In this document: one piece after another, positions 1 through 64,000 of the stretch
How the letters are laid out: each line of letters opens with the position of its first letter
Numbering within the stretch: the stretch's first letter is position 1
Origin: Pirellula sp.
Lineage (GTDB): Bacteria > Planctomycetota > Planctomycetia > Pirellulales > Lacipirellulaceae
NCBI GenBank assembly: GCA_013822725.1
Contig: PNKX01000001.1
Span: 62,001-126,000, forward strand
DNA length: 64,000 bases
Direction of reading: 5' to 3'
The notes under the pieces: generated by a model
Told to the model about the DNA's origin: nothing
Databases searched by the model: none
Seen by the model: the letters and a program-made list of their open reading frames with translations, nothing else
Position numbers and translations under genes: made by a program

Positions 1-527
1 TCTATCAACAGGGATCGTGGACCCCAGAACGAGCTCGAGACATCGATAGATTTCTTCGCCGGGGAGGCGGGGTAGTCTATATTCACTTTGCCGTCGACGG
101 CGGCGGCGATCCGACGGGCTTCGCTGAGCGCATTGGTCTGGCGTGGCAAGGACAGAAATCAAAATTCCGACACGGCCCACTCGATGTCGAATTCGCGCCG
201 GGGAGTAAACACCCGATCGCTCGGAATTTCGATCGCGTCCACTTTCACGATGAGAGCTACTGGAATCTGGTGGGGGATTACGATCGCATCAATCTCCTTG
301 CAGCGGGCGTAGAAGAAGAAAAACCGCAGCCGTTGTTTTGGACGTTCCAACCCGAAGTCGGCGGGCGCGTGTTTGTTTCGATCCCCGGCCACTTTGCCTG
401 GACATTCGACGATCCCATGTTCCGCATCCTGCTGCTGCGCGGCATTGCTTGGGCAGCGGGCGAGCCCGTTGATCGGTTCAACGACCTCGTTATGCCAGGC
501 GCTCGCGTGAAGGTCGCCGCTCCTTAA
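1..527 (+). CDS. ThuA-like domain protein (5' end cut by window)
   Basis: The open frame runs from the window edge (frame starting at base 3) to the TAA at 525-527, so the N-terminus is missing. The visible part has a glycine-rich stretch followed by VYIHFAVDGG, then a central FDRVHFHDESYW segment, and near the C-terminus FWTFQPEVGGRVFVSIPGH followed by a hydrophobic ILLLRGIAWAAGE helix. That series is typical of ThuA-like (trehalose-utilisation type, class I glutamine amidotransferase-like fold) proteins, which are abundant in planctomycetes. Biochemical function in this family is poorly defined. The stop overlaps the start of the next gene (TAATG), which implies translational coupling with the Tm-1-like gene and a shared operon. 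Confidence 0.75.
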   Translation, partial: YQQGSWTPERARDIDRFLRRGGGVVYIHFAVDGGGDPTGFAERIGLAWQGQKSKFRHGPLDVEFAPGSKHPIARNFDRVHFHDESYWNLVGDYDRINLLAAGVEEEKPQPLFWTFQPEVGGRVFVSIPGHFAWTFDDPMFRILLLRGIAWAAGEPVDRFNDLVMPGARVKVAAP

Positions 528-1825
528 TGGCCAGTTCCCGCGCCGTTTCCAATCCTATTCGGGATGATAACTCGATGCTTAACGGTCCCATCGTCGTCCT
601 CGGCGCATTCGATTCGAAAGGCGACGAGTATGCCTTCCTACTCGACGCCATTCGCCGACTGGGCGGCGATGCGCTGACGGTCAATTTTGGCATCCTTGGC
701 AGCACGAACCTGTTCCGAGTTGACTACGACGCAGAAGAGGTTGCCCGAGCCGGCGGCGTTGAACTCACCATGCTGCGCGAACGAGGAGATCGCGGCGCTG
801 CGATGAAGTGCATGGCGGCGGGCGCTGCGGTTCTCGTCCGCCGTCTCTACGATGAAGGGAAGCTGGGGGGCGTCATCGGCATGGGCGGATCCGGAGGAGC
901 GAGCGTCATCACTGCGGCCATGCGTACGTTGCCGACTGGCGTCCCCAAGGTTTGCGTCTCCACAGTCGCCGGCGGAGATGTCCGACCCTACGTCGGTACG
1001 ACGGACATCGTTATGATTCCGTCGGTGACTGACGTCGCCGGTCTGAACCGCATTTCTAGGACCATCTTTACTCGCGCCGCGGGCGCGATTGTGGGAATGG
1101 TCCGCGCGACGCCGGAGCCAGCGATCGGCGATCGCCCCATTGTCGCCGCCAGCATGTTCGGCAATACGACGGCATGCGTCGATGCATGTCGAGACTTGCT
1201 CGACGCCGCTGGCTACGAAACTCTCGTGTTTCACGCGACGGGCGTCGGCGGTCGCACCATGGAGTCGCTCATCGACGAGGGTTTCGTCGACGCGTGCCTC
1301 GATATCACCACCACCGAGTTGGCCGACGAGCTCTGCGGCGGCGTCTTCAGCGCGGGCGAAGACCGCCTTTCCGCTCCTGGTCGTCAAGGAATTCCCCATC
1401 TGATCGTTCCGGGCTGCATTGATATGGTCAACTTTGGCCCGCCTGATTCCGTTCCTCAAAAATATCGCAACGCCGGCCGACTCTTCTACGAATGGAATCC
1501 GGCAGTTACGCTGATGCGAACAAGCGTCGACGAGAATCGCCGAATAGGCGAGATCTTCGCCGCGAAGGCGATCGCAGCTCAGGGGCCAGTCGCGTTCCTG
1601 ATTCCCCTTCGCGGCGTATCGGTCCTTGACGGCGATGGGCAACTATTTTGCGATCGAGAAGCCGATCAGGCGATGTGCGCCGCGCTGCGCGAGCGCCTGC
1701 CGGCTGGTGTACCGGTAGTCGAAGTCGACGCTAACATTAACGATCCTTCCTTTGCGCAGCTGGCGGTCGAGATGCTGCTTGAGCTCATTCGTGCGACCAA
1801 GCCGCGGGCCGCAAAGCAAACTTGA
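527..1825 (+). CDS. Tm-1-like ATP-binding domain protein (UPF0261)
   Basis: The 432-residue product matches the UPF0261/Tm-1-like family. It opens with IVVLGAFDSKGDEYAFL, has the glycine-rich GVIGMGGSGGASV segment near residue 115, and carries the conserved ATGVGGRTMESLIDEGFVDA and LIVPGCIDMVNFGPPD segments. In the tomato resistance protein Tm-1 the homologous N-terminal domain binds ATP. The bacterial role is unknown, although genes of this family often sit beside sugar or aromatic catabolism genes. The ATG at 527 overlaps the upstream TAA; the Met at 575 is an alternative start closer to the conserved domain. The next gene encodes the family's usual partner domain 8 bases downstream. Confidence 0.88.
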   Translation: MASSRAVSNPIRDDNSMLNGPIVVLGAFDSKGDEYAFLLDAIRRLGGDALTVNFGILGSTNLFRVDYDAEEVARAGGVELTMLRERGDRGAAMKCMAAGAAVLVRRLYDEGKLGGVIGMGGSGGASVITAAMRTLPTGVPKVCVSTVAGGDVRPYVGTTDIVMIPSVTDVAGLNRISRTIFTRAAGAIVGMVRATPEPAIGDRPIVAASMFGNTTACVDACRDLLDAAGYETLVFHATGVGGRTMESLIDEGFVDACLDITTTELADELCGGVFSAGEDRLSAPGRQGIPHLIVPGCIDMVNFGPPDSVPQKYRNAGRLFYEWNPAVTLMRTSVDENRRIGEIFAAKAIAAQGPVAFLIPLRGVSVLDGDGQLFCDREADQAMCAALRERLPAGVPVVEVDANINDPSFAQLAVEMLLELIRATKPRAAKQT

Positions 1826-1833
1826 GATGAACA

Positions 1834-2670
1834 ATGATTTTTAGCCGTGAACAAACGCTCGCCCGGTTGAGACAACGCATTGAAGCCGGCGTCCCGATCA
1901 TTGGGGGCGGCGCCGGAACCGGCATCAGCGCCAAGTTCGAAGAAGTCGGCGGCATCGATTTGATCGTCGTCTACAACTCGGGCCGCTACCGCATGGCAGG
2001 ACGGGGGTCGCTGGCTGGGCTCATGCCTTATGGCGATGCGAATGCCATCGTCATGGAGATGGCAGGCGAGGTGTTGCCGGTGGTTGCCGATACCCCGGTC
2101 CTGGCCGGAGTCTGCGCGAGCGACCCGTTCCGTCTCATGGATCGTTTTCTCGATGACGTACGGCATGCGGGATTCTCCGGCATCCAAAACTTTCCCACCG
2201 TCGGCCTGATCGACGGCCAATTCCGAGCGAATCTCGAAGAGACGGGCATGGGCTACGACAAGGAAGTCGAGCTAGTCCGTCTGGCCCGCAAGAAGGATTT
2301 GTTGACGACTCCCTATGTATTCGACGTTCCGCAGACGAAAGAGATGACCGAGGCCGGCGCTGATGTGATCGTAGCTCACATGGGCCTGACGACTCAAGGA
2401 ACAATCGGCGCCCACACGGCCCGCACCCTCGACGACTGCGTCCGCGACGTGCAGGCCATCGCCGACGCGGCCCAAAGCGTACGAAACGACGTCATCGTTC
2501 TCTGCCACGGCGGTCCCATTGCGATGCCGGAGGACGCCCAATACGTGTTGACGCGAACTTCCGGCGTCCATGGCTTCTATGGCGCATCTTCGATGGAGCG
2601 ACTACCCGTCGAAAAGGCTTTAGCGGACCAGGTAAGGAAATTTAAGGCCATTCGCTTTCGATCGACATAA
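1834..2670 (+). CDS. Phosphoenolpyruvate hydrolase-like TIM-barrel protein
   Basis: The 278-residue product belongs to the PEP-hydrolase/TIM-barrel family that forms the C-terminal half of plant Tm-1. Visible signatures are [20 protein letters not shown] near residues 20-39, [19 protein letters not shown] near 48-66, [23 protein letters not shown] and [14 protein letters not shown] near the C-terminus. It begins 8 bases after the stop of the Tm-1-like gene, so the two halves that are fused in plants are here co-transcribed separate proteins. The substrate is not known; the family name rests on structural relationship and not on an assay of this protein. Confidence 0.87.
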
Positions 2671-2758
2671 CGCGGCAACGAATCAGCGCACCCTGACTCT
2701 ACAGGCGTGCGGCGTCAACAGGCGAGCGATGACCAAGCTTTTTAGAAAGGACGACGCC

Positions 2759-4507
2759 ATGAAATCGACCATGACTCGCACATTGGTTCTCTTCGTTCTC
2801 TCATTAACAGGACTAAGCGGATTCTGCAGCGCCGCCGAGAACGAACTTGTCGGCTATTGGAAGTTGCGCGGCGATTGCCGTGACTATTCCGGTAAGGGTA
2901 ACCATGGCGTCAATCATGGCGTTGATTTGACCAATGGAACATTTGACGGCGAACAGTCTTACCTTGAGGCGCCGAGCAGCGAGTCCTTGAAGCTCGGCGC
3001 TGACGATTTCACATTCTGCGCCCACATCAATACCGCCGAGCATCTCGACGACATCGTTGGCGACGTCATCGACATGTACGACCCTGATCAGAGGCGGGGC
3101 GTCACGCTGGCGATTAAGCCCACCTCCGGCGGATACCAGTCGCAGGGGACCGATCGGCATGTTCATTTTGGGATCGACCAGAATCACATCACCGATTGGC
3201 AGGACTGCGGCCGGCCGAATCCCACGAGTAGTTACGTCAGCAACTCGCTGACCGTATTCGACGGCAAGCTGTACGCCGCCACGACCGATGCCGCCGACGA
3301 AGCCGGTTGGTGTCACGTTTACCGATATGAAGGCGGGTCCGACTGGACTGACTGCGGTCGCGTCGGCGCCGGCAAAACCACTGGCGTGCTGCCGCTGATC
3401 GTACACAACGGAAGTCTTTATGCGGCCACATCGACTTACGACTGGACTCGAGTCAAGGAAGGCGATTATGAGCCGGGTCGCGTCTACCGCTACCTGGGCG
3501 ACCAGGAGTGGGAAGACGTTGGCCAGCCTAGCGACAATCGCACGCTCAACAGTTTGGCGAGCTACAAGGGGAAGCTTTACGCGGGCGGCGGGCCCAGCAC
3601 GTGGGGCGTCTTTGTGCTAGACGACGACGGACAATGGAAGCCGTCGAAGATTTTCGAGAAGCAAGGACCGAAGCGGTGTTTTCCACATGCCATGAGCCTA
3701 CACAACGGAAAACTGTACGTCGGGTATCCCGGGGTTTACGAGTTTGACGGCGAGACCTGGACCTTCATTGGCGACCCGGTGAATTTTTCTGAACGGCACT
3801 CGCAATTGCAAACGCATGAAATGGAGTTGTATCAGGGCAAGCTGCTGGCAGGAGTGTTTCCCGAGGCCATCGTCGCCGCCTATGCCGGCGGCGATGCATG
3901 GGAACCCATGGGGCGAGTCGGAGTCGATGGAACCGAAGTTCTTTCGTTGGTCGTTTACAACGGCCAACTTTATGGTTCATCGCTGCCGCGAGCGGAGGTT
4001 TGCCGGTACGAGGGCAATTCCAAATGGACCTCGCTCAAGCGATTCCACTCGCCCGAAGGTTGGGAACCCGGCATTCCGCCAAATGTCACTCGCGATCAAG
4101 TCAACGAAATGGCTCGGGTGACGAGCATGGCGATTCACAACGGTCGTCTTTTTGCCAGCACCGGTAGCTGCACCAGTGCCGCGCAGGACTCGCCGCTGGA
4201 CGTCCGCGGCAAAGTGTTCAGCTTAGAAGCAGGCAAGTCCGCGTCTTATGACAAAGACTTGGGCCCAGGCTGGAAGCATCTGGCGGCGGTGCGCCGCGGC
4301 GAGCGGCTTCAGATTTACATCGACGGAAAACTGGCCGCAGAGTCAACGGCGTTCGAACCAGGCGACTACGATATCTCCACGGATCGGCCACTCCGAATTG
4401 GCTTCGGCCAAACAGAGTACTTCGCAGGAAAAATGGCTGACGTCCGACTTTATGCGAAGGCGTTAAGCGATGCAGAAATCGAAGAGCTGGCGTCAACGAA
4501 GCCATGA
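2759..4507 (+). CDS. Secreted LamG-domain protein with inserted beta-propeller
   Basis: I chose the ATG at 2759, preceded by AGAAAGGA, over the in-frame ATG at 2729; this gives 582 residues with a clear signal peptide (TRTLVLFVLSLTGLSGFCSA). Residues roughly 30-140 look like the first half of a LamG/concanavalin A-like domain (VGYWKLRGDCRDYSGKGNHG). The last 90 residues supply the second half (WKHLAAVRRGERLQIYIDGK, then FAGKMADVRLYAKALSDAEI). Between them are about seven repeats, each with a strand of the type NGKLYAAT followed by a VYRYEG...W strand, suggesting a seven-bladed propeller inserted in the LamG fold. The protein is probably exported; its ligand is unknown. The gene stands alone on this strand. 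Confidence 0.8.
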   Translation: MKSTMTRTLVLFVLSLTGLSGFCSAAENELVGYWKLRGDCRDYSGKGNHGVNHGVDLTNGTFDGEQSYLEAPSSESLKLGADDFTFCAHINTAEHLDDIVGDVIDMYDPDQRRGVTLAIKPTSGGYQSQGTDRHVHFGIDQNHITDWQDCGRPNPTSSYVSNSLTVFDGKLYAATTDAADEAGWCHVYRYEGGSDWTDCGRVGAGKTTGVLPLIVHNGSLYAATSTYDWTRVKEGDYEPGRVYRYLGDQEWEDVGQPSDNRTLNSLASYKGKLYAGGGPSTWGVFVLDDDGQWKPSKIFEKQGPKRCFPHAMSLHNGKLYVGYPGVYEFDGETWTFIGDPVNFSERHSQLQTHEMELYQGKLLAGVFPEAIVAAYAGGDAWEPMGRVGVDGTEVLSLVVYNGQLYGSSLPRAEVCRYEGNSKWTSLKRFHSPEGWEPGIPPNVTRDQVNEMARVTSMAIHNGRLFASTGSCTSAAQDSPLDVRGKVFSLEAGKSASYDKDLGPGWKHLAAVRRGERLQIYIDGKLAAESTAFEPGDYDISTDRPLRIGFGQTEYFAGKMADVRLYAKALSDAEIEELASTKP

Positions 4508-4822
4508 GCGCTGCTAGACGACTCCGCGATCGAAGCATTCTTAAGTCGTTGGGCAAGATGAAGGGGCGCTGGCTCACGCCGCGTGCTTGAGCGATTCCCT
4601 TTGCAACGAACCCTAAGTCGTTCGCCGAGGGAGAGCGAACTCTGAAACTGAAATGGGAAAGCGGTGAGCGGATGCGGCAGCAAAGAAGTCGTCGTAGACG
4701 AGCCGCAAATCAGCGAACTCCGTGAGAAGTACGAGAATAGATCAGACCGTATGCGTGAAGATCTCCGTCAATCAAAATAGCAATTCGCTGTTGATTGTCC
4801 GTGCCCCTTTTGCAACAAGCTG
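4508..4822. other. Intergenic region between converging genes
   Basis: These 315 bases separate the 3' ends of the LamG-type gene and the GH25 gene. I see no credible gene, strong terminator or recognisable repeat family member here. Confidence 0.6.
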
Positions 4823-7060
4823 CTAACCGTTGCGCCGCCGCGCTGCCATGGCCGCGGCGAGCGCCACGCTCGCCAGCACCAACGCCGCCGGCTCCGGCAC
4901 AGCCGACGCGCCGCTCGCAACAGTCGCGTTCTGCTGCCAGATCAAGAAGTCGGCCCCGTCCACCAGGCTGTCGCCGTTAGCGTCGCCCTGGGCTGTGCCG
5001 GCGTCTGTCGCGCCGAAGTTGCCGCTCCACACCGTGAGATCGGCGGAGTCGACGAAGCCGTCGCCATTGAAGTCGCCGGGCGTGGGCGACGCAAAGGTCG
5101 AGACTTGCAGCAGTCCGGCGCCGGAGAGAAGCGGGCTGGTGAACGCGGCTCCCGAGCCGACGGCTCCCCATACCCCCGTTGCCAGCGAGACGCCGTCGAC
5201 GAACAGCGAATCAATCACATCGGTTCCGACGAAATTCAAGTTCAACGTCGCGCCGGTCGTCAGAAACAGGTCCGCCGCGTCGGCGAGCCGCGCGGAGCTG
5301 AGGCTCAAGACGCCTGTATCCACCGAGGTATCGCCGGCATACGTGTTGAGGCCCGTGAGAGCTAACGTCCCCGCCCCTTGCTTGATGAGCCCCCCGTTCG
5401 TGACCGGCACGCTGATGGTGAGATCCGTCGCCGCCGCCCCGTCGGCGACGTTGATCGTTCGCGCCGCGCCTCCCAAATCGACCGTCCCCGCGACGCCGCT
5501 CCCCGATCCGACGCCGATGGCCGCCGCAGCGCCTCCGAGCGGCGTCACGTTCAGGTCCCCGGAAAGCAACATCTTCGCCGCCGCCGAAGCATGCGGCATG
5601 AGGTTGATGCGATTGAACGACAGCGTCCCGGTCGAACCGACGGTAAACGTCCGCTGCGCGTCGATCTGCAGCGTGTGGACGTTGAGATTGCCGCTGCCGA
5701 TGAGCGACACGGCCCCAGAAAACTGCGCTGACAACGGCCCGCCGTGCAGCACGGTGGCGGAGTTGTTCGCTCGGTAGGTGGGATCGTAATTGATCGTTAG
5801 CGTCCCGCCGGTGATCTCCAGCGTCTCGCGCATGTAGAGCTTGCGGACGTTGTGTTCGCCGGTGGCGAGAGTGACCGTAATGTTCGCATTGGGCCGTTCG
5901 AGAATCACCGTGTCGTACTGCCCGGAGTTCGGCCCGGCGCCCGCAGCGCCCGGCAAGCGTGGCGGCGGCAGCGCTCCCCCGGCGAACGGCGTCGCTTGCC
6001 CCGCCGCCTGGATCGGGACGATCGTCGCCTGTCCGCTGTTCCAATTGGCGAGCGAACTCCAATCGCCGCTCGTATCGTTCCACCACACGGCGGGAATCAG
6101 ATAGTTCCGCACATACTCGATGTCGCCGTGAGCCACATTGCCGTCGACGCCGGAGTCGACGGCGTTGATCCCGGGGATCGAAAGAGTCGAGGCATACTGC
6201 CAGAACGACCAAGGATCCGTATTGCCGTAGTCGTCCCACGGGCCGTAATAGGAACTGTTCGTCGAAGGGGTCGTCTTCGGGCTGCCCGTTTGCACGGGAA
6301 TCGAGTTTGGATCGTCGTTATTCGGATACCGTGCGTCCCACAGCATCGGGTACGCGGGGCCCGTCATCGTCGGTCCGCTTCCTACCGGCTGTGCGAGCTG
6401 ATTTCGTTGGGCCAGCGTGGCGCTCTGCATCTCGCTCGAGTAGTTGCCGTTCAAGTAAATCGCCGGCCGGATCTGCATCACCTCGTAGATGCGATTGGAG
6501 AAATCAAGCGTAAACTGCGCAAGCTGCGTCGGCGTCGTTTCGGCCTGCCCCGCTTCGAGGTCAAACACCGGCATCAAATAGCCGGCCCGCATAAAAGCGC
6601 CCGCCATCTGGATGAAGTGATCTGCTTCATCCGCCCCAGTATTCCCCGCAATGTCCGGCCGGCCGAAGTGATAGGCGCCGGCGTACATCCCCGCCGTCGT
6701 CGCCCGCGTGATGTTCTGCACGAATCGCGGGTCGTCGTAACGCCGCATGAGCGTCTCCGCCGAACCGCCGCCGGGCGTGCCGGAGGTCTGCCCCTGCCCG
6801 GTCGTGCCGCCCCGAGTCGCCCGCGCCCAGACGAATTTTCGATTCCCGTCGGTAAATGCGGTGTTCCAATTCGCCTGAGAGATGCCAGGGCTGCCGGCGG
6901 CCTGATTGTTGCCCGTATTCCAGTAGGAGACGTCGAGCCCCAACACCCGCTCTTGGGCGGCGGCAGGCAAAGTCATCGTGACCGCCAACAGCAGTCCCGC
7001 CCAAAAACCATCGGTTCGCATCATCGCCTGCCTGTTCTGATCTGTCTGTTCCGCAAACAA
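4823..7060 (-). CDS. GH25 muramidase-like protein with PATR, dockerin and PEP-CTERM
   Basis: The 745-residue product has a signal peptide after Met13 or Met14, which are the likelier starts (7024/7021). A GH25 lysozyme-like domain follows: VLGLDVSYWN with Asp43, and MPVFDLEAG with Asp167 and Glu169, the positions expected for the DxE catalytic motif that cleaves peptidoglycan. The middle is low-complexity beta-rich sequence ending in an autotransporter-type PATR segment (GLIKQGAGTLALTGLNTYAG). Residues about 662-711 form a dockerin-like pair of calcium-binding loops (DFNGDGFVDSADL and DANGDSLVDGADF), and the tail is VPEPAALVL, a hydrophobic stretch and ARRRN, a PEP-CTERM sorting signal. The muramidase assignment is by motif only. 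Confidence 0.82.
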   Translation of the reverse strand: MFAEQTDQNRQAMMRTDGFWAGLLLAVTMTLPAAAQERVLGLDVSYWNTGNNQAAGSPGISQANWNTAFTDGNRKFVWARATRGGTTGQGQTSGTPGGGSAETLMRRYDDPRFVQNITRATTAGMYAGAYHFGRPDIAGNTGADEADHFIQMAGAFMRAGYLMPVFDLEAGQAETTPTQLAQFTLDFSNRIYEVMQIRPAIYLNGNYSSEMQSATLAQRNQLAQPVGSGPTMTGPAYPMLWDARYPNNDDPNSIPVQTGSPKTTPSTNSSYYGPWDDYGNTDPWSFWQYASTLSIPGINAVDSGVDGNVAHGDIEYVRNYLIPAVWWNDTSGDWSSLANWNSGQATIVPIQAAGQATPFAGGALPPPRLPGAAGAGPNSGQYDTVILERPNANITVTLATGEHNVRKLYMRETLEITGGTLTINYDPTYRANNSATVLHGGPLSAQFSGAVSLIGSGNLNVHTLQIDAQRTFTVGSTGTLSFNRINLMPHASAAAKMLLSGDLNVTPLGGAAAAIGVGSGSGVAGTVDLGGAARTINVADGAAATDLTISVPVTNGGLIKQGAGTLALTGLNTYAGDTSVDTGVLSLSSARLADAADLFLTTGATLNLNFVGTDVIDSLFVDGVSLATGVWGAVGSGAAFTSPLLSGAGLLQVSTFASPTPGDFNGDGFVDSADLTVWSGNFGATDAGTAQGDANGDSLVDGADFLIWQQNATVASGASAVPEPAALVLASVALAAAMAARRRNG

Positions 7061-7403
7061 GGCCGGCGCCCCGTGAAGGACGCCTCCTTTCGACTATAGG
7101 CAGTCCCTGGAGAGCGAACAACGAACAGGGCGGTATTCAGCGCATAGCGCTATCTTCGCCCGCGCAAAAGCGAGTTTTTACGCGGGTTCGAGCCGTTTAA
7201 GCGAGCAAGGCGGCGCACAGCGATGGGGGAAAGAGGGCTCGGCGTCTCTCCGGATAATTCCTGGCGATAAGGTGTCTTTCATCGCCGCCAATGCAGTCCT
7301 CAATGCATTCAACGTCACGCAACGCGACCCCCGGGCGGAGCCCGGGGCTGAAAGAGGACTCCGAGGACCTCGCGATGGCGATTCGCGAGGCCCTTTTTAT
7401 GCG
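7061..7403. other. Intergenic region with hairpins
   Basis: This gap upstream of the GH25 gene presumably holds its promoter. It contains one GC-rich single hairpin of the CCCCCGGGCGGAGCCCGGGG type at about 7327-7350, related to the twin-hairpin element seen elsewhere, and a terminator-like hairpin at 7368-7398. No gene is apparent. Confidence 0.55.
7368..7398 (+). terminator. Hairpin plus T-tract, plus-strand orientation
   Basis: CCTCGCGA at 7368 pairs with TCGCGAGG at 7383-7390, and CCCTTTTT follows. The T-tract lies on the plus strand although the adjacent transporter gene ends here on the minus strand, so it would stop antisense transcription into that gene; minus-strand termination could use the stem alone. 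Confidence 0.45.
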
Positions 7404-8399
7404 CTAGCTCGACTCCGGCGTTCGCGACTCATCGCTCGCCTCAAGTTCCATCGCCAGCGGCAACGCCGCATCCCCCGGCAGATCCTCCGACAACGCCGCA
7501 CGTTCCGCCGGCGTGTCGGCCTCTCGCACGGCCGGCGATCGCAGCGGCCCGCTCAGCGCCAACAGGTTCCCCCCCACGATGCACGCTCCGCCGGCAGCCA
7601 TGGCAAGCGTCATCTCCTCGTCGATCAGCAGGTAGTTGAGCAACAACGACGCCGGCAGCTGCAGATACCCCAGAACGCTCGTCAGTTGCAACGGCAGATC
7701 AGTCGACACCTGCACCCACAAGTAGTGGCCAACGAGCGTCACGACGACGCCCAGGTGAAACACGAGCCAAGCGTCGCGCGCCGTCATCGTCCACGTCGCG
7801 GCCGGCGCCATCACAAGGAACACCGGCAACGCGAAGACGAACATCCCCCACGTCCGCAGTTCGTTGTCGAGATGAGCGTGCCGTTGGTGCAGCATCGGCA
7901 GCGCCGCGTAGAACGTGCCGCTGAGGATGCCGATGAGCAGCCCGATCAACATCCTGTCGCCGCTTTCCTCCAGCGGCAGGCAAAGCCAGCTCCCCGCCAT
8001 CGCCAGCGCCACGCCGATCATCGCCGCCGCCTTCGGCCTACCGAACCCGAACAACCACCCCAACAACGGCAGTTGCACGCCAGTCGTCGAGAAGCTGATG
8101 GCGCCAATCGACGCACTGGCCCACTTAATGCTTAGAAAGTAAGTCAACCAGTGCAGCCCGAAGCAGACGCCCACCGCGCACAGCAGTTTCCAGTGCTGGC
8201 GCAGCTCGTCGCCAATCGAGCCGAACGCCTTCCCGCGTCGCAGTGCGAGGATAATCGTCATGCCGATCGCCGAGAGGCTCAGCCGCCAAATGCCGAGGGC
8301 GTAGGAGTCGATGCCGACGGCGCGAATCGCCGCCGGGGCGCTGCCGAACAAGATCGTGGCGACGGCCACCTTCAGCAGCGACGAGCGATAACTGGACAA
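7404..8399 (-). CDS. EamA/DMT-family membrane transporter
   Basis: The product has about ten hydrophobic segments in two similar halves, characteristic of the drug/metabolite transporter (EamA) family. Recognisable parts are SLLKVAVATILFGSAPAAIRA at the start, LHWLTYFLSIKWASASIGAI with the family's typical end of a helix, and LQLTSVLGYLQLPASLLLNYLLIDE in the second half. The longest ATG frame starts at 8504 but its first 35 residues are basic, not membrane-like, and overlap the neighbouring PEP-CTERM gene; a TTG at 8399 gives a 331-residue protein starting right before the first helix and is my choice. The C-terminal 45 residues are an acidic cytoplasmic tail. The substrate cannot be read from the sequence. 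Confidence 0.8.
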   Translation of the reverse strand: MSSYRSSLLKVAVATILFGSAPAAIRAVGIDSYALGIWRLSLSAIGMTIILALRRGKAFGSIGDELRQHWKLLCAVGVCFGLHWLTYFLSIKWASASIGAISFSTTGVQLPLLGWLFGFGRPKAAAMIGVALAMAGSWLCLPLEESGDRMLIGLLIGILSGTFYAALPMLHQRHAHLDNELRTWGMFVFALPVFLVMAPAATWTMTARDAWLVFHLGVVVTLVGHYLWVQVSTDLPLQLTSVLGYLQLPASLLLNYLLIDEEMTLAMAAGGACIVGGNLLALSGPLRSPAVREADTPAERAALSEDLPGDAALPLAMELEASDESRTPESS

Positions 8400-8421
8400 C
8401 GGCGGCTTTCGTGCGTGCGAC

Positions 8422-9219
8422 TTAAGCCCGGCGGCGACGCCACGCCGCGAATCCCGCGAGCGAGCCGAGCGCCAACAGCGCTCCCGCCGGTTCCGGCACA
8501 GCATGCGCCGCGGCAGCGGCGCCCGTCAATCCAACATTTCGCTGCCACACCAGCATATCGGTCCCGTCACTCTTGCCGTCGTTGTTGGCATCGGCTGCCG
8601 GGCCGGCGCCGAACGCCCCTCGCCACACGCCTAGATCGACGTTATTCACAGTGGAGTCGCCGTTGAAGTCGCCGGGCAATTCGCCGCCCGCAGCCGAGAC
8701 CGAAAAATTGAGACCGTAAGAAATCTCGTTGCTCCCCGTCTGAAACAGAAACGTATAGACGCCGCTCGGCAACGGCGGCGTAAATCCGGTCGATCCGGCG
8801 CCCAAGCCAATGTCGTCGAGGATATCTTCACCCGTGTGCCCGCCATGATGCGGATTCAACGGAAAGTTCGCCCATCCCAACAGTTGCGCGGGATCGATTT
8901 CCGCCCCCGAACCGGCAGTCCATGTCGGACCTGCTTGCAGACCTGCGTAGACCTGATTGATGTCTTCGTGAAACGTCACGACGATCGCATCCAGCGTGTG
9001 ATTGGCCGGCACGTTGACCCGCAAGAAATCGAAGTCCATGGAGCTCGCCTGGCCGACCAACGAGTTGTCGCCAGCGGTCAGCGTCCATGACGTCGGCTGA
9101 GCGCCGACGCTGGAGAGATCTCCGCTCATGAACTCGCTGTAATCCGCGGCGTTCGCCCAGGGCGACAAGAGCAGCGTTGACAACGCAACCAAAAAACGGC
9201 GATAGACTCGAAGATGCAT
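8422..9219 (-). CDS. Secreted PEP-CTERM protein with dockerin repeats
   Basis: The 265-residue product begins with a signal peptide (RFLVALSTLLLSPWANA). The region up to about residue 175 is beta-rich and resembles no domain I can name. Two calcium-loop repeats follow, DFNGDSTVNNVDLGVW and DANNDGKSDGTDMLVW, forming a dockerin-like module. The end is AVPEPAGALLALG, a hydrophobic helix and AAWRRRRA, a canonical PEP-CTERM signal for recognition by an exosortase, which is not encoded in this window. The protein is presumably exported and processed at the envelope. It ends 22 bases before the likely TTG start of the DMT transporter on the same strand. Confidence 0.82.
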   Translation of the reverse strand: MHLRVYRRFLVALSTLLLSPWANAADYSEFMSGDLSSVGAQPTSWTLTAGDNSLVGQASSMDFDFLRVNVPANHTLDAIVVTFHEDINQVYAGLQAGPTWTAGSGAEIDPAQLLGWANFPLNPHHGGHTGEDILDDIGLGAGSTGFTPPLPSGVYTFLFQTGSNEISYGLNFSVSAAGGELPGDFNGDSTVNNVDLGVWRGAFGAGPAADANNDGKSDGTDMLVWQRNVGLTGAAAAAHAVPEPAGALLALGSLAGFAAWRRRRA

Positions 9220-9407
9220 CGCGGCGATACCTCGCTGAACGCCGGCGAACGTGCCGGATCAGGAGAACTTTACGCAGCGACGTCGAGAGGGGGAGGCGGT
9301 TTGCGGAAACCCGAGCCCCCTGCTTGGACGCCGTTGCGCACTGGCAAACGCATCCAAGCAACTGGCAAGCGACGATCCATGACGCTCAAGAATATCTTCA
9401 ACCGGCC

Positions 9408-9722
9408 TCAGCCAGTGATCGAGCTGATCCGCACCATGGTGAAGACCGAACGATGGCCCGTCTTCTTCCGGAAGTTCTTCCGGCGGCGCATCTTCTGGAC
9501 CACGAGCTTCGGGCCCTTTTCCGGACCGATGACTTCGGCGACGACGCTGGCGCCGCTCACGAGCGGCGAACCGAGCTTCAGCGAGCCGGAACCGTCGCTC
9601 ACGGCGAGGACGCGATCAAACGTCAGCTTGGCGCCGGCGGCCAAATCACGGTAATCGACCAGCAGTTCCTGTCCCTGCTCAACCTTCAACTGCTTACCGC
9701 TGTCTGCAATGATCGCGTACAT
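9408..9722 (-). CDS. rplU: 50S ribosomal protein L21
   Basis: The 104-residue product is a full-length bL21: it begins MYAIIADSGKQLKVEQGQ, has a central GSPLVSGASVVAEVIGPEKG, and ends with the family signature KMRRRKNFRKKTGHRSVFT followed by VRISSI. I start at the ATG at 9722; the longer in-frame version adds ten residues not found in L21. The protein binds 23S rRNA in the large subunit. In most bacteria rpmA (L27) follows immediately; here the next gene downstream on this strand is the unrelated PEP-CTERM gene, so the usual rplU-rpmA pair is split. Confidence 0.97.
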   Translation of the reverse strand: MYAIIADSGKQLKVEQGQELLVDYRDLAAGAKLTFDRVLAVSDGSGSLKLGSPLVSGASVVAEVIGPEKGPKLVVQKMRRRKNFRKKTGHRSVFTMVRISSITG

Positions 9723-9906
9723 GTGACTCGTCCGAAAAAAGCGTGAATCCAAAGGCGGGCCCCAAAGTAGCCCAATCGAGCCCTGTAAATTACCCTAATT
9801 GCCGGCGGTCGTCGAGGGGGCAATTCAGGGAGCTGGGGGCTCCAGTGACCCGTCCCGCCGGTGCTCGGAATCGCAAAACCCTGTGAAAGACGCTGCCTGC
9901 GCCATT

Positions 9907-10212
9907 TCACGGCTGCCTCAGCCCAAACGCCGCCGGCTCCGCCCGGCGGATCTCGTCGACTCGCTGGGAAATCATCGGCATCGCCGGCAGCTCGCTGTAG
10001 AACTTTGCGCTCGGGTCAACCCCGTGGGCTTCGTGGCGATCGATCATCGTCCGGACGGTGGACACTTGAGCGAGTGCCGGAAGTATTACCAACCAGATTG
10101 TGGCGATCGCGACGAGGGCGAGTAGTAGCCGCGCGCCGGGGGCGGGACGCCCCGGCGCGCTGATCGGCGCGATTCCGCTTACCGCACTATTGATTGAGGG
10201 AGGCTGCCGCAT
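9907..10212 (-). CDS. Small single-pass membrane protein
   Basis: The 101-residue frame has one membrane segment ([20 protein letters not shown], about residues 29-48) preceded by a proline-rich tail and followed by a soluble portion with alternating charge. It overlaps the 3' end of the upstream exporter gene by 26 bases, which favours co-translation. I do not recognise a named family. A role accessory to the exporter is only a guess from context. Confidence 0.6.
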
Positions 10213-11578
10213 CGGGGAAGACCTTGGTAAACATCAGCCACGCCATCGCCAGCGTGAGCGCCAGATTGAGCGTCTGCCCGCAAACGTAGAGCACCAGCGG
10301 CTTGCCGCCGGCGAGATACTGCTTCAACTCGCGGAAGTTCGTCTCTAAGCCAATGCTGACGAACGCCAAACAGAAGCACCAGCCGCGGAGGGTCTTCGAC
10401 GTAGCCGTCGCCGCCGAGGCGACCGCTTCGCCCTGCGCACCGCTGGTCGACAACAGCGAGAACAAGATCGACGCCGCGATGAACCCCAGCACGAACTTCG
10501 GAAACCTACGCCAGATTTCCATCAGGCTCGGCCGCGATCCGTCGGGCGACTTCTCCACGCACGTCACCCAATACATCGCCACGCCGAACGCCACGGCCCC
10601 GATGAGGATGTTCTGAATCATCTTCACCGTGGTGGCGACCATCAGCCCTGTCTCGCCGAGCGCATCGCCCGCCGCCGCGACGGCGCCGGTCGAGTCGATC
10701 GTTCCGCCGATCCAGGCGCCGCCGAGCACCGGCCCCAGTTCGAGCCAGTTGATCACCGGCGGCATCACCACCATCATGATCACGGTGAACGCCAACGAGA
10801 TGCCGATCGCCAGCGACAGTTCTTCCTTTTTCGCCTTGCAAGCCGCCGCCGTCGCGATCGCCGCCGAGACGCCGCAGACCGACATATCAGCGCTAATCAC
10901 CATGTTGAGCGACTTCGATTCGATCTTCAAAACCTTCTGCCCGAAGAGGTAGGTGAGAATCAGCGTCGTCGGCGTCGCGACCCAAGCGATGAACACGCCC
11001 GGCGGGCCAAGCTTCAGCAGCAGATGGAACAGCACCTCGGCGCCGAACATCACCAGCCCGGTTTTGATGTAGAACTCCGCCCGCACGGCTGGCTTCAAGA
11101 TCGCAGGCGTGCCGATCGTATTGCTGATGAGCAGACCGACCGTGAGCGCCCACAGGGCGTACTCCAGGTTGTAGTGCTTCACCACCTTCTGCCCGGCGAG
11201 CAGGTAGGCGAACATCGTCAGCAGAAAGAGGAGCGTGAACGCGAGCGGAAACGAGCGGACGCGCTCGCGCATGCCGGCGAGGCCGACGGAGAACAACGCA
11301 AGCAGCGCGACGAACACGCCCGCCACACCAGGCAGGACGTTCTCGCCCTGCTTCCCGACGAACGCGTCGAGCGGATTGGAAACCCAAGAACCAAGATCAG
11401 CCAACCGCGGCGCCAACGGATTGGTCGCCTTCTCGCCGCCCGCCGAGGCCAACCACGTCGCCCCAAGCGCCGCGAGCAGCACCGCCCAACCAAGCCAGAT
11501 CGACCAGACGTCCTCGCTAAGCCACGGCGATCGCGGTCGGTGCTCTTCCATCGCTACCCGAATTGCTGAACTACTCAA
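10187..11578 (-). CDS. YeiH-type putative sulfate exporter family protein
   Basis: The 463-residue product is a polytopic membrane protein of the UPF0324/YeiH (putative sulfate exporter) family. Conserved features are [33 protein letters not shown], the loop [20 protein letters not shown] with the family's small-residue and cysteine pattern, and [19 protein letters not shown]. About ten membrane segments can be drawn. The Met at 11551 is an alternative start just ahead of a short charged leader. Transport of sulfate or sulfonates is proposed for the family but not established for this protein. A small membrane protein gene overlaps its 3' end. Confidence 0.88.
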
Positions 11579-11625
11579 TCAACACATAACTCATTTGAGC
11601 CATGCAGAATCGACTAACCTTTCTT

Positions 11626-11898
11626 TCAAAGCCTCGGAAGCATGCTTCGATCAAGCTTTGAAAGAAAGGCGATGACATCCTCTCGACTAAGTCCGGCAAT
11701 CTCTTCGGCCAATCGCTGTTTGGCAGCCTCCTCAAAACAGGCGAACTCTTCATTTGAACACGCGTCGAGCGTCGACAGCATTGACTCTGACATTCTCAAT
11801 GCATCGTCAGGGTGCAAAACGGACTCATCGGACAGCTCAAAGAACATGAAGGCGTCAACCAGTGCTAAAGCAATTCTGCTCATGCCTGCAACCTTCAC
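11626..11898 (-). CDS. Small hypothetical protein (90 aa)
   Basis: This short frame encodes an acidic helical protein (FFELSDESVLHPDDALRM, then EEFACFEEAAKQRLAEEIAG). A start at Met6 (11883) is also possible. It lies 26 bases downstream of RNase E/G on the same strand and could share its transcript. No family is recognised. Confidence 0.5.
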   Translation of the reverse strand: MKVAGMSRIALALVDAFMFFELSDESVLHPDDALRMSESMLSTLDACSNEEFACFEEAAKQRLAEEIAGLSREDVIAFLSKLDRSMLPRL

Positions 11899-11923
11899 GT
11901 TACTTTGTAGCCCCAGCCTATTC

Positions 11924-13624
11924 TCACATCCCTTCGATGCGAACTTCCCGCCCGCTCGCGTCTTCGCAATCGAATTTCAGGAACTCCGGCGACAGGTCCT
12001 CGCGGCTGATCACCAGCACCTGCACCGTGTGCTCGTCTTCCATCCGCGTCAGTTCGCGACGCTTGCGGTTGTTGATGTAGCTCGCCACTTCCTCCTCGAC
12101 CGTCACGGCAATCCGCGCGACGCTCGCGTGCTGGGCGCACATGATCAGCTTGCGGATCACTTCGATCGCCATGCTCTCGGCGCTCTTCACCAGGCCCGAA
12201 CCAGTGCATGCCGGGCATTCCTTGTAAACGCTTCGCTTCAAACTCGGCCGAATGCGCTGCCGCGTCATCTCGATCAGGCCGAACGGGCTGATCCGCAGAA
12301 TCTTCGTGCGGGCCCGATCGCGACGCACCGCGTCGCGCAGCGTCCGCTCGACGATCCGGCGATGACGGTCCTTCCGCATGTCGATGAAGTCGTTCACCAC
12401 GACGCCGCCCAGGTCGCGCAGCCGCAACTGCCGGGCGATCTCGCGGGCTGCGATCTGGTTGAGCGCGAACGCCGATTCCTCGGCCCCGCCATCCGTGCGG
12501 AAGCTGCCGCTGTTGACGTCGATCGCCACGAGCGCTTCCGTCTGGTCGATCACCAGCGAACCCCCGCCTCGCAGCGGCACCTTCCGCTGGTTGATTCGCG
12601 CGATCTCGTCATCGAGCTTGTACTTGTGGAACAGCGGTTCCTTCCCTTCGTAAAGCTTCAAACGATTGACGTACCGCGGCATGACGAACTGCAGGAATTC
12701 CTTCGCCCGCTCGTACGCCTCCGGCTGATCGATAAAGATCCCGTCGACTTCGCTCGTAAAGATATCGCGAATCGTCCGGATGATCATGTCGCTTTCTTGG
12801 TAGATGTCGCACGGCGCCGGCGTCTTCTTGATCCGGCGGACGATCACCTTCCACAGACGCACCAGGTACGCCAAGTCCCGCGACAATTCCTTCTTCGTCC
12901 GGTCGGTGCCGGCGGTCCGCACGATGAAGCCGAGCCCCTTCGGCGGGTTCAGCTCGCGCAGAATGTCGCGCAACCGGCGCCGTGCGTCGTCGTCTTCGAT
13001 CTTGCGCGACACGCCGATGCGGCCGAGCGCCGGCATCAGCACGAGATAGCGGCCCGGAATGCTGATGTACGTCGAAAGCGTGGGGCCCTTCGTCCCCATC
13101 CCTTCCTTGATCACCTGCACCAGGATCTCGTCGCCGCGACGGAAGATCTCCTGAATCGGAGGCTTGATCCGCGGCCGCACGCCGGGACGCATCCGCTTTT
13201 GAGCCGTCCGCCCGCCTGCCTGCGGACCGCGGCGCGTGGCGCGACCGTTGTCGCCCACCTCTTCCAAGTCGGAATCTTCTTGTTCGTCGTCGTCGTCGCC
13301 AAACTCGTCGTCGTGCGAATCATGCTCGTCGCGCCGCGGCGGGCCGTTCGGCATGATCTCCATATCGGGATCGTATCCCCCCTGACGGAAGTACTGCGGT
13401 TCGACGTCGCTGATGTGGAGGAAACCGTTCCGGCCGACGCCAAAGTCGACGAACGCCGCCTGGATGCTCGGCTCCAGGTTGACGATCTTGCCTTTGTAAA
13501 TGTTGCCGACGTAGTTGTCCTGGCTACTCCGCTCGATGTACAGTTCTTCCAAAACTCCGTCTTCGCAGATCGCAATCCGGCACTCTTCCGGCTGCGCGAC
13601 GTTAATCAGCATCTCCTGCTTCAT
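11924..13624 (-). CDS. Ribonuclease E/G
   Basis: The 566-residue product is the catalytic module of the RNase E/G family, which cleaves single-stranded RNA at AU-rich 5'-monophosphorylated sites. The N-terminal S1 region carries NVAQPEECRIAICEDG, YKGKIVNLEPSIQAAFVDFG and FLHISDVEP. The nuclease core has VAIDVNSGSF and VVVNDFIDMRKD, which contain the two metal-binding aspartates, and CPACTGSG supplies the two cysteines of the zinc link. I start at the ATG at 13624, after GAAAGAG; the longer frame adds 53 unlike residues. An acidic insert rich in Asp/Glu followed by a basic RG-rich patch interrupts the S1 region. There is no long C-terminal scaffold, so it is RNase G-sized. It lies beside the PTS genes. 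Confidence 0.93.
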   Translation of the reverse strand: MKQEMLINVAQPEECRIAICEDGVLEELYIERSSQDNYVGNIYKGKIVNLEPSIQAAFVDFGVGRNGFLHISDVEPQYFRQGGYDPDMEIMPNGPPRRDEHDSHDDEFGDDDDEQEDSDLEEVGDNGRATRRGPQAGGRTAQKRMRPGVRPRIKPPIQEIFRRGDEILVQVIKEGMGTKGPTLSTYISIPGRYLVLMPALGRIGVSRKIEDDDARRRLRDILRELNPPKGLGFIVRTAGTDRTKKELSRDLAYLVRLWKVIVRRIKKTPAPCDIYQESDMIIRTIRDIFTSEVDGIFIDQPEAYERAKEFLQFVMPRYVNRLKLYEGKEPLFHKYKLDDEIARINQRKVPLRGGGSLVIDQTEALVAIDVNSGSFRTDGGAEESAFALNQIAAREIARQLRLRDLGGVVVNDFIDMRKDRHRRIVERTLRDAVRRDRARTKILRISPFGLIEMTRQRIRPSLKRSVYKECPACTGSGLVKSAESMAIEVIRKLIMCAQHASVARIAVTVEEEVASYINNRKRRELTRMEDEHTVQVLVISREDLSPEFLKFDCEDASGREVRIEGM

Positions 13625-13889
13625 GGATACTCTTTCTTGGGTTGAATCGCGCCGCGCGGCGCCCAGAAGGGGCGGCGCAGCGCTGTGACCAACGGGCCTC
13701 GGCGAACGAAGGAGAAGCGAGCGGCGCGGCGACCCGGCTTGGAACGCGCCGCGCATAGCGCCGGCCGCATTCGGTGAAGCCACTGGTCAAGGCCGCGTTC
13801 AACAAGATCGCTCTCGTCTGCCTAAGGCGAAAAAATCTACGTAAGTTCCTAACCAAATAACTGAAATCCGAGTTCCAGCGGAATCGCTA

Positions 13890-15632
13890 CTAAACCGGGA
13901 ACTCAGGGAAAACTCGTGACAACTCTTCTTTCAACAATGTTTTGACGTCGCGCGCCGTATCGAGCGCCCGCACTTGTTCCGCCACGCGCACGCATTGCTC
14001 CAGCGATACGCTGCGGCAGACTCTTTTCACCTCAGGGATCGCCGACGGAGTCACGCTCAACGTCCGCAATCCAATGCCGAGCAGCAGCATCGTGTACAAC
14101 GGATTGCCGCACATCTGCCCGCACATGCTGATGGGCCGATCGAACTGCTTGGCGGTTTTCACTGCCATGTCGATTAGTCGAATCACCGCCGGATCGGCCG
14201 CCGTGTAGAGGCTGGCCACGTCCTTATTGCTCCGGTCGACGGCGAGGCAGTACTGAATCAGATCGTTCGTGCCGATGCTGAAGAAGTCGGCCTCTTCGGC
14301 GAAGCGATCCATCATGATCACCGCCGAAGGGACCTCGACCATCATCCCAACTGGCATGTTGCGATCGAACGGGACGCCAGCTTCTTCGAGATCCTCCATC
14401 GCGTCGGCGAGCACCATCTTCGCTTGCCTTAGCTCAAGCATCGTGCTCACCAGCGGGAACATCAACTTGATCTGGCCGTGCGCGCTCGCTCGCAAGATCG
14501 CCCGCAATTGCACGCGGAACATGTCGCGATTCTTCAGCGCGAGCCGAATGCTGCGCAGCCCCAGGAACGGATTGCGCTCGTCCTCCGGATCAGGCAACGT
14601 CCGCATCTTGTCGGCGCCAAGGTCGAGCGTGCGCATCACCACCGGCTTGCCGTGCATTTCGCGGGCGACTTCGCTATAGGCGGCAAAGTGCGCCTCTTCC
14701 GGCGGGTCGTCGTCGCGGCCCAGGTACAAGAACTCCGTTCGGTACAGCCCGATGCCGTCGGCCCCGCGTTCATCGCATTGCTGCACCTCCGAGGGGAACT
14801 CGATGTTGCCGAGCATCGTGATGCGACAGCCGCATGTCGTCTCCGCCGGCAGATCGCGCAGCGTCTCGAGCTTCACGGCGAGCGAACGCTGCTCTTCGAC
14901 TTCATGGCGATAGCGGGCGAGCGTTTCTTCATCGGGATGAAGGAAGATCAACCCTTGATCGCCGTCGATGATCACCGTCTCGCCGCCCGAGACGTCGGTG
15001 AGGAAGTTGCCGACGCCGACCACGGCCGGAATGCCGAGGCCCTCGGCGACGATCGCCGTATGGCTGCCGGGGCCGCCGACTTCGGTGACGAGCCCCATCA
15101 CGAACTGCGGATTGAGATTGGCCGTCTCGCTCGGCGTCAAATTGTGGGCCAGCACGAGCACTGGCGACGTGACGTGGGCCAACTCTTGGCGGGCCGTACC
15201 GAGCAGGTGCCGCAGCAGCCGCTTCTGAATGTCGAAGATATCGTTGGCCCGCTCGGCCATATACTCGCCGTCGAGCGACTGGAAGACCTTCGCGTACTTC
15301 CCCAGCGCGCGGCTGACAGAGTACTCCGGCGAATAGTGCCGGGTGCGAATCATCTCTTCGAGCTCTTGCCGCAGCCGCCGATCGTTCAGCATCTGCAAGT
15401 GGGCCGAGAAGATGGCGGCCACTTCGTCGCCCAGTTCCTTGGCGACGCGGCCGCGATTACGGTCGACCTCGGCGGTGGCCGCTTCGATGGCGCTGTTGAG
15501 GCGCGCAAGCTCTTCGCCGACGGCGTCTCGACCGACGAACCGCCGCGGGATGCGGAATCCTTCGTTATCTAAAATCAGGGCTTCGCCAATCGCCACGCCG
15601 GGCGAAACTGCGATCCCTTGGAGGCGTTCCAT
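13890..15632 (-). CDS. ptsI: PTS phosphoenolpyruvate-protein phosphotransferase (enzyme I)
   Basis: Starting at the ATG at 15632 (MERLQGIAVSPGVAIGEALI) the product has 580 residues, the normal enzyme I length; the longest frame adds 120 arginine-rich residues that are not part of the family. The phosphohistidine is in GGPGSHTAIVAEG. The PEP-binding C-terminal barrel has LYRTEFLYLGRDDDPPEE, VVMRTLDLGADK, FSIGTNDLIQYCLAVDRSN and the active-site cysteine in ISMCGQMCGNP. Enzyme I transfers phosphate from PEP to HPr. It lies directly downstream of HPr and EIIA genes with no membrane permease nearby, so a regulatory phosphorelay is more likely than sugar uptake. Confidence 0.95.
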   Translation of the reverse strand: MERLQGIAVSPGVAIGEALILDNEGFRIPRRFVGRDAVGEELARLNSAIEAATAEVDRNRGRVAKELGDEVAAIFSAHLQMLNDRRLRQELEEMIRTRHYSPEYSVSRALGKYAKVFQSLDGEYMAERANDIFDIQKRLLRHLLGTARQELAHVTSPVLVLAHNLTPSETANLNPQFVMGLVTEVGGPGSHTAIVAEGLGIPAVVGVGNFLTDVSGGETVIIDGDQGLIFLHPDEETLARYRHEVEEQRSLAVKLETLRDLPAETTCGCRITMLGNIEFPSEVQQCDERGADGIGLYRTEFLYLGRDDDPPEEAHFAAYSEVAREMHGKPVVMRTLDLGADKMRTLPDPEDERNPFLGLRSIRLALKNRDMFRVQLRAILRASAHGQIKLMFPLVSTMLELRQAKMVLADAMEDLEEAGVPFDRNMPVGMMVEVPSAVIMMDRFAEEADFFSIGTNDLIQYCLAVDRSNKDVASLYTAADPAVIRLIDMAVKTAKQFDRPISMCGQMCGNPLYTMLLLGIGLRTLSVTPSAIPEVKRVCRSVSLEQCVRVAEQVRALDTARDVKTLLKEELSRVFPEFPV

Positions 15633-15998
15633 AGCGCCCTCGTTTTGGGGCGCACCGGCCATCCGCTGCCGCGACAAGCTTCCCTCGCGCTCTGGGCCCG
15701 CCTCGCCCCGGCGCTTCAAAATCTGCGTGCGACGCGCCCTGCGCGCCGGTCGAAGTCGCCGTCGACGGCGACCCGACTCACTCGATTCTTGGTGTTTGCT
15801 TGTCGCGCTGGCAACCAGCAGCCTGCGCGCCTCGTCAATTCGGTCCGCCAGCATCCCCAACGGATGGCGACGGTGTTTCGGTGGTTCTGAGTTCATCACC
15901 CCGAGGTTCGACGAGCAAGTCGCGTAACATGCGACTGCTCGGCGAACCTCGACATGACCAACCCTCTGGCCCGGCGACCTTCGCCGGCCCATTCCACC

Positions 15999-16325
15999 TC
16001 AACCGCCCCCCGATTCCGCTGGAGGCTGACCTTCTGTCTGTTCTAACACGAAGCCGTTCTCAATGAACCGAGCCAGCGCGTCGAGCGCCTCGTCGGCTTG
16101 ATCGCCGCGGGCTTCGAGCCGCAGCTCAACGCCCGGTTCGGCGCCGAGGGTGAGCATATGCATGATGCTCTTGCCGTCGGCCCGAATGCTCTCGCGAACG
16201 ACCTCAATCTCACAAGGAAACTTCATCGCCAGCCGCACAAACTGCTCAGCCGGACGAATGTGCAGGCCCAACGGGTCCTTGTCGCTAATGACGACGACGC
16301 GTTGTGCCGCGGGCGATGACATCAA
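15999..16325 (-). CDS. ptsH: HPr family phosphocarrier protein
   Basis: The 108-residue product is an HPr with the phosphorylatable His22 in DPLGLHIRPAEQFVRLA. The regulatory serine region is GKSIMHMLTLGAEPG (Ser53). The fold pattern VELRLEARGDQADEALDALA is also intact. A glutamine/glycine-rich tail of about 12 residues extends the usual length. It accepts phosphate from enzyme I, encoded next, and passes it to EIIA, encoded just upstream on the same strand. The second Met may be the real start. Confidence 0.92.
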   Translation of the reverse strand: MMSSPAAQRVVVISDKDPLGLHIRPAEQFVRLAMKFPCEIEVVRESIRADGKSIMHMLTLGAEPGVELRLEARGDQADEALDALARFIENGFVLEQTEGQPPAESGGG

Positions 16326-16444
16326 ACTTGATCTTCCTGGAAAGGCGCGCGATGGGAGGCTACGTGCTTCGAGCTACGCGGCAGAGACCGAAATGGTTCA
16401 CGCCGTTTCGACTCTTTCTCCGCAACTGCCGCTCGCGTCGACCC

Positions 16445-16921
16445 TTACGCCCCAAACTGGTTATTGTCGGCCTCCTCCAAAAGCTGCCACACGTCGGCCG
16501 GCTCTTTGCTCTGCTTCAGGAACCGGCAGAACGTATCGTCGCGCAATTGACGCGAGATGTTCTCCAGCGCCCGCAGATGATCGCCGGGACGATCTGGCGG
16601 AGAAATCAACAAGAACAGCAAGTGGACCTTCTCGCCGTCGAGGCTGTCGAAGTCGACCCCCTCGTCGCTCACGGCGACGGCGCCGATCAACTCGTGGACG
16701 CTCGGATGCTTGGTGTGGGGAACCGCCACCCCGCGACCAATGCCCGTGCTGCCCAATTCTTCACGCTTCAAAATCGCTTCGACAATGCCGTCGTACTGGT
16801 CTTGGGCGATCTTGCCCGCCTCCAACAACGACGACGCCATCGCGCGGATCACATCTTCTTTCGTGTCCGCTTCCACGTTCGTGCGGATCGCGGTGCGATT
16901 GACGAAATCAACAAACTTCAT
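16445..16921 (-). CDS. PTS EIIA component, PtsN/fructose type
   Basis: The 158-residue product is a single-domain EIIA of the PTS_EIIA_2 type. The active histidine is His69 in [16 protein letters not shown]. Other family landmarks are [26 protein letters not shown] and [20 protein letters not shown]. No EIIB or EIIC domain is attached or encoded nearby, so it is best read as a regulatory EIIA-Ntr-like protein. It sits between hpf and ptsH, an order resembling the rpoN-hpf-ptsN-ptsH cluster of proteobacteria; no rpoN is present here. Confidence 0.92.
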
Positions 16922-16984
16922 ACTCCGGGTATCCTTCGCTCAATTGGTCGTTCTATTGAATGCCGTCGCGGTCTCGCGGCTAGC

Positions 16985-17098
16985 TTTCGTGTCGCGTGGG
17001 GTGAGTAAGTACTTAGGTGAGTAAGTAGTGACGGCATTTACCTACTCACTTAAACACTTACTCACCTACTCACCTACTCACTTAAACACCTACTCACT
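16985..17098. repeat. GTGAGTAAGT-type short repeat forming an inverted structure
   Basis: Left arm units GTGAGTAAGTACTTAG and GTGAGTAAGTAGTG face a right arm made of four to five CCTACTCACTTAAACAC-type units; the arms can fold on each other around the loop at about 17027-17039. The right arm includes the TGA stop codon of the hpf gene (17094-17096). A single-arm relative occurs at 27970-27997. Confidence 0.75.
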
Positions 17099-17450
17099 CT
17101 TCCTCGTCATCGCCGCCAACCACCGGGGCTTCTTGCCGCCGGGCGTCGGGATTCCGATGCCGTTCCTGGACCCGTTCCTTGTACCGCCGCAACTGCTCCT
17201 CAACCTTGCCGATCGCCGCTTCCAGGACGCCCAGCAGGTTTTCGCCTTGTTCGTGAGCCACGAAGTCGTGCTTGTGCTCGGCCGAAACTTGCAAATCGAC
17301 CTTCGGTTTGGCCTCGTCCTTCAAGTCCACCACAATTTCGATCGACATCAGCCGGTCGAAAATCCGGACGAGCTTCTCGGCCTTGGCCCGCAGCTTTTCC
17401 TGCGTTGCCTCGGACAAATGCCCATGCCGCGTCGAAACACTGATCTGCAC
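17094..17450 (-). CDS. hpf: Ribosome hibernation-promoting factor, short form
   Basis: The 118-residue product starts MQISVSTRHGHLSEATQEKL and contains IEIVVDLKDEAKPKVDLQVS and LGVLEAAIGKVEEQLRRYKE, the HPF/YfiA (RaiA) fold that binds the small-subunit decoding centre and silences ribosomes. It lacks the C-terminal dimerisation domain of long HPFs, and ends in a charged tail (GGDDEEE). It is the first gene of the minus-strand run hpf, EIIA, HPr, enzyme I. Its stop codon lies within the short repeat downstream. Confidence 0.93.
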   Translation of the reverse strand: MQISVSTRHGHLSEATQEKLRAKAEKLVRIFDRLMSIEIVVDLKDEAKPKVDLQVSAEHKHDFVAHEQGENLLGVLEAAIGKVEEQLRRYKERVQERHRNPDARRQEAPVVGGDDEEE

Positions 17451-17869
17451 GGTTCGCAGTCCCCTCGGGTCGAGTCGTCGCCCCGGGCCTACTAGCCTGC
17501 GGCGTCACCATCGATGACAGTTTAAGTAGTCTATCTCACGTGGCCGGGAGGTCCGCCCCCCAGACTCGCCCCGGTGAAGGCCCGCGGCGCGGCCAGCACC
17601 CCATTCTAGCGGCTCTAACCCAAGCCCACAAACGCACCTAAACCCGCAGAATCACGCGAGTTGGGCGAACCAGACCTGGCATCTGACGCTCTCCAGGGGT
17701 GCCACTCGCCGCGGCGAGTGCTGAAGTGCCAGCCGGCGCCCACTTCAGCGCGGAGCAAGCTCCGCGGCTAAATGGGCTTGTTGGGAATCAGAATCGCCCG
17801 ACACTTCCCCCCAGTTTGTCACTTAACATCCCCTTCCCCACTCCCCCTTCCGCCTTCCCCCATCGTTCC
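17451..17869. other. Intergenic region between diverging genes
   Basis: This gap separates divergent hpf and the DinB gene and should hold both promoters, which I cannot place. At about 17700-17775 there are GC-rich hairpins (GCCACTCGCCGCGGCGAGTG, and a later pair ending GCGGCTAAATGGG) similar to elements at 28055-28130 and 62725-62815. No gene is apparent. Confidence 0.5.
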
Positions 17870-18370
17870 ATGTCCCAACTCGCCGCCGCCATCGCCCAAA
17901 TCAACGCCGCCCGCCAATACACCCTCGGCCTCCTCGCCGATCTGCCGGCCGACGCCTGGTTCTTTATGCCAACGCCGGCGGTCACCCACATCGCGTGGCA
18001 AGTCGGCCACATCTCCATCGCCCAATACCGTCTCGGCGTCGCCTTCCATCGCGAACCGAAACCCGCGGACGCCGCCTGGCTCCCCGCCAACTACCGCGAG
18101 CTTTTCGGCCGCGACAGCACGCCCCAAGCCGACCCGTCACTCTACCCGACGCCGGCCGAGATCCTGGCCAACCTCGACGAAATCAACCGACATGTCATCG
18201 CCGAAGTCGCTCAACTCGGCGACGCCGACCTAGATCGCCCCGTTCTTCAGGCCCACCGCTTTGTGAAAACTGTGATCGAAGCCCTCTTTTGGTGCTCCCG
18301 ACACGAGTCGATCCACGCCGGCCAGATCGCCCTGCTCCGCCGCCTCCACGGCCTCCGCCCGCAGTGGTGA
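17870..18370 (+). CDS. DinB family protein
   Basis: From the ATG at 17870 the product has 166 residues and matches the DinB/YfiT four-helix family. The metal-binding histidines are visible: His47 in HIAWQVGHISIAQYRLGVAF, and His145 and His149 in WCSRHESIHAGQIALLRRLHG. An earlier in-frame ATG at 17699 would add a low-complexity leader and runs over a hairpin element, so I reject it. Members include thiol-dependent transferases; the substrate is not deducible. Confidence 0.85.
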   Translation: MSQLAAAIAQINAARQYTLGLLADLPADAWFFMPTPAVTHIAWQVGHISIAQYRLGVAFHREPKPADAAWLPANYRELFGRDSTPQADPSLYPTPAEILANLDEINRHVIAEVAQLGDADLDRPVLQAHRFVKTVIEALFWCSRHESIHAGQIALLRRLHGLRPQW

Positions 18371-18375
18371 CAAGC

Positions 18376-18403
18376 AGCCGCGGGTCAACGCCCCGCCGGA
18401 GCG
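18376..18403. repeat. REP-like palindrome, copy 1
   Basis: This copy reads AGCCGCGGGTCAACGCCCCG followed by CCGGAGCG. It is the same family as 21709-21736, 42239-42267, 48433-48461 and 53648-53676. It sits immediately after the stop codon of the DinB gene. Confidence 0.8.
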
Positions 18404-18416
18404 GAAGCAAAGAATG

Positions 18417-18507
18417 TATGATTTAGGATTTCTGATATATGATTTGCCTGACGGAAAGGTCGCCCACCTTCTCAAATCAGCAATCATAAATCCCAAATCA
18501 TAAATCC
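18417..18507. repeat. Compound inverted repeat, GATTTAGGATTT family, copy 1
   Basis: AT-rich arms built of units such as GATTTAGGATTTCTGAT and ATCATAAATCCCAAATCATA face each other around a GC-rich loop. A related copy is at 48342-48424. Confidence 0.8.
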
Positions 18508-18519
18508 CCCGCCGCAGCC

Positions 18520-19875
18520 ATGCCTCCTTCCGACGACGCCATCAACGCCCTGCGCGAAGCCCTCCGCTTCTCGCCCACCAACATCCCGCTCCACAAGCAT
18601 CTTGCCGAGTCGCTCCTCAAGCTCGGCCGCTTCGACGAAGCGGAAGTCGCCTACCGCGAAGCCCTCAACGTCGTCCCCCATCAGGTCGACCTCAAGCTCG
18701 GCCTGGCTAACGCTTACTACCAGCAAACGAAGAACTCCGCCGCGCTGGTGATCGTCGAAGACCTCATCAAGCAAAACGATCCCCCCGCCGGCGCTTACGT
18801 TCTGCACGCGAAGCTCCTCCTCCGCGCCGGCGAGCCGCAACGCGCCGCTCACCAATATCGTGAAGCCGTCGAAATCGACGCCGACGCCGCCGATGCGGAA
18901 CTCGCGCGCGAACTCGGCCTCGACCGCGCCGCTTCCCACTCCTTCGACACGGCTGACGAGGAAGGCCGCTATCGCGAACCGGCCGGCGAACTTCCCCCCG
19001 GCACGCCCGAGTTCGACATTGAGCGCCCGAAGATCAACTTCGACCAGGTCGGCGGCATGGACGCGGTGAAGGAAGAGATCCGCATGAAGATCATCTTGCC
19101 GCTCGAACAGCCCGAACTGTTCGCCGCCTACGGCAAGACGGTCGGCGGCGGCATCCTCATGTACGGCCCCCCCGGCTGCGGCAAAACCTTCCTCGCCCGC
19201 GCCACCGCCGGCCAAGTGAAAGCCGGCTTCCTCGCCATCGGCATCAGCGACGTCCTCGACATGTGGATCGGCAACAGCGAGAAGAACCTCCACGAGCTCT
19301 TCCAGCAAGCCCGCCGCAATCGCCCCTGCGTCCTCTTCTTCGACGAAGTCGACGCCCTCGGCGCCAGCCGCGCCGACATGCGTCACAGCGGCGGCCGCCA
19401 CCTGATCAACCAATTCCTCTCCGAACTCGACGGCGTCGAATCCTCGAACGAAGGCCTGCTGATCCTCGCCGCCACGAACGCCCCCTGGCACCTCGACAAC
19501 GCCTTCCGCCGCCCCGGCCGCTTCGACCGCATCCTCTTCGTCCCGCCGCCCGACCGCGCAGCCCGCGCGTCGATCCTGCAACTGATGCTCGCCGGCAAAC
19601 CCGCCGACGGCGTCGACTTCGATGCGGTCGCGAAAAAGACCGACCACTTCTCCGGCGCCGACATGAAAGCCGTGGTCGACGTCGCCGTCGAAGCGAAGCT
19701 CCGCGACGCGATGAAGAGCGGCAAGCTCGAACCGCTGCGGACTAAAGACCTCGTTGCCGCGGCGGGGACGGTGAAGCCGTCGACGCGAGAATGGTTTGCG
19801 ACGGCGCGAAACTACGCCCTCTATTCGAATCAAGGGGGCGTCTACGACGACATCCTGAAGCATTTAAAGCTATAG
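18520..19875 (+). CDS. TPR-containing AAA ATPase
   Basis: The 451-residue product has TPR-like helices over residues about 1-125 (for example AEVAYREALNVVP and AAHQYREAVEIDADA). A single AAA module follows: Walker A GPPGCGKTF at 216-224, Walker B VLFFDEVDAL at 271-280, sensor-1 region LLILAATNAPW, and an arginine-finger region RRPGRFDRILFVPPPDRA. The AAA module resembles Cdc48/FtsH-type ATPases, but there is no protease domain or membrane segment, so it is a cytosolic remodelling ATPase whose TPRs probably choose the partner. It stands alone with the start fixed by the preceding repeat. Confidence 0.9.
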   Translation: MPPSDDAINALREALRFSPTNIPLHKHLAESLLKLGRFDEAEVAYREALNVVPHQVDLKLGLANAYYQQTKNSAALVIVEDLIKQNDPPAGAYVLHAKLLLRAGEPQRAAHQYREAVEIDADAADAELARELGLDRAASHSFDTADEEGRYREPAGELPPGTPEFDIERPKINFDQVGGMDAVKEEIRMKIILPLEQPELFAAYGKTVGGGILMYGPPGCGKTFLARATAGQVKAGFLAIGISDVLDMWIGNSEKNLHELFQQARRNRPCVLFFDEVDALGASRADMRHSGGRHLINQFLSELDGVESSNEGLLILAATNAPWHLDNAFRRPGRFDRILFVPPPDRAARASILQLMLAGKPADGVDFDAVAKKTDHFSGADMKAVVDVAVEAKLRDAMKSGKLEPLRTKDLVAAAGTVKPSTREWFATARNYALYSNQGGVYDDILKHLKL

Positions 19876-19974
19876 TGCCCATCCAAATCGGGTCAGGGGC
19901 AGCCTCGCTAAGCAGCGACTCTTCCGTAGTCGCACACCGCCTTCTCTCTCATTTCAAGCTTAGCAAGCGAACTT

Positions 19975-20361
19975 ATGAACTCTCGCCGACTGTTGTTAAC
20001 TGCGTTCTCTGTGATGGTCGCGGCGCTCGCCACCGGCGTCACCTACGGCGCCTGGTCGATCTACCAACGGCTTAATCCGCGACCACACACCTTTCCGATC
20101 GATGCATCAGCACCGTTGACGGAACCGCTGGCAATTGCTTACGCGCGGCGTGCGCTGATCGCCGAAGGCATTAACGCCCCGCTCATGAAGCCAGTTCAGT
20201 ATTGGCCCGACTCACAGTTCAAAGACACCGACAATGAACGACTATTCGCGAGAAATCGAATCAATCCTAATACGGGATATATCATCTGGAACGTTGGACG
20301 CCATGTGCGGATCGAACGAGTGGATCAACAAGTGACATGTCGCGTTTACACCCCTAAATAG
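19975..20361 (+). CDS. Hypothetical membrane-anchored protein
   Basis: The 128-residue product has an N-terminal membrane anchor (LLLTAFSVMVAALATGVTYGAW) and a soluble C-terminal part with NPNTGYIIWNVGRHVRIERV. No family is recognised. The clean N-terminal helix and coherent soluble part support a real gene. Confidence 0.6.
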   Translation: MNSRRLLLTAFSVMVAALATGVTYGAWSIYQRLNPRPHTFPIDASAPLTEPLAIAYARRALIAEGINAPLMKPVQYWPDSQFKDTDNERLFARNRINPNTGYIIWNVGRHVRIERVDQQVTCRVYTPK

Positions 20362-20450
20362 CCTCAACGCCGGCTAATCATGGTTGATTAAATAGGTAGG
20401 CTCCTACAACCGCCCTTACACCACTTTGCGTTTCACCGACGTTGCTGCCA

Positions 20451-21707
20451 ATGTCCCAACCCCTCAACCGCGCCCTCCACCTCTTCCGCATCTCGCGTTA
20501 CGCCGACGCCGAGCTCGAGCTCCGCCGCGCCCTCGCCGAACAGCCCCACGATCCGCAGTCCCACGCGCTGCTCGGCCTCTGCCTCGCCAAGCAAGAAAAA
20601 CTTCCCGAGGCGCAAGCCGAAGTCGAGCAGGCGATCACGCTCGCTCCCGATTGGGATCACGCCCTTTACTGCCGCTCGGTCGTCCTGCAGGAACGCCGCC
20701 GCTACCCCGAGGCCGAGGCGGCCGCCCGCGAGGCGTTGCGGCTCAGCCCCGGCGATCCCAACAACTACGCCCGCCTCGCGATCACGCTCTACTGCCAGGG
20801 GAAGTGGCAAGACTCGCTCGACGCCGCGCTTGCCGGGCTGCAGTACGACGCTGAACACGCCGACTGCATGAACCTCCGCACGATGGCTCTCACCAAGCTC
20901 GGCCGGCAACGCGAAGCCATCGCCACCGTCGACGAATCGCTCGCCCGTGATCCCGACGACTCCTACGCTCATGCCAACAAGGCCTGGGCGCTGCTGCACG
21001 AGGGAAAACCGCGGCCGGCGCTGGAGCAGTTCCGCGAATCGCTACGACTCGATCCCACGAACGAATACGCCCGTCATGGCATGGTCGAAGCGCTGAAGGC
21101 CCGCAATCCGATCTATCGTTGGATCCTCGCCTACTTCCTCTGGATGGCCCGACTCGACAATCGCGCCCGCTGGGGCGTGGTCCTCGGCGGCTACTTCGGT
21201 GCGCGGATCCTCAACACGATCTCGCGCAACTCGCCCGAGCTGGCGCCCTGGATCTTGCCGATCCAAATCCTCTACCTGATCTTCGTCTTCATGACGTGGT
21301 TCGCAATGCCGATCTTCAACCTGCTGCTGCGACTCAACCGCTTCGGCAGACACGCGTTGTCGCGCGATCAGCGCGTTGCGTCGAGCTGGTTCGGCGGCTG
21401 CGTGGCGCTGAGCCTCGGCAGCTTCATCGCCTGGCTCGTCTACGGCCACGAGGCGTTGCTGTTGGGCGCCATATTGCCGATGGGCGTCGCGATGCCGATC
21501 GTCACCCTCTTCAGTTGCGATCCCGGCTGGCCGCGTCAGGCGATGTCGCTCTTCGCCGCCGCGATGGCGCTCGTCGGCGTCGTCTGCCTCTATGGCGTCT
21601 CGCAACAACAAGAATGGGGCTACAACGCCGGCACGCTCTTCCTCTTCGGCTTCATCGCCTCGCCCTGGGTCGCGAACGCCCTCGCCACCGCCACCGTCCG
21701 CCGCTAA
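20451..21707 (+). CDS. TPR-repeat membrane protein
   Basis: The product has about 418 residues if it starts at the ATG at 20451 (MSQPLNRALHLFRISRYADA). Residues 1-210 contain five or six tetratricopeptide repeats with clear pattern (LGLCLAKQEKLPEAQAEVEQ, YCRSVVLQERRRYPEAEAAA, HANKAWALLHEGKPRPALEQ). The second half has about six membrane helices, with a basic loop between, as in MSLFAAAMALVGVVCLYGVS. The TPR part is expected in the cytosol for protein-protein contacts. No partner is suggested by neighbours. Confidence 0.85.
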   Translation: MSQPLNRALHLFRISRYADAELELRRALAEQPHDPQSHALLGLCLAKQEKLPEAQAEVEQAITLAPDWDHALYCRSVVLQERRRYPEAEAAAREALRLSPGDPNNYARLAITLYCQGKWQDSLDAALAGLQYDAEHADCMNLRTMALTKLGRQREAIATVDESLARDPDDSYAHANKAWALLHEGKPRPALEQFRESLRLDPTNEYARHGMVEALKARNPIYRWILAYFLWMARLDNRARWGVVLGGYFGARILNTISRNSPELAPWILPIQILYLIFVFMTWFAMPIFNLLLRLNRFGRHALSRDQRVASSWFGGCVALSLGSFIAWLVYGHEALLLGAILPMGVAMPIVTLFSCDPGWPRQAMSLFAAAMALVGVVCLYGVSQQQEWGYNAGTLFLFGFIASPWVANALATATVRR

Positions 21708-21708
21708 C

Positions 21709-21736
21709 AGCCGCGGGTTAACGACCCGCCGGAGCG
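21709..21736. repeat. REP-like palindrome, copy 2
   Basis: AGCCGCGGGTTAACGACCCG followed by CCGGAGCG, starting 2 bases after the stop of the TPR membrane protein gene. Confidence 0.8.
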
Positions 21737-21768
21737 TCGCCGAAAAACTTGCAGAATCGTTTTCATTT

Positions 21769-21997
21769 GAACCGCCAAGAACGCCAAGGTGCGCCAAGGT
21801 GCGCCAAGCAAATGCAAGAGAGGAATTGAACCACGACGGCACAACGGACACGACGGAAGAAACGACCAAAAAAGATGGAACCGCCGATAAGCGCAGATGA
21901 ACGCAGATAATTCTTATTGGCGTTTATCTGCGTTCATCCGTGATTACAAGCTCTTCTTCGCATTTCCTTGGCGCACCTTGGCGTCCTTGGCGGTTAG
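21769..21997. repeat. Compound inverted repeat, AACCGCCAAGG family, copy 1
   Basis: The left edge GAACCGCCAAGAACGCCAAG faces CTTGGCGTCCTTGGCGGTTA on the right. Nested inside are a second layer (ACCACGACGGCACAACGGAC) and a third pair (GCGCAGATGAACGCAGATAA against TTATCTGCGTTCATC). Related copies are at 28636-28824 and 29582-29718. Confidence 0.85.
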
Positions 21998-22047
21998 TTT
22001 TTGGACTTCGCAATCCTCCTAGAAGCGACGCCTCATTCGTCACTTCT

Positions 22048-25000
22048 TCACCGCCGCTCCTTCAGCGTCGACAAATACTCCACCAAGTCGACCAACTCCG
22101 CCGCCGTCATCAGCTTCTGAATATCGGCCGGCATCAGCGACGCCTCCGACTTCGACTTCTCCTCAATCGTCGCCGCCGGGATCACGCGCACGATCCCCTT
22201 CTCATCCTTGAGCTTGAGTTCGTCAGCCGTCTCGCTCACCAGCAGACCGCCATGCACGAGCCCGTCGTCGGTAAGCACGACCCAGTTCTCAAAGTTGTGA
22301 CTGATCGCCGCCGACGGATAAAGAATCGACTCGAACATCGCCGGCCGCGCGAGCTTCTTGCCGATCTCCGACAAGTCTGGTCCCACTTCCGTCCCGTCGC
22401 CGTTCACTTGGTGACAATTGCGGCACGTTCCCGTCGCGTTGAACACGACCTTCCCGCGCTCCGCGTCGCCGGTCGCCTCCACCAGTTCCGCTAGCGGCGG
22501 CAACGGCGTGCTGTCTTTCGTCGGCGGCGCGGGAAAAATCGCCGCCGCTTGCGTACGAATCTCTGGCGAAGGAGCCCCCGCCAGCGCCGCCGCCCACGCC
22601 TCTTTCAATTGTTCCGGGAACTCCTGCCGCTGCGCGAGTTGCAGCAATTGCTCCGCCCCGGCCGCATTGGCGCCCAGCGCTTTCACCGCCCCTCGTCGCG
22701 CCGCCAGCGGCCGCTCAGCGTCGAGCGCTAGTGCCAGCAGCAGCTCGTTGCCGCGCGGATCGGCCGCCGTTGCCATCGCCGCCAGCGTTTGCGATACCAG
22801 TTCAGCGTCATCGCTCCGCAAAGCGAGGTCGAACAATCCCTCCGGCCGACACTGTTCGCTCGCATACAACACCGCGAGCGCATCAACCGCCAACTGCGAC
22901 GCCGCTTGTTCCTGGGCCAGCGTCAGCAATTCCGCAAGGCGATGCGACGCATGAAACTTGTCGGCAAGCCGAATGAACTGCTCCGTTCCCCGGCAAGTAT
23001 CAAGCGCCTGGTCGAGCGCCGCCAGCCGCGCCGCATCTTGCGAAAGATCGCACCCTTCCAACCGGTTGAGCGCCTCCGCTCGCACGAACATCGCCTGCTC
23101 TGCTGAGAGTCCGGCGAGATCGTCAAACGCCAACCCTTCCACCGCGGCCTGCATCGCTTCTCGCGACTGGAAATCAAGTGCGCGAAAGTAACGAGGCAGT
23201 TCAGCCAGCGGCGTCTGCGGATCGGCAATGATCGCCGCGAGTCGCGCGCTCGTCTCCGCCCCGCGCGAACGCCACCAAATGTCCCGAGTCGCGGAAGACG
23301 ACTGCCGCTCGGCGTCACTTACTTGCTCCAGCGCCTTCAAGCATTCGTCCCAATGCCCCTCCGCCGCGATCCCGAGCGCCTCTAAATACCAACGATCCTT
23401 ACCGTCGTATTGCCGGGCTAACATCGCCCAAACGTGCGCGAGATGCGCCTCGCCATTCTCGGCGCTAATCGACGCTGGATTGATCTCATGCATCCACAAC
23501 AACAATTCGCGGCGAACGGCAGGCGACGGGTCCTCGAAATCGACAGCCTCCCGCAGTTCCGCAAGATTCAGCTGCTCGCCCAATTCTCGCACCAGTCGTA
23601 CTCCGACGACACGAACGTCCGCCTCACGATCTTGCAGCGCCGAACGCACAACTTCAGCAGTCTTCTGCGCTGAGAGCCCGAGCTTCCCCAGCGCCCACAT
23701 CGCCCGCGCCCGCAGCATCGGATTCTCCGACGCGAACATCTCCCGCAGCGCCGGCTCCGCCTTCTCCCCCATACCCTGCAGCGCCGTCCAAGCCACATAG
23801 CGCGTCGCCATATTCGGCGACTGCAGCGCGCTCACAGCCCCACCGGGCGTCGAGACGTCGATCGCCGCCGTTTTGTATTCCTTCGCCGCCGCGCCGCGCG
23901 GCGTCACGCGATACAACCGCCCCCGCGCCACATCCTGCATCCGATGTCCGCCAACGCCCGGATCGTACCAGTCGGCAACAATCAACGATCCGTCGGGCGC
24001 GACGCAGACGTCGCTCGGCCGAAACCACTGGTTCCGCGACCCGTCAATAATGTCGACGACCTCCGCCGTATATCCCGCGCCGTCCGGCTTCGTTCGATAC
24101 GCACGGCAAATGTTCGGCCCCGCATCGGTGTGAATGAGCGCCCCACGAAACGCCGCCGGCAGCAAATCGCCCTCGTAGACGCAAATCCCCGTCGGCGCCC
24201 CCGCCCCCGTCTGCAATAGGTTCGGGATCACCCCCGGATCGTTGAGATGCCAATGCCGCCGCGGAATCTCCGCCTCGATGTTCGTCCGCGGCTCGCTCCA
24301 CGCAGCGCCGGTCAACTCGTCGTTGTAGCCGTAGTTGCCGTAGTCCATCACGTAGTTGATCCGCACTCCCTGGTTGCCGTCGTCGTCGTTGTCCGACTGC
24401 CACATCGTGCCGAACGAATCGACGCACACCTCCCAGTTGTTGCGAAAGTTCCACGCCAGCGTCTCGAAGCCGCTCCCATCCATGTTGCAGCGAAAGACCA
24501 TCCCCTGCTGGTACGGCTGCCGCGAATCGTTCACTTCATGACCCATCCGATCGACGATCGGCCGACCCTCTTTGTCCTTAATCTGCTCCCCTGCGTTCCC
24601 CATGTTGAAGTACAACTTGCCGTCGGGCCCGAAGTGGAACGCATGGACCCCATGATCGTGCTGCACGCCGCCGATGCCGGTGAAGAGGACTTCCTTCCGA
24701 TCCGCTTTCAAGTCGCCGTCGTCGTCGATCAAAAAGAAAACACTGTCGAGCGCCGACACCAGCGCCTTCGTCCCCTTCCCGTCGGCCGTCGCCAGTACGA
24801 GAATCCCATGCGCCGAGTCAACGTCATGCCCCTGATAAAACACCGTCGAAGCATCCGCCTGCGCATCGCCGTCGGTATCTTCGAGCACCAGAATGCGATC
24901 CCCCTCCTGCCGATCGCCAATGACGTCGGCGTTCGCAAACGCCCGGTAGTTGATCGCTTCGCAGACCCAGACGCGGCCGAGATGATCGACGTCGATCGAC

Positions 25001-25170
25001 GCCGGGTTGGTCATCATCGGCTCCGAGGCAAACAGCTTCACCTCCAGGTCGGGATGAACGTCCAACTGCTCCACGGACTTCGCCGCGGCATGCTCGTCCC
25101 GCGTCGCATCATCCCCGCGAGCGATTAGCGGTAGGCAAACAAGCGACAACGCAACCAATAGCGGCTTCAT
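22048..25170 (-). CDS. PVC-type membrane-bound dehydrogenase/CxxCH heme protein
   Basis: From the ATG at 25170 the product has 1040 residues with a signal peptide (LLVALSLVCLPLIARG). Residues about 35-420 form a six-bladed-propeller-like region with EPMMTNPASIDVDHLGRVWV, LVLEDTDGDAQADASTVF and IHTDAGPNICRAYR. Residues about 430-880 are alpha-helical HEAT-like repeats. The C-terminus has one c-type heme site, CRNCHQVNGDGTEVGPDLSE, and ends ELVDLVEYLSTL. This is a planctomycete/verrucomicrobial family that is probably periplasmic and involved in sugar or alcohol oxidation, but the substrate is unproven. Confidence 0.92.
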   Translation of the reverse strand: MKPLLVALSLVCLPLIARGDDATRDEHAAAKSVEQLDVHPDLEVKLFASEPMMTNPASIDVDHLGRVWVCEAINYRAFANADVIGDRQEGDRILVLEDTDGDAQADASTVFYQGHDVDSAHGILVLATADGKGTKALVSALDSVFFLIDDDGDLKADRKEVLFTGIGGVQHDHGVHAFHFGPDGKLYFNMGNAGEQIKDKEGRPIVDRMGHEVNDSRQPYQQGMVFRCNMDGSGFETLAWNFRNNWEVCVDSFGTMWQSDNDDDGNQGVRINYVMDYGNYGYNDELTGAAWSEPRTNIEAEIPRRHWHLNDPGVIPNLLQTGAGAPTGICVYEGDLLPAAFRGALIHTDAGPNICRAYRTKPDGAGYTAEVVDIIDGSRNQWFRPSDVCVAPDGSLIVADWYDPGVGGHRMQDVARGRLYRVTPRGAAAKEYKTAAIDVSTPGGAVSALQSPNMATRYVAWTALQGMGEKAEPALREMFASENPMLRARAMWALGKLGLSAQKTAEVVRSALQDREADVRVVGVRLVRELGEQLNLAELREAVDFEDPSPAVRRELLLWMHEINPASISAENGEAHLAHVWAMLARQYDGKDRWYLEALGIAAEGHWDECLKALEQVSDAERQSSSATRDIWWRSRGAETSARLAAIIADPQTPLAELPRYFRALDFQSREAMQAAVEGLAFDDLAGLSAEQAMFVRAEALNRLEGCDLSQDAARLAALDQALDTCRGTEQFIRLADKFHASHRLAELLTLAQEQAASQLAVDALAVLYASEQCRPEGLFDLALRSDDAELVSQTLAAMATAADPRGNELLLALALDAERPLAARRGAVKALGANAAGAEQLLQLAQRQEFPEQLKEAWAAALAGAPSPEIRTQAAAIFPAPPTKDSTPLPPLAELVEATGDAERGKVVFNATGTCRNCHQVNGDGTEVGPDLSEIGKKLARPAMFESILYPSAAISHNFENWVVLTDDGLVHGGLLVSETADELKLKDEKGIVRVIPAATIEEKSKSEASLMPADIQKLMTAAELVDLVEYLSTLKERR

Positions 25171-25325
25171 AAAACGCGGCCCGAACGGTGCAATGCGGGG
25201 AAAAGAACCGCCCCGGCCAAACATCAGCCCGCCGGCGCCGCTTTACCTTAACTCCCCGCCCTACACCGTCGCCACTCTTTTTCGCTGTTGGCGCGTCGCC
25301 CTTTTGCGGCCCTAACAGAGAAGGT

Positions 25326-27113
25326 TCACACCCCACAACCACAGCCTGTTTCCCAGACGCGACCGTCGGCGGCCATGATCGGCGTGTGGTCGTGCCGTGG
25401 CGGCGGCGGAGCGGAATTGTTGTAACCGCGCGTTTCTTCCACCGCGATCGGCGACCAATCGGGACTTACCGGCGGCAGTTCCGGCGCCAGCGACGCGAAC
25501 TCCCCCGTTCCGTACACGACGCGGCCGCCGAGCATCGTCAGCACGCTCTCCAAAGCGCGAATCTCATCAGGCTCAACGCTGAAATAGTCGTCACTCAGCA
25601 CCGCGAGATCAGCGTACGAACCAACGACAAGCGTCCCTTTGCGATCGGCCTCGCGGCTGAACCACGCGCTCCCCGCAGTGTAGAGTCGCAACGCCTCCGC
25701 GCGACTCAAGCGATCGGCCTCGTCATGCAGCACCGTGCCGCCGACCGTCTTCGAGGTGACCAGCCACCACAAACAAGTCCACGGGTGATAACTCGCCACG
25801 CGCGTCCCGTCGGTGCCGGCGCCGACGGGCAGCCCCATCGCCAACATCTTTCGCAACGGCGGGCGACGCTTGGCCGCCTCGACGCCGTAACGGCGAATGA
25901 AATACTCCCCCTGGTAAGCCATGCGATGCTGAATCGCGATGCCGCCCCCCAGCGCCGCGATCCGTTCCAGGTTTCGCTCCGACACGGTCTCCGCGTGATC
26001 GATGAACCAACCAAGCTCGTTGATCGGCGTGTCGCGATGAACCCGTTCGAACACATCGAGAAACCGGCCGATCGTTTCGTCGTACGTCGCATGAATCCGC
26101 CACGGCCACTTCGCCGCGGCGAAGTGGCCGACGACCGCTTCGAGTTCGCTCTCCATCACCGGCCGCAAGTCGGGCCGTGGCTGGAGGAAATTCTCGAAGT
26201 CGGCGGCGCTCCACACCAGATTCTCGCCGGCGCCGTTCACGCGGAGCGTCTCGCTCCCCGCGCCAGGCTCGGTCATCCCCAGCCACCGCGTATAGTCGGC
26301 CAACTCCTCGCCCGGCGTCTGTGCGAACAAGCTGTAAGCGATCCGCAGCGTCAGCTGGCCCGCTTCGTCGAGCTCGCGAATCACGGCGTAGTCGTCAGGA
26401 TAGTTCTGCCAACCGCCGCCAGCGTCGGCGACGCTCGTCACGCCGAACCGGTTCAGCTCACGCATGTAGTGCCGCGTCGAGTTGAGCTGATCGCTATGCG
26501 ACAGCTTCGGCGCCTGCGCGATCGTCGAGTAGAGCACCAACGCACTCGGCTCGGCGATAAGCATGCCGGTCGGGTTGCCGCTCGCGTCGCGAGCGATCAA
26601 TCCGCCGGGGGGATTCGGCGTGTTCTTGTCGAACCCTAGCGCCCGAATCGCGGCCCGATTGAGCATCGCCGAATCGTACAGATGCAATACGAACACAGGC
26701 GTCTCGGGCGCCGCGCGATTGATCTCCTCGAGCGTCGGCATCCGTCCCTCGACGAACTGAAACTCGTTCCACCCGCCGATGACGCGCACCCACTGCGGCG
26801 GCGGAGTCCGTTCCGCTTGAGCCTTCAACTGAGCGAGCGCCTGCGACAGACTCGGCACGCCATCCCACCGCAGTTCGAGGTTAAAGTACAACCCCGCGCG
26901 GATCACATGGAGGTGCGAATCATTGAGCCCCGGGATGACTCGCCGATGATTGAGATCGATCCGCTGCGTCGCATCGCCGGCGAGCGCTAAGATCTCGTCG
27001 TCACTTCCGGTCGCCACGATTCGCCCGCCGCTAATCGCCGCCGCCGTGACTTCCGGTCGCGTTGGATCGAGCGTGGTGATCTTTCCGTGATACAGCACGA
27101 CTTCAGGTTTCAT
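25326..27113 (-). CDS. Amidohydrolase family protein (YtcJ-like)
   Basis: The 595-residue product is a metal-dependent amidohydrolase of the composite-domain type. It opens VVLYHGKITTLDPTRPEVTA, has the metal-binding LNDSHLHVIRAGLYFN near residue 62, a conserved LGWFIDHAETVSERNLERI and AGTDGTRVASYHPWTCLWWL, and ends with a beta-sandwich return (DLAVLSDDYFSVEPDEIRAL). YtcJ-like enzymes hydrolyse N-substituted formamides or related amides; the substrate here is unknown. The C-terminus ends in a short cysteine-containing tail (ETGCGCGV). There is no signal peptide. Confidence 0.9.
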   Translation of the reverse strand: MKPEVVLYHGKITTLDPTRPEVTAAAISGGRIVATGSDDEILALAGDATQRIDLNHRRVIPGLNDSHLHVIRAGLYFNLELRWDGVPSLSQALAQLKAQAERTPPPQWVRVIGGWNEFQFVEGRMPTLEEINRAAPETPVFVLHLYDSAMLNRAAIRALGFDKNTPNPPGGLIARDASGNPTGMLIAEPSALVLYSTIAQAPKLSHSDQLNSTRHYMRELNRFGVTSVADAGGGWQNYPDDYAVIRELDEAGQLTLRIAYSLFAQTPGEELADYTRWLGMTEPGAGSETLRVNGAGENLVWSAADFENFLQPRPDLRPVMESELEAVVGHFAAAKWPWRIHATYDETIGRFLDVFERVHRDTPINELGWFIDHAETVSERNLERIAALGGGIAIQHRMAYQGEYFIRRYGVEAAKRRPPLRKMLAMGLPVGAGTDGTRVASYHPWTCLWWLVTSKTVGGTVLHDEADRLSRAEALRLYTAGSAWFSREADRKGTLVVGSYADLAVLSDDYFSVEPDEIRALESVLTMLGGRVVYGTGEFASLAPELPPVSPDWSPIAVEETRGYNNSAPPPPRHDHTPIMAADGRVWETGCGCGV

Positions 27114-27153
27114 CGGTCATCCTCAGGGGCAGGCGACGTTGGATTGGAAGAAA

Positions 27154-27262
27154 GCCCGCGAATCACGCGAATGATCGCGAATAGCAGAGAGTCAATTGCG
27201 AACTGAATTGGGGGCTCTCTCTTCTTCATTCTTATTCGTGAGATTCGCGTCATTCGCGGGCA
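27154..27262. repeat. Compound inverted repeat, GCCCGCGAATCACGCG family
   Basis: GCCCGCGAATCACGCGAATG at the left faces ATTCGCGTCATTCGCGGGC at the right, with internal units of the type GCGAAT. It lies between the amidohydrolase start and the isochorismatase-like stop. Confidence 0.8.
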
Positions 27263-27280
27263 AGTATTTATCCCTGGCCT

Positions 27281-27952
27281 CTACTTCGTCACCTTCCGCG
27301 CCGCCGGCGCCTTGTGCACCATCGTGTAGGCGTACTCAATCCCCACGCCATACGCCCCGCCATGCTCGCGGAACAGGTTCATCAACGCATCGTAGTGATC
27401 GCGGTTCTTCCAATCGCGTTGGAACTCAAGCACCGTCGCGATCGTCGTCATACGCACGGCGCCCGCTTGCACCATCCGCGAGAGCGCCGCATCGTGGGCC
27501 GCCTGCGAAGTCGCCCCGCATGCATCTTCAACGACGTAAATGTTGTACCCCTCGGCCAACATGTTGAGCGTCGGCCAAGTAATGCAAACTTCGGTCCATA
27601 GCCCCGACAGAATGATGTTCTTCTTGCCGGTCTTCTTAATCGCATCGCGGAACGCGGCCGTGTCCCAAGAGTTCATCCCCGTCCGCTCGATCGGCGTTTG
27701 ATCGGGAAACACATCAAGCAACTGCGGCCACATCTCGCCGCTGAACGATTCGGTTTCGACGGTGGTAAGAATCGTCGGCACGCCAAACTCCTTCGCCCCG
27801 CGAGCGAGCAGCAGCACGTTGTTGATGAGCTGCTGGCGATCGATGTTGTTCGCGACGCCAAACAGCATCTGCGGCTGGTGATCAATGAAAACCAGCGCGC
27901 TGTTCTCAGCGGTAATGAGCCCGGCGTCGGTGTGAGGAAGGATGTTGGCCAT
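27281..27952 (-). CDS. Isochorismatase-family cysteine hydrolase (YcaC-like)
   Basis: The 223-residue product matches the isochorismatase-like/YcaC family: ALVFIDHQPQMLFGVAN supplies the catalytic Asp24, and IILSGLWTEVCITWPTLNML supplies the nucleophilic Cys123 after the usual cis-peptide region. EDACGATSQAAHDAALSRM is also a family signature. The enzyme probably hydrolyses a small amide or related compound in the cytosol. It shares direction with the amidohydrolase downstream and with DoxX, pirin and MarR genes upstream. Confidence 0.88.
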   Translation of the reverse strand: MANILPHTDAGLITAENSALVFIDHQPQMLFGVANNIDRQQLINNVLLLARGAKEFGVPTILTTVETESFSGEMWPQLLDVFPDQTPIERTGMNSWDTAAFRDAIKKTGKKNIILSGLWTEVCITWPTLNMLAEGYNIYVVEDACGATSQAAHDAALSRMVQAGAVRMTTIATVLEFQRDWKNRDHYDALMNLFREHGGAYGVGIEYAYTMVHKAPAARKVTK

Positions 27953-27969
27953 GGTGATCTCCTTGGATT

Positions 27970-27997
27970 GGTGAGTAGGTATTTAGGTGAGTAAGTA
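27970..27997. repeat. GTGAGTAAGT-type repeat, single arm
   Basis: Two units of the type GTGAGTAGGTATTTAG and GTGAGTAAGTA, equal in character to the left arm of the element at 16985-17098. The right arm is missing. It lies upstream of the isochorismatase-like gene. Confidence 0.7.
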
Positions 27998-28146
27998 ATC
28001 GTCAACAACGGCGTCGATTGCCAGCCCGCAAGCGCACTCACAATCCCACAACGCCCATTTAGCCCCGTCCGCTCGCGGCGGGTGGGTTTGGCCCCTTAGC
28101 CCCCGGTTCTTCAAACCGGGGGCACGCAGCGCCATCAACGCCCCCA

Positions 28147-28584
28147 TCAAGCCGTCGCCGCATCGCCCACCACAACGCGGCGACCATCCAAACTCCAAGC
28201 CCCCGCCCCGTTCGCCATAATGAACAGCATCGCCCCCATCAACGACGCATTCTTCATGAACTGAATCGTTTGATTCTGCCGCTCCGCCGGATCATCAAAC
28301 GTCCAGAAGTCGTGAAAGAAGTAAGTCGCCGCCACAAGGAACACGAGCAACAGCGCCGCCCCGAACCGCGCCTGATATCCCAACACGATGGAGGCGGAAC
28401 CGACAATCAAAAACGCAATCGCCCCCGCCAGCAGCACCTGCGGCGCCGGCACCCCCTCGCTCGCCATGTACCCGGCGACCCCGCCGAAGTTCGGGATCTT
28501 GTTCCCCACCGCGCTCATGAAGAAAATCCCCGCGAGCAACACCCGCCCCGCCAAGCTCAACACGCCGCACGTTTGACTGCACAT
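28147..28584 (-). CDS. DoxX family membrane protein
   Basis: The 145-residue product has four membrane helices in the DoxX pattern: SLAGRVLLAGIFFMSAVGNK near the start, then VPAPQVLLAGAIAFLIVGSA, GAALLLVFLVAATYFFHDFW, and IQFMKNASLMGAMLFIMANG. DoxX proteins are often linked to quinone or sulfur redox chemistry and to oxidative-stress operons; the gene lies between an isochorismatase-like and a pirin gene, which fits a stress or aromatic-compound response. The precise function is unknown. Confidence 0.87.
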   Translation of the reverse strand: MCSQTCGVLSLAGRVLLAGIFFMSAVGNKIPNFGGVAGYMASEGVPAPQVLLAGAIAFLIVGSASIVLGYQARFGAALLLVFLVAATYFFHDFWTFDDPAERQNQTIQFMKNASLMGAMLFIMANGAGAWSLDGRRVVVGDAATA

Positions 28585-28635
28585 CGCACACTCTCCTCGT
28601 ATTCGAAATTTGAAATCTTTTTTAACTTCCGTTTT

Positions 28636-28824
28636 GAACCGCCAAGGACGCCAAGGAAAGACACGAATTGTTGGAACCGCAGATAAACGCCGATGAACGC
28701 AAATGGAACGACCGGTAAAGATTCCGTGACACTGCTCTATCTCCGTCTATCCGCGTTCATCGGCGGTTCCTTCTCTGTATTCTCTCTTGGCGTCCTTGGC
28801 GTCCTTGGCGTCCTTGGCGGTTCA
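28636..28824. repeat. Compound inverted repeat, AACCGCCAAGG family, copy 2
   Basis: GAACCGCCAAGGACGCCAAG at the left faces a right arm with three CGTCCTTGG units ending in CTTGGCGGTTC. An inner pair (CCGCAGATAAACGCCGATGA against TCCGCGTTCATCGGCGGTTC) is nested inside. Confidence 0.85.
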
Positions 28825-28834
28825 ATCCCCACTC

Positions 28835-29533
28835 TCAACCCAAATCAAACACCATCACCTCCGCCCCTTCCTCAGCGCGGATCGCCACAGCCGCTTCCTC
28901 GCTCACCGCCGCCGCATCGCCGGCCGCAAGCGACTCGCCGTTTACGGTGACGCCGCCGCGCAGCACCTGCACCCAAGCGTGCCGACCAGAAGCGAGCGGC
29001 AGCGACGTTTCCTTCCCCGCTTCCAAATCGCCGAGGTAGATCGCCGCGTCCTGGTGGATCGTCAACGACTCGTCGCGACCATCGGGCGAAGCGACCAGCC
29101 GCAGCCGATTCCGCTTCTCCGCCGTCGGCACGTCGAGCTCCTCATAGCTCGGCGTCACATTCTTCCGGTTCGGCTCGATCCAGATCTGATAGAGGTGAAC
29201 CTGTCGCTCCGGCGAAGGATTAAACTCGCTATGCGTCACGCCGGTCCCCGCGCTCATCCGCTGGAACCGTCCCGGCGTCAACGTCGAACCGTTCCCCATG
29301 CTGTCTCGATGGGCCAACTCGCCGTCGAGCACATAGGTGATGATCTCCATGTTGTCGTGCGGATGCGTGCCAAAGCCCTTGCCCGGCGCGACGAAGTCCT
29401 CATTCATCACCCTCAGCGAACGAAACCCCATCTGCTGCGGATCGTAATACTGGCCGAACGAGAACGTGTGCTTGGTCTTTAACCATCCATGATCGCCCCC
29501 GCCCCGTTCATTGCTCCTGCGTACGCGAATCAT
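28835..29533 (-). CDS. Pirin family protein
   Basis: The 232-residue product is a pirin/bicupin: KTKHTFSFGQYYDPQQMGF, then metal-binding GFGTHPHDNMEIITYVLDGE with the HxH...E pattern, HSEFNPSPERQVHLYQIWI, and in the second cupin HAWVQVLRGGVTVNGESLAA. Bacterial members include quercetin 2,3-dioxygenases such as YhhW; activity here is not shown. It is encoded directly downstream of the MarR regulator on the same strand. Confidence 0.93.
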   Translation of the reverse strand: MIRVRRSNERGGGDHGWLKTKHTFSFGQYYDPQQMGFRSLRVMNEDFVAPGKGFGTHPHDNMEIITYVLDGELAHRDSMGNGSTLTPGRFQRMSAGTGVTHSEFNPSPERQVHLYQIWIEPNRKNVTPSYEELDVPTAEKRNRLRLVASPDGRDESLTIHQDAAIYLGDLEAGKETSLPLASGRHAWVQVLRGGVTVNGESLAAGDAAAVSEEAAVAIRAEEGAEVMVFDLG

Positions 29534-29581
29534 TTCACACCAACCTTTCTTATCAGCTTGCTATTTTTGAACTTCTTTTTT

Positions 29582-29718
29582 TGAACCGCCAAGGACGCCA
29601 AGGAATACAAAGACAGACGGAACTAACCGCATCCCAATTCAGCATTCCACATTCAACCTTCCGCATTCATCTTCTTACCTTGGCGTCCTTGGCGTCCTTG
29701 GCGTCCTTGGCGGTTCAA
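29582..29718. repeat. Compound inverted repeat, AACCGCCAAGG family, copy 3
   Basis: GAACCGCCAAGGACGCCAAG faces a right arm of three GTCCTTGGC units ending CCTTGGCGGTTC. Inner arms CATTCCACATTCAACCTTCC are only loosely paired. It lies between pirin and the first MarR-type site. Confidence 0.85.
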
Positions 29719-29741
29719 CTCTTTGCTGCAAAACGCCAAAC

Positions 29742-29763
29742 TATCTTACATGTGAACTATCTA
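29742..29763. promoter_or_regulatory. Candidate MarR operator, site 1
   Basis: A 22-base site with core CTTACATGTGAACTATC, 15 bases downstream of the marR stop and upstream of pirin. It differs by one base from the site at 30309-30330. Its core is an imperfect palindrome centred on CAYGTG. Confidence 0.6.
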
Positions 29764-29778
29764 ATAGAAAAAAATACG

Positions 29779-30258
29779 CTACTCGCACCCGCGTATCTTC
29801 CCCGCCAGCTTTTCCATCAGCCCGACCAACTGCTTCACTTCGCCCTTCGACAACCCAGTCATGAGTTTCTCGTGCAGCTCTACCACCGGCTTGTCAAGTT
29901 TCTTCAGCACCGCTTCCCCCTTCTTCGTCAGGGCGACGTGAATCACTCGCCGATCGTCCGAGATCCGCCGCCGCTCGACGAGCGCCGCCTTCTCCAATCG
30001 ATCGACCAGCCCCGTCATCGCCGGCACCGGCTGAATCATCCGCCCCGAAATCTCCTGCACCGGCAACGGCTCCCCTGCCCCGCGCAGAATCCGCAACACG
30101 TTGTACTGCGACGACGTCAGCTCGTAGTCGCGAAAGAGCGCCCCGAACCGATTCATCGACCAGTCGCTCACCCGCCACAACCCGATCATCGCTTCTTGCT
30201 CCGCGCAAACGAACGGCTCGCGTTTCTTCAAATCAGCTTGCAGCGACCCGCCCGACAT
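29779..30258 (-). CDS. MarR family transcriptional regulator
   Basis: From the ATG at 30258, seven bases after GGAGGT, the product has 159 residues; the frame opens further upstream but without a ribosome site. The winged-helix region is visible: LTSSQYNVLRILRGAGEPLP, QEISGRMIQPVPAMTGLVDR as the recognition helix, then AALVERRRISDDRRVIHVAL for the wing. Near-identical 22-base sites flank the gene, consistent with autoregulation and control of the pirin gene. The ligand is unknown. Confidence 0.9.
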   Translation of the reverse strand: MSGGSLQADLKKREPFVCAEQEAMIGLWRVSDWSMNRFGALFRDYELTSSQYNVLRILRGAGEPLPVQEISGRMIQPVPAMTGLVDRLEKAALVERRRISDDRRVIHVALTKKGEAVLKKLDKPVVELHEKLMTGLSKGEVKQLVGLMEKLAGKIRGCE

Positions 30259-30308
30259 GAAACTACCTCCGTCACGAACAACTATCGGCGATTTAATCGC
30301 CATGACAT

Positions 30309-30330
30309 TATCTTACACGTGAACTATCTA
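30309..30330. promoter_or_regulatory. Candidate MarR operator, site 2
   Basis: A 22-base site with core CTTACACGTGAACTATC, 51-72 bases upstream of the marR start codon, in the same orientation as site 1. The position suits autoregulation by blocking the promoter. Confidence 0.65.
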
Positions 30331-30455
30331 TCCGTCAAGCGACTCGCAAGAATTTCGTAGGGTGCGGTGCTTGCACCCACCTTTACCCACACCCAGCTAA
30401 AATTGGGCCCCCGACAAGAGAGCGGTTATCAGCTGTCGCCTATGGCAACAGCGCT

Positions 30456-30560
30456 CAACGCTGAAGGCGTTGCATCATTCAGCCCGGGGTTGATCGCGCA
30501 GCGATCTACCCCGGGGCACAGCCCCACGCCACCCACAACTCTGAAAGAGTTGAATCAGCC
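30456..30560. repeat. Three-hairpin repeat, copy 1
   Basis: The element comprises CAACGCTGAAGGCGTTG, a conserved core CAGCCCGGGGTTGATCGCGC followed by GCGATCTACCCCGG, and ACTCTGAAAGAGT. The second copy is at 34738-34840. Confidence 0.75.
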
Positions 30561-30791
30561 CCCCCGAACCTCGTGCCCCCGCCAATTGTCCAACTCTCCG
30601 TCGGCCACTCGTTGCACTCCAACATAAGGAGCCCACCATGCGCACCCTCATCCTCACTACTACCACTCTGAGTCTGTCGCTCCGCTAAGCCTCTTGCGTC
30701 CTTCTCGACGCCCGCTGGCCCCGCGGGGCCAGGCTCTCGCTCATCGCTGATTCACCATTAATCAGTCGGCTGCGCTCTCATTACGCCCATT

Positions 30792-30880
30792 TCAGCCCCG
30801 GCTCCGCCAGGGGGTCGGCCGTCATGCCGGTAGTCGTCGCCCAGCGTGACGCTACCCCCCGGCGGAACCGGGGGCTGAAT
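30792..30880. repeat. Twin-hairpin GC element, copy 1
   Basis: CAGCCCCGGCTCCGCCAGGG on the left and CCCCCCGGCGGAACCGGGGG on the right, about 45 bases apart. Related copies are at 39507-39592, 45629-45715, 56085-56168 and 57041-57133. Confidence 0.75.
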
Positions 30881-30934
30881 TTGCGACGATTCGATCCGCG
30901 CACTCACCTTCCTCCCAGCGAGAGAGTTTTTCCC

Positions 30935-31387
30935 ATGTCGCTCGACAAGCGCACGCGCGAGCAGATGCTCGCCCACTGCGACGCCATCCACGAAGACGAT
31001 GGCGTCGACCCCCGTGAATTCTTCAAGCTCCGTTCCCATCGCGACAAGCCCGACCGCAAGGCCCAACAGCTCTGCCGCCAGGTCGCCGAGACGATCGACC
31101 AGATCCTCGCCGGCGAACTCGGCGACGCGGCGCTCAACGGCCTGCGCGTCGCGTCGGCCATCCCCGCGCCCGATGCGTCGCGCATGCTGGTCACGCTCGT
31201 TGCGACCGGCGACGACGGCCCGTTCGATCGCACCGCCATCGAGCACAAGCTTGCCACGGTAACCGGACTGCTCCGCTCTGCGGTCGCCGCCGCCATCACG
31301 CGTCGCAAGGCGCCGAACCTTAGCTTCGCCATCATTGGCCCGAACGGCGGCGAAGCGACAACTCAAGCGACAGGAGGCGACGCATGA
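30935..31387 (+). CDS. RbfA-like protein
   Basis: Starting at the ATG at 30935 (MSLDKRTREQMLAHCDAIHE) the product has 150 residues. The KH-like pattern of ribosome-binding factor A is visible: QLCRQVAETIDQILAGELGD, then ASRMLVTLVATGDDG and AAAITRRKAPNLSFAII, the place where RbfA has its terminal strand. RbfA assists 16S 5'-end maturation. A diverged member is more likely than the housekeeping copy, because it is translationally coupled (ATGA overlap) to an RtcB gene and not to infB/nusA. The assignment rests on pattern similarity. Confidence 0.65.
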   Translation: MSLDKRTREQMLAHCDAIHEDDGVDPREFFKLRSHRDKPDRKAQQLCRQVAETIDQILAGELGDAALNGLRVASAIPAPDASRMLVTLVATGDDGPFDRTAIEHKLATVTGLLRSAVAAAITRRKAPNLSFAIIGPNGGEATTQATGGDA

Positions 31388-32535
31388 ACGATTCCACCCC
31401 AACGGATGATTCTCCTCTGCCGCCAATCCATGTCTGGCTCACCGAACCGGTCGATCGCCAGGTCGCCCTGTCGATCGAGCGCGTCCGCTCCAGCGACGAC
31501 GTCGCGGCCGTGGTGATCATGCCCGACGTTCATCTGGCCAAGGAGGTCTGCGTCGGCGCCGTCGTCGCCACCCGCGAGTTGATCTACCCCGCCGCCGTCG
31601 GTAGCGACATCGGCTGCGGCATGGCCGCCCTTGCGTTCGACGCCGACGCCTCGCTGCTCGACAACGAAGTCGCCGCCGGCCGCGTGCTGTCGCAACTCTA
31701 CGCCCACGTCCCGTCCAACAAACACCCCAAGGCCTGCGCGTATCCCGCCGCCGTCGACGAACTCCACCTCAGCGACGACCGCCTCAAACGAATCGCCGCC
31801 CGCGACGGCCGCGTCCAACTCGGCACCCTCGGCCGCGGCAACCATTTCTTCGAGCTACAGGCCGACGACCAAGGCCAACTCTGGGCGATGCTTCACAGCG
31901 GCTCCCGCGCCGTCGGCCAGGCAATCGCTCTCTGGCACATGGAGCGCGCAACGCGTTCAAGCAGCGACCTCGCCTATCTCGACGCAGCCACCGCCGCCGG
32001 CCAAGCCTACCTTGCCGACGCCGAGTGGGCCCGCCGTTACGCCGCCGCCAATCGACTCGCGATGCTCCACGCCCTCGCCGAGATGATGCAGCGTCTCTTC
32101 GCTGTGAAAGCCGATTGGTCGACCCTCATCCACAGCGACCACAACCACGTCCAGTGCGAGCGTCACGGCGACGAACAGTTCTGGATCCATCGCAAGGGCG
32201 CCCAATCCGCCGCCGTCGACGAACCGGGCGTCATCCCCGGCTCCATGGGTTCGCCCAGCTACCACACCGCCGGCCGCGGCTGTTCCCCCGCCCTCGCCTC
32301 CTGCTCCCACGGCGCCGGCCGCCGCCTCAGCCGCACCGAAGCGAGCCGTAAGTTCAACGGCGCCGACCTACGCCGCCAAGTCGGCAAGCTCTGGTTCGAC
32401 CAACGGCGAGCCAGCTACCTGCGCGAAGAAGCGCCTGCCGCATATAAAGACATCCGCCAAGTGATGCAAGCGCAGCGAGAACTGACGAAGATTATCCGCA
32501 CGTTGCGACCGCTACTAACTTATAAGGGTCTCTGA
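31384..32535 (+). CDS. RtcB family RNA ligase-like protein
   Basis: The 383-residue product has all main RtcB motifs: PDVHLAKEVCVGAVV, the metal ligands Asp75 and Cys78 in GSDIGCGM, Asn153-His154 in GRGNHFFELQ, His171 in LHSGSRAVGQ, SDHNHVQCER, and the guanylylated-histidine motif SCSHGAGRRLSR (His309). RtcB joins 2',3'-cyclic phosphate or 3'-phosphate RNA ends to 5'-OH ends using GTP and Mn2+. It starts within the stop of the RbfA-like gene. Length is slightly below E. coli RtcB (about 408). A repair or rRNA-processing role is inferred from the partner, not shown. Confidence 0.93.
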   Translation: MNDSTPTDDSPLPPIHVWLTEPVDRQVALSIERVRSSDDVAAVVIMPDVHLAKEVCVGAVVATRELIYPAAVGSDIGCGMAALAFDADASLLDNEVAAGRVLSQLYAHVPSNKHPKACAYPAAVDELHLSDDRLKRIAARDGRVQLGTLGRGNHFFELQADDQGQLWAMLHSGSRAVGQAIALWHMERATRSSSDLAYLDAATAAGQAYLADAEWARRYAAANRLAMLHALAEMMQRLFAVKADWSTLIHSDHNHVQCERHGDEQFWIHRKGAQSAAVDEPGVIPGSMGSPSYHTAGRGCSPALASCSHGAGRRLSRTEASRKFNGADLRRQVGKLWFDQRRASYLREEAPAAYKDIRQVMQAQRELTKIIRTLRPLLTYKGL

Positions 32536-32649
32536 AACGGTTCAGCTGCGACAATTGTCAACAACTGGCTATACTTTGTCCAAGCCGCGCATTTGTCCAA
32601 GCCGCGCCGGCCCCCCATCTCCTCACTCTTCATTTGCATTGGGAAAGCA

Positions 32650-33051
32650 ATGGACAAATACCAGCCCCTGCGCGACGCCAACACCAACGGCGCGAACTAC
32701 GACCTCGACGCCGATCAAATCATCGCCCAACTCCAAACCTGGGACGCCAAGTACGGCGTCACGCTGAGCGACGTCACTCACGACGCCGTCACGGTGACGT
32801 TCAATGCGATTCCCGTCGACGACGTACCGGCGCTAGCGGCGGAGATCTACGAGTTCTGCCCCGATACGATCGATCAGCACTTCGGCTGCTTCGCCGAGAT
32901 GATGGAAATGGCCGACGAAACAGGCGAGGAACTCCCGCCGGAACTGTTGGAGCTGACGGCAGGAGTCGACTTCGAAGACGATCAATACGGACTTGAACTC
33001 TTGCAACGCTCACTGGCCAAGCACCGGCAGGTCGCCCTCTGGTGGGATTGA
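32650..33051 (+). CDS. Small acidic protein, DUF4253-like C-terminus
   Basis: From the ATG at 32650 the product has 133 residues, strongly acidic, with LDADQIIAQLQTWDAKYGVT, VPALAAEIYEFCPDTIDQHF and a final LAKHRQVALWWD. The last motif and the preceding helix resemble DUF4253 proteins, but the N-terminal part does not obviously do so. No function is known. Confidence 0.6.
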   Translation: MDKYQPLRDANTNGANYDLDADQIIAQLQTWDAKYGVTLSDVTHDAVTVTFNAIPVDDVPALAAEIYEFCPDTIDQHFGCFAEMMEMADETGEELPPELLELTAGVDFEDDQYGLELLQRSLAKHRQVALWWD

Positions 33052-33064
33052 AGACGCCAGTGGC

Positions 33065-33143
33065 ATAGCCGCGAGAAGTCGCAAGCATCGCAAAAAGTAA
33101 AAAAACGATCTCTTTTTTGCGTCTTCTGCGCTTCTTCGCGGCT
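33065..33143. repeat. Compound inverted repeat, GCCGCGAAGA family, copy 1
   Basis: AGCCGCGAGAAGTCGCAAGC faces GCGCTTCTTCGCGGCT, with A-rich and T-rich inner arms pairing as AAAAAAACGATC against TCTTTTTTGCG. A half copy is at 35948-36017. The same stretch continues with GCGCCTCCGCGCCTCTGCG units to 33187. Confidence 0.8.
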
Positions 33144-33334
33144 AACTCCGTCGAATTCTCTGCGCCTCCGCGCCTCTGCGTGAGATCCCCCCGCATCTCC
33201 CGCACAAACGCCGATTGGACGCCGCCCCGCCCCCCAATCATACTAATGGGCTCCCCAAAAACCGGCGGCCCGCACGCTGCCAGGCGCGATTCGTCGCAAC
33301 GAATTCTTTCGCAGTTCCACGCCTGGAGAAACGT

Positions 33335-34702
33335 ATGCCTCGCCGTCTGACCTCGCTCTTCTTCTCCGTCTGCGCGATCGCAGCCTTCTGCTCGCCGCTC
33401 GCCCCCGCCCACGCCGCCCCCCTCGCGATCAAATTCAAAAACACCTCCGGCCTCGCCGACTCCCAGGTCTACATCGGCTTCGTCAGCGCCGGCTCCCTCA
33501 CCGCCACGAACAAAGCCACCAGCGCCGCGCTCGCCAAGAGCGAATTCGGCAGCGAAAACTGGTACACGCTCGATACGCTCGCGCAAGGCGTCGATCTCAA
33601 CTCGTTCAGCGGCCGCATCTACGTCGGCTACGGCACGCCCTGGAACTTCACCCACGCCGGCTACGAGCCGTCGCCGGTGAATCCCTCCGACCCCAACGCC
33701 CACAAACGGTACGACAAGGTCGAAATTACCTATCACGGCAACCCCGCCGACGTCGCCAACGCCACGTCGTTCGACTACTTCAGCATCCCGGTCGGCCTGA
33801 ACGTCTACCACGGCGGCACAGGCGGCACGCTGGTGAAGGCGCTCAAGGCTTCGCCCACGAGCGTCACGCTCGCCGCGATGGAAACAATCGCCACGCCCCA
33901 CGCCGCCGCGGTCGTGCGCGATGGTTCGAACAACTTCGTCCGCATCATCGGCCCCAGCGTCTACCCGCCGCCGCCGGGACTTCCCGCCTCACCCTACGAC
34001 AACTTCGACGGCTACCTCGACTATCTCCACGCCTACGGCCAATCGCACGGCGGCACGATCGCCCGCATCAAGGGCCACTTCAACGGCACCGGCGGCGGCC
34101 CGGCGCCGAACCAACCGCAAGATTACGACTTCACCGCCACAATCGACGCCCAGCAGAACATCACGCTCGCCGGCCACGGCGGCCAGGTCGGCAACCACAC
34201 CCTCACGTTCCACCACGACGAGCTGAACAACCCCGCCGCCATCTACGGCGCCAACCCTCACTTCCAGCTCGACGGCGCCCCGATGACGCCGCAAAACGAC
34301 CTCTTCGGCTGGGTGATCGCCGATCTCTTTGCCGGCCTGAACATCGGCGCCCTCGGCAGCACCGTCGAAGTGAACGGCCAGCAAGTCGGCCAGATGGAAA
34401 GCCAGCAATGGTTCGCCCTCACCCAGCACTTCGCCGCGCTGCAACCGAGCCAGTCCTACTACAACCAGTGGGCCGCGAAGATGAGCACCCTCTCCGACGC
34501 CTACAACTTCGCCTATACCGACCGCTTCGCCCACGTCGTCGCGCCGCTGAACCCCGCGCAAGTCGACACGCTCGAACTCGTCTTCCTCCGCGAAACGGGC
34601 GTCGGCGCCGGCAACCCCGACGTCCCTGAACCGGCAAGCGCCGCCCTCGCGCTGTTCGGCATGGCCGCCGCAGCCACGGCCGCACGACGTCGAGCACGTT
34701 AA
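33335..34702 (+). CDS. Secreted GH64/thaumatin-like protein with PEP-CTERM
   Basis: From the ATG at 33335, preceded by GGAGAAACG, the product has 455 residues with a signal peptide (SLFFSVCAIAAFCSPLAPAHA). The mature protein starts LAIKFKNTSGLADSQVYIGF and continues YDKVEITYHGNPADVANATS then FDYFSIPVGLNVY, which resembles beta-1,3-glucanases of family GH64. The C-terminus is VPEPASAALALFG, a helix and AARRRAR, a PEP-CTERM signal. I cannot place the catalytic pair with certainty, so the enzymatic assignment is tentative. Confidence 0.7.
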   Translation: MPRRLTSLFFSVCAIAAFCSPLAPAHAAPLAIKFKNTSGLADSQVYIGFVSAGSLTATNKATSAALAKSEFGSENWYTLDTLAQGVDLNSFSGRIYVGYGTPWNFTHAGYEPSPVNPSDPNAHKRYDKVEITYHGNPADVANATSFDYFSIPVGLNVYHGGTGGTLVKALKASPTSVTLAAMETIATPHAAAVVRDGSNNFVRIIGPSVYPPPPGLPASPYDNFDGYLDYLHAYGQSHGGTIARIKGHFNGTGGGPAPNQPQDYDFTATIDAQQNITLAGHGGQVGNHTLTFHHDELNNPAAIYGANPHFQLDGAPMTPQNDLFGWVIADLFAGLNIGALGSTVEVNGQQVGQMESQQWFALTQHFAALQPSQSYYNQWAAKMSTLSDAYNFAYTDRFAHVVAPLNPAQVDTLELVFLRETGVGAGNPDVPEPASAALALFGMAAAATAARRRAR

Positions 34703-34737
34703 TCTGCTCGGCTAACCTGACCTGCTCGCCGTCAGGC

Positions 34738-34840
34738 ATCGAACGCCAACGGCGTTCCATCATCCAGCCCGGGGTTGATCGCGCGGCGATCTACCCCGGG
34801 TTACCATCGCAACAACATCCCGCAACCCTGAAAGGGTCGC
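34738..34840. repeat. Three-hairpin repeat, copy 2
   Basis: GAACGCCAACGGCGTTCC, the same core CAGCCCGGGGTTGATCGCGC and GCGATCTACCCCGG, then ACCCTGAAAGGGT. The hairpin bases differ from copy 1 while keeping pairing. Confidence 0.75.
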
Positions 34841-34975
34841 ACATCGCGTCAACTTCGGAAGCAGATAATCGACTCATTTATCCGAGGAGAAAATCGTCTG
34901 GTCGCGAATTCGCCTAACTGCTAGACTCCTTGCCCCCTGCCTGGGTTGTTGCACCTGCTGGAACGGGAGCTTTTC

Positions 34976-35731
34976 ATGAAACGATTTCGACGAATCGCCA
35001 CGCAGTTCGGCCTCCTATTGTTCGCGTTACTCGTTAGCGCCTGGACTTCAGAGTGTGCAGCGGCTCCTCTGCTGCTGCGCGGCACAGCGACCATCGCTAC
35101 CGTTTACGACGATTATGAATACGAGGAAACCGTTCGCCGCTTGCCGTTCGCCGCGCAAGTGGGCGACTCGTTCCAGTTTTATCTTTCCATCGAGTCGCAG
35201 CTTTCCGATCCGGATGGACCGAGTGGACATGCCGCATTTCGTTCGACCATCGGCGGCGTTCAATTGGAACACAATGAACTCGAAGTCGCCGTGAGAAACG
35301 ATTCAGGCGTGGCGCTGCTGACTTTGGCCGTACCGCGCATCGTGGACATGATGGCCATCGAGGGAGACGCGATCTCCATACGGCGCGATTATCGGCGTGG
35401 AACCACCGACTACGCCGGCATGACGAACGTACCAGGCGGAATGGACTTTCAGCTTGACCTCGGTTTCTTGGCGTACGACTTGGCAGGCCGTCGCCCCTAT
35501 CCCGCTATTCTCCACGACGTTTTGATCCCCCAAGACGCATCGACTTGGCAGGCGTTCTCCGACCGCGAGATTGCCCTCTGGTTTAAGAACACGACTTTCG
35601 TCGGCGCATACGTCAATGACATCGTGGTCGTCCCGGAACCCTCGACGCTGTCAATCGGCGGCTGGTGTTGTCTCTCTTGGCTAGGGATTCGATTTGCACC
35701 CAGGAGATCCCATCTCGTTCCGAGGGCGTGA
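34976..35731 (+). CDS. Secreted protein with atypical PEP-CTERM tail
   Basis: From the ATG at 34976 the product has 251 residues with a signal peptide (FGLLLFALLVSAWTSECAAA). The middle is beta-rich with no recognised domain. The C-terminus reads VVPEPSTLSIGG, WCCLSWLGIRF and then a basic run, so the PEP motif is present but the hydrophobic part holds two cysteines and the tail is longer than usual. It resembles other planctomycete PEP-CTERM proteins of unknown role. Confidence 0.7.
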   Translation: MKRFRRIATQFGLLLFALLVSAWTSECAAAPLLLRGTATIATVYDDYEYEETVRRLPFAAQVGDSFQFYLSIESQLSDPDGPSGHAAFRSTIGGVQLEHNELEVAVRNDSGVALLTLAVPRIVDMMAIEGDAISIRRDYRRGTTDYAGMTNVPGGMDFQLDLGFLAYDLAGRRPYPAILHDVLIPQDASTWQAFSDREIALWFKNTTFVGAYVNDIVVVPEPSTLSIGGWCCLSWLGIRFAPRRSHLVPRA

Positions 35732-35947
35732 TCGGCCCCTGCGCATCGCATCGAAGCCGGACAACACGCTCGCGTGCTAACGTCAGCACGCGAGCACAAA
35801 CGAAGTCCCGCTCCAGCATGTCGACGCTCCGTAACGATATGCCGCCCGCCATGACGTCAACGCTGAAAGTGGAGCAGCTCTGACAGGACTCAACTTTGAG
35901 TCCCTCCGGTTGCCAATGGCTACGCCGACGCCCGCGAATGACGATCG

Positions 35948-36017
35948 GCCGCGAAGAGTCGCAAGAATCGCCAAGACATTATTTTGCGTCTCTTGCGCCT
36001 TCGCGCCTTTGCGTGAG
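35948..36017. repeat. Compound inverted repeat, GCCGCGAAGA family, copy 2
   Basis: GGCCGCGAAGAGTCGCAAGA then AAGAATCGCCAAG on the left; GCGTCTCTTGCGCCTTCGCG on the right. It lies between the atypical PEP-CTERM gene and the first DUF1080 gene. Confidence 0.7.
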
Positions 36018-36184
36018 ATCTTTCCCCCGCTCCTCGAATCCCCTTGTCAACCCGGCCAAAATGGCCATCTCGTTTTTCCCCGCCCCGCATGAGATAATGC
36101 GGCCCGTGACGGAAGCCATGCGAGTCGGGGTTTCGCGTGTGTTGAAGACCACGCCGCATCGGCGCCAGTCACCACGATCCTTGG

Positions 36185-36403
36185 CCAACGGCCAAGCTCA
36201 CCGTAGCCTGGGGCAAGCAGAGCGCCGCCCCAGGTGTAGGCAACCATGGACATCCTTTGGCTGAAAGCCAAACTCACCCATTGGGAAACGAAGGGGAGAT
36301 GACTTTGGCCTTCAGCCAATCGAAGCGAGTTCTTCACTTAGCTAGGGCGGCGCTGCGCTGGCTCCAGGCTACGGTGAACGTTGGCCTGCAGCCAACGACC
36401 GAC
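36185..36403. repeat. Long imperfect inverted repeat
   Basis: Arms of about 55 bases: the left includes GGCCAAGCTCACCGTAGCCT and GCAGAGCGCCGCC, the right includes GGCGGCGCTGCGCTGG and CCAGGCTACGGTGAACGTTG. A second inner pair (GGCTGAAAGCCAAACTC against GACTTTGGCCTTCAGCC) lies at 36259-36321. Confidence 0.75.
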
Positions 36404-36659
36404 GCACGACACTGCGTCGCGACTGTGAAAACTGTCGCGACAACGGCAACCCCAGACAACATAAAGACTTACCGCCAACCCAGACCTTACTGTCGCCAAA
36501 AATCGACTTCGCGACACAAAGCGTCAGCGACAACACGCACGAAAACGGTAAGATTCGACGATACGCAGACTTAGCATCAATTAACGCCCGTTCTGTCGCG
36601 TCCAACGCGATCCGCGACCCAACACGACAGATCACCACCTTCAAGCCAGCATCAACCTT

Positions 36660-37376
36660 ATGACGCTCACACGACTCCTCCTCACTGTCGCCCTGCTGTC
36701 GCTCACGTCGACCGCCCGCGCCGCCGAGCCCGTCACCGCCGCCACCATCGACGGCACGGCCCCCGGCTTTCGCCCCCTTGGCGAGGCCGACTTCGTCAAC
36801 GTCAACGGCGACGACGACACCTGGACCTGGAAGGACGGCGTCGCCCACTGCACCGGCCAGCCGGTCGGCGTCATTCGCTCGAAAGAAAAATTCACCAACT
36901 TCGAACTCGTCGCCGAGTGGCAACACCTCAAGGACGCCGGCAACTCCGGCATCTTCGTCTGGACGAGCGAAGCGGCCCTGACCGATCTCCCCAAAGGTAA
37001 GCTTCCCCCAGGCGGCATCGAGGTGCAGGTCCTCGACCTCGGCTACACGAAGCAATTCGAAGAGTCGACCGGCAAGAAGGCTGATTGGTTCACCTGCCAC
37101 GGCGACGTCTTCCCCGTCGGCACGGCCAAACTGAAGCCCTTCACACCCATTTCCCCCGACGGCAGTCGCAGCTTCCCCAAGAAGAACCTCAGCCGCGGCT
37201 TCGGCGAGTGGAACCACTACTACGTCCGCGCGATCAATGGCGAGATTCGCCTCTGGGTCAACGGCGAAGAAGTCTCCGGCGGCGCCGACGCCGATCCGAA
37301 GACCGGTTACCTCTGCCTCGAGTCGGAAGGTTCGCCCGTCGAGTTCAAGAACATCCGCATCCGTGAGCTGCCTTAA
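36660..37376 (+). CDS. DUF1080 domain protein (3-keto-disaccharide hydrolase-like)
   Basis: The 238-residue product has a signal peptide (LLLTVALLSLTSTARA) and a DUF1080 beta-jelly-roll: GFRPLGEADFVNVNGDDDTW, EKFTNFELVAEWQHLKDAGN, SGIFVWTSEA, IEVQVLDLGY and a final KTGYLCLESEGSPVEFKNIR. DUF1080 folds like concanavalin A; characterised members hydrolyse 3-keto-glycosides. It is probably exported. A second DUF1080 gene lies 1.5 kb downstream with an SGNH hydrolase between, in the same direction. Confidence 0.9.
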   Translation: MTLTRLLLTVALLSLTSTARAAEPVTAATIDGTAPGFRPLGEADFVNVNGDDDTWTWKDGVAHCTGQPVGVIRSKEKFTNFELVAEWQHLKDAGNSGIFVWTSEAALTDLPKGKLPPGGIEVQVLDLGYTKQFEESTGKKADWFTCHGDVFPVGTAKLKPFTPISPDGSRSFPKKNLSRGFGEWNHYYVRAINGEIRLWVNGEEVSGGADADPKTGYLCLESEGSPVEFKNIRIRELP

Positions 37377-37389
37377 ACGATGCGAAAAA

Positions 37390-37480
37390 TGGGCAGGATA
37401 ACAGGATTCGATGGATTGACAGGATTGAGGACAAATCGCTTGTTCATCCTGTCGATCCTTTCCATCCTGTGATCCTGTCA
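37390..37480. repeat. Compound inverted repeat, ACAGGATT family
   Basis: GGCAGGATAACAGGATTCGA and TGGATTGACAGGATT face CATCCTGTCGATCCTTTCCA and TCCTGTGATCCTGTC. It lies between the DUF1080 and SGNH genes. Confidence 0.8.
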
Positions 37481-37512
37481 AAAAAACCCAATCGACCCTC
37501 AGTAAGCAGAAG

Positions 37513-38655
37513 ATGACTATATCTCGTCTCAATTTACTGCCATTGTCTTTGCTCGCAGTCTCGATCCTGTCGAGCTCGATCGCGATTCCGGCAACGCGCG
37601 CTGCCGATGCAGCGACCGAGGAAGCAGCGCAGAAATCGCTTGCCTGGCACGCCGTCGCCCCGGCCGACATCGAAGGCCAAGGTTGGACCGACGTGCAGTC
37701 GCCGTTCGATCGACTCCCAGCGCGAGCGGAAGGGCTGGTCCGACCGCCTGTCTGGGATCTCTCTCACAACTCCTCGGGACTCTACGCCGACTTCGAGACG
37801 AACGCCCCGCGCATCGCCGTACGGTGGAAGCTTCACTCAAAGCGGCTTTCGATGTCTCACATGCCCGCCACCGGCGTGAGCAGCGTCGACCTCTACGTTC
37901 ATGACGACGACGGTTGGCACTTCCTCGCGAACGGCCAGGCGCGGGAGTTTCCCGACAACGAGGCGGAGTTCACGGCCAGCGAGGCGTCGGCCCAGGGCGA
38001 CGTCCGTTACCGACTCTATCTCCCCCTCTACAACGGCGTGAAGAGCGTCGAGATCGGCGTCCCCGAAGGCTCGTCGTTTGCGTTCGAAAAGCCCAACGAG
38101 AATCAGCCGCCGATCGTCGTCTACGGCACGTCGATTACCCAGGGCGGCTGCGCCGCTCGTCCTGGCATGGCCTATCCCTCCATCCTCAACCGACGGCTCG
38201 ATCGCGAGTTCATCAACCTCGGCTTCTCCGGCAACGGCCTGACCGAGCCAGAACTGGCGACGCTGCTGGCCGAACTTGATCCCGCGGCGTTCGTGATCGA
38301 CTCGCTCCCCAACCTCACGCCCGAGATGCTCGCCGAGCGGATGCCCAAGTTCATCGAGATCATCCGCGAGCGTCATCCGCAGACGCCGATCCTGCTCGTG
38401 CAGAACCCGATCTACCCGACCGTTCCATTCATCGCGGGGACTCGCCAGAAAATCACGGCATCGAACGACATCCTCACCCAAATCCACGCCGACCGCGTCG
38501 CGGCCGGCGATCAGATGATGACCCTCGTCCCCGCCTGTGACCTCGCCGCCGACGGCGGCGAAACAACCGTCGACGGCGTCCACCCGACCGACGTAGGCTT
38601 CATTCGCCTGGCCGACGCGCTGGAACCGTATTTGAAGAAGGCTCTCGCTCATTAA
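37513..38655 (+). CDS. Secreted SGNH/GDSL-type hydrolase
   Basis: The 380-residue product has a signal peptide (LSLLAVSILSSSIAIPATRA), an N-terminal beta domain of about 140 residues, and an SGNH hydrolase domain. The nucleophile block is IVVYGTSITQGG, the oxyanion glycine and asparagine are in NLGFSGNG, and the catalytic Asp-His pair is in DGVHPTDVGFIRLADALEP. Such enzymes deacylate carbohydrates or lipids at the cell surface. Its position between two DUF1080 genes points to glycan degradation. Confidence 0.9.
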   Translation: MTISRLNLLPLSLLAVSILSSSIAIPATRAADAATEEAAQKSLAWHAVAPADIEGQGWTDVQSPFDRLPARAEGLVRPPVWDLSHNSSGLYADFETNAPRIAVRWKLHSKRLSMSHMPATGVSSVDLYVHDDDGWHFLANGQAREFPDNEAEFTASEASAQGDVRYRLYLPLYNGVKSVEIGVPEGSSFAFEKPNENQPPIVVYGTSITQGGCAARPGMAYPSILNRRLDREFINLGFSGNGLTEPELATLLAELDPAAFVIDSLPNLTPEMLAERMPKFIEIIRERHPQTPILLVQNPIYPTVPFIAGTRQKITASNDILTQIHADRVAAGDQMMTLVPACDLAADGGETTVDGVHPTDVGFIRLADALEPYLKKALAH

Positions 38656-38677
38656 AAACAATGCAAATACTTTTTCA

Positions 38678-38764
38678 ACACAGAGAACACAGAGGCCACA
38701 GAGCATGTACTCTTAGTTTTGACGAAAGCCTTGTATTCCTCTGTGCTCTCTGTGTCCTCTGTGT
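38678..38764. repeat. Compound inverted repeat, ACACAGAG family
   Basis: AACACAGAGAACACAGAGGC faces CTGTGCTCTCTGTGTCCTCT and GTGTTT. It lies between the SGNH and second DUF1080 genes. Confidence 0.85.
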
Positions 38765-38821
38765 TTAATTCTTAATCGCTCACAACAAAATCTACGACCA
38801 AACACTCGAAGGAACCTCGCC

Positions 38822-39508
38822 ATGCTCCGCTCTCTTCTCTGCATCGCCCTGCTCATCGCCGCCGCGCCGCTCCACGCCGAGGAAGAATTCGTCGAACTCT
38901 TCAACGGCAAGAATCTCGACGGCTGGAAAGGCGATGCGAAGGTCTGGTCCGTCGAAGAAGGCCTTATCACCGGCAAGTCCCCGGAAGCCGAGGAAGACAA
39001 GCTCAAGTCAAACACCTTCGCCATCTGGGACGGCGGCGAGGTCGGCGACTTCGAGCTGATCGCGGAGTTCCGCCTCGAGGGCGACAACAACTCCGGCGTC
39101 CAATACCGCGCCCAGCCCAACCCGAAGAACGGCCCCTTCTCGATCGTCGGCTACCAGGCCGACATCCACCCCGCCGCCAACTACACCGGCATGCTCTACG
39201 ACGAAGGAGGCCGCGGCATCGCCGCCGAACGCGGACAGAAAGTGACGCTACAGGCCGACGACAAGAAAGAGGTCAAGCCGCTCGACGGCAAGTTCGATCC
39301 CGTCGACCTGTCGGACTGGACCACGATCGAAGTGCAAGCCGTCGGCAACCGCCTGATCCACAAGATCAACGGCGACGTCGCCGTCGACGTCACTGACGAA
39401 GACCCCAAGAACGCCAAGGCGAAGGGCCTGCTCGCCCTGCAGGTTCACGCCGGTCCGGACATGAAGGTCCAGTACCGCTCGATCAAGCTGAAGCAGCTCG
39501 ATAAGTAG
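38822..39508 (+). CDS. DUF1080 domain protein (3-keto-disaccharide hydrolase-like)
   Basis: The 228-residue product has a short signal peptide (LLCIALLIAAAPLHAEE) and a single DUF1080 domain: FVELFNGKNLDGWKGDAKVW, GGEVGDFELIAEFRLEGDNN, SGVQYRAQPNP and the closing LLALQVHAGPDMKVQYRSIK. This is the canonical short form and is more regular than the copy at 36660. Secreted; a role on oxidised glycosides is inferred from the family. Confidence 0.93.
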   Translation: MLRSLLCIALLIAAAPLHAEEEFVELFNGKNLDGWKGDAKVWSVEEGLITGKSPEAEEDKLKSNTFAIWDGGEVGDFELIAEFRLEGDNNSGVQYRAQPNPKNGPFSIVGYQADIHPAANYTGMLYDEGGRGIAAERGQKVTLQADDKKEVKPLDGKFDPVDLSDWTTIEVQAVGNRLIHKINGDVAVDVTDEDPKNAKAKGLLALQVHAGPDMKVQYRSIKLKQLDK

Positions 39509-39592
39509 CCCCGGGCGCCGCCCGGGGGTCGGCTACCATTCCGGATTTGTTTGTCCTACGAAGTGCTACCCCCCGGCGGAGCCGGGGGCTGC
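39507..39592. repeat. Twin-hairpin GC element, copy 2
   Basis: The left hairpin (CCCCGGGCGCCGCCCGGGGG) begins at the stop codon of the DUF1080 gene, and the right hairpin is CCCCCCGGCGGAGCCGGGGG, about 45 bases further. Confidence 0.75.
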
Positions 39593-39609
39593 CAACGCGC
39601 GCCGCCAAA

Positions 39610-42192
39610 TCACTTCTTCGGCTCAACCGCCGTCAACTCGCCCTTTTCCAAACGATCCCAGTGGTGCCGCAAGGCGCGCTCGCGCTGCGAGTCGTTCTGC
39701 TCGGGGCGATAGTTGCCGAAAAGACGCTTACCGGTAATCTCGTCCCAGTTGTAGGAGGCCAGCACGCGGTACGTGAGATCGTCGTCGTCCATCCAGCGGA
39801 TAATGCGCACCAGCGCGCCGTTCTTGACTTCGTCGCGCGTCGTGCCGACGGCGGCCGCGTCGAAGCCGAACAGCATTTCCATGAGATCCTCGGCAGCGTC
39901 CTGGCCCCGCTCTAAGGCGAACGCCTCGGCGATGCCGTCGGCCGCCGACGGGTCGCGGGCGATCGCTTGCCGCAGTTCGTCGATCTGCGCACGCCACGAC
40001 GCCCGCTGACTCGTATCGTTCAGGGCGTTGACCAGCGCATCGTATAGCCCAACGTACGCGCCGCTGCGGGCGGCCAGAGCGCGATCCTCCGTGCGACGGC
40101 CGCGCGCGGTCCGATCGCTCAGTTCCAGTAGCTTGATATTCACCGGCTCGCCAGGGACGAGCGCTTCGGCCACGGCGTCTCGCGCGCTCCGCTCTGGCGC
40201 CGTGATCGGCTCGCGATCGACCCACTCGGGCAGGTTCTCGATCCCCACGGGAGCGCTGTCGGCGCCGTCAACGGTCGTCCAGGTCGCAGGGGCTTCGACC
40301 TTCTCCCCGTTCCATTCGATCGACCCGCTCGTGAGATACCACGACGCTTCGACGGGCGCCGGCTGACGATTCGTCGCCGGACCAGGCACGAATACGCGAC
40401 GCACCTCCACCGCGAGGCTCGACGACGGGCCAAGTTGCGCCAGCCGATCTTGATCGACCAGCGAGAGATCAATCCGATTGCCGTTGAGCCCTGAATTGAG
40501 CACGACTTGACCGTAAGGAATTCGCAGGCCGAACTCCCCGGCCGCCGTCCCCGCTCCCGCGCCAGGAGCAAGCACTTCAACCTCGGCGCCGCCGCTGAGG
40601 TAGACGTTCGCATCGGCGAGCACAACGTGCGTCCGGAACGTCGGCAGCGACATCAGCGTCTCGCCGGCAGTGATCGGCGTCCGCGGCGCGACGCGCGTCC
40701 AGACGTTCTGCTTAGCGTCGAAGCGGAGCAGCACGTCGTTGTTACCGAGGTAAGCGCCAATCGGCTTCGCTTCGGCGGGCTTCTCCGCACTCGCTGAGGC
40801 GCCGGGCGGGAATGGATCGCTCCCAACGGCTGGAACGGGTGCAGCCTCAGGCTTCATCGCCCCAGAAGCATCGGCCACCAGCACCGGCCCGGCCGCGGCG
40901 TCGACGGCTGCCGCTTCGCCCGGCGTGGGAGTCGTTTCACCGCTAGCCGCCGGGGGCGTCGGCGCTGTAGGAGTCGGCGCTGCAGAAGCGTCCGCCGTCA
41001 TGGCCGCGTCGGCCGCTGGCGTGGCGGGCTCCGCTGCCGTCGCCTCGGCCGCCGGGCCGAGGGTCATATCGCTCGCGTCGGGAACGACCCCCTCAGCCGC
41101 CGATGGAGTCGGCTCCGTCGCCACCGCAGACGTGGTCTCTCCCGTGGCCGGCGGCGTCTCGACGCCTGCCATAGCCGCGTCCGTTTCTGCGGCGATCGCT
41201 CCCGCGACTTCGGCGCCAGGCGCGGTCGGCAGATCCAGCGGCAGCGCGTCGATCGTTCCTTCCGCCGGCGCGGCCGGCATCTCGCCCGCCCCGCTCGTCA
41301 ACGGAGGCAACGTGGGCGTCGTGCTAGGCGTGAACGCCGGCGCTTCGTCGGTTTCCGCTGGCGCGGTCGCACCGGTTGCGGGCGCGGCGGCCGTCGAACT
41401 GGTGGTCGAACTCTCCGCGGCAGGCGTCTCAAGATCGCCGACGTCGACGCCGCCAGTGATATCTTCGATGTCTCCCAGTTCGGCCACTTCCGACGGCGTT
41501 TCAACCGGCTTCTGCGGCCACGCCAACCAGACGGCGACGCCGCCAATGACGAACGCCAGCAGCGCTGCCATGATCGCGCGTTGCGAACGGCGACGTTGCC
41601 TGACGGCGGCAAGCATATAATCGGGCACGGCCGCTTCGTCAGGATCGACCTGCGGCGGACGCGGCGTCACGGGCGGCGCGACGGCGGCGGCCGCGATCGG
41701 CGGCGTGACCGACGAATTGGTCGGCGTTGCGTGAGAGGGTTCGATCCGCAACTGCTGCGGCGCGGCCGCCGGCGCCTGGGCAAGGGCATAGAGCCGCTGC
41801 CGCAAGTCGGCGTCGACCTCAGCCGGCTCGCCGAGCACCATCGTCAAGATGTGATGGCACGAGGCCGCTTCGGCCAACAGCATATCGGCGTTGTTGCCCG
41901 CTTCGAGGCAGCTCCGCTCGAAGTCGGCCACCGCGTCGGGGCTCAGCGTGCTGTCGAGATACTCCGACGTCGTGTTCGCATCGAGCGCCGCGGCGTCGCC
42001 ATGCAGATCGCCGCTCTCGGCCGCCAGCACCTCGGGCGCTGAGAGCCGCAGCCGGCGCACCGCGTCGCGCGAGCGGTGGATCAACTCGGTGGCAAACGGG
42101 CTCGACTCGATCTTGCGACCGAGGTCCTCCTGGTCGGCCGGATCAAGGACGTCGTCCATGTAAGCCAGGAGGGTGCGAAGCGTGAGACGCAT
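39610..42192 (-). CDS. Large single-pass protein with Ala/Pro-rich linker
   Basis: The 860-residue product has a cytosolic N-terminus (LRTLLAYMDDVLDPADQEDL, about 200 residues), one membrane helix at about 205-228 (IMAALLAFVIGGVAVWLAW), then about 240 residues of Ala/Thr/Pro/Glu-rich linker and a C-terminal globular part from about residue 465. The N-terminus, with LDANTTSEYLDSTLSPDAVA, is reminiscent of anti-sigma or zinc-finger-like adaptor regions without the cysteines. The C-terminal half contains an FHA-unlike beta region (LRIPYGQVVLNSGLNGNRID). I do not recognise a named family; it is common in length and layout among planctomycete envelope proteins. Confidence 0.8.
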   Translation of the reverse strand: MRLTLRTLLAYMDDVLDPADQEDLGRKIESSPFATELIHRSRDAVRRLRLSAPEVLAAESGDLHGDAAALDANTTSEYLDSTLSPDAVADFERSCLEAGNNADMLLAEAASCHHILTMVLGEPAEVDADLRQRLYALAQAPAAAPQQLRIEPSHATPTNSSVTPPIAAAAVAPPVTPRPPQVDPDEAAVPDYMLAAVRQRRRSQRAIMAALLAFVIGGVAVWLAWPQKPVETPSEVAELGDIEDITGGVDVGDLETPAAESSTTSSTAAAPATGATAPAETDEAPAFTPSTTPTLPPLTSGAGEMPAAPAEGTIDALPLDLPTAPGAEVAGAIAAETDAAMAGVETPPATGETTSAVATEPTPSAAEGVVPDASDMTLGPAAEATAAEPATPAADAAMTADASAAPTPTAPTPPAASGETTPTPGEAAAVDAAAGPVLVADASGAMKPEAAPVPAVGSDPFPPGASASAEKPAEAKPIGAYLGNNDVLLRFDAKQNVWTRVAPRTPITAGETLMSLPTFRTHVVLADANVYLSGGAEVEVLAPGAGAGTAAGEFGLRIPYGQVVLNSGLNGNRIDLSLVDQDRLAQLGPSSSLAVEVRRVFVPGPATNRQPAPVEASWYLTSGSIEWNGEKVEAPATWTTVDGADSAPVGIENLPEWVDREPITAPERSARDAVAEALVPGEPVNIKLLELSDRTARGRRTEDRALAARSGAYVGLYDALVNALNDTSQRASWRAQIDELRQAIARDPSAADGIAEAFALERGQDAAEDLMEMLFGFDAAAVGTTRDEVKNGALVRIIRWMDDDDLTYRVLASYNWDEITGKRLFGNYRPEQNDSQRERALRHHWDRLEKGELTAVEPKK

Positions 42193-42238
42193 GGGATTGC
42201 TCGTGCGATGAAGGTTCGGTGGGGAGAGCCGTGTGAGG

Positions 42239-42267
42239 CGCTCCGGCGGGTCGTTGACCCGCGGCTA
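42239..42267. repeat. REP-like palindrome, copy 3
   Basis: CGCTCCGGCGGGTCGTTGAC followed by CCGCGGCTA. It lies between the large single-pass gene and the small membrane gene on the same strand. Confidence 0.8.
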
Positions 42268-42348
42268 CAGGTGTTAGTGACACCCGAGCGCTCGGTTCGT
42301 GCAGAAAAATCTCGGCGGAGGAGATTTTCTTGAGAATGGGCTGATCGC

Positions 42349-42708
42349 TCAGCCGGCGGTCGCAGTTTCGAAGGCCTGGCGACGATCGACGTGCTGTCGG
42401 CGATCACCCCCTCGGCGGCGTTCGGTGAAATAGGCCGTGGCGCGGCTGACGGCCAGTTCGCGGACCCGCGAGGGGAACGCCAGCAGGAAGAGGAGGGAGA
42501 CCCCCAACTGCACGGCGGCGAGCACCCCGGGATGGATGACTGGCAAAGTCGATTCCTCGCGCGGCTGGAGCACAAGCCGCGATTCCCAGCCGTCGTTGGT
42601 CCGTACCCAATCACTCCCCGCAGGGGCAAGCCCTGCGGCTCGCTCACCCGCACTGATCCATCCGGCAATGGCGGCGACAATCAGAATGGTGAGTAGGCTG
42701 CGACGCAT
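42349..42708 (-). CDS. Small two-helix membrane protein
   Basis: From the ATG at 42708, preceded by CAGGAGT, the product has 119 residues with an N-terminal hydrophobic segment (LLTILIVAAIAGWISAG), a short loop, and a second helix (VLAAVQLGVSLLFLLAFPSRV) followed by an Arg-rich tail. No known family. It sits just upstream of the large single-pass protein and may be co-transcribed with it. Confidence 0.7.
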   Translation of the reverse strand: MRRSLLTILIVAAIAGWISAGERAAGLAPAGSDWVRTNDGWESRLVLQPREESTLPVIHPGVLAAVQLGVSLLFLLAFPSRVRELAVSRATAYFTERRRGGDRRQHVDRRQAFETATAG

Positions 42709-43329
42709 CGGGCGACTCCTGGTTGGAATCCCCATTTTGCAAGGTACGTGCCGAGTCGCCACGCCGCCGGCTCCCCGCCCGCGACCCCTCAAAAACCAAG
42801 CCGAATCGTTGCCCGCGGGGCGGTTTTCCCCTGTGGCGAGAAAGCGGCCGCGAGGCGATCACGCCACACTCGCCGCGACCAGCTGTGGCGAAAAATGAAC
42901 GCGTTCCGAGCAGCCTCCGCCCGCCAAAGCAGCAGCAGCCTCAGGAGTTCTGCCCGGCGGTAAACCACCATGGGCAAGCGACGCCCGTGCTCGCTTACTT
43001 CCTGTGGCGAGACCGCAGAGTTTACCCCCACGGCGAGTCCGGCAACTTCGGGCAACTCGATTTTCCGGCCGTTTCTGCTTGCGCCAGTGAGAGTTACAAC
43101 GCGATCTGCGTTCGCGCCGACGCCGCGCGCCAAACAGCGTGTAGTATTAGCTAGCTCATCGTGCGGCGCGTGATCTGAGACTCGTCCTTCACCGCCAAAC
43201 TTGTCAGCGTTTTCGGCCCAGGGTTTGCATCCTGCCTGGATTGAATCGAGTCTTCGGAACGGCTCGACTCGTCCCCAGACACTGCAATCCTCGGCGGCCT
43301 TCATGCTCCGTTTCAGCCATAATGCCGAC
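42709..43329. other. Intergenic region between diverging genes
   Basis: No gene is convincing. Three TGTGGCGA octamers occur at about 42832, 42884 and 43003, each followed by purine-rich sequence; their meaning is unclear. Confidence 0.45.
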
Positions 43330-43845
43330 ATGACGACCGAAGCGCGAACTCACCTGCGCCGGGTATGCACCGAGGCCGAGGGATACCTCGAACTGGGGAT
43401 GCCCGATCACGCCTTAGACTCGCTGCAGCGCTGGGGCCAGCATGTTCACGGCGACGCCCGCGGCTGCTACCTGATGGGCGAGACGCTGCGTGAGCTGGAG
43501 CGGTATCGCGAAGCGATCTTTCCCTTGCGACGTTGCCTGGAGCTGATTCCGGACGACATCCACGTCGCCATGGCGCTCGGGTGGTGCTTTAAGCGCGTCG
43601 GCCAGCTCGACGAAGCGATCGGCGCTCTTGAACACGCGATCGCGGTCGACCCGAGCGAAGCGGTCTTGCACTACAACCTCGCCTGCTACTGGAGCCTCGC
43701 CCGCAATCGCCGCCGGGCCTTGCAGTGCTTGGCCCACGCGCTGGAGATCGACGGGAACTTCCGCGAGCTGGTGTGCGACGAACCTGACTTCGATCCGATT
43801 CGGCTGGATCCGTTGTTCCAGGCGCTGACGGCGGCTGTCGGCTAA
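43330..43845 (+). CDS. TPR-repeat protein
   Basis: From the ATG at 43330 the product has 171 residues made mostly of four TPR-type helix pairs: CYLMGETLRELERYREAIFP, VAMALGWCFKRVGQLDEAIG, ALEHAIAVDPSEAVLHYNLA, CYWSLARNRRRALQCLAHAL. No signal peptide or membrane helix is visible. An ATG at 43303 is an alternative start. It is likely a cytosolic adaptor; partner unknown. Confidence 0.85.
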   Translation: MTTEARTHLRRVCTEAEGYLELGMPDHALDSLQRWGQHVHGDARGCYLMGETLRELERYREAIFPLRRCLELIPDDIHVAMALGWCFKRVGQLDEAIGALEHAIAVDPSEAVLHYNLACYWSLARNRRRALQCLAHALEIDGNFRELVCDEPDFDPIRLDPLFQALTAAVG

Positions 43846-43898
43846 GGCTGACGTCGTCGCATCTTGTCTTCTACGGCACTTGCTTGCGCACGGCCTAC

Positions 43899-44204
43899 CT
43901 ATTTGCCTTCTTCGGCGCTATTGGCTTCCTGCAGCAACTGCTTGATCGCGGCGCGACGTTCGGCGGAGAGTTCGACGGAGTCGTTGTTCCAATCGCGACG
44001 CCACGACCTTGGCAGCGAGGCGACGGCGCGGCGGATCGTTTGGAACTGCGCAATCAAGTGACGGCACGGGGGGCAGACGAGTTGATGGAGGCGGAGCGCG
44101 AGGCGCTCGCCGCGGGTGAGATCGCGCTCCAGGGAGTCGGAAGCAAGTTCCGACGCGGCGCGGCAATCGAGATTCCAGGCGGAGAGTTTGGATCGCTCTT
44201 TCAT
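43899..44204 (-). CDS. Anti-sigma factor, zinc-finger (zf-HC2-like)
   Basis: From the ATG at 44204, which overlaps the sigma-factor stop by four bases (ATGA), the product has 101 residues. It contains the putative zinc-binding pattern WNLDCRAASELASDSLERD, then LRLHQLVCPPCRHLIAQF, with His and two Cys as in zf-HC2 anti-sigma domains. No membrane helix is present in the rest, so it would be a soluble anti-sigma factor. Overlap with the sigma gene supports the pairing. Confidence 0.82.
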   Translation of the reverse strand: MKERSKLSAWNLDCRAASELASDSLERDLTRGERLALRLHQLVCPPCRHLIAQFQTIRRAVASLPRSWRRDWNNDSVELSAERRAAIKQLLQEANSAEEGK

Positions 44205-44848
44205 GATGACCTCGCCTGCTCCGCTCTCGCTGGGCTGCTTTCGTCGGCGCTCTTCTCGCTTGCGGAGACTGCTTCCGCGGCGAACCATTTTTGTTCGAGG
44301 CAACTCCGCAACAACAGTCTCGAACGATGTAGGCGGACCGAAAGGTTGCGCGGCGTAATGCCGGCGATCTCGCTCGCCTCTTGGACGGTGGCGAGGCCAA
44401 GTTCGCGAAGTTCGAACGCCTGGGCCAAATGTCGCGGCAGCTCAGCAAGGCAGCGGCGGACGACTTGCCAGAACTCGGAGTTCTCCGCCTGACTCGCCGG
44501 CGTCGAGCGCCAGTTCGCAGGAGGAACGGTCCAGTGGCCGGAACGGTCAAACAGCGGGGCGACTTCATCAAGCTCGGCGTCGGTCGTCACGAGCGTGCGA
44601 GCGTCTTTGCGGTAGTGATCGATGATCTTGCGGCGAAGGATCGCGATCAGCCATGTGCTGAAGGCGGCGCGGTGGTCAAAATCGCGTCGAGCTTTGAAGG
44701 CGGAGAGGAAGGTTTCTTGAACGAGGTCTTCAGCCGTCTCGCGGTCGCCGACGCGGGTGACGGCGTACTGCAAGAGCGCATCGCCATAGCGATCGACCCA
44801 TTGAGCGGGGTCGCCAAGATCGGCGTCGGCGGGGGGTGGTTCGAACAT
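44201..44848 (-). CDS. ECF-family RNA polymerase sigma factor
   Basis: The 215-residue product has sigma region 2 (LLQYAVTRVGDRETAEDLVQ then ETFLSAFKARRDFDHRAAFS, WLIAILRRKIIDHYRK) and region 4 (CLAELPRHLAQAFELRELGL, EIAGITPRNLSVRLHRSRLL). The C-terminus has a 20-residue low-complexity tail. The gene overlaps an anti-sigma gene on the same strand. The target regulon is unknown. Confidence 0.92.
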   Translation of the reverse strand: MFEPPPADADLGDPAQWVDRYGDALLQYAVTRVGDRETAEDLVQETFLSAFKARRDFDHRAAFSTWLIAILRRKIIDHYRKDARTLVTTDAELDEVAPLFDRSGHWTVPPANWRSTPASQAENSEFWQVVRRCLAELPRHLAQAFELRELGLATVQEASEIAGITPRNLSVRLHRSRLLLRSCLEQKWFAAEAVSASEKSADESSPARAEQARSS

Positions 44849-44881
44849 AAAGAGGCCGATGGGTGGAAAACGTGGCGCCGC

Positions 44882-45580
44882 TTAGCTTAGACGATCGGCC
44901 GCCTCGATGGTTACAGTTCCCAAACTGGCAGCAGGCGAGATGCCTGACGTCGCCAAGTAGCCGAGCGGCATGAGGATCTGGGCGGCGGCGTAGGCGGGCC
45001 AGATGACGGGGGCGAGGGTTTCTTGGCTGGCGAAGAGCTTGAGCCCGAGCACGACGTCGGAGAGGACGAAGAGCAAGGCGCCGACGACGACCCAAGGGCC
45101 GTGCCAACGCCCGAGAAGCGCGGCGACGGCCATCGCCGTGAGGGCGAGCGAGTAGATGGGAGACGCGATCACGAGGGGTCCGCGTAGCATCGGCCAGATG
45201 TAGATTGTCAGCGAGATCATCGCTAGCGTAAGCGCCGCGATGGCGGCGCGGCGGCGAAGCGGCAACTGCGCAAGCGGGTATCGCTGCGGCAGGAACGCAG
45301 CAATGTACCCGAGGTGGCCGAGGAAGAACGCGGCCATGCCGGCGAGGAGATATTCACTGCCAAGGTTGAGCACGCCGTCGCCGACGGCGTGGATCGCAAG
45401 TGCGGCAGTGAGCGGCCAAGCGGCCCAGCGACGCTGACGGAACACTTCGAGCGCCATCGCTAAAGCGGGAGTCATTTTGAACGCGATTGACGCCGTTTTG
45501 GAATCGAAATCAAATCCCTGCCAATAGGCGACGGCGGCGACGATGGCGATGAGCGGGAGCATCCAGCGGCGTGAGATCAT
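44882..45580 (-). CDS. Lysoplasmalogenase/YhhN family membrane protein
   Basis: From the ATG at 45580 the product has 232 residues with about eight membrane helices and the YhhN signatures FKMTPALAMALEVFR, AIHAVGDGVLNLGSEYLLAG, FLGHLGYIAAF and LLFVLSDVVLGLKLFASQ. Eukaryotic family members cleave lysoplasmalogens; bacterial members are less well characterised. The first frame Met at 45607 adds nine residues. Confidence 0.88.
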   Translation of the reverse strand: MISRRWMLPLIAIVAAVAYWQGFDFDSKTASIAFKMTPALAMALEVFRQRRWAAWPLTAALAIHAVGDGVLNLGSEYLLAGMAAFFLGHLGYIAAFLPQRYPLAQLPLRRRAAIAALTLAMISLTIYIWPMLRGPLVIASPIYSLALTAMAVAALLGRWHGPWVVVGALLFVLSDVVLGLKLFASQETLAPVIWPAYAAAQILMPLGYLATSGISPAASLGTVTIEAADRLS

Positions 45581-45628
45581 CGGCGTTGGGCATGAGTTGG
45601 ATCTCATAACGCTTCGTTGTAGCAGCTT

Positions 45629-45715
45629 CAGCCCCTGGCTCCGCCAGGGGATCGGTCGCCATTCCGTTAGGCATCGTCCCGCGTCGAGCTACCCCCCGGC
45701 GGAGCCGAGGGCTGC
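45629..45715. repeat. Twin-hairpin GC element, copy 3
   Basis: CAGCCCCTGGCTCCGCCAGG on the left, CCCCCCGGCGGAGCCGAGGG on the right, separated by about 45 bases with the shared ATTCCG motif. Confidence 0.75.
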
Positions 45716-45725
45716 AGAAATGAAA

Positions 45726-45758
45726 GAAGCCCCGACCTTGGGGGAAGGCCGGGGCTTC
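45726..45758 (-). terminator. Rho-independent terminator, minus strand
   Basis: GAAGCCCCGACCTT pairs with AAGGCCGGGGCTTC across a short loop (one wobble). On the minus strand the stem is followed by TTTCATTTCT. It lies downstream of the BBP7 gene. Confidence 0.5.
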
Positions 45759-45880
45759 AGTGGTGGTGGGCGACTGTCGCGGGGGAGGCGGGTAGTCGCC
45801 CACGGTTGGCCCCTCCCTGGGGGAAGGGAGGGGCTTGGGGGTCTCTCGAACTTTCTCTCGTTCGGGATGGGCGCCGCATT

Positions 45881-45906
45881 GGACTGGTCGCTTAAGCGAC
45901 CAGTCC
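45881..45906. other. Perfect 26-base palindrome
   Basis: GGACTGGTCGCTT and its exact complement, a 13-bp stem without a T-tract, 31 bases downstream of the BBP7 stop codon. It may be an mRNA 3' stabiliser or terminator. Confidence 0.6.
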
Positions 45907-45936
45907 GTTGGGGAGTCCAGGCCGAACGAGTTCAGG

Positions 45937-47991
45937 TTAATAGTTCCACTCGACGCCGGTTTGGAGTCCGTGGATGATCATCGAACCGCTCGAATTCACG
46001 TAGCTCGAACCTTGGCTCGAGGTGAGCCACTGGTTCGGGACTTGGTTGGTGGCCAAGGCGACGCCGGTGAGGCCCATCGCTCGCCAACCGCCGTAGATGC
46101 GGCAATTGCACGTCGCTTGGTAGCTCGCTCCGAGACGGAGCTCGCCGAGCATCGCGACGTCGGTCTTGCTGGCATTGGCGTCGAACACGTCGCCCGACGA
46201 GGCATAGCGAACCATGCCGGTCGACGAGATGAAGTACTGGTGCGTGTCGATGTCGTTGCCGTAGAGGCCGACGAGGCTGTTCAGGTGAACGCCCCACTTG
46301 CAGCCGATACGGTACATGGCGTTCGAGCCAAACTGGAAGCCGACGAGCTTGTTCTCAACGTCCGAGTTGTAGTTGAGGTAGCCGGTCGAACCGCCGGTGT
46401 AGTCGACGCCGTACATGAAGTAGTCGTCGAGTTCCAGGTAGCGGACGCCGCAGACGCCGGTGATGTTGTAGCGGTTCGGAGCACAGTAACCGGTGTTGCA
46501 GCCGCCGGCGTCGCAACCGCCGCCCAGGCCTCCCATGCCGCCGCCAATTCCGCCCATGCCGCCGTCGCAACCGCCGCACGGGCCGCACGTCGGAGCACAG
46601 CCGCAGAGGTTGAGCCGCAGGAAGTTGACTTCAATGTTGCGGGCCGAGAAGCTGCTCTGGACGCGGGCTTCGGTGATGGCGTAGGTGCCGGCTCCGGTTG
46701 GCGGGCCGTAGTTCCAGTGGTTGTTCAGCGGCAGGTAGCCGTTGCCGCCGTTGTACTCGAGGCCGTTCATCGGCATCATCGAGTAGTATTCCGACGGCAT
46801 GCCGGGCATGTACATGAACGATTGGTCGTTATCGAACAGTTCCCAGTAGACGCCCTCGACGCCCCACGACGGGCAGCAAGGAGCACAGCCGCAGGCGTCG
46901 CCGACGCCGCCGAAGGTGCGTCCAAGACGGAACTCGATGCCTCCCTGGTAGCCGGGGTCGACGTTGGCGGAAGTGACGGGGATGTTCGGCATCGCGGGAT
47001 AGCCCGCACCGGCGTCCATCATGCCGAGGTTGTACTTGTCGGAGCTGTCACGCTGCATGAGCAGACCGTAGACGCCGCCGAACCAGTAGTTGCAATTGTT
47101 GCGGCAGAGGACGCGATCCGTCATGCTCGGTTCGCAGCCGTAGCTGGAGTAATCAGCGGCGCCGTAGGGAGCGCAGTTGCCGGTAGCGCAACCGGCGCCC
47201 GCGCCGCTGCCGTAACCGGAGGGGTAGCTCTCGTAACCGCCGTTGCCCTGGGGATAGCCGTTTTCAGACATCGGCACAGGTTGCGGACCAGTCGCTTGAA
47301 CAGACGGCATCATCGCCCCGGGCGGGACGGCTTCGGTCGGCGGGGTGAGCGGCAGGTTCTGCACCGCTTCGGGAGCGGGGTTCTGCATCGCCCGAGCCGT
47401 GTAGACCGGTTGTTGGTAGACCGGCTGCTGCTGGGCGACGGGTTGCTGAGCAATGGGTTGCTGGGCAACGGGCGCCGCGACATTCGGGTAAACCTGTTGG
47501 AAGGCCGAAGGCTGTGCAGCCGGCTGCGTCATCGCTTGCACCGGAGCTTGCGCGGCGGCCGGATAGCTTGGCGCCGGGTAAGGCTGCGCGACTAGCTGAG
47601 CGGTGGGATAGACCGCGGGAAGCGAGGCGACGTACTGCGTCGCGGCGTTGTATTGCCCGGCAGCCTGTTGCGTGGCGGCGACGTACTGTTGGGTCGCCTG
47701 TTGCGAGGCGACGGCGACTTGCTGCTTGGCAGCGGAGTATTGCTGGTACGGCGCCGTCGCAGCGATTGGCTGCGTGGCAACCGTCGTTACCGGTTGAGTC
47801 GCTGCGTACGGCTGGGCGGCCGTCGGTTGCGGCAGAGCGGCGTACGGATTCTGGCCCGCGGCTTGGGCGTAAGGTTGAGCGGTTTGCGGATATCCTGGGT
47901 ACTGCTGAGCATACGCCGGGACGGCGACCTGCAGCGTCGCGAGCGACGACGCCGCGAGCAGCCCCCTTCGTAGGTCGGTAAAGAATCGCAT
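45937..47991 (-). CDS. BBP7-type outer-membrane beta-barrel protein
   Basis: From the ATG at 47991 after CAGGAGA, the product has 684 residues with a signal peptide (LLAASSLATLQVAVPAYA). A 200-residue Gln/Pro/Tyr/Ala-rich segment (QPYPAPSYPAAAQAPVQAMT and QQPIAQQPVAQQQPVYQQPV) precedes a cysteine- and glycine-rich patch and then a beta-barrel portion with IEFRLGRTFGGVGDACGCAP, VCGVRYLELDDYFMYGVDYT and VENKLVGFQFGSNAMYRIGC, ending in strands and an aromatic terminus (GLQTGVEWNY), typical of an outer-membrane barrel. It matches planctomycete BBP7 proteins. Terminator-like hairpins lie just downstream. Confidence 0.88.
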   Translation of the reverse strand: MRFFTDLRRGLLAASSLATLQVAVPAYAQQYPGYPQTAQPYAQAAGQNPYAALPQPTAAQPYAATQPVTTVATQPIAATAPYQQYSAAKQQVAVASQQATQQYVAATQQAAGQYNAATQYVASLPAVYPTAQLVAQPYPAPSYPAAAQAPVQAMTQPAAQPSAFQQVYPNVAAPVAQQPIAQQPVAQQQPVYQQPVYTARAMQNPAPEAVQNLPLTPPTEAVPPGAMMPSVQATGPQPVPMSENGYPQGNGGYESYPSGYGSGAGAGCATGNCAPYGAADYSSYGCEPSMTDRVLCRNNCNYWFGGVYGLLMQRDSSDKYNLGMMDAGAGYPAMPNIPVTSANVDPGYQGGIEFRLGRTFGGVGDACGCAPCCPSWGVEGVYWELFDNDQSFMYMPGMPSEYYSMMPMNGLEYNGGNGYLPLNNHWNYGPPTGAGTYAITEARVQSSFSARNIEVNFLRLNLCGCAPTCGPCGGCDGGMGGIGGGMGGLGGGCDAGGCNTGYCAPNRYNITGVCGVRYLELDDYFMYGVDYTGGSTGYLNYNSDVENKLVGFQFGSNAMYRIGCKWGVHLNSLVGLYGNDIDTHQYFISSTGMVRYASSGDVFDANASKTDVAMLGELRLGASYQATCNCRIYGGWRAMGLTGVALATNQVPNQWLTSSQGSSYVNSSGSMIIHGLQTGVEWNY

Positions 47992-48341
47992 CGGACGCAA
48001 TCTCCTGTACGTTGAGTTCGCCCGCGCACGTGACGCCGCCTGGGTCGGGAGGTCGTGGCGTCGCGAGTCGTGCTGGGCGAGATGTTTTGAGCGATGCGGC
48101 GTCGGCTTTTCAGACAGCCGAAGCAGCATCCTCCCCCGCATGATCCAATCGACCGCTACGGCCGGCAGAGTTCGCGACATGTCGCGGCCGGCATAGATGT
48201 TTCCGCTGCTATCAAGCGGAGCGATCGGAATAATCGCGCAAGTTTACCCGGCAACGATCGCGTGCGCGAAAGAGTTTGCGCAGCTTGTCGCGCGGAGGGC
48301 GATTCAGCCGCAGGTCAACGACCTGCTGGAGCGGGGGGAAG

Positions 48342-48424
48342 AGATTTCTGATTTAGGATTTGTGATTTCTGATTTGAAATAGGGGCTGTGACTTACCAGC
48401 AGGTAAATCATAAATCCTAAATTT
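48342..48424. repeat. Compound inverted repeat, GATTTAGGATTT family, copy 2
   Basis: GATTTCTGATTTAGGATTTG and TGATTTCTGATTTG face AAATCATAAATCCTAAATTT. It resembles 18417-18507. Confidence 0.8.
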
Positions 48425-48432
48425 TCAGATAC

Positions 48433-48461
48433 CGCTCCGGCGGCTCGTTGAGCCGCGGCTA
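48433..48461. repeat. REP-like palindrome, copy 4
   Basis: CGCTCCGGCGGCTCGTTGAG followed by CCGCGGCTA, ending 2 bases before the parA stop codon. Confidence 0.8.
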
Positions 48462-48462
48462 A

Positions 48463-49302
48463 CTAAGCCGCGTGGGCAAGCGGGCGGCTCTGCAGCCCAT
48501 ACATTGCTAGCACCTCGTCGGCGAGGACGCGGTAGTCGTCGGCGCCGGCGGACGTGGGGGCGTACTTGAAGATCGATTGCTCGAAGCTCGGAGCCTCGGC
48601 CAGGCGGATATTGCGGCGGATCCGCGACTCGAACAGCCGGCCGTTGAGCCACGGCTGCTGCCGATCGCCGCCCGCGGAAAAGTAATCGGCGACGTCGGCG
48701 CTGATTTCAGCCGCCAGCCGCGTCGACGAGTCGTACAGGCACAAGACGACGCCGGCGAGCCGCAGGCGGTCGTTGAGGCGACGGTGGACCAGGTCGATCG
48801 TCTGGAGCAGTTTGCTGAGGCCGTGGAGCGCGAGAAAGTGAGGCTGCAGCGGCAGGAAAACGTCGTCGACCGTCGAAAGGGCGTTGATCGTGAGGATGCC
48901 GAGCGACGGGGGGCAGTCCATCAGGACGAGATCGAGGGTTGCGGCAGTCCCTTGCTCGGCGACGTTGGCGGCCAAGGCGTCGCGGAGGATCAGTTCGCGG
49001 CCCACGACGCCGGCGAGTTCGACTTCAGCTGCGGCAAGGTCGATGTGTGACGGCGCGACCCAGAGGTTCTCTTCGACGGGTTGCCAAACTTCAGCCAGCG
49101 TCTTCCCGCCAGTGAGGAGCTCGTACGTGTTGGGGAGTTCTCGCTGCGGACCGAGGCCAAGATGGAGCGAGGCGTGGGCCTGCGGATCGAGATCGATCAG
49201 TCCGACGCGCACCCCGCTGGCGGCGAGGGCGGCGCTCAGATTGACGGCGGTCGTCGTTTTACCGACGCCCCCCTTCTGATTGATGATAGCGATGGAACGC
49301 AT
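48463..49302 (-). CDS. ParA family ATPase
   Basis: The 279-residue product starts RSIAIINQKGGVGKTTTAVN with a deviant Walker A, followed by VGLIDLDPQAHASLHLGLG, LVLMDCPPSLGILTINALST and a C-terminal LAEAPSFEQSIFKYAPTSAG. This is the ParA/MinD-like Soj group, involved in positioning DNA or large complexes. No parB gene or parS-like site lies nearby, so the cargo is not indicated. Confidence 0.92.
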   Translation of the reverse strand: MRSIAIINQKGGVGKTTTAVNLSAALAASGVRVGLIDLDPQAHASLHLGLGPQRELPNTYELLTGGKTLAEVWQPVEENLWVAPSHIDLAAAEVELAGVVGRELILRDALAANVAEQGTAATLDLVLMDCPPSLGILTINALSTVDDVFLPLQPHFLALHGLSKLLQTIDLVHRRLNDRLRLAGVVLCLYDSSTRLAAEISADVADYFSAGGDRQQPWLNGRLFESRIRRNIRLAEAPSFEQSIFKYAPTSAGADDYRVLADEVLAMYGLQSRPLAHAA

Positions 49303-49414
49303 GGCAACTCTTCCCGCTGGTGAACCGATTTCCCGGTCCGCGTGGCGGCCCGGCTAATGGGGCGGAGAGTATAGATGCCGGGTGAAGGCGCCTCCAGAGC
49401 ATTCGGGGCGAGTG

Positions 49415-50080
49415 CTAGCGGACGGCGGGCTCGGCGGCGGCGACTGGTTTGTCGTCGGCCTTGGCCGCAGGCTTCAAGGCGCCGACGTCGGTGAGGTAGC
49501 GTTGGAGCGGCTGCGCGATCTTTGGGCAAGGAAGCACGTCGACCTGCTTGCCGTCGGCGGAGAGTTTGCCGAGCAGCTCGAAGTCGCGGCGGAGCAGCAC
49601 GACTTGCTCGCTCGGGCCTTCGACGAAGCGCAGAGCGTACGCCCAATCGCGTTCGGTCCCGGCCGCCTCGCGACTGCGGGCGTCCCACTGGAAGTTGTCG
49701 TCTTGGATGAAAATATGCCGGAGGTGGATCAGGCCCTTCTCGTTGCGAAGGTCGTCATAGCCGGTGACGGCGCGACCGGCCACGAGATTGTCGGGGTCGA
49801 CGATTTCGTCCTTAGCTTCGTCTTTGCTGCCGTCCGTGGCTTCGACAGCCGCCTCCTCGCCCGCTTTCGACTCGTCAGCGGCCTCCGCGTCATCCGGCAA
49901 TTCGAGCGGTGCGAGTTCCAGGAACTGCAGTTCGGGCGACTTGCCGATGAGGCGTGACGATTCGCCCCAGAACTCGGCCGAGCGGCGGGAGTAGTTGTAT
50001 TGGTACAGCCACGCCCCTCCCGACATCGCGAAGGCGAGGGCGAACATCACCACGATGACCAGCCGGCCGGAGATTTGCAT
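49415..50080 (-). CDS. Single-pass membrane protein, hypothetical
   Basis: The 221-residue product has an N-terminal anchor (LVIVVMFALAFAMSGGAWLY), an acidic Ala/Asp/Lys-rich linker of about 40 residues, then a globular part (LIHLRHIFIQDDNFQWDARS, YALRFVEGPSEQVVLLRRDF) and a low-complexity tail. No known family. It sits 100 bases upstream of parA on the same strand. Confidence 0.75.
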   Translation of the reverse strand: MQISGRLVIVVMFALAFAMSGGAWLYQYNYSRRSAEFWGESSRLIGKSPELQFLELAPLELPDDAEAADESKAGEEAAVEATDGSKDEAKDEIVDPDNLVAGRAVTGYDDLRNEKGLIHLRHIFIQDDNFQWDARSREAAGTERDWAYALRFVEGPSEQVVLLRRDFELLGKLSADGKQVDVLPCPKIAQPLQRYLTDVGALKPAAKADDKPVAAAEPAVR

Positions 50081-50215
50081 ACTTGTTTTCCGTCATCCTG
50101 GGAGGAGCGCAGGATAACCGCTCGCTGGCTCATACCTACTGTTTGGAGGCGACCCTTAGTATACTAGCTCGCTCGGTTTGTCTTTAGCCCTCGTCTCCCG
50201 CGGCGTTGCGTCACC

Positions 50216-50440
50216 ATGCCCGATACGTTTGATCCTTATCGCGAAGCGCTTGTGATGGAAACTGAGACTGTTTGGCCCGAGGAGTATCTCGGTTGGCCAG
50301 CGGTCGATCGCGCGGCGTTTGCCGAGCGGCTCCACGCGACGGCGGCCGAGGCGGCCCACCTGGAATACGTGCGCAGCCATACGGGGTTCGTGCGAAAGAT
50401 CATCGTGACGCCGTGGGATATTGAGCGGATTTCTTCGTAG
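50216..50440 (+). CDS. Small hypothetical protein (74 aa)
   Basis: The product MPDTFDPYREALVMETETVW continues with an Ala/Glu-rich helix and TGFVRKIIVTPWDIERI. It is 35 bases upstream of aroB on the same strand. The compact acidic composition and position support a real gene; function unknown. Confidence 0.65.
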   Translation: MPDTFDPYREALVMETETVWPEEYLGWPAVDRAAFAERLHATAAEAAHLEYVRSHTGFVRKIIVTPWDIERISS

Positions 50441-50475
50441 CGACGGTAAAGGGCATTCATCATTGAGGGTTCGCT

Positions 50476-51567
50476 GTGGCCGGGAAGATTGAAACTGTTC
50501 GCGTCGCGCTGGCCGAGCGGAGCTACGACATCGAGATCGGCAGTGGCACGCTCGCCGGGTTGCCTGAGTTCTTGCGGGCGCGGACGGCATCGGATCACGC
50601 GATTCTGATCACCGACTCAAACGTCGAAGAGCTTTACGCCGACGCCGCGGGCGATCGTCTCGTCGGCGAAGGCTGGGAAGTCGATATCTTCGCCATTGAA
50701 GCGGGCGAGCCGAGCAAGTCGGTCGAAGCGGCCGATGAACTCTGGAGCGCGATGCTCGACGAAGGAACTGATCGGCAGTCAGTCGTCGTCGCGATCGGCG
50801 GCGGCGTCGTTGGCGACCTTGCCGGTTTCACGGCGGCGACGTTTGCTCGCGGACTTGAGTTCTTCCAAGTGCCGACGACGCTGCTCGCGCAGGTCGATAG
50901 TTCCGTCGGCGGGAAGGTCGGCATCAACTTGCCTGGCGCCAAGAATATGGTCGGCGCCTTCTGGCAGCCGCGCGGCGTGTTGTGCGACGTTGATGCGCTG
51001 CAGTCGCTCCCCGATCGCGAGTACCGAGCGGGGCTCGCCGAAATAGTGAAGTATGGCGTGATCCTCGACGCCGACTTCTTCGCCTATCTCGAAGCGAACG
51101 TCGACTCGATCAACGCCCGTGACGCTACGACATTGACGCGGATCGTGCAGCGTTCGTGCCGGCTGAAGGCCGACGTCGTTGAGCAGGACGAACGCGAAAC
51201 GACGGGGCTGCGGGCCTCGCTGAATTACGGCCACACGTTCGGCCACGCCTTCGAGGCGATTGGCGAGTACGAGGAACTGCTCCACGGAGAAGCAGTCGCC
51301 GCGGGGATGCGGTGCGCGATGCAGCTGGCCGTGCGGTTGGGGCGCGTCGACGAAGCTGTCTACGCCCGGCAGGAAGCGCTGCTTGATTCGCTGGGCCTAC
51401 TCATCGAACCGCTGGAAGCCGACGGCGACGAATTGCTGCGGCTGATGTACCGCGACAAGAAAGTCGCCTCCGGGAAGCTGCGGTTCATTCTCCCCGACCG
51501 GATTGGGCATGTGGAACTCGTCGGCGACGTGCCCGAGGCCGACGTATTGGCGTCCCTGGACGTATAA
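50476..51567 (+). CDS. aroB: 3-dehydroquinate synthase
   Basis: The 363-residue product starts at a GTG codon after a GAGGGT ribosome site and is of normal AroB length. NAD-binding and catalytic segments include VVVAIGGGVVGDLAGFTAAT, LLAQVDSSVGGKVGINLPGA, LAEIVKYGVILDADFF and LNYGHTFGHAFEAIGEYEEL, with the metal-binding histidines. It converts DAHP into 3-dehydroquinate, the second step of the shikimate pathway. No other shikimate genes are adjacent. Confidence 0.97.
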   Translation: MAGKIETVRVALAERSYDIEIGSGTLAGLPEFLRARTASDHAILITDSNVEELYADAAGDRLVGEGWEVDIFAIEAGEPSKSVEAADELWSAMLDEGTDRQSVVVAIGGGVVGDLAGFTAATFARGLEFFQVPTTLLAQVDSSVGGKVGINLPGAKNMVGAFWQPRGVLCDVDALQSLPDREYRAGLAEIVKYGVILDADFFAYLEANVDSINARDATTLTRIVQRSCRLKADVVEQDERETTGLRASLNYGHTFGHAFEAIGEYEELLHGEAVAAGMRCAMQLAVRLGRVDEAVYARQEALLDSLGLLIEPLEADGDELLRLMYRDKKVASGKLRFILPDRIGHVELVGDVPEADVLASLDV

Positions 51568-51741
51568 AGCATCGCCATTCTCCCACTAGCCGGACCGCCA
51601 CGCGGTCCGGGCGGATGCGGCGAAACGGTCCGCGAAGTCGCTTCGAGCCGCCGCCCGGAGGGCGTGGCCCTCCGGCTATTTTTGGCGGCGATTTGCAAGT
51701 TGATCGCTGCGCAATTAAATTCGACCTGTTGAGTTTCTTTC

Positions 51742-52953
51742 ATGGCCGGCAACTCGCGGAGCGGCGTTGCGATTGGGCGAATGAATCGCCGCCCTGCGTT
51801 GGATTCGCTCTGCATGGTTCCTGTCGACGAGACGCCGACGTTCGATGACGCGGCCCGCGCCGAGATCTTGCTCGCGCTAACGCCGGATGTGGGGCCCATT
51901 CTGCGCTCGCGCCTGCTGGAGCGATTCGACACAGCGGAGGCGATCTTTGCGGCGTCGGAGTCAGCTCTACAAGACGTTCAGGGGATCGGACCGAAGATCT
52001 CGCGGCGGATTATCGGCGCGCGGCACGAAGTGCAACTCGACGCCCAGCTGGCCATCGCGCGGGAGCATGGGCTGACGATTCTGCTGCCGCAGTGGCCGGG
52101 GTATCCGCGGTCGCTCAAGGAGATTCCCGATCCGCCCGGCGTGCTGTTCGTTCGCGGGGCGATCGAACCGGCCGACCAGATGGCGGTGGCGATCGTCGGC
52201 ACGCGGCGGGCGACGCACTACGGCAAGAAGCAGGCCGAACGACTCGCGGCGGGGCTGGCTCGCGCGGGACTCACCGTGGTGAGCGGCATGGCCCGCGGCA
52301 TCGACGGCGTCGCTCATCGCGCCGCGATGGCTGCCGGCGGCAGGACGATCGCGGTGCTGGCGAGCGGCGTGCTCAATCCGTTTCCGCCGGAACATGTGAA
52401 GCTAGCCGAGGAGATTGAACAACAAGGCGCCGTGCTGAGCGAAGCGGCCCCGACGATGCCGCCGCTCGCCGGGATGTTTCCGCAGCGCAACCGGATCATC
52501 AGCGGGCTGACGATGGGAACGATTGTCGTCGAGGCAGCCGACCGGAGCGGGGCCCTCATCACCGCACGGCATGCAATGGAGCAAGGCCGCGAGGTGTTCG
52601 CCGTGCCGGGGCCGGTCGACAGCCCCGGCTCGTCCGGACCGCATCGCTTGCTCCGCGACGGGGCGAAGCTAGTCACCTGCATTGATGATGTGCTCGAAGA
52701 GCTCGGCCCGCTAGTTGAAGCAGCGCCTGACCAGCGGGGCGGAACGATTCGCGTGGCCGCGGAAGTGTTGCTCAACGAGATCGAGCATGCGGTGCTGCAA
52801 GCGATCGAGCCGACGGGGTCGATGCTCGACGACGTCGCGGCGAGCTGCGCGATGCCGATTCATCGCGTCCTCGCTACGGTAAGCGTGCTGGAATCGCGAC
52901 GGCTGGTGCGGAAGTTGACGGGAAATCGCGTCGCCAGGATCGAGGCCCATTAA
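51742..52953 (+). CDS. dprA: DNA-processing protein DprA
   Basis: The 403-residue product has the N-terminal SAM-like region (LTPDVGPILRSRLLERFDTA), the Rossmann-fold core (VAIVGTRRATHYGKKQAERL, TVVSGMARGIDGVAHRAAM, GGRTIAVLASGVLNPFPPEH) and the C-terminal winged-helix-like part with VFAVPGPVDSPGSSGPHRLL. DprA loads RecA onto incoming single-stranded DNA during transformation and is also a general single-strand binding factor. A later start (Met at about 51784 or 51814) would remove an N-terminal extension of unclear reality. Confidence 0.93.
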   Translation: MAGNSRSGVAIGRMNRRPALDSLCMVPVDETPTFDDAARAEILLALTPDVGPILRSRLLERFDTAEAIFAASESALQDVQGIGPKISRRIIGARHEVQLDAQLAIAREHGLTILLPQWPGYPRSLKEIPDPPGVLFVRGAIEPADQMAVAIVGTRRATHYGKKQAERLAAGLARAGLTVVSGMARGIDGVAHRAAMAAGGRTIAVLASGVLNPFPPEHVKLAEEIEQQGAVLSEAAPTMPPLAGMFPQRNRIISGLTMGTIVVEAADRSGALITARHAMEQGREVFAVPGPVDSPGSSGPHRLLRDGAKLVTCIDDVLEELGPLVEAAPDQRGGTIRVAAEVLLNEIEHAVLQAIEPTGSMLDDVAASCAMPIHRVLATVSVLESRRLVRKLTGNRVARIEAH

Positions 52954-52998
52954 CTTTTGATATGCCATCGAGCCGCGATCATAACTAGAATACTCTCC

Positions 52999-53205
52999 AT
53001 GTCTAATCAATTCTTCTCAAGCAAGAGAGAAAGTCTCCTATATCTCACTCTCTGCTTGATTGTTGCCGGCGTACTCCTTCGAGGCGTCCTTTGGGCTTGG
53101 AGAGAGCAAAATCTACTCGGCGGGTTTATCTGCTTATCGGGCGCATGCTTCATGATTTACTCATGGTTTCGACCCGGGCCATTGCTCCTGCGAAGAAAGC
53201 GATAG
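52999..53205 (+). CDS. Small two-helix membrane protein
   Basis: From the ATG at 52999 the product has about 68 residues with two hydrophobic segments (LLYLTLCLIVAGVLLRGVLW and GGFICLSGACFMIYSWF). It lies 45 bases after dprA on the same strand. No family is recognised; the pattern supports a real but minor gene. Confidence 0.5.
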   Translation: MSNQFFSSKRESLLYLTLCLIVAGVLLRGVLWAWREQNLLGGFICLSGACFMIYSWFRPGPLLLRRKR

Positions 53206-53346
53206 CCAACAATCGCACCGCTAGGCCCTCGGATGTCGCCTTCTCAAATCAAAAGTGCCGAGAATTCGCGAGTCTGCGATGTCTGCCAAGTCGGCCAACA
53301 GTTTTTGGCCGACTCAACGGCATGCAACAACTGCGCCGGACGCGAT

Positions 53347-53375
53347 GTAGCAGGCGCACTCCGTGCGCCTGCTAC
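53347..53375. repeat. Hairpin with 13-bp stem
   Basis: GTAGCAGGCGCAC and its complement around the short loop TCC. No T-tract follows. It is isolated from genes. Confidence 0.65.
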
Positions 53376-53647
53376 GATGACTTAGGATTCAGTTTTCAAA
53401 GAGCGGGAAATATTCATTTGTACAGCATGAAATTGAGTGGCCAATTTCTACAGAAAACTGACAAATTTGAGTGGCGTCGGGGCTCCAAATGGCTTCCTAT
53501 TCCACTGCCCCCAAACGGGAGATTTTAGCTTTGCCCACAAATTCTCGCTAAGCCGCAAGCGACTGTGACAGCCAGTCTGATAATTTCCCTCTCTCTTCCT
53601 TGGTGCGTCTTTGTGCCCTTCGTGTCTTGGTGGTTCGTCTTTCTTGC

Positions 53648-53676
53648 CGCTCCGGCGGCTCGTTGAGCCGCGGCTA
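53648..53676. repeat. REP-like palindrome, copy 5
   Basis: CGCTCCGGCGGCTCGTTGAG followed by CCGCGGCTA, identical to copy 4. It lies next to a right-arm fragment of the ACCACGAAGACACC family (53593-53636). Confidence 0.8.
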
Positions 53677-54120
53677 CTGGAACTGTCTTACATTTGATCA
53701 CTGGCGCCTCCTAAAATGAGACTTTCGACCTGCCGGTTTTGCACGGCTTTGCAGTTTTTGGCAGTCGTAAAATCCCCTCGGGAACCCGCGAACCACCCCT
53801 GGGAGTGTGACGTAAAGCCATACTGAGGGCCATCTTGCTCCCTCTTCCTAGGCGGACGCATGCGTCCGTTTCTCTACCTACGGCATGCCACTTGCATTAA
53901 TCCCCTCCGTGCTCGTCGGGGAGCCAGCAAGTTCCCCGACGCGTGCCGGCCGAACGAATCAATCGTGAGGTCTGGGCCGCTTAAAAACGGCCATTTCCGC
54001 GACCCATGGAAATGCACTTGTTAGAATGCTAGGGTCGGCGGAATTTAATTCAGGACGGCTGGGAGGAGGGATTTTCTCCCAGTAACACCGTCGAACTCTC
54101 AGATATGAGGAGTTCGTAGG

Positions 54121-54789
54121 ATGAAAAAGTTGAACAAGGAAGAACTGAACGGCGCCAATGCCACGTTGTCGGCCCAGGGTCTGATCGACTCGCCAGCCGT
54201 CAGCGACGAACAATTGTTGCAATCGTACCGCGAAGCTAGCAATCCGACCGTCTTTGCCGAGTTGGTCTCTCGCTATCAACGCGAATTGTATAATTACCTC
54301 CGTCGGTTCCTGGGTGACGCCACCCTGGCCGAAGATGTGTTCCAAGCGACGTTCTTCCAGGTCCACCAGAAGCGCGACTCGTTTGAGGAAGGCCGGAAGT
54401 TCCGTCCTTGGCTCTATACGATCGCTACGAACCAAGCGATCGACGCGCAGCGGCGAAATCGTCGTCATCGTCGATTAAGCTTGAATCAACCGCACCAAGC
54501 CGGCAGTGAGTCCGTAGGAACATTGATCGACTTGGTGGCGGCTGACGGGGGCGACCCCGTGATGGCCGTCGAGAGCAGCGAAGAGGGCGCCTGGGTGCGG
54601 GGCGAGGTCGAGGCCTTGCCGGAACCTCTCCGCAACGCAGTGAACTTGGTTTACTTCGGGGGAATGAAATACCGTGACGCAGCCAAGGTCATGTCGGTGC
54701 CGGTCGGAACGGTCAAAAGCCGTTTGCATGCCGCCATCCAACGCCTGGGCCAAGCGTGGCGCGACGTGCAGCCGGCGAGCCGTTCGTAA
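54121..54789 (+). CDS. ECF-family RNA polymerase sigma factor
   Basis: The 222-residue product has an AGGAG ribosome site and sigma region 2 (YQRELYNYLRRFLGDATLAE, DVFQATFFQVHQKRDSFEEG, FRPWLYTIATNQAIDAQRR) and region 4 (VNLVYFGGMKYRDAAKVMSV, PVGTVKSRLHAAIQRLGQAW). An N-terminal extension of about 25 residues precedes region 2. The next gene (54928) encodes an anti-sigma-like fusion on the same strand after a strong hairpin. Confidence 0.93.
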   Translation: MKKLNKEELNGANATLSAQGLIDSPAVSDEQLLQSYREASNPTVFAELVSRYQRELYNYLRRFLGDATLAEDVFQATFFQVHQKRDSFEEGRKFRPWLYTIATNQAIDAQRRNRRHRRLSLNQPHQAGSESVGTLIDLVAADGGDPVMAVESSEEGAWVRGEVEALPEPLRNAVNLVYFGGMKYRDAAKVMSVPVGTVKSRLHAAIQRLGQAWRDVQPASRS

Positions 54790-54848
54790 GGACGCATCAT
54801 GTGCGGCGAGCGGACGCGTTTCGGCTGCAGTTGAGTTAAGTCACCACC

Positions 54849-54886
54849 ACAGGCCTGTCGCAACGTGCGGCAGGCCTGTTTTATTT
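54849..54886 (+). terminator. Rho-independent terminator after the ECF gene
   Basis: ACAGGCCTGTCGCA pairs with TGCGGCAGGCCTGT over an ACG loop, with one G-T pair, followed by TTTATTTG. The stem is 14 bp. It separates the ECF gene from the downstream gene, so either the latter has its own promoter or termination is partial. Confidence 0.75.
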
Positions 54887-54927
54887 GAGTCGCACGCGAT
54901 TATCGCACGCGGACGGGAACTACCGCG

Positions 54928-56064
54928 ATGACTGACGATCTAGTCGCTTACCTGCTGGACGACTTGTCGCCCGAGCGCCGGGCTGAAGTCGACGCGAAGC
55001 TCGAAACCGACGTCGTCTGGCGTTGGGAACTCGATCGCCTGCGCGAGTGCATGGCGGCGAGCGGCGACATCGAGCAGTGCGTCGAAACCTCCGCCGCCGT
55101 TCCAGATGCGCTGGAGTCATCGCACGTCGATCTGGAGCCGCCAGTCGATCTGGTGAAAAAGACCTGCTGCTTCGTTGAGGACTCGGCGAGCGGGAAGTTT
55201 AAGGTCGAGAAGAAGCGGTGTAAGAAGAAGGCGGCGTTTTCCGCGGCGACGTGCGAAAGCGGCGGCAGGTCGTGGAGCTTGGCCGACGTCACCGTCGGCG
55301 CCGGCGTGCTGCTGATTCTGGCGGCGCTGATCATGCCGGCGGTGCAGCGATCACGCGACGCGGCGAGAAACAGCTACTGCATGAACAACATGCGCGCCAC
55401 CTACCTTAGCACTGAGAAATATGGGGATCGGTACGCCAACGCGATGCCCGTACTCGCTTCGAACGATCCAGCCGCGATGTTTTACATTGAGTTGGTCGAC
55501 GCTGGTTTCCTGGCGCCAGCCGACGCGATCCAAGTGATGACCTGTCCCAACTCTCCCCAAGCGCAACGTCGCTTCCAGCAGCAAGGCCCGATATCGATTC
55601 CAAACCGCGAGGAACTTGCGTCGCTTAGCGCTGCCGATATACTCGCCGCCATCAGCGCTCTAAACATTTCCTACGCGTTGCCGCTCGGCTATCGAGATGG
55701 CAACGGTGACTATCGCCAGACGAAGCTCAACAGCGATCTCGACGCGCCGCTAATCGCCGATGCTCCGGCAGTGACGGCGCGAGGCGTCCAGCCAGTCAAT
55801 CATGGCTGCCGGCAAAATGTCCTGACAAAGTCGGGAAGCGTCGACGTCCTGGCAGCCAGCGTTCTAGGCTGCAACGACAAATCACTGCAAGAGCTTCATC
55901 TGAATGATCGGGGCGATCTCTCAGCCGGCTGCAGCGAGACTGACGTCGTGCTCGCGCCTGCGACCTTCAGTTCCGACGGGCAGTTGAGCCTCAGCCCGCC
56001 CCGAACGATGCAGGGTTCCTACTGGATAATTCCGATCGGGCCAGCAGTGCTGGACAAGGACTAG
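54928..56064 (+). CDS. Anti-sigma-like/DUF1559-like fusion protein
   Basis: The 378-residue product starts MTDDLVAYLLDDLSPERRAE, an N-terminal region typical of anti-sigma factors (about 110 residues, here without a CXXC zinc pair). A membrane helix follows at residues 117-138 (VGAGVLLILAALIMPAVQRS), and its tail has the pilin-like RDAARNSYCMNNMRATYLST seen after the helix of DUF1559 proteins. Towards the C-terminus NHGCRQNVLTKSGSVDVL matches the DUF1559 strand with conserved H and G. A typical DUF1559 protein starts with the pilin helix, so the anti-sigma-like part is fused in front. It follows the ECF gene. Confidence 0.75.
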   Translation: MTDDLVAYLLDDLSPERRAEVDAKLETDVVWRWELDRLRECMAASGDIEQCVETSAAVPDALESSHVDLEPPVDLVKKTCCFVEDSASGKFKVEKKRCKKKAAFSAATCESGGRSWSLADVTVGAGVLLILAALIMPAVQRSRDAARNSYCMNNMRATYLSTEKYGDRYANAMPVLASNDPAAMFYIELVDAGFLAPADAIQVMTCPNSPQAQRRFQQQGPISIPNREELASLSAADILAAISALNISYALPLGYRDGNGDYRQTKLNSDLDAPLIADAPAVTARGVQPVNHGCRQNVLTKSGSVDVLAASVLGCNDKSLQELHLNDRGDLSAGCSETDVVLAPATFSSDGQLSLSPPRTMQGSYWIIPIGPAVLDKD

Positions 56065-56084
56065 AGCGATTCTCGTCCCCTGTC

Positions 56085-56168
56085 GTCCCCGGCTCCGCCG
56101 GGGGTTGCGCATCACGGGGTTACGCCTATCGGCATGGTTGCCTACCCCCTGGCAGAGCCAGGGGCTGA
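56085..56168. repeat. Twin-hairpin GC element, copy 4
   Basis: CCCCGGCTCCGCCGGGGG on the left and CCCCTGGCAGAGCCAGGGG on the right. The right hairpin forms the last codons and stop of the ABC ATPase gene (56142 onward). Confidence 0.8.
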
Positions 56169-58103
56169 ATGCGTCGCTGCCCACGTTTTCTCTCGCGCGG
56201 CGACCACTTGGCGGATATGCTCGAGATCATCATTCGGCGTCGCGCTGATCAGCTTCCGCGTGTACTCCTCGCGCGGGTCGCGGTAGATCGCCTCCGATGG
56301 GCCGAACTCGATGATCTTGCCGGCGTTCATCACCGCCATCATGTCGGCCATGAACTTCACGACGCTTAGATCGTGGCTGATGAAGATGTAGGTGAGGCCG
56401 CGGGTTTCCTGGAGCCGCTTGAGCAGGTTGAGGACCTGGGCCTGCACGGAGACGTCGAGGGCCGAGACCGATTCGTCGCAGATGAGGAACTCGGGCTCGA
56501 CGGCGATCGCACGGGCGATGCAGATGCGCTGCCGTTGGCCGCCGGAGAATTCGTGCGGATAGCGACGCAGGTGGACGGTCTGCAAGCCGACCTCTTCGAG
56601 CAAGGCCGCGGCACGGTCGCGACGTTCGCGGCGATTGGCGCCGATGCCTTGGATGACCATCGGTTCGGTCACAGCCGCTTCGACCGTCATCCGCGGATTG
56701 AGCGAGCCATACGGGTCTTGGAAGATGATCTGCATCCGCCGGCGCATCTGCCGCAGATCGCCTGAGCCAAGCGAGGCGACGTCGACGCCGTCGAGCCAAA
56801 CGCGGCCGCCGGTCGGTTCCACCAGCCGTAGGATCGCCCGGCCGGCGGTGGTCTTGCCGCAGCCGGATTCGCCGACGAGGCCGAGCGTTTGGCCGCGGTA
56901 AACCTTGAAGCTGATGCCGTCGACGGCGCGGATGTGGTCGACCACGCGGGCGAGGATACCACGGCGGACGGGGAAGTGGACTTCGAGGTTTTCGACGGAG
57001 AGGAGAGGCTTTGTTCCCTCGGGGATGTATTGCACGTCCCCTGTAGCCCCCGGCTCCGCCGGGGGGTTGCGCTGCGTTGGGGCGTCGTTTGGCGGCGTGG
57101 TGGCCGACCCCCGGGCGGAGCCCGGGGCTACAGGGGCCACTGCGTGGCCCATGGCGGCGAGCTCGCTTTGCGGGTGGAGCAAACGGCCGCGGCCGTGGGT
57201 CTTTAGCTCGTTGAGCCGCTTCGCATCAAGTTGCTTCTCGGTAATCTCCAGACGCCCGTCGATGACGCGACTCGACATGAAATCGTCGACCGTCGGCAGC
57301 AGTTTGTAGGGCGTGTCGAGCCGCGGTCGGCAGGCAAGCAGACCCTTCGTGTAAGGATGCTTCGGATGCGAGAAAATGTCGAGGACGCGTCCGTACTCCA
57401 CTTCCTCGCCGCGATACATCACCAGCACATCGTCGGCGATTTCGGCGATGACGCCCAGGTCGTGCGTGATGAACAAGATCGCCATGCCGCGTTCGTCGCG
57501 GAGCTTGCGGAGAATGTCGAGAATCTGGGCCTGGATCGTCACGTCGAGCGCGGTCGTCGGCTCGTCGGCGATCAGCAACTTCGGATTGCACGAGAGGGCC
57601 ATCGCGATCATCACGCGCTGCTTCTGGCCGCCTGACATCTGGTGCGGATAGTAATCGATTCGCTGCTGAGGATCGGGGATGCCGACTTCCTTGAACAGTT
57701 CAATCGTTCGCTGGCGAGCCTCGGCCTTGGTGACCTTCTGGTGGAGGAGGATCGCTTCCATCACCTGATCGCCAACCGTGAAGACGGGATTGAGCGACGT
57801 CATCGGCTCCTGAAAGATCATGCTGATCTCTTTGCCGCGGATGGAGCGCATCTCCGGCTCCGGCAGGCGGACCAAGTCGCGGCCGAGCAGCGCGATGCGT
57901 CCCGATTCGATCTCCGCCGAGGAGGCGAGCAGCCGCATGATCGAGAGCGACGTGACGCTCTTGCCGGAGCCGCTCTCGCCGACGATGCCGAGCGTGCGGC
58001 CCGCCTCAATGCGGAACGACACCCCGTCGACGGCGCGGACGACGCCTTCTTCGGTGTGGAAGTAGGTCTTCAGGTCGTTGACGTCGATGACTGCGGTGGA
58101 CAT
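56142..58103 (-). CDS. Peptide ABC transporter ATP-binding protein (two fused ATPase domains)
   Basis: From the ATG at 58103 the product has 653 residues with two ABC modules, a DppD-like half and a DppF-like half in one protein. Domain 1 has [27 protein letters not shown] and [13 protein letters not shown]; domain 2 has [31 protein letters not shown] and [14 protein letters not shown]. Residues about 324-354 of the linker ([18 protein letters not shown] then [14 protein letters not shown]) are encoded by a twin-hairpin repeat, and the C-terminal SAPGSARG by another copy. It energises the adjacent permeases. Confidence 0.93.
57041..57133. repeat. Twin-hairpin GC element, copy 5, inside a coding region
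   Basis: CTGTAGCCCCCGGCTCCGCC on the left and GGAGCCCGGGGCTACAG on the right enclose a 93-base segment, an exact multiple of three. It lies in the linker of the ABC ATPase gene and is read through in frame. Confidence 0.85.
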
Positions 58104-58127
58104 GGCGGCGAACTTTTTAGAAATGCT

Positions 58128-58243
58128 TAACCACGAAGACACCAAGGCACTAAGGAAGCACTAAGTAGGAAGCGGTCGAATGTTTGTTGATCGTACTCTG
58201 TTCCCTTGGTGATTTCCTTCGTGCCTTTGTGTCTTGGTGGTTG
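58128..58243. repeat. Compound inverted repeat, ACCACGAAGACACC family
   Basis: AACCACGAAGACACCAAGGC faces GTGCCTTTGTGTCTTGGTGG. A right-arm-only relative is at 53593-53636. It lies between the permease and ATPase genes of the peptide importer. Confidence 0.85.
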
Positions 58244-58254
58244 TTCTTGGAATA

Positions 58255-59364
58255 TTAGTGGGCGTCCTGGCGGAGACGGGGGTCGGTGGCTTCTTGGAGG
58301 CCTTCGCCGATGAGGTTGTACGCCAGGACAGTGAGGAAGATGGCGGCGCCGGGGAAGACGATGAGCCACCAGGTTTGTTCGATCGAGTTGCGGCCCGCGG
58401 CGAGCAGCGTTCCCCAGCTGGGGTTCGGGGGCGAGGCGCCAAAGCCGAGGAAGCTCAGGCCGCTCTCGATGAGAATCGCGTCGGCGATGCCGAACGTGAT
58501 CGGCACCAAGACCGGCGCCAGCGAGTTGCGCAGGATGTGCGTGAACATGATGCGCGTGGAGCCGGCGCCCATCGCGCGGGCGGCGGAGACGAATTCGAGT
58601 TGTTTCAGCTTCATGAACTCGGCGCGCGTGAGCCGGGCGATGCCGGTCCAACCGGTGCAGCCGACGATCACCATCAGGTGGAAGTTGGTCACGCGATCGA
58701 GGAGCGCAACCAGCGCGAGGATGAGCACCAGCGAGGGGATGCACATCACCACTTCGATGATGCGGCTGATGATCGTGTCGATCCAGCCGCCGAAGTAGCC
58801 GGCGAGGGCGCCGAGCGTGATGCCGATCGCCGCGGCGATGCTCATCGAGACGAAGCCGACGCTCACCGCCGTCTGGGCGCCGTGGACCATGGAGGCGAAG
58901 ACGTCGAACCCTTGCGAGTTGGTGCCAAACCAGTTGTAGCGGCTCGGCGGGCCGTTGGCGGGATTCTCAGGCGTGTCGGGCCAGACGAGATCGCCGCGGA
59001 CCCGACGGTAGGGATCTTGGTAAACGAGCGGCCAAATGGCCCAACTCTCCGGATCCTTGGCCTGCAGACTCGCGATGTAGTTCGCGCGAAAGCGATCCTT
59101 GTTGAAGATCGGGTTTTCCCACGAACGGTTGTAGTACCAGAGGGCGGGAAAATAGAGCTCGCCCTTGTAGCGCGTGACGATCGGACGCGTACCGGCGATC
59201 AGCGGCGCCGTGGCGGCGATGGCGGTGAGCGCGACGACGAACGTCAGCGCGACGACGGCGAGCTTGCGTTTGCGGAAACGACGCCACGATTCGAACCAGA
59301 AGCCGGCTGAGGGTTCGGCCGATTCGGCAAGCATGGTTTCGACTTCGGGAGGCGTGGTCAGCAT
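58255..59364 (-). CDS. Peptide ABC transporter permease (DppC/OppC type)
   Basis: The 369-residue product has an N-terminal helix after a 30-residue cytosolic leader (FRKRKLAVVALTFVVALTAI), a long extracytoplasmic segment (GVNWFGTNSQGFDVFASMVH without the initial residues, in the order SRYNWFGTNSQGFDVF), then five further helices. The EAA-type loop is EFVSAARAMGAGSTRIMFTH, ILRNSLAPVLV, and the C-terminus is typical (IGEGLQEATDPRLR). It forms the translocation channel with the DppB-type subunit encoded 11 bases upstream. Confidence 0.95.
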   Translation of the reverse strand: MLTTPPEVETMLAESAEPSAGFWFESWRRFRKRKLAVVALTFVVALTAIAATAPLIAGTRPIVTRYKGELYFPALWYYNRSWENPIFNKDRFRANYIASLQAKDPESWAIWPLVYQDPYRRVRGDLVWPDTPENPANGPPSRYNWFGTNSQGFDVFASMVHGAQTAVSVGFVSMSIAAAIGITLGALAGYFGGWIDTIISRIIEVVMCIPSLVLILALVALLDRVTNFHLMVIVGCTGWTGIARLTRAEFMKLKQLEFVSAARAMGAGSTRIMFTHILRNSLAPVLVPITFGIADAILIESGLSFLGFGASPPNPSWGTLLAAGRNSIEQTWWLIVFPGAAIFLTVLAYNLIGEGLQEATDPRLRQDAH

Positions 59365-59375
59365 CGGCGGGCTTG

Positions 59376-60359
59376 TCAGTTGTAAGTGACGCGCGGATCG
59401 ACCACGGCGTAGAGGATGTCGGCCAATAGCTGCCCGGCGAGGGTCAGCACGCTGAACATCAGCGTGAGGCCCATGATGACGTTGTAGTCGCGTTGGCCGA
59501 TTGATTCGAAGTAGAGTCGCCCCATCCCCGGCCAGGAGAAAATCTGTTCGAGAATGACGGCGCCGCTAAAGAGGCCAGGTAGCGAAAGACCGACCAGCGT
59601 GACGAACGGAATCAAGGTATTTCGGAACGCATGCTTCCAGATGATCGTCAGCGGGGCGACGCCTTTGGCTCGCGCCGTGCGGATGTAATCTTGCCGCAGC
59701 ACTTCCTGCATGTTCGCGCGGATGAAGCGAGAGTAAAACGCCAAGCTGCCGTAGGTGAAGCAGATCACCGGCAACGTCGCGTGCAGCAGCAAGTCCCAGA
59801 CCTTGCCGCCGGTCGTGAAGGTGGCGTAATCATCCGACGTCATCCCGTAGAGGGGTAGCCAGTCGAGCTTCACGTAGAACAACAGCTGTAGATAGAGCGC
59901 CGCCACGAACGCCGGCAGCGAATAGAGCATGTAGAGGAGCGTGCTGGCGGTCCGCTCCGACGGGGAGTCGGCGCGCGCACTGGACCAGAGCCCGATCGGC
60001 ACCGACAGCAGATACGCCAAGACCAACGAGGTCGACGACAGCAGCAAGGTTGCCGGCATCCTTTCGAGAATCAACGTGCCGACCGGCTTGTTGTTGCGCG
60101 AGTAAGAGACGCCGAAGTCGCCCTGCAGAACATTGCTCATCCAGTGGAAGTAGGCCTGATACCACGGTTTGTCGAGGCCGTAGAGACGGTTGAGCTTCTC
60201 CGCCGCCTCGGGGCTCATCATCTTGCTGGGATTCATCTGGGCGAGGTCGCTGGTGAACGGCGTACCGGGAATATTCCGCACCAGGCCGTAGACCAGAAAC
60301 GTAATCAGTAGCAAGGTGATCACGCCAATGCCGAGCCGGCGAATGATGTAGCTGGTCAT
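59376..60359 (-). CDS. Peptide ABC transporter permease (DppB/OppB type)
   Basis: The 327-residue product has six membrane helices and the DppB signatures: SYIIRRLGIGVITLLLITFL, LDKPWYQAYFHWMSNVLQGD, GVSYSRNNKPV, and the EAA loop LRQDYIRTARAKGVAPLTII then WKHAFRNTLIPFVTL. It ends LAGQLLADILYAVVDPRVTY. It pairs with the DppC-type permease that follows. Confidence 0.95.
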   Translation of the reverse strand: MTSYIIRRLGIGVITLLLITFLVYGLVRNIPGTPFTSDLAQMNPSKMMSPEAAEKLNRLYGLDKPWYQAYFHWMSNVLQGDFGVSYSRNNKPVGTLILERMPATLLLSSTSLVLAYLLSVPIGLWSSARADSPSERTASTLLYMLYSLPAFVAALYLQLLFYVKLDWLPLYGMTSDDYATFTTGGKVWDLLLHATLPVICFTYGSLAFYSRFIRANMQEVLRQDYIRTARAKGVAPLTIIWKHAFRNTLIPFVTLVGLSLPGLFSGAVILEQIFSWPGMGRLYFESIGQRDYNVIMGLTLMFSVLTLAGQLLADILYAVVDPRVTYN

Positions 60360-60419
60360 GGCATTATCGCGAAGCGGGCGTGAGCTGTAGCTCTAAAAGC
60401 ATTCTCTGAATGAAGAAAA

Positions 60420-62522
60420 CTAAGGCGTCGCCGCCGGCACGAAGAGACTGGTGAAGCCGGGGTTGTACTTAAACGGTCCCAGCGCCCCGAAGTTGTAACC
60501 GCGCAGGCTCTTGTTGAATCCGAAGAAGGCGTTGCGGTAGAAGAGCCAGGTGACGGGCTGATCTTCCCACAACTGCAAGTGGATGGCGCCGTAGATCTCG
60601 GCCCGCTTGGCGGGATCAAGCTCGCGGAGGCCTTGTTCGAAGAGCTTGTCGACTTTCGGGTTCGAGTATTGTCCGTAGTTACGCTGGGCTCCGGTGCCAT
60701 AGATGTTTGATTGCATGCTCGGATCGGTGCCGGCGCCCCAACCGCCGAGGCAGGCGTCGAACTCATGCTTCAGGAGCTTGTCTTGCATGACGACGAACTC
60801 GGTCGGCTTCACGTTAGCAATGACGCCGATTTGCTCCAGGCATTCCTTCATCAGGGTTGCCGTCTGAATGCCGGTTTCTGTTTGGGAAGTCATCAGTTGA
60901 AACTCAAACGGCACGATCTGGCCGTTGATTTCCTTGTCGCGAATGCCGTCGCCGTCGCTGTCGGTCCAGCCGGCTTCTTCGAGCAAGTCTTCAGCCTTAT
61001 CCAAGTTCTGCTTCATGAGTTCGGGCGGGTTCTTGGGGAACATCCAAGCCGTCGGGTGGAACGTCCCCTGCCCTTGTTGGTAGAGACCGTGAGTGATCGT
61101 GTTGATCAATTCGTCGTAGTCGAAGGCATAGGTCATCGCCCAGCGGACGCGCGAGTCGCCGAAGAGCGGGCTGGGCGATTTGCCGTCGGCGGTGCGCTGG
61201 TTCCATTCAATGTGGAACTCGGTCCATTCGGGGGCCGTCACCTTGGTGTTCTTCGCATAGAAATCGTCGCCGTTGGTTTGGCCGGCCCACTGCTCGGCCC
61301 GCAGTTCCATCTGCTGGATGTCGCCCGACTTCAATGCGAGGAGCGCGGTGTTCAGGTCTTCGATCGTCTTCACGCGGACTTCGGCGAAGTTCGGTTTGTC
61401 GCGGACCTGCTTGCCGTCGTGCATGTAGTAGCTCTCGCGGCGGCGGACGACGAACTCCTCGCCCCTTTTGCGGCTGACGTATTCGTACGCTCCGGCGGTG
61501 ACCGGCTTGGCTTCTTGCTCGGTGTGATAGGCGCTCCGCTTGAGCGAAGGATCCTCGGCCACCGATTTCTCGTAGACGTGTTTCGGCAGGATCGGGAAGT
61601 TGATGTTCGTGATATTCGTCGCCAGCGCCTCCTTATGGAAGATGACGACGGTGTGGTCGTCGTACGCCTTGATCGCCTTGATCTGATCGGTGCCGCTGCC
61701 GCGAATGGCCGGAATCACCAGCAGGGCGTGGTCGGACATGATCAGCTTGAACGTGAACTCGACGTCGTACGCCGTGAACGGCTTGCCGTCGGACCAGGTG
61801 ATGTCGTCGCGCAGGACGAAACGATCAACCAGACCGTCTTCGCTCGTCTGCCACGAGACGACGACGTCTTTCGGAGCAAAGTTTTTTAGCTGACGATCGA
61901 AGCTCATGATCGCCAGGCCGGTAAGGTCGGCGAATTCGCCGTCGGTAACGCTGCTGGAGAAGAGGGGATTGGTGCTGTTGAGATCGCCGCCGGCGTGGCG
62001 GACCATCTTGGCCTCGTAATCGACCCCCTGGCCTCCCTCCGGCTGCAGCACGCCGAGCGCCGCGAGAATCTTGGCGTTGTTCTCAGGCGAATCGTTGCGC
62101 AGCTTCAACGCCTCTTCGGCGGTGACAGTCGGGGCAGGTTCGCTCGCCTTCTCCTCTCGCAAAAGCGTCATGCCATCGGCGATGCGGCCGTCGTTCCACT
62201 TCATTTTGTCGAGTTCTTCGAGCGTGGGCGGAGCGAACTTTTCCAGGGCGTTGCCGAGTTCGAACGGGGCCTTCGGGTCGAGGTTGGCCACCTTCTCCAC
62301 CGGCGCTTCCGTCGTTGCTGATTTTTCACCCCCGCCCTCAGTCGTCGCCGCGGGCTCTGCTGAAGGAGCTTCCGTGGCGGCAGACGCCTCTGCAGAATCG
62401 GCCGCCGCCGGCTTCTCGGCCGGAGCGGCGGCCGGTTTCGACGAGCATCCAGAAGTCAGCCATAGCAGCGAGCAGGTGGGGAGGAGAAGCAGAAGGGACC
62501 GGAGCGGGCTCGATGCTGGCAT
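60420..62522 (-). CDS. Peptide ABC transporter substrate-binding lipoprotein (SBP_bac_5)
   Basis: The 700-residue product has a lipoprotein signal ending LTSGCSS (Cys26) and a 90-residue Ala/Glu/Thr-rich spacer. The family 5 binding domain follows: VVSWQTSEDGLVDRFVLRDD, ITWSDGKPFTAYDVEFTFKL, VRWAMTYAFDYDELINTITH and LDKAEDLLEEAGWTDSDGDG. It is the first gene of an operon encoding both permeases and the fused ATPase. Family members bind peptides or nickel and other solutes; oligopeptides are the default inference. The protein is longer than usual owing to the spacer. Confidence 0.93.
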   Translation of the reverse strand: MPASSPLRSLLLLLPTCSLLWLTSGCSSKPAAAPAEKPAAADSAEASAATEAPSAEPAATTEGGGEKSATTEAPVEKVANLDPKAPFELGNALEKFAPPTLEELDKMKWNDGRIADGMTLLREEKASEPAPTVTAEEALKLRNDSPENNAKILAALGVLQPEGGQGVDYEAKMVRHAGGDLNSTNPLFSSSVTDGEFADLTGLAIMSFDRQLKNFAPKDVVVSWQTSEDGLVDRFVLRDDITWSDGKPFTAYDVEFTFKLIMSDHALLVIPAIRGSGTDQIKAIKAYDDHTVVIFHKEALATNITNINFPILPKHVYEKSVAEDPSLKRSAYHTEQEAKPVTAGAYEYVSRKRGEEFVVRRRESYYMHDGKQVRDKPNFAEVRVKTIEDLNTALLALKSGDIQQMELRAEQWAGQTNGDDFYAKNTKVTAPEWTEFHIEWNQRTADGKSPSPLFGDSRVRWAMTYAFDYDELINTITHGLYQQGQGTFHPTAWMFPKNPPELMKQNLDKAEDLLEEAGWTDSDGDGIRDKEINGQIVPFEFQLMTSQTETGIQTATLMKECLEQIGVIANVKPTEFVVMQDKLLKHEFDACLGGWGAGTDPSMQSNIYGTGAQRNYGQYSNPKVDKLFEQGLRELDPAKRAEIYGAIHLQLWEDQPVTWLFYRNAFFGFNKSLRGYNFGALGPFKYNPGFTSLFVPAATP

Positions 62523-62940
62523 GTCGTTGGACCTTACCCCCGCGGCGTCGCGGGGCTGAGGAGGATGGACAATTTGGGTCGGACGGCAAACTGGGCAAAA
62601 TCACCCCGTGCTCGCCAGGGATCGTAGCCCAATTCTTCGGCGCGGGTCAATGAGAGTCGAGGGGACCACGCGCAAGCAACCCCGAGCCGCCCGCCCCGCT
62701 GCTAACGCTTCCCATCCAGCACCGGACATTTAGCCCCGCCCGCTTGCGGCGGGGTGGCACCCAATAAAAAAGGGCGCGCGGCCTGCGGCACGCGGCTAAA
62801 TGGGCGATGTGGGGTGGGTGCAATTTTGACGGGGCGACGGGCGATGTTTCCATTGCCCGTAACGGGGCTCTGGTGCTATTCTCCCCGCCCCTCGCGCTGT
62901 CGATCGCTGACGGCGCTGCCGGTTGAAAAGGATTTCTCCG
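62523..62940. other. Intergenic region between diverging genes
   Basis: This gap contains the promoters of both flanking genes, not resolved. GC-rich hairpins with ATTTAGCCCCGCCCGCTTGC and GCGGCTAAATGGGCG occur at 62728-62806, like those at 17700-17775 and 28055-28130. No gene is apparent. Confidence 0.5.
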
Positions 62941-64000
62941 ATGCTGCATACGATCCGTTCGCTGCTGGCGCTCGCCACGCTGTTGCTCGCCTGGACTGCC
63001 GTTACTCCCATCGCCCACGCCGCCGACGGCGAGGCGGAGTGGATCTGGTCCCCCGCGCAGAAGCGGAACGAGATCCCCGTCGGCAGTTGCTTCTTCCGCA
63101 AGTCGTTCGAGGTTTCCAACGCCGAAGCGGCTGAGATCCACCTCACGGCGGACAACGAGTTCGAGTTGTTCGTCAACGGCAAGCCGGTCGCCAAGGGAAC
63201 CGACTGGCGGCAGCTGCAAGTTCACGACATTACCGACCTACTGCTGCCGGGCCGCAACACGATCGCCATCCGCGTCGACAACAAGGACGCCGGTTCCGCG
63301 GGCCTCGCGGCGCGGGTGATCGTCAAGCAGGTCGGCGGCACCTTCGAAGGCTTCTCGACCGACAAGTCGTGGAAGACGAGCGTCCGCGAGTTCGCCAACT
63401 GGGCCGTGCCGCAGTTCAACGACAAAGATTGGGTCGCCGCGGCCAGCTACGGTCAATTCGGCGACACGCTCCCCTGGGGCAACGAAATCGTCATCGAAGG
63501 AGTCGGCGCCCGGTTCATCGTCGACAAAGAATTTGAAGTTGAGCGGATCATGCGCGACGACGAAGTCGGTTCGCTGATTGCGATGACCTTCGACTCCCGC
63601 GGCAACATTTTCGCCTCGCAGGAAGGGGGCCACCTGAAGCTGCTCACCGACAGCGACGGCAACGGCATTCACGATAAGGCGACGACCTACTGCGATAAAA
63701 TCCAAAATGCCCAAGGACTGCTCGCCATCGGCTTGCGACTGTTCGTCGTCGGCGACGGTCCCGAAGGTATGGGCCTCTATCGACTGCGCGACGCCGATCG
63801 TAACGGCGAGGCCGACGAAATCGTCAAGCTGATGAGCTTCAAAGGCTCGAAGGGCGAACATGGCGCCCACGGCCTGCGCTTGGGACCGGACGGATTGATC
63901 TACGTCATCGTCGGCAATTTCACGCGAGCCGACGGGACGCCCACCTCGCGCAGCCCGTATCGACTCTGGTATGAAGGCGACCTCATCTTGCCGAAGTACG
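62941..64000 (+). CDS. PVC-type secreted protein with galactose-binding-like N-terminus (3' end cut)
   Basis: The frame starts at the ATG at 62941, 6 bases after AAAGGATT, and stays open to the window end. A signal peptide (LLALATLLLAWTAVTPIAHA) is followed by a beta-sandwich of about 170 residues (WIWSPAQKRNEIPVGSCFFR, LFVNGKPVAKGTDWRQLQVH) that resembles a glycoside-hydrolase galactose-binding domain. Then a propeller-like part begins (GSLIAMTFDSRGNIFASQEG, LLTDSDGNGIHDKATTYCDK, GAHGLRLGPDGLIYVIVGN), as in the PVC heme protein at 22048. A C-terminal CxxCH heme site may lie beyond the window. Confidence 0.85.
   Translation, partial: MLHTIRSLLALATLLLAWTAVTPIAHAADGEAEWIWSPAQKRNEIPVGSCFFRKSFEVSNAEAAEIHLTADNEFELFVNGKPVAKGTDWRQLQVHDITDLLLPGRNTIAIRVDNKDAGSAGLAARVIVKQVGGTFEGFSTDKSWKTSVREFANWAVPQFNDKDWVAAASYGQFGDTLPWGNEIVIEGVGARFIVDKEFEVERIMRDDEVGSLIAMTFDSRGNIFASQEGGHLKLLTDSDGNGIHDKATTYCDKIQNAQGLLAIGLRLFVVGDGPEGMGLYRLRDADRNGEADEIVKLMSFKGSKGEHGAHGLRLGPDGLIYVIVGNFTRADGTPTSRSPYRLWYEGDLILPKY

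Follow-up and report, generated by a model that had tools for sequence, protein, structure and literature searches.

A conserved planctomycete gene pair encoding an ECF sigma factor and a probable membrane-bound anti-sigma factor with a pilin-derived part

In Mycobacterium tuberculosis, the genes for the anti-sigma factors RskA and RslA stand beside those for their ECF sigma factors, SigK and SigL, an arrangement that also holds for the two genes described here. The zinc motif is optional among class-I anti-sigma factors, and RskA likewise lacks it (PMC7406223). The rpoE transcript is a CsrA target in E. coli, a precedent for the action of CsrA on an ECF gene, and the core of CsrA/RsmA sites is ANGGA (PMC7652899). 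Furthermore, a survey of predicted sigma54 promoters reports that those of Planctomycetia show enrichment at CsrA genes, and less so at COG2165 (T2SS components) (PMC12316311).

We analyzed a stretch of 64,000 nucleotides from Pirellula sp. (the window), in which an ECF gene followed by a gene for a fused anti-sigma-like and DUF1559-like protein had been predicted from the letters alone. Both open reading frames were found at the predicted positions.

54121..54789, + strand: ECF sigma factor gene, 222 aa, with Pfam sigma regions 2 and 4
54928..56064, + strand: whole putative anti-sigma/pilin fusion gene, 378 aa

The product of the first gene matched Sigma70_r2 (PF04542, E=5e-20) and Sigma70_r4_2 (PF08281, E=2e-12) in Pfam and scored 97.8 bits against TIGR02937, for which the cut-off is 42.9. 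It has Sigma70 regions 2 and 4, lacks the extra domains of housekeeping sigma factors, and is 52-96% identical to the ECF sigma factors encoded 5' of the fusion in other genomes. By these sequence characters, its identity as an ECF sigma factor is beyond doubt. A DprA-like gene lies at 51742-52953, ~1.2 kb 5' of the ECF gene, and most of 15 related loci have a similar gene about as far away.

The window copy of the fusion by itself fell under every family cut-off (zf-HC2, E=0.19; DUF1559, E=0.34; NCBIfam anti-sigma model, E=1.6e-4 and 21.7 bits against a cut-off of 100). Because these scores were too weak in every library, a reading from this copy alone was rejected, and the fusion was read with the help of its relatives, which were found in 52 of 60 related genomes, one copy each at the search threshold. 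The N-terminal part was divided as follows.

54928..55062, + strand: predicted anti-sigma helices 1-3, residues 1-45, without a zinc motif (profiles, model and fold)
55150..55188, + strand: predicted anti-sigma helix 4, residues 75-87, with a conserved PPxxLxxRT just before and in the helix (alignment and model)

NCBIfam anti-sigma models matched 51/52 and 49/52 orthologues (best E-values, 3e-16 and 1e-11), with alignments that started inside the first six residues in the eight members looked at; the whole-protein cut-offs of NF052375 and PRK13920 were missed by the eight members scored (best scores, 59.6 bits for a cut-off of 100 and 44.7 for one of 225). When a profile of the N-terminal part was compared with the PDB, the top two chains were those of RskA (E=0.0044) and RslA (E=0.012). 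The predicted model showed helices at residues 2-9, 15-27, 29-45 (29-52 in the model of the N-terminal part only) and 75-87, which is the three-helix bundle plus helix 4 of class-I anti-sigma factors. A Foldseek comparison of the N-terminal model with 350,542 chains yielded 18 matches, 16 of which were class-I anti-sigma factors (RsiW at the top, and RslA, MucA, RseA, RskA and ChrR), each at an E-value of 0.7 or worse; the whole fusion model turned up both pilins and anti-sigma factors, all at 0.2 or worse. The PPxxLxxRT stretch is nearly invariant among orthologues. The zinc motif Hx3Cx2C occurred in just one of 138 members, a distant planctomycete fusion (L092) in which HLESCTEC exceeded the Pfam zf-HC2 cut-off, and which also has an ECF gene upstream and a pilin-type helix and C-terminal motif of the same kind as the window fusion. 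Thus, the predicted resemblance of the N-terminus to anti-sigma factors was recovered by profile (NCBIfam and PDB) and by fold, and its assignment as a zinc-less class-I anti-sigma domain is supported by these comparisons.

The related genomes also bore out the expectation that a neighboring ECF gene would be conserved. In the first 30 loci it immediately precedes the fusion and shares its strand, with one exception, and over all 52 loci it was just upstream in 50 according to a filtered table and in one more (G057) on inspection. The exception among the first 30 is locus L018 of Adhaeretor mobilis (G022), a genome in which the ECF gene and the fusion share a strand, the former ~8.6 kb 5' of the latter. 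At L043 of this genome, a long open reading frame resembling polysaccharide chain-length proteins and tyrosine kinases stands immediately 5' of the fusion. The same architecture was recovered from other families of the class by a search with the N-terminal profile, and among 80 loci of named genomes that were collected by an ECF profile, the fusion lies directly 3' of the ECF relative in 68, including Singulisphaera acidiphila and Phycisphaerae records. Two order-level genomes that were first scored negative (G042 and G059) carry a diverged form of the fusion. Genome G355 retains the ECF gene with a strongly diverged partner. The fusion is therefore encoded next to its ECF gene, which is a class-I character.

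In one family (f21), the full-length fusion was absent from 11/11 genomes tested, and the best ECF scores were no higher than 119 bits, versus 232-267 bits in four genomes of other families searched alongside. Since this family has neither the fusion nor the ECF gene, the two genes seem to be kept or lost together. In Aporhodopirellula aestuarii (L244), no fusion was found 3' of the ECF gene within the 2.5 kb read. MotA/MotB-like flagellar genes stand there in its place. At 13 Pirellulales loci (L046, L048, L051, L052, L053, L054, L055, L058, L059, L060, L066, L067 and L070), a helical-looking protein of ~300 aa (MHARQLVEIAGLL... in several), to which no function is assigned, is encoded 3' of the fusion on the same strand, starting 55 to about 1,700 nt past the fusion stop; none was seen in the window.

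The original prediction also held that a strong terminator separates the two genes.

54849..54886, + strand: intrinsic terminator between the ECF gene and the fusion, a 14-bp stem followed by TTTTATTT

This terminator is real, and a comparable hairpin and T-run lie between the genes in most members of the window's family. However, it is not general, as the two genes overlap or nearly touch in many other Pirellulales. Its presence suggests that members of the window's family may produce less of the inhibitor, or may transcribe its gene from a separate promoter.

We also analyzed column couplings between the two proteins (122 pairs). Fourteen of the 25 strongest fell within the anti-sigma domain, versus 3.6 expected, and the excess stayed after matching for column variability (15 versus 5.2). 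The best coupling joined position 180 of the ECF sigma factor, in region 4, with position 7 of the fusion, in helix 1, and in the published class-I interface helix 1 contacts region 4 (PMC7406223). When partners were swapped among near relatives, still 11.9 of the top 25 on average fell in the anti-sigma domain, and only the top score (0.389) beat all 20 swaps (maximum, 0.364). Because the signal largely survived these swaps, it partly reflects shared ancestry; we consider it suggestive and rejected it as independent proof of contact.

The N-terminal domain might instead be a helical adaptor that does not inhibit the ECF sigma factor, the pairing of the genes reflecting another common function. 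Such a reading would fit a window copy that has low scores and no zinc motif, but profile, fold, coupling and joint loss all indicate an anti-sigma factor, and a zinc-bearing homologue with the same architecture exists, so that we regard an adaptor as highly improbable. From these comparisons, the two genes probably encode an ECF sigma factor together with the membrane-bound anti-sigma factor that acts on it.

The remainder of the fusion consists of the following parts.

55273..55431, + strand: pilin-type helix inside the chain, residues 116-168, with W at +1, D at +5, P at +22 and C151
55432..56061, + strand: DUF1559/HX9DG-type ectodomain, with C206, D278, H292, N326 and D339

In the window copy, RDAARNSYCMNN occupies residues 143-154 of the helix, and the C-terminal part reads H292...N297-V-L...G303. 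A profile of the helix, which is 51 residues long in the predicted model, matched Geopilin, GspG and PilE1 in the PDB (E-values of 2e-4 to 1e-3). P at +22 was found in 52/52 orthologues, W or F at +1 in 46/52, and D at +5 in 47, with E in the other 5. Residues C151, C206, D278, N326 and D339 are invariant in 52/52 orthologues, and H292 is nearly so. The DUF1559 pattern predicted at the end of the fusion held when the orthologues were searched: the DUF1559 model matched 41/52 (best E-value, 5e-9), and three of nine members scanned were above the Pfam gathering cut-off for DUF1559 (PF07596, 23.3 bits), the window copy scoring 11.3. The predicted DUF1559-like module resembles short HX9DG prepilins more than it does the DUF1559 proteins in which this genome abounds; among ordinary prepilins, the closest that were found are short and come from other planctomycete families.

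At position -1 of the putative cleavage site, 18 of 138 fusions have G and 6 have A, most having R, S, P or others (S in the window); at +5, 125 have D and 8 have E. In contrast, the heads of 19 ordinary DUF1559 proteins that these searches had returned, picked by a pattern that leaves the -1 residue free, had G (17) or A (2) at -1 and always E at +5. The fusion family therefore does not keep the G/A at -1 and E at +5 that mark type IV prepilins, and cleavage by prepilin peptidase was rejected for most members. These alignments suggest that the helix is derived from a pilin yet, as a rule, is not a substrate of this peptidase, in agreement with the predicted role of the helix as an internal membrane segment.

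A different reading is that the fusion is a genuine prepilin with a very long leader, which the peptidase cuts before W116, so that pilin maturation frees or destroys the inhibitor. The pilin-like residues at the junction (aromatic at +1, acidic at +5 and P at +22), the 18 of 138 members with G at -1 and the prepilin peptidase genes of this genome could be cited for it, but most members, the window copy among them, have R, S, P or others where ordinary pilins of the sampled genomes keep G or A, and we judge it very unlikely. Because the cleavage site is not conserved, the most fitting reading of the fusion is an anti-sigma factor that stays in the membrane permanently and has a pilin-derived sensor.

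Upstream of the ECF gene, the original prediction had missed a sigma54-type promoter, an ECF-type promoter of the form GAAC-N16/17-CGTA, and a covarying leader RNA with ANGGA motifs. These promoter and RNA signals suggest three further controls on the ECF sigma factor. The promoter elements in the window are as follows.

53882..53895, + strand: sigma54-type promoter of the ECF gene (GGCATGCCACTTGC; -24 GG, -12 GC), a conserved strict motif
54093..54096, + strand: -35 element GAAC of the ECF-type promoter
54115..54118, + strand: -10 element CGTA of the same ECF-type promoter

The strict motif GGCAYR-N4-TTGC, which contains the -24 and -12 elements, was found 5' of the ECF gene in 27/31 genomes of the window's family and in 12/16 other Pirellulales, versus 0.04 and 0.02 expected from shuffles (39/47 versus 0.06 for the pooled Pirellulales). 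It lies 165-317 nt 5' of the start codon in the window's family; from the window sequence alone, the match was not significant. The genome has rpoN, and by motif conservation the sigma54-type promoter of the ECF gene is order-wide. A short stretch resembling GCGTAA or ACGTAA stands 5' of the sigma54 site (53882) in many family members and is a possible activator site.

The GAAC-N16/17-CGTA motif lies near the start codon of the ECF gene and was found 5' of it in 14/16 other Pirellulales, 16/16 other members of the class and 46/56 named loci (0.04-0.23 expected), although here, as for the sigma54-type motif, the counts are not independent, owing to the common ancestry of the groups and to a few genomes that were entered twice. 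In the window's family, 13/31 have the exact spacing and the spacer differs in the rest, being 18 in the window. The presence of this promoter at the ECF gene across the class implies that the ECF sigma factor would regulate its own expression from it.

Neither type of promoter was found in 22 sampled regions upstream of ordinary DUF1559 genes. A link to these genes through common promoters was therefore rejected, and a pilin regulon is unsupported here. This result bears on a narrower form of our best explanation, which differs in the signal. In that form, the fusion is an ordinary membrane anti-sigma factor, the pilin part being an anchor and a recruited sensor of envelope stress, with RseA/RsiW-like proteolysis and no link to pili or secretion. 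RseA and other studied membrane-bound class-I anti-sigma factors act in this way (PMC7652899), and the lack of a promoter link to DUF1559 genes agrees with it, but the conservation of C151, C206, D278, H292, N326 and D339 suggests more than an anchor. We consider the chances of this narrower form to be evenly balanced.

The features of the leader are as follows.

53996..54123, + strand: structured leader RNA of the ECF gene, model R1, with stems P1, P1b, P2, P3 and P4 (covariation)
54107..54112, + strand: ribosome-binding site GAGGAG, paired in hairpin P4
54006..54010, + strand: ANGGA motif 1 (ATGGA), internal loop beside P1; in 31/31 sequences, the second base varying
54067..54071, + strand: ANGGA motif 2 (AGGGA), loop of hairpin P3; in 27/31 sequences, in two nearby alignment columns
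54136..54140, + strand: ANGGA motif 3 (AAGGA), early coding region; in 29/31 sequences

The leader, taken as the last 128 nt in the window's family, showed 65 double-changed cells versus 29.1±4.7 in shuffles (0/500), and a covariation score of 0.245 versus 0.158. The model had one match in the genome (E=1.7e-22) and recovered relatives that had been left out of its training (E-values of 1e-9 to 1e-24); outside the window's family, no match was found in the 73 sources searched. The Rfam copy searched gave no match, and a sub-threshold match to RAGATH-28 in a relative (L052) lies elsewhere, so identification of the leader as a known RNA was rejected. Folding energy (z of -4.3 in the window, against an average of only -1.2) was also rejected as proof of structure, which therefore rests on covariation. 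The reading of hairpin P4 is ambiguous, since both the ECF-type promoter and the ribosome-binding site overlap with it. Over 29 leaders, the mean unpaired probability of AGGAG was 0.22, with values below 0.3 in 25.

ANGGA occurred 105 times in the leaders of the window's family, versus 42.6 expected, with a variable second base and the rest nearly invariant; groups beyond this family showed no excess. At motif 3, Lys is always encoded by AAG and Thr always by ACG, and the codon before nearly always ends in C while its amino acids vary, a constancy that argues for selection on the RNA. Thus, in the window's family, several ANGGA sites, some of them in hairpin loops, lie near the ribosome-binding site, as in CsrA targets. 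The genome has six CsrA genes (contigs C3, C9, C11 and C13), all over the Pfam cut-off. Given the paired ribosome-binding site, the three ANGGA sites and the six CsrA genes, we propose control of the ECF leader by CsrA as a good hypothesis. A riboswitch, thermosensor or attenuator would equally have covarying stems and a paired ribosome-binding site, but it would leave three near-invariant ANGGA sites, their excess over expectation and the CsrA genes aside, and for the leader we think it the less probable function, though one to be taken seriously.

The binding, in vivo topology, signal, CsrA action and regulon that we infer would fit together as follows. The zinc-less class-I domain would stay in the cytoplasm and hold the ECF sigma factor, with helix 1 on region 4 and helix 4 on region 2, like the contacts of known pairs. 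The former prepilin helix, no longer a peptidase substrate, would anchor this domain, with the pilin-type domain outside. A change sensed by the outer domain or in the membrane would weaken the grip or lead to proteolysis, freeing the ECF sigma factor. Expression of the ECF gene would be started by sigma54 and amplified by the ECF sigma factor itself from the promoter at the start codon of this gene. Its translation would be restrained, in the window's family, by the structured leader, the CsrA-type sites and the paired ribosome-binding site.

As to the signal, a specific guess is that the outer domain responds to the pool, or to the state of assembly, of the cell's numerous pilin-like proteins, given that pilin position 5 has remained acidic although the cleavage site is lost. 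A model is offered by the PilS-PilR system of pilA in Pseudomonas, which is sigma54-dependent and in which the membrane protein directly contacts pilin (PMC6058289). By this analogy and from the retained acidic residue, the pilin-derived part might sense pilins or secretion; the lack of promoters common with DUF1559 genes counts against it, and we offer it tentatively. In its widest form, which we likewise put forward as speculation, the locus would be an ancient planctomycete circuit, in which a domesticated, uncleavable pilin senses through pilin-pilin contacts, and in which sigma54, autoregulation and CsrA-type control of the new leader RNA would set the ECF sigma factor as three further layers.

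The DUF1559 proteins that abound in planctomycetes have no established function, and a single-copy relative fused to an anti-sigma domain connects this fold with signalling and makes it accessible to genetics. The ECF sigma factor, kept in one copy across most of a class rich in such factors, would be a core rather than a niche regulator. No description of the fusion, the promoters or the leader was found in the papers searched. All of the parts are of known kinds, and our view that the combination is new is provisional and limited to those papers.

Among the known systems, RskA/SigK and RslA/SigL share with the window pair an N-terminal helical anti-sigma domain, and were the best two profile matches in the PDB. 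Unlike them, the window fusion has a pilin-type helix and ectodomain in place of the usual outer part, and it shares very little sequence identity with them. RsiW/SigW and RseA/RpoE also place a membrane-bound anti-sigma factor over an ECF sigma factor, RsiW being the top fold match and RseA among the matches, but they have no pilin-derived part and, to our knowledge, a sigma54 promoter and leader architecture like the one found here is no part of either system. The gene for HrpL of Pseudomonas syringae, an ECF sigma factor, is under sigma54 transcription; we know of no membrane anti-sigma factor with a pilin part in that system, and its function is unrelated. PilS differs from the fusion in being a histidine kinase with six transmembrane segments, is not an anti-sigma factor and has no homology to it. 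Finally, the DUF1559 (PF07596)/HX9DG prepilin-type proteins of Planctomycetes share with the fusion the helix and the C151-xx-N-L, C206-P and H-x9-DG motifs. In the fusion, however, the helix is internal and follows an anti-sigma domain, the cleavage site is not conserved, D replaces E at +5, and there is one copy per genome, whereas DUF1559/HX9DG proteins number in the dozens.
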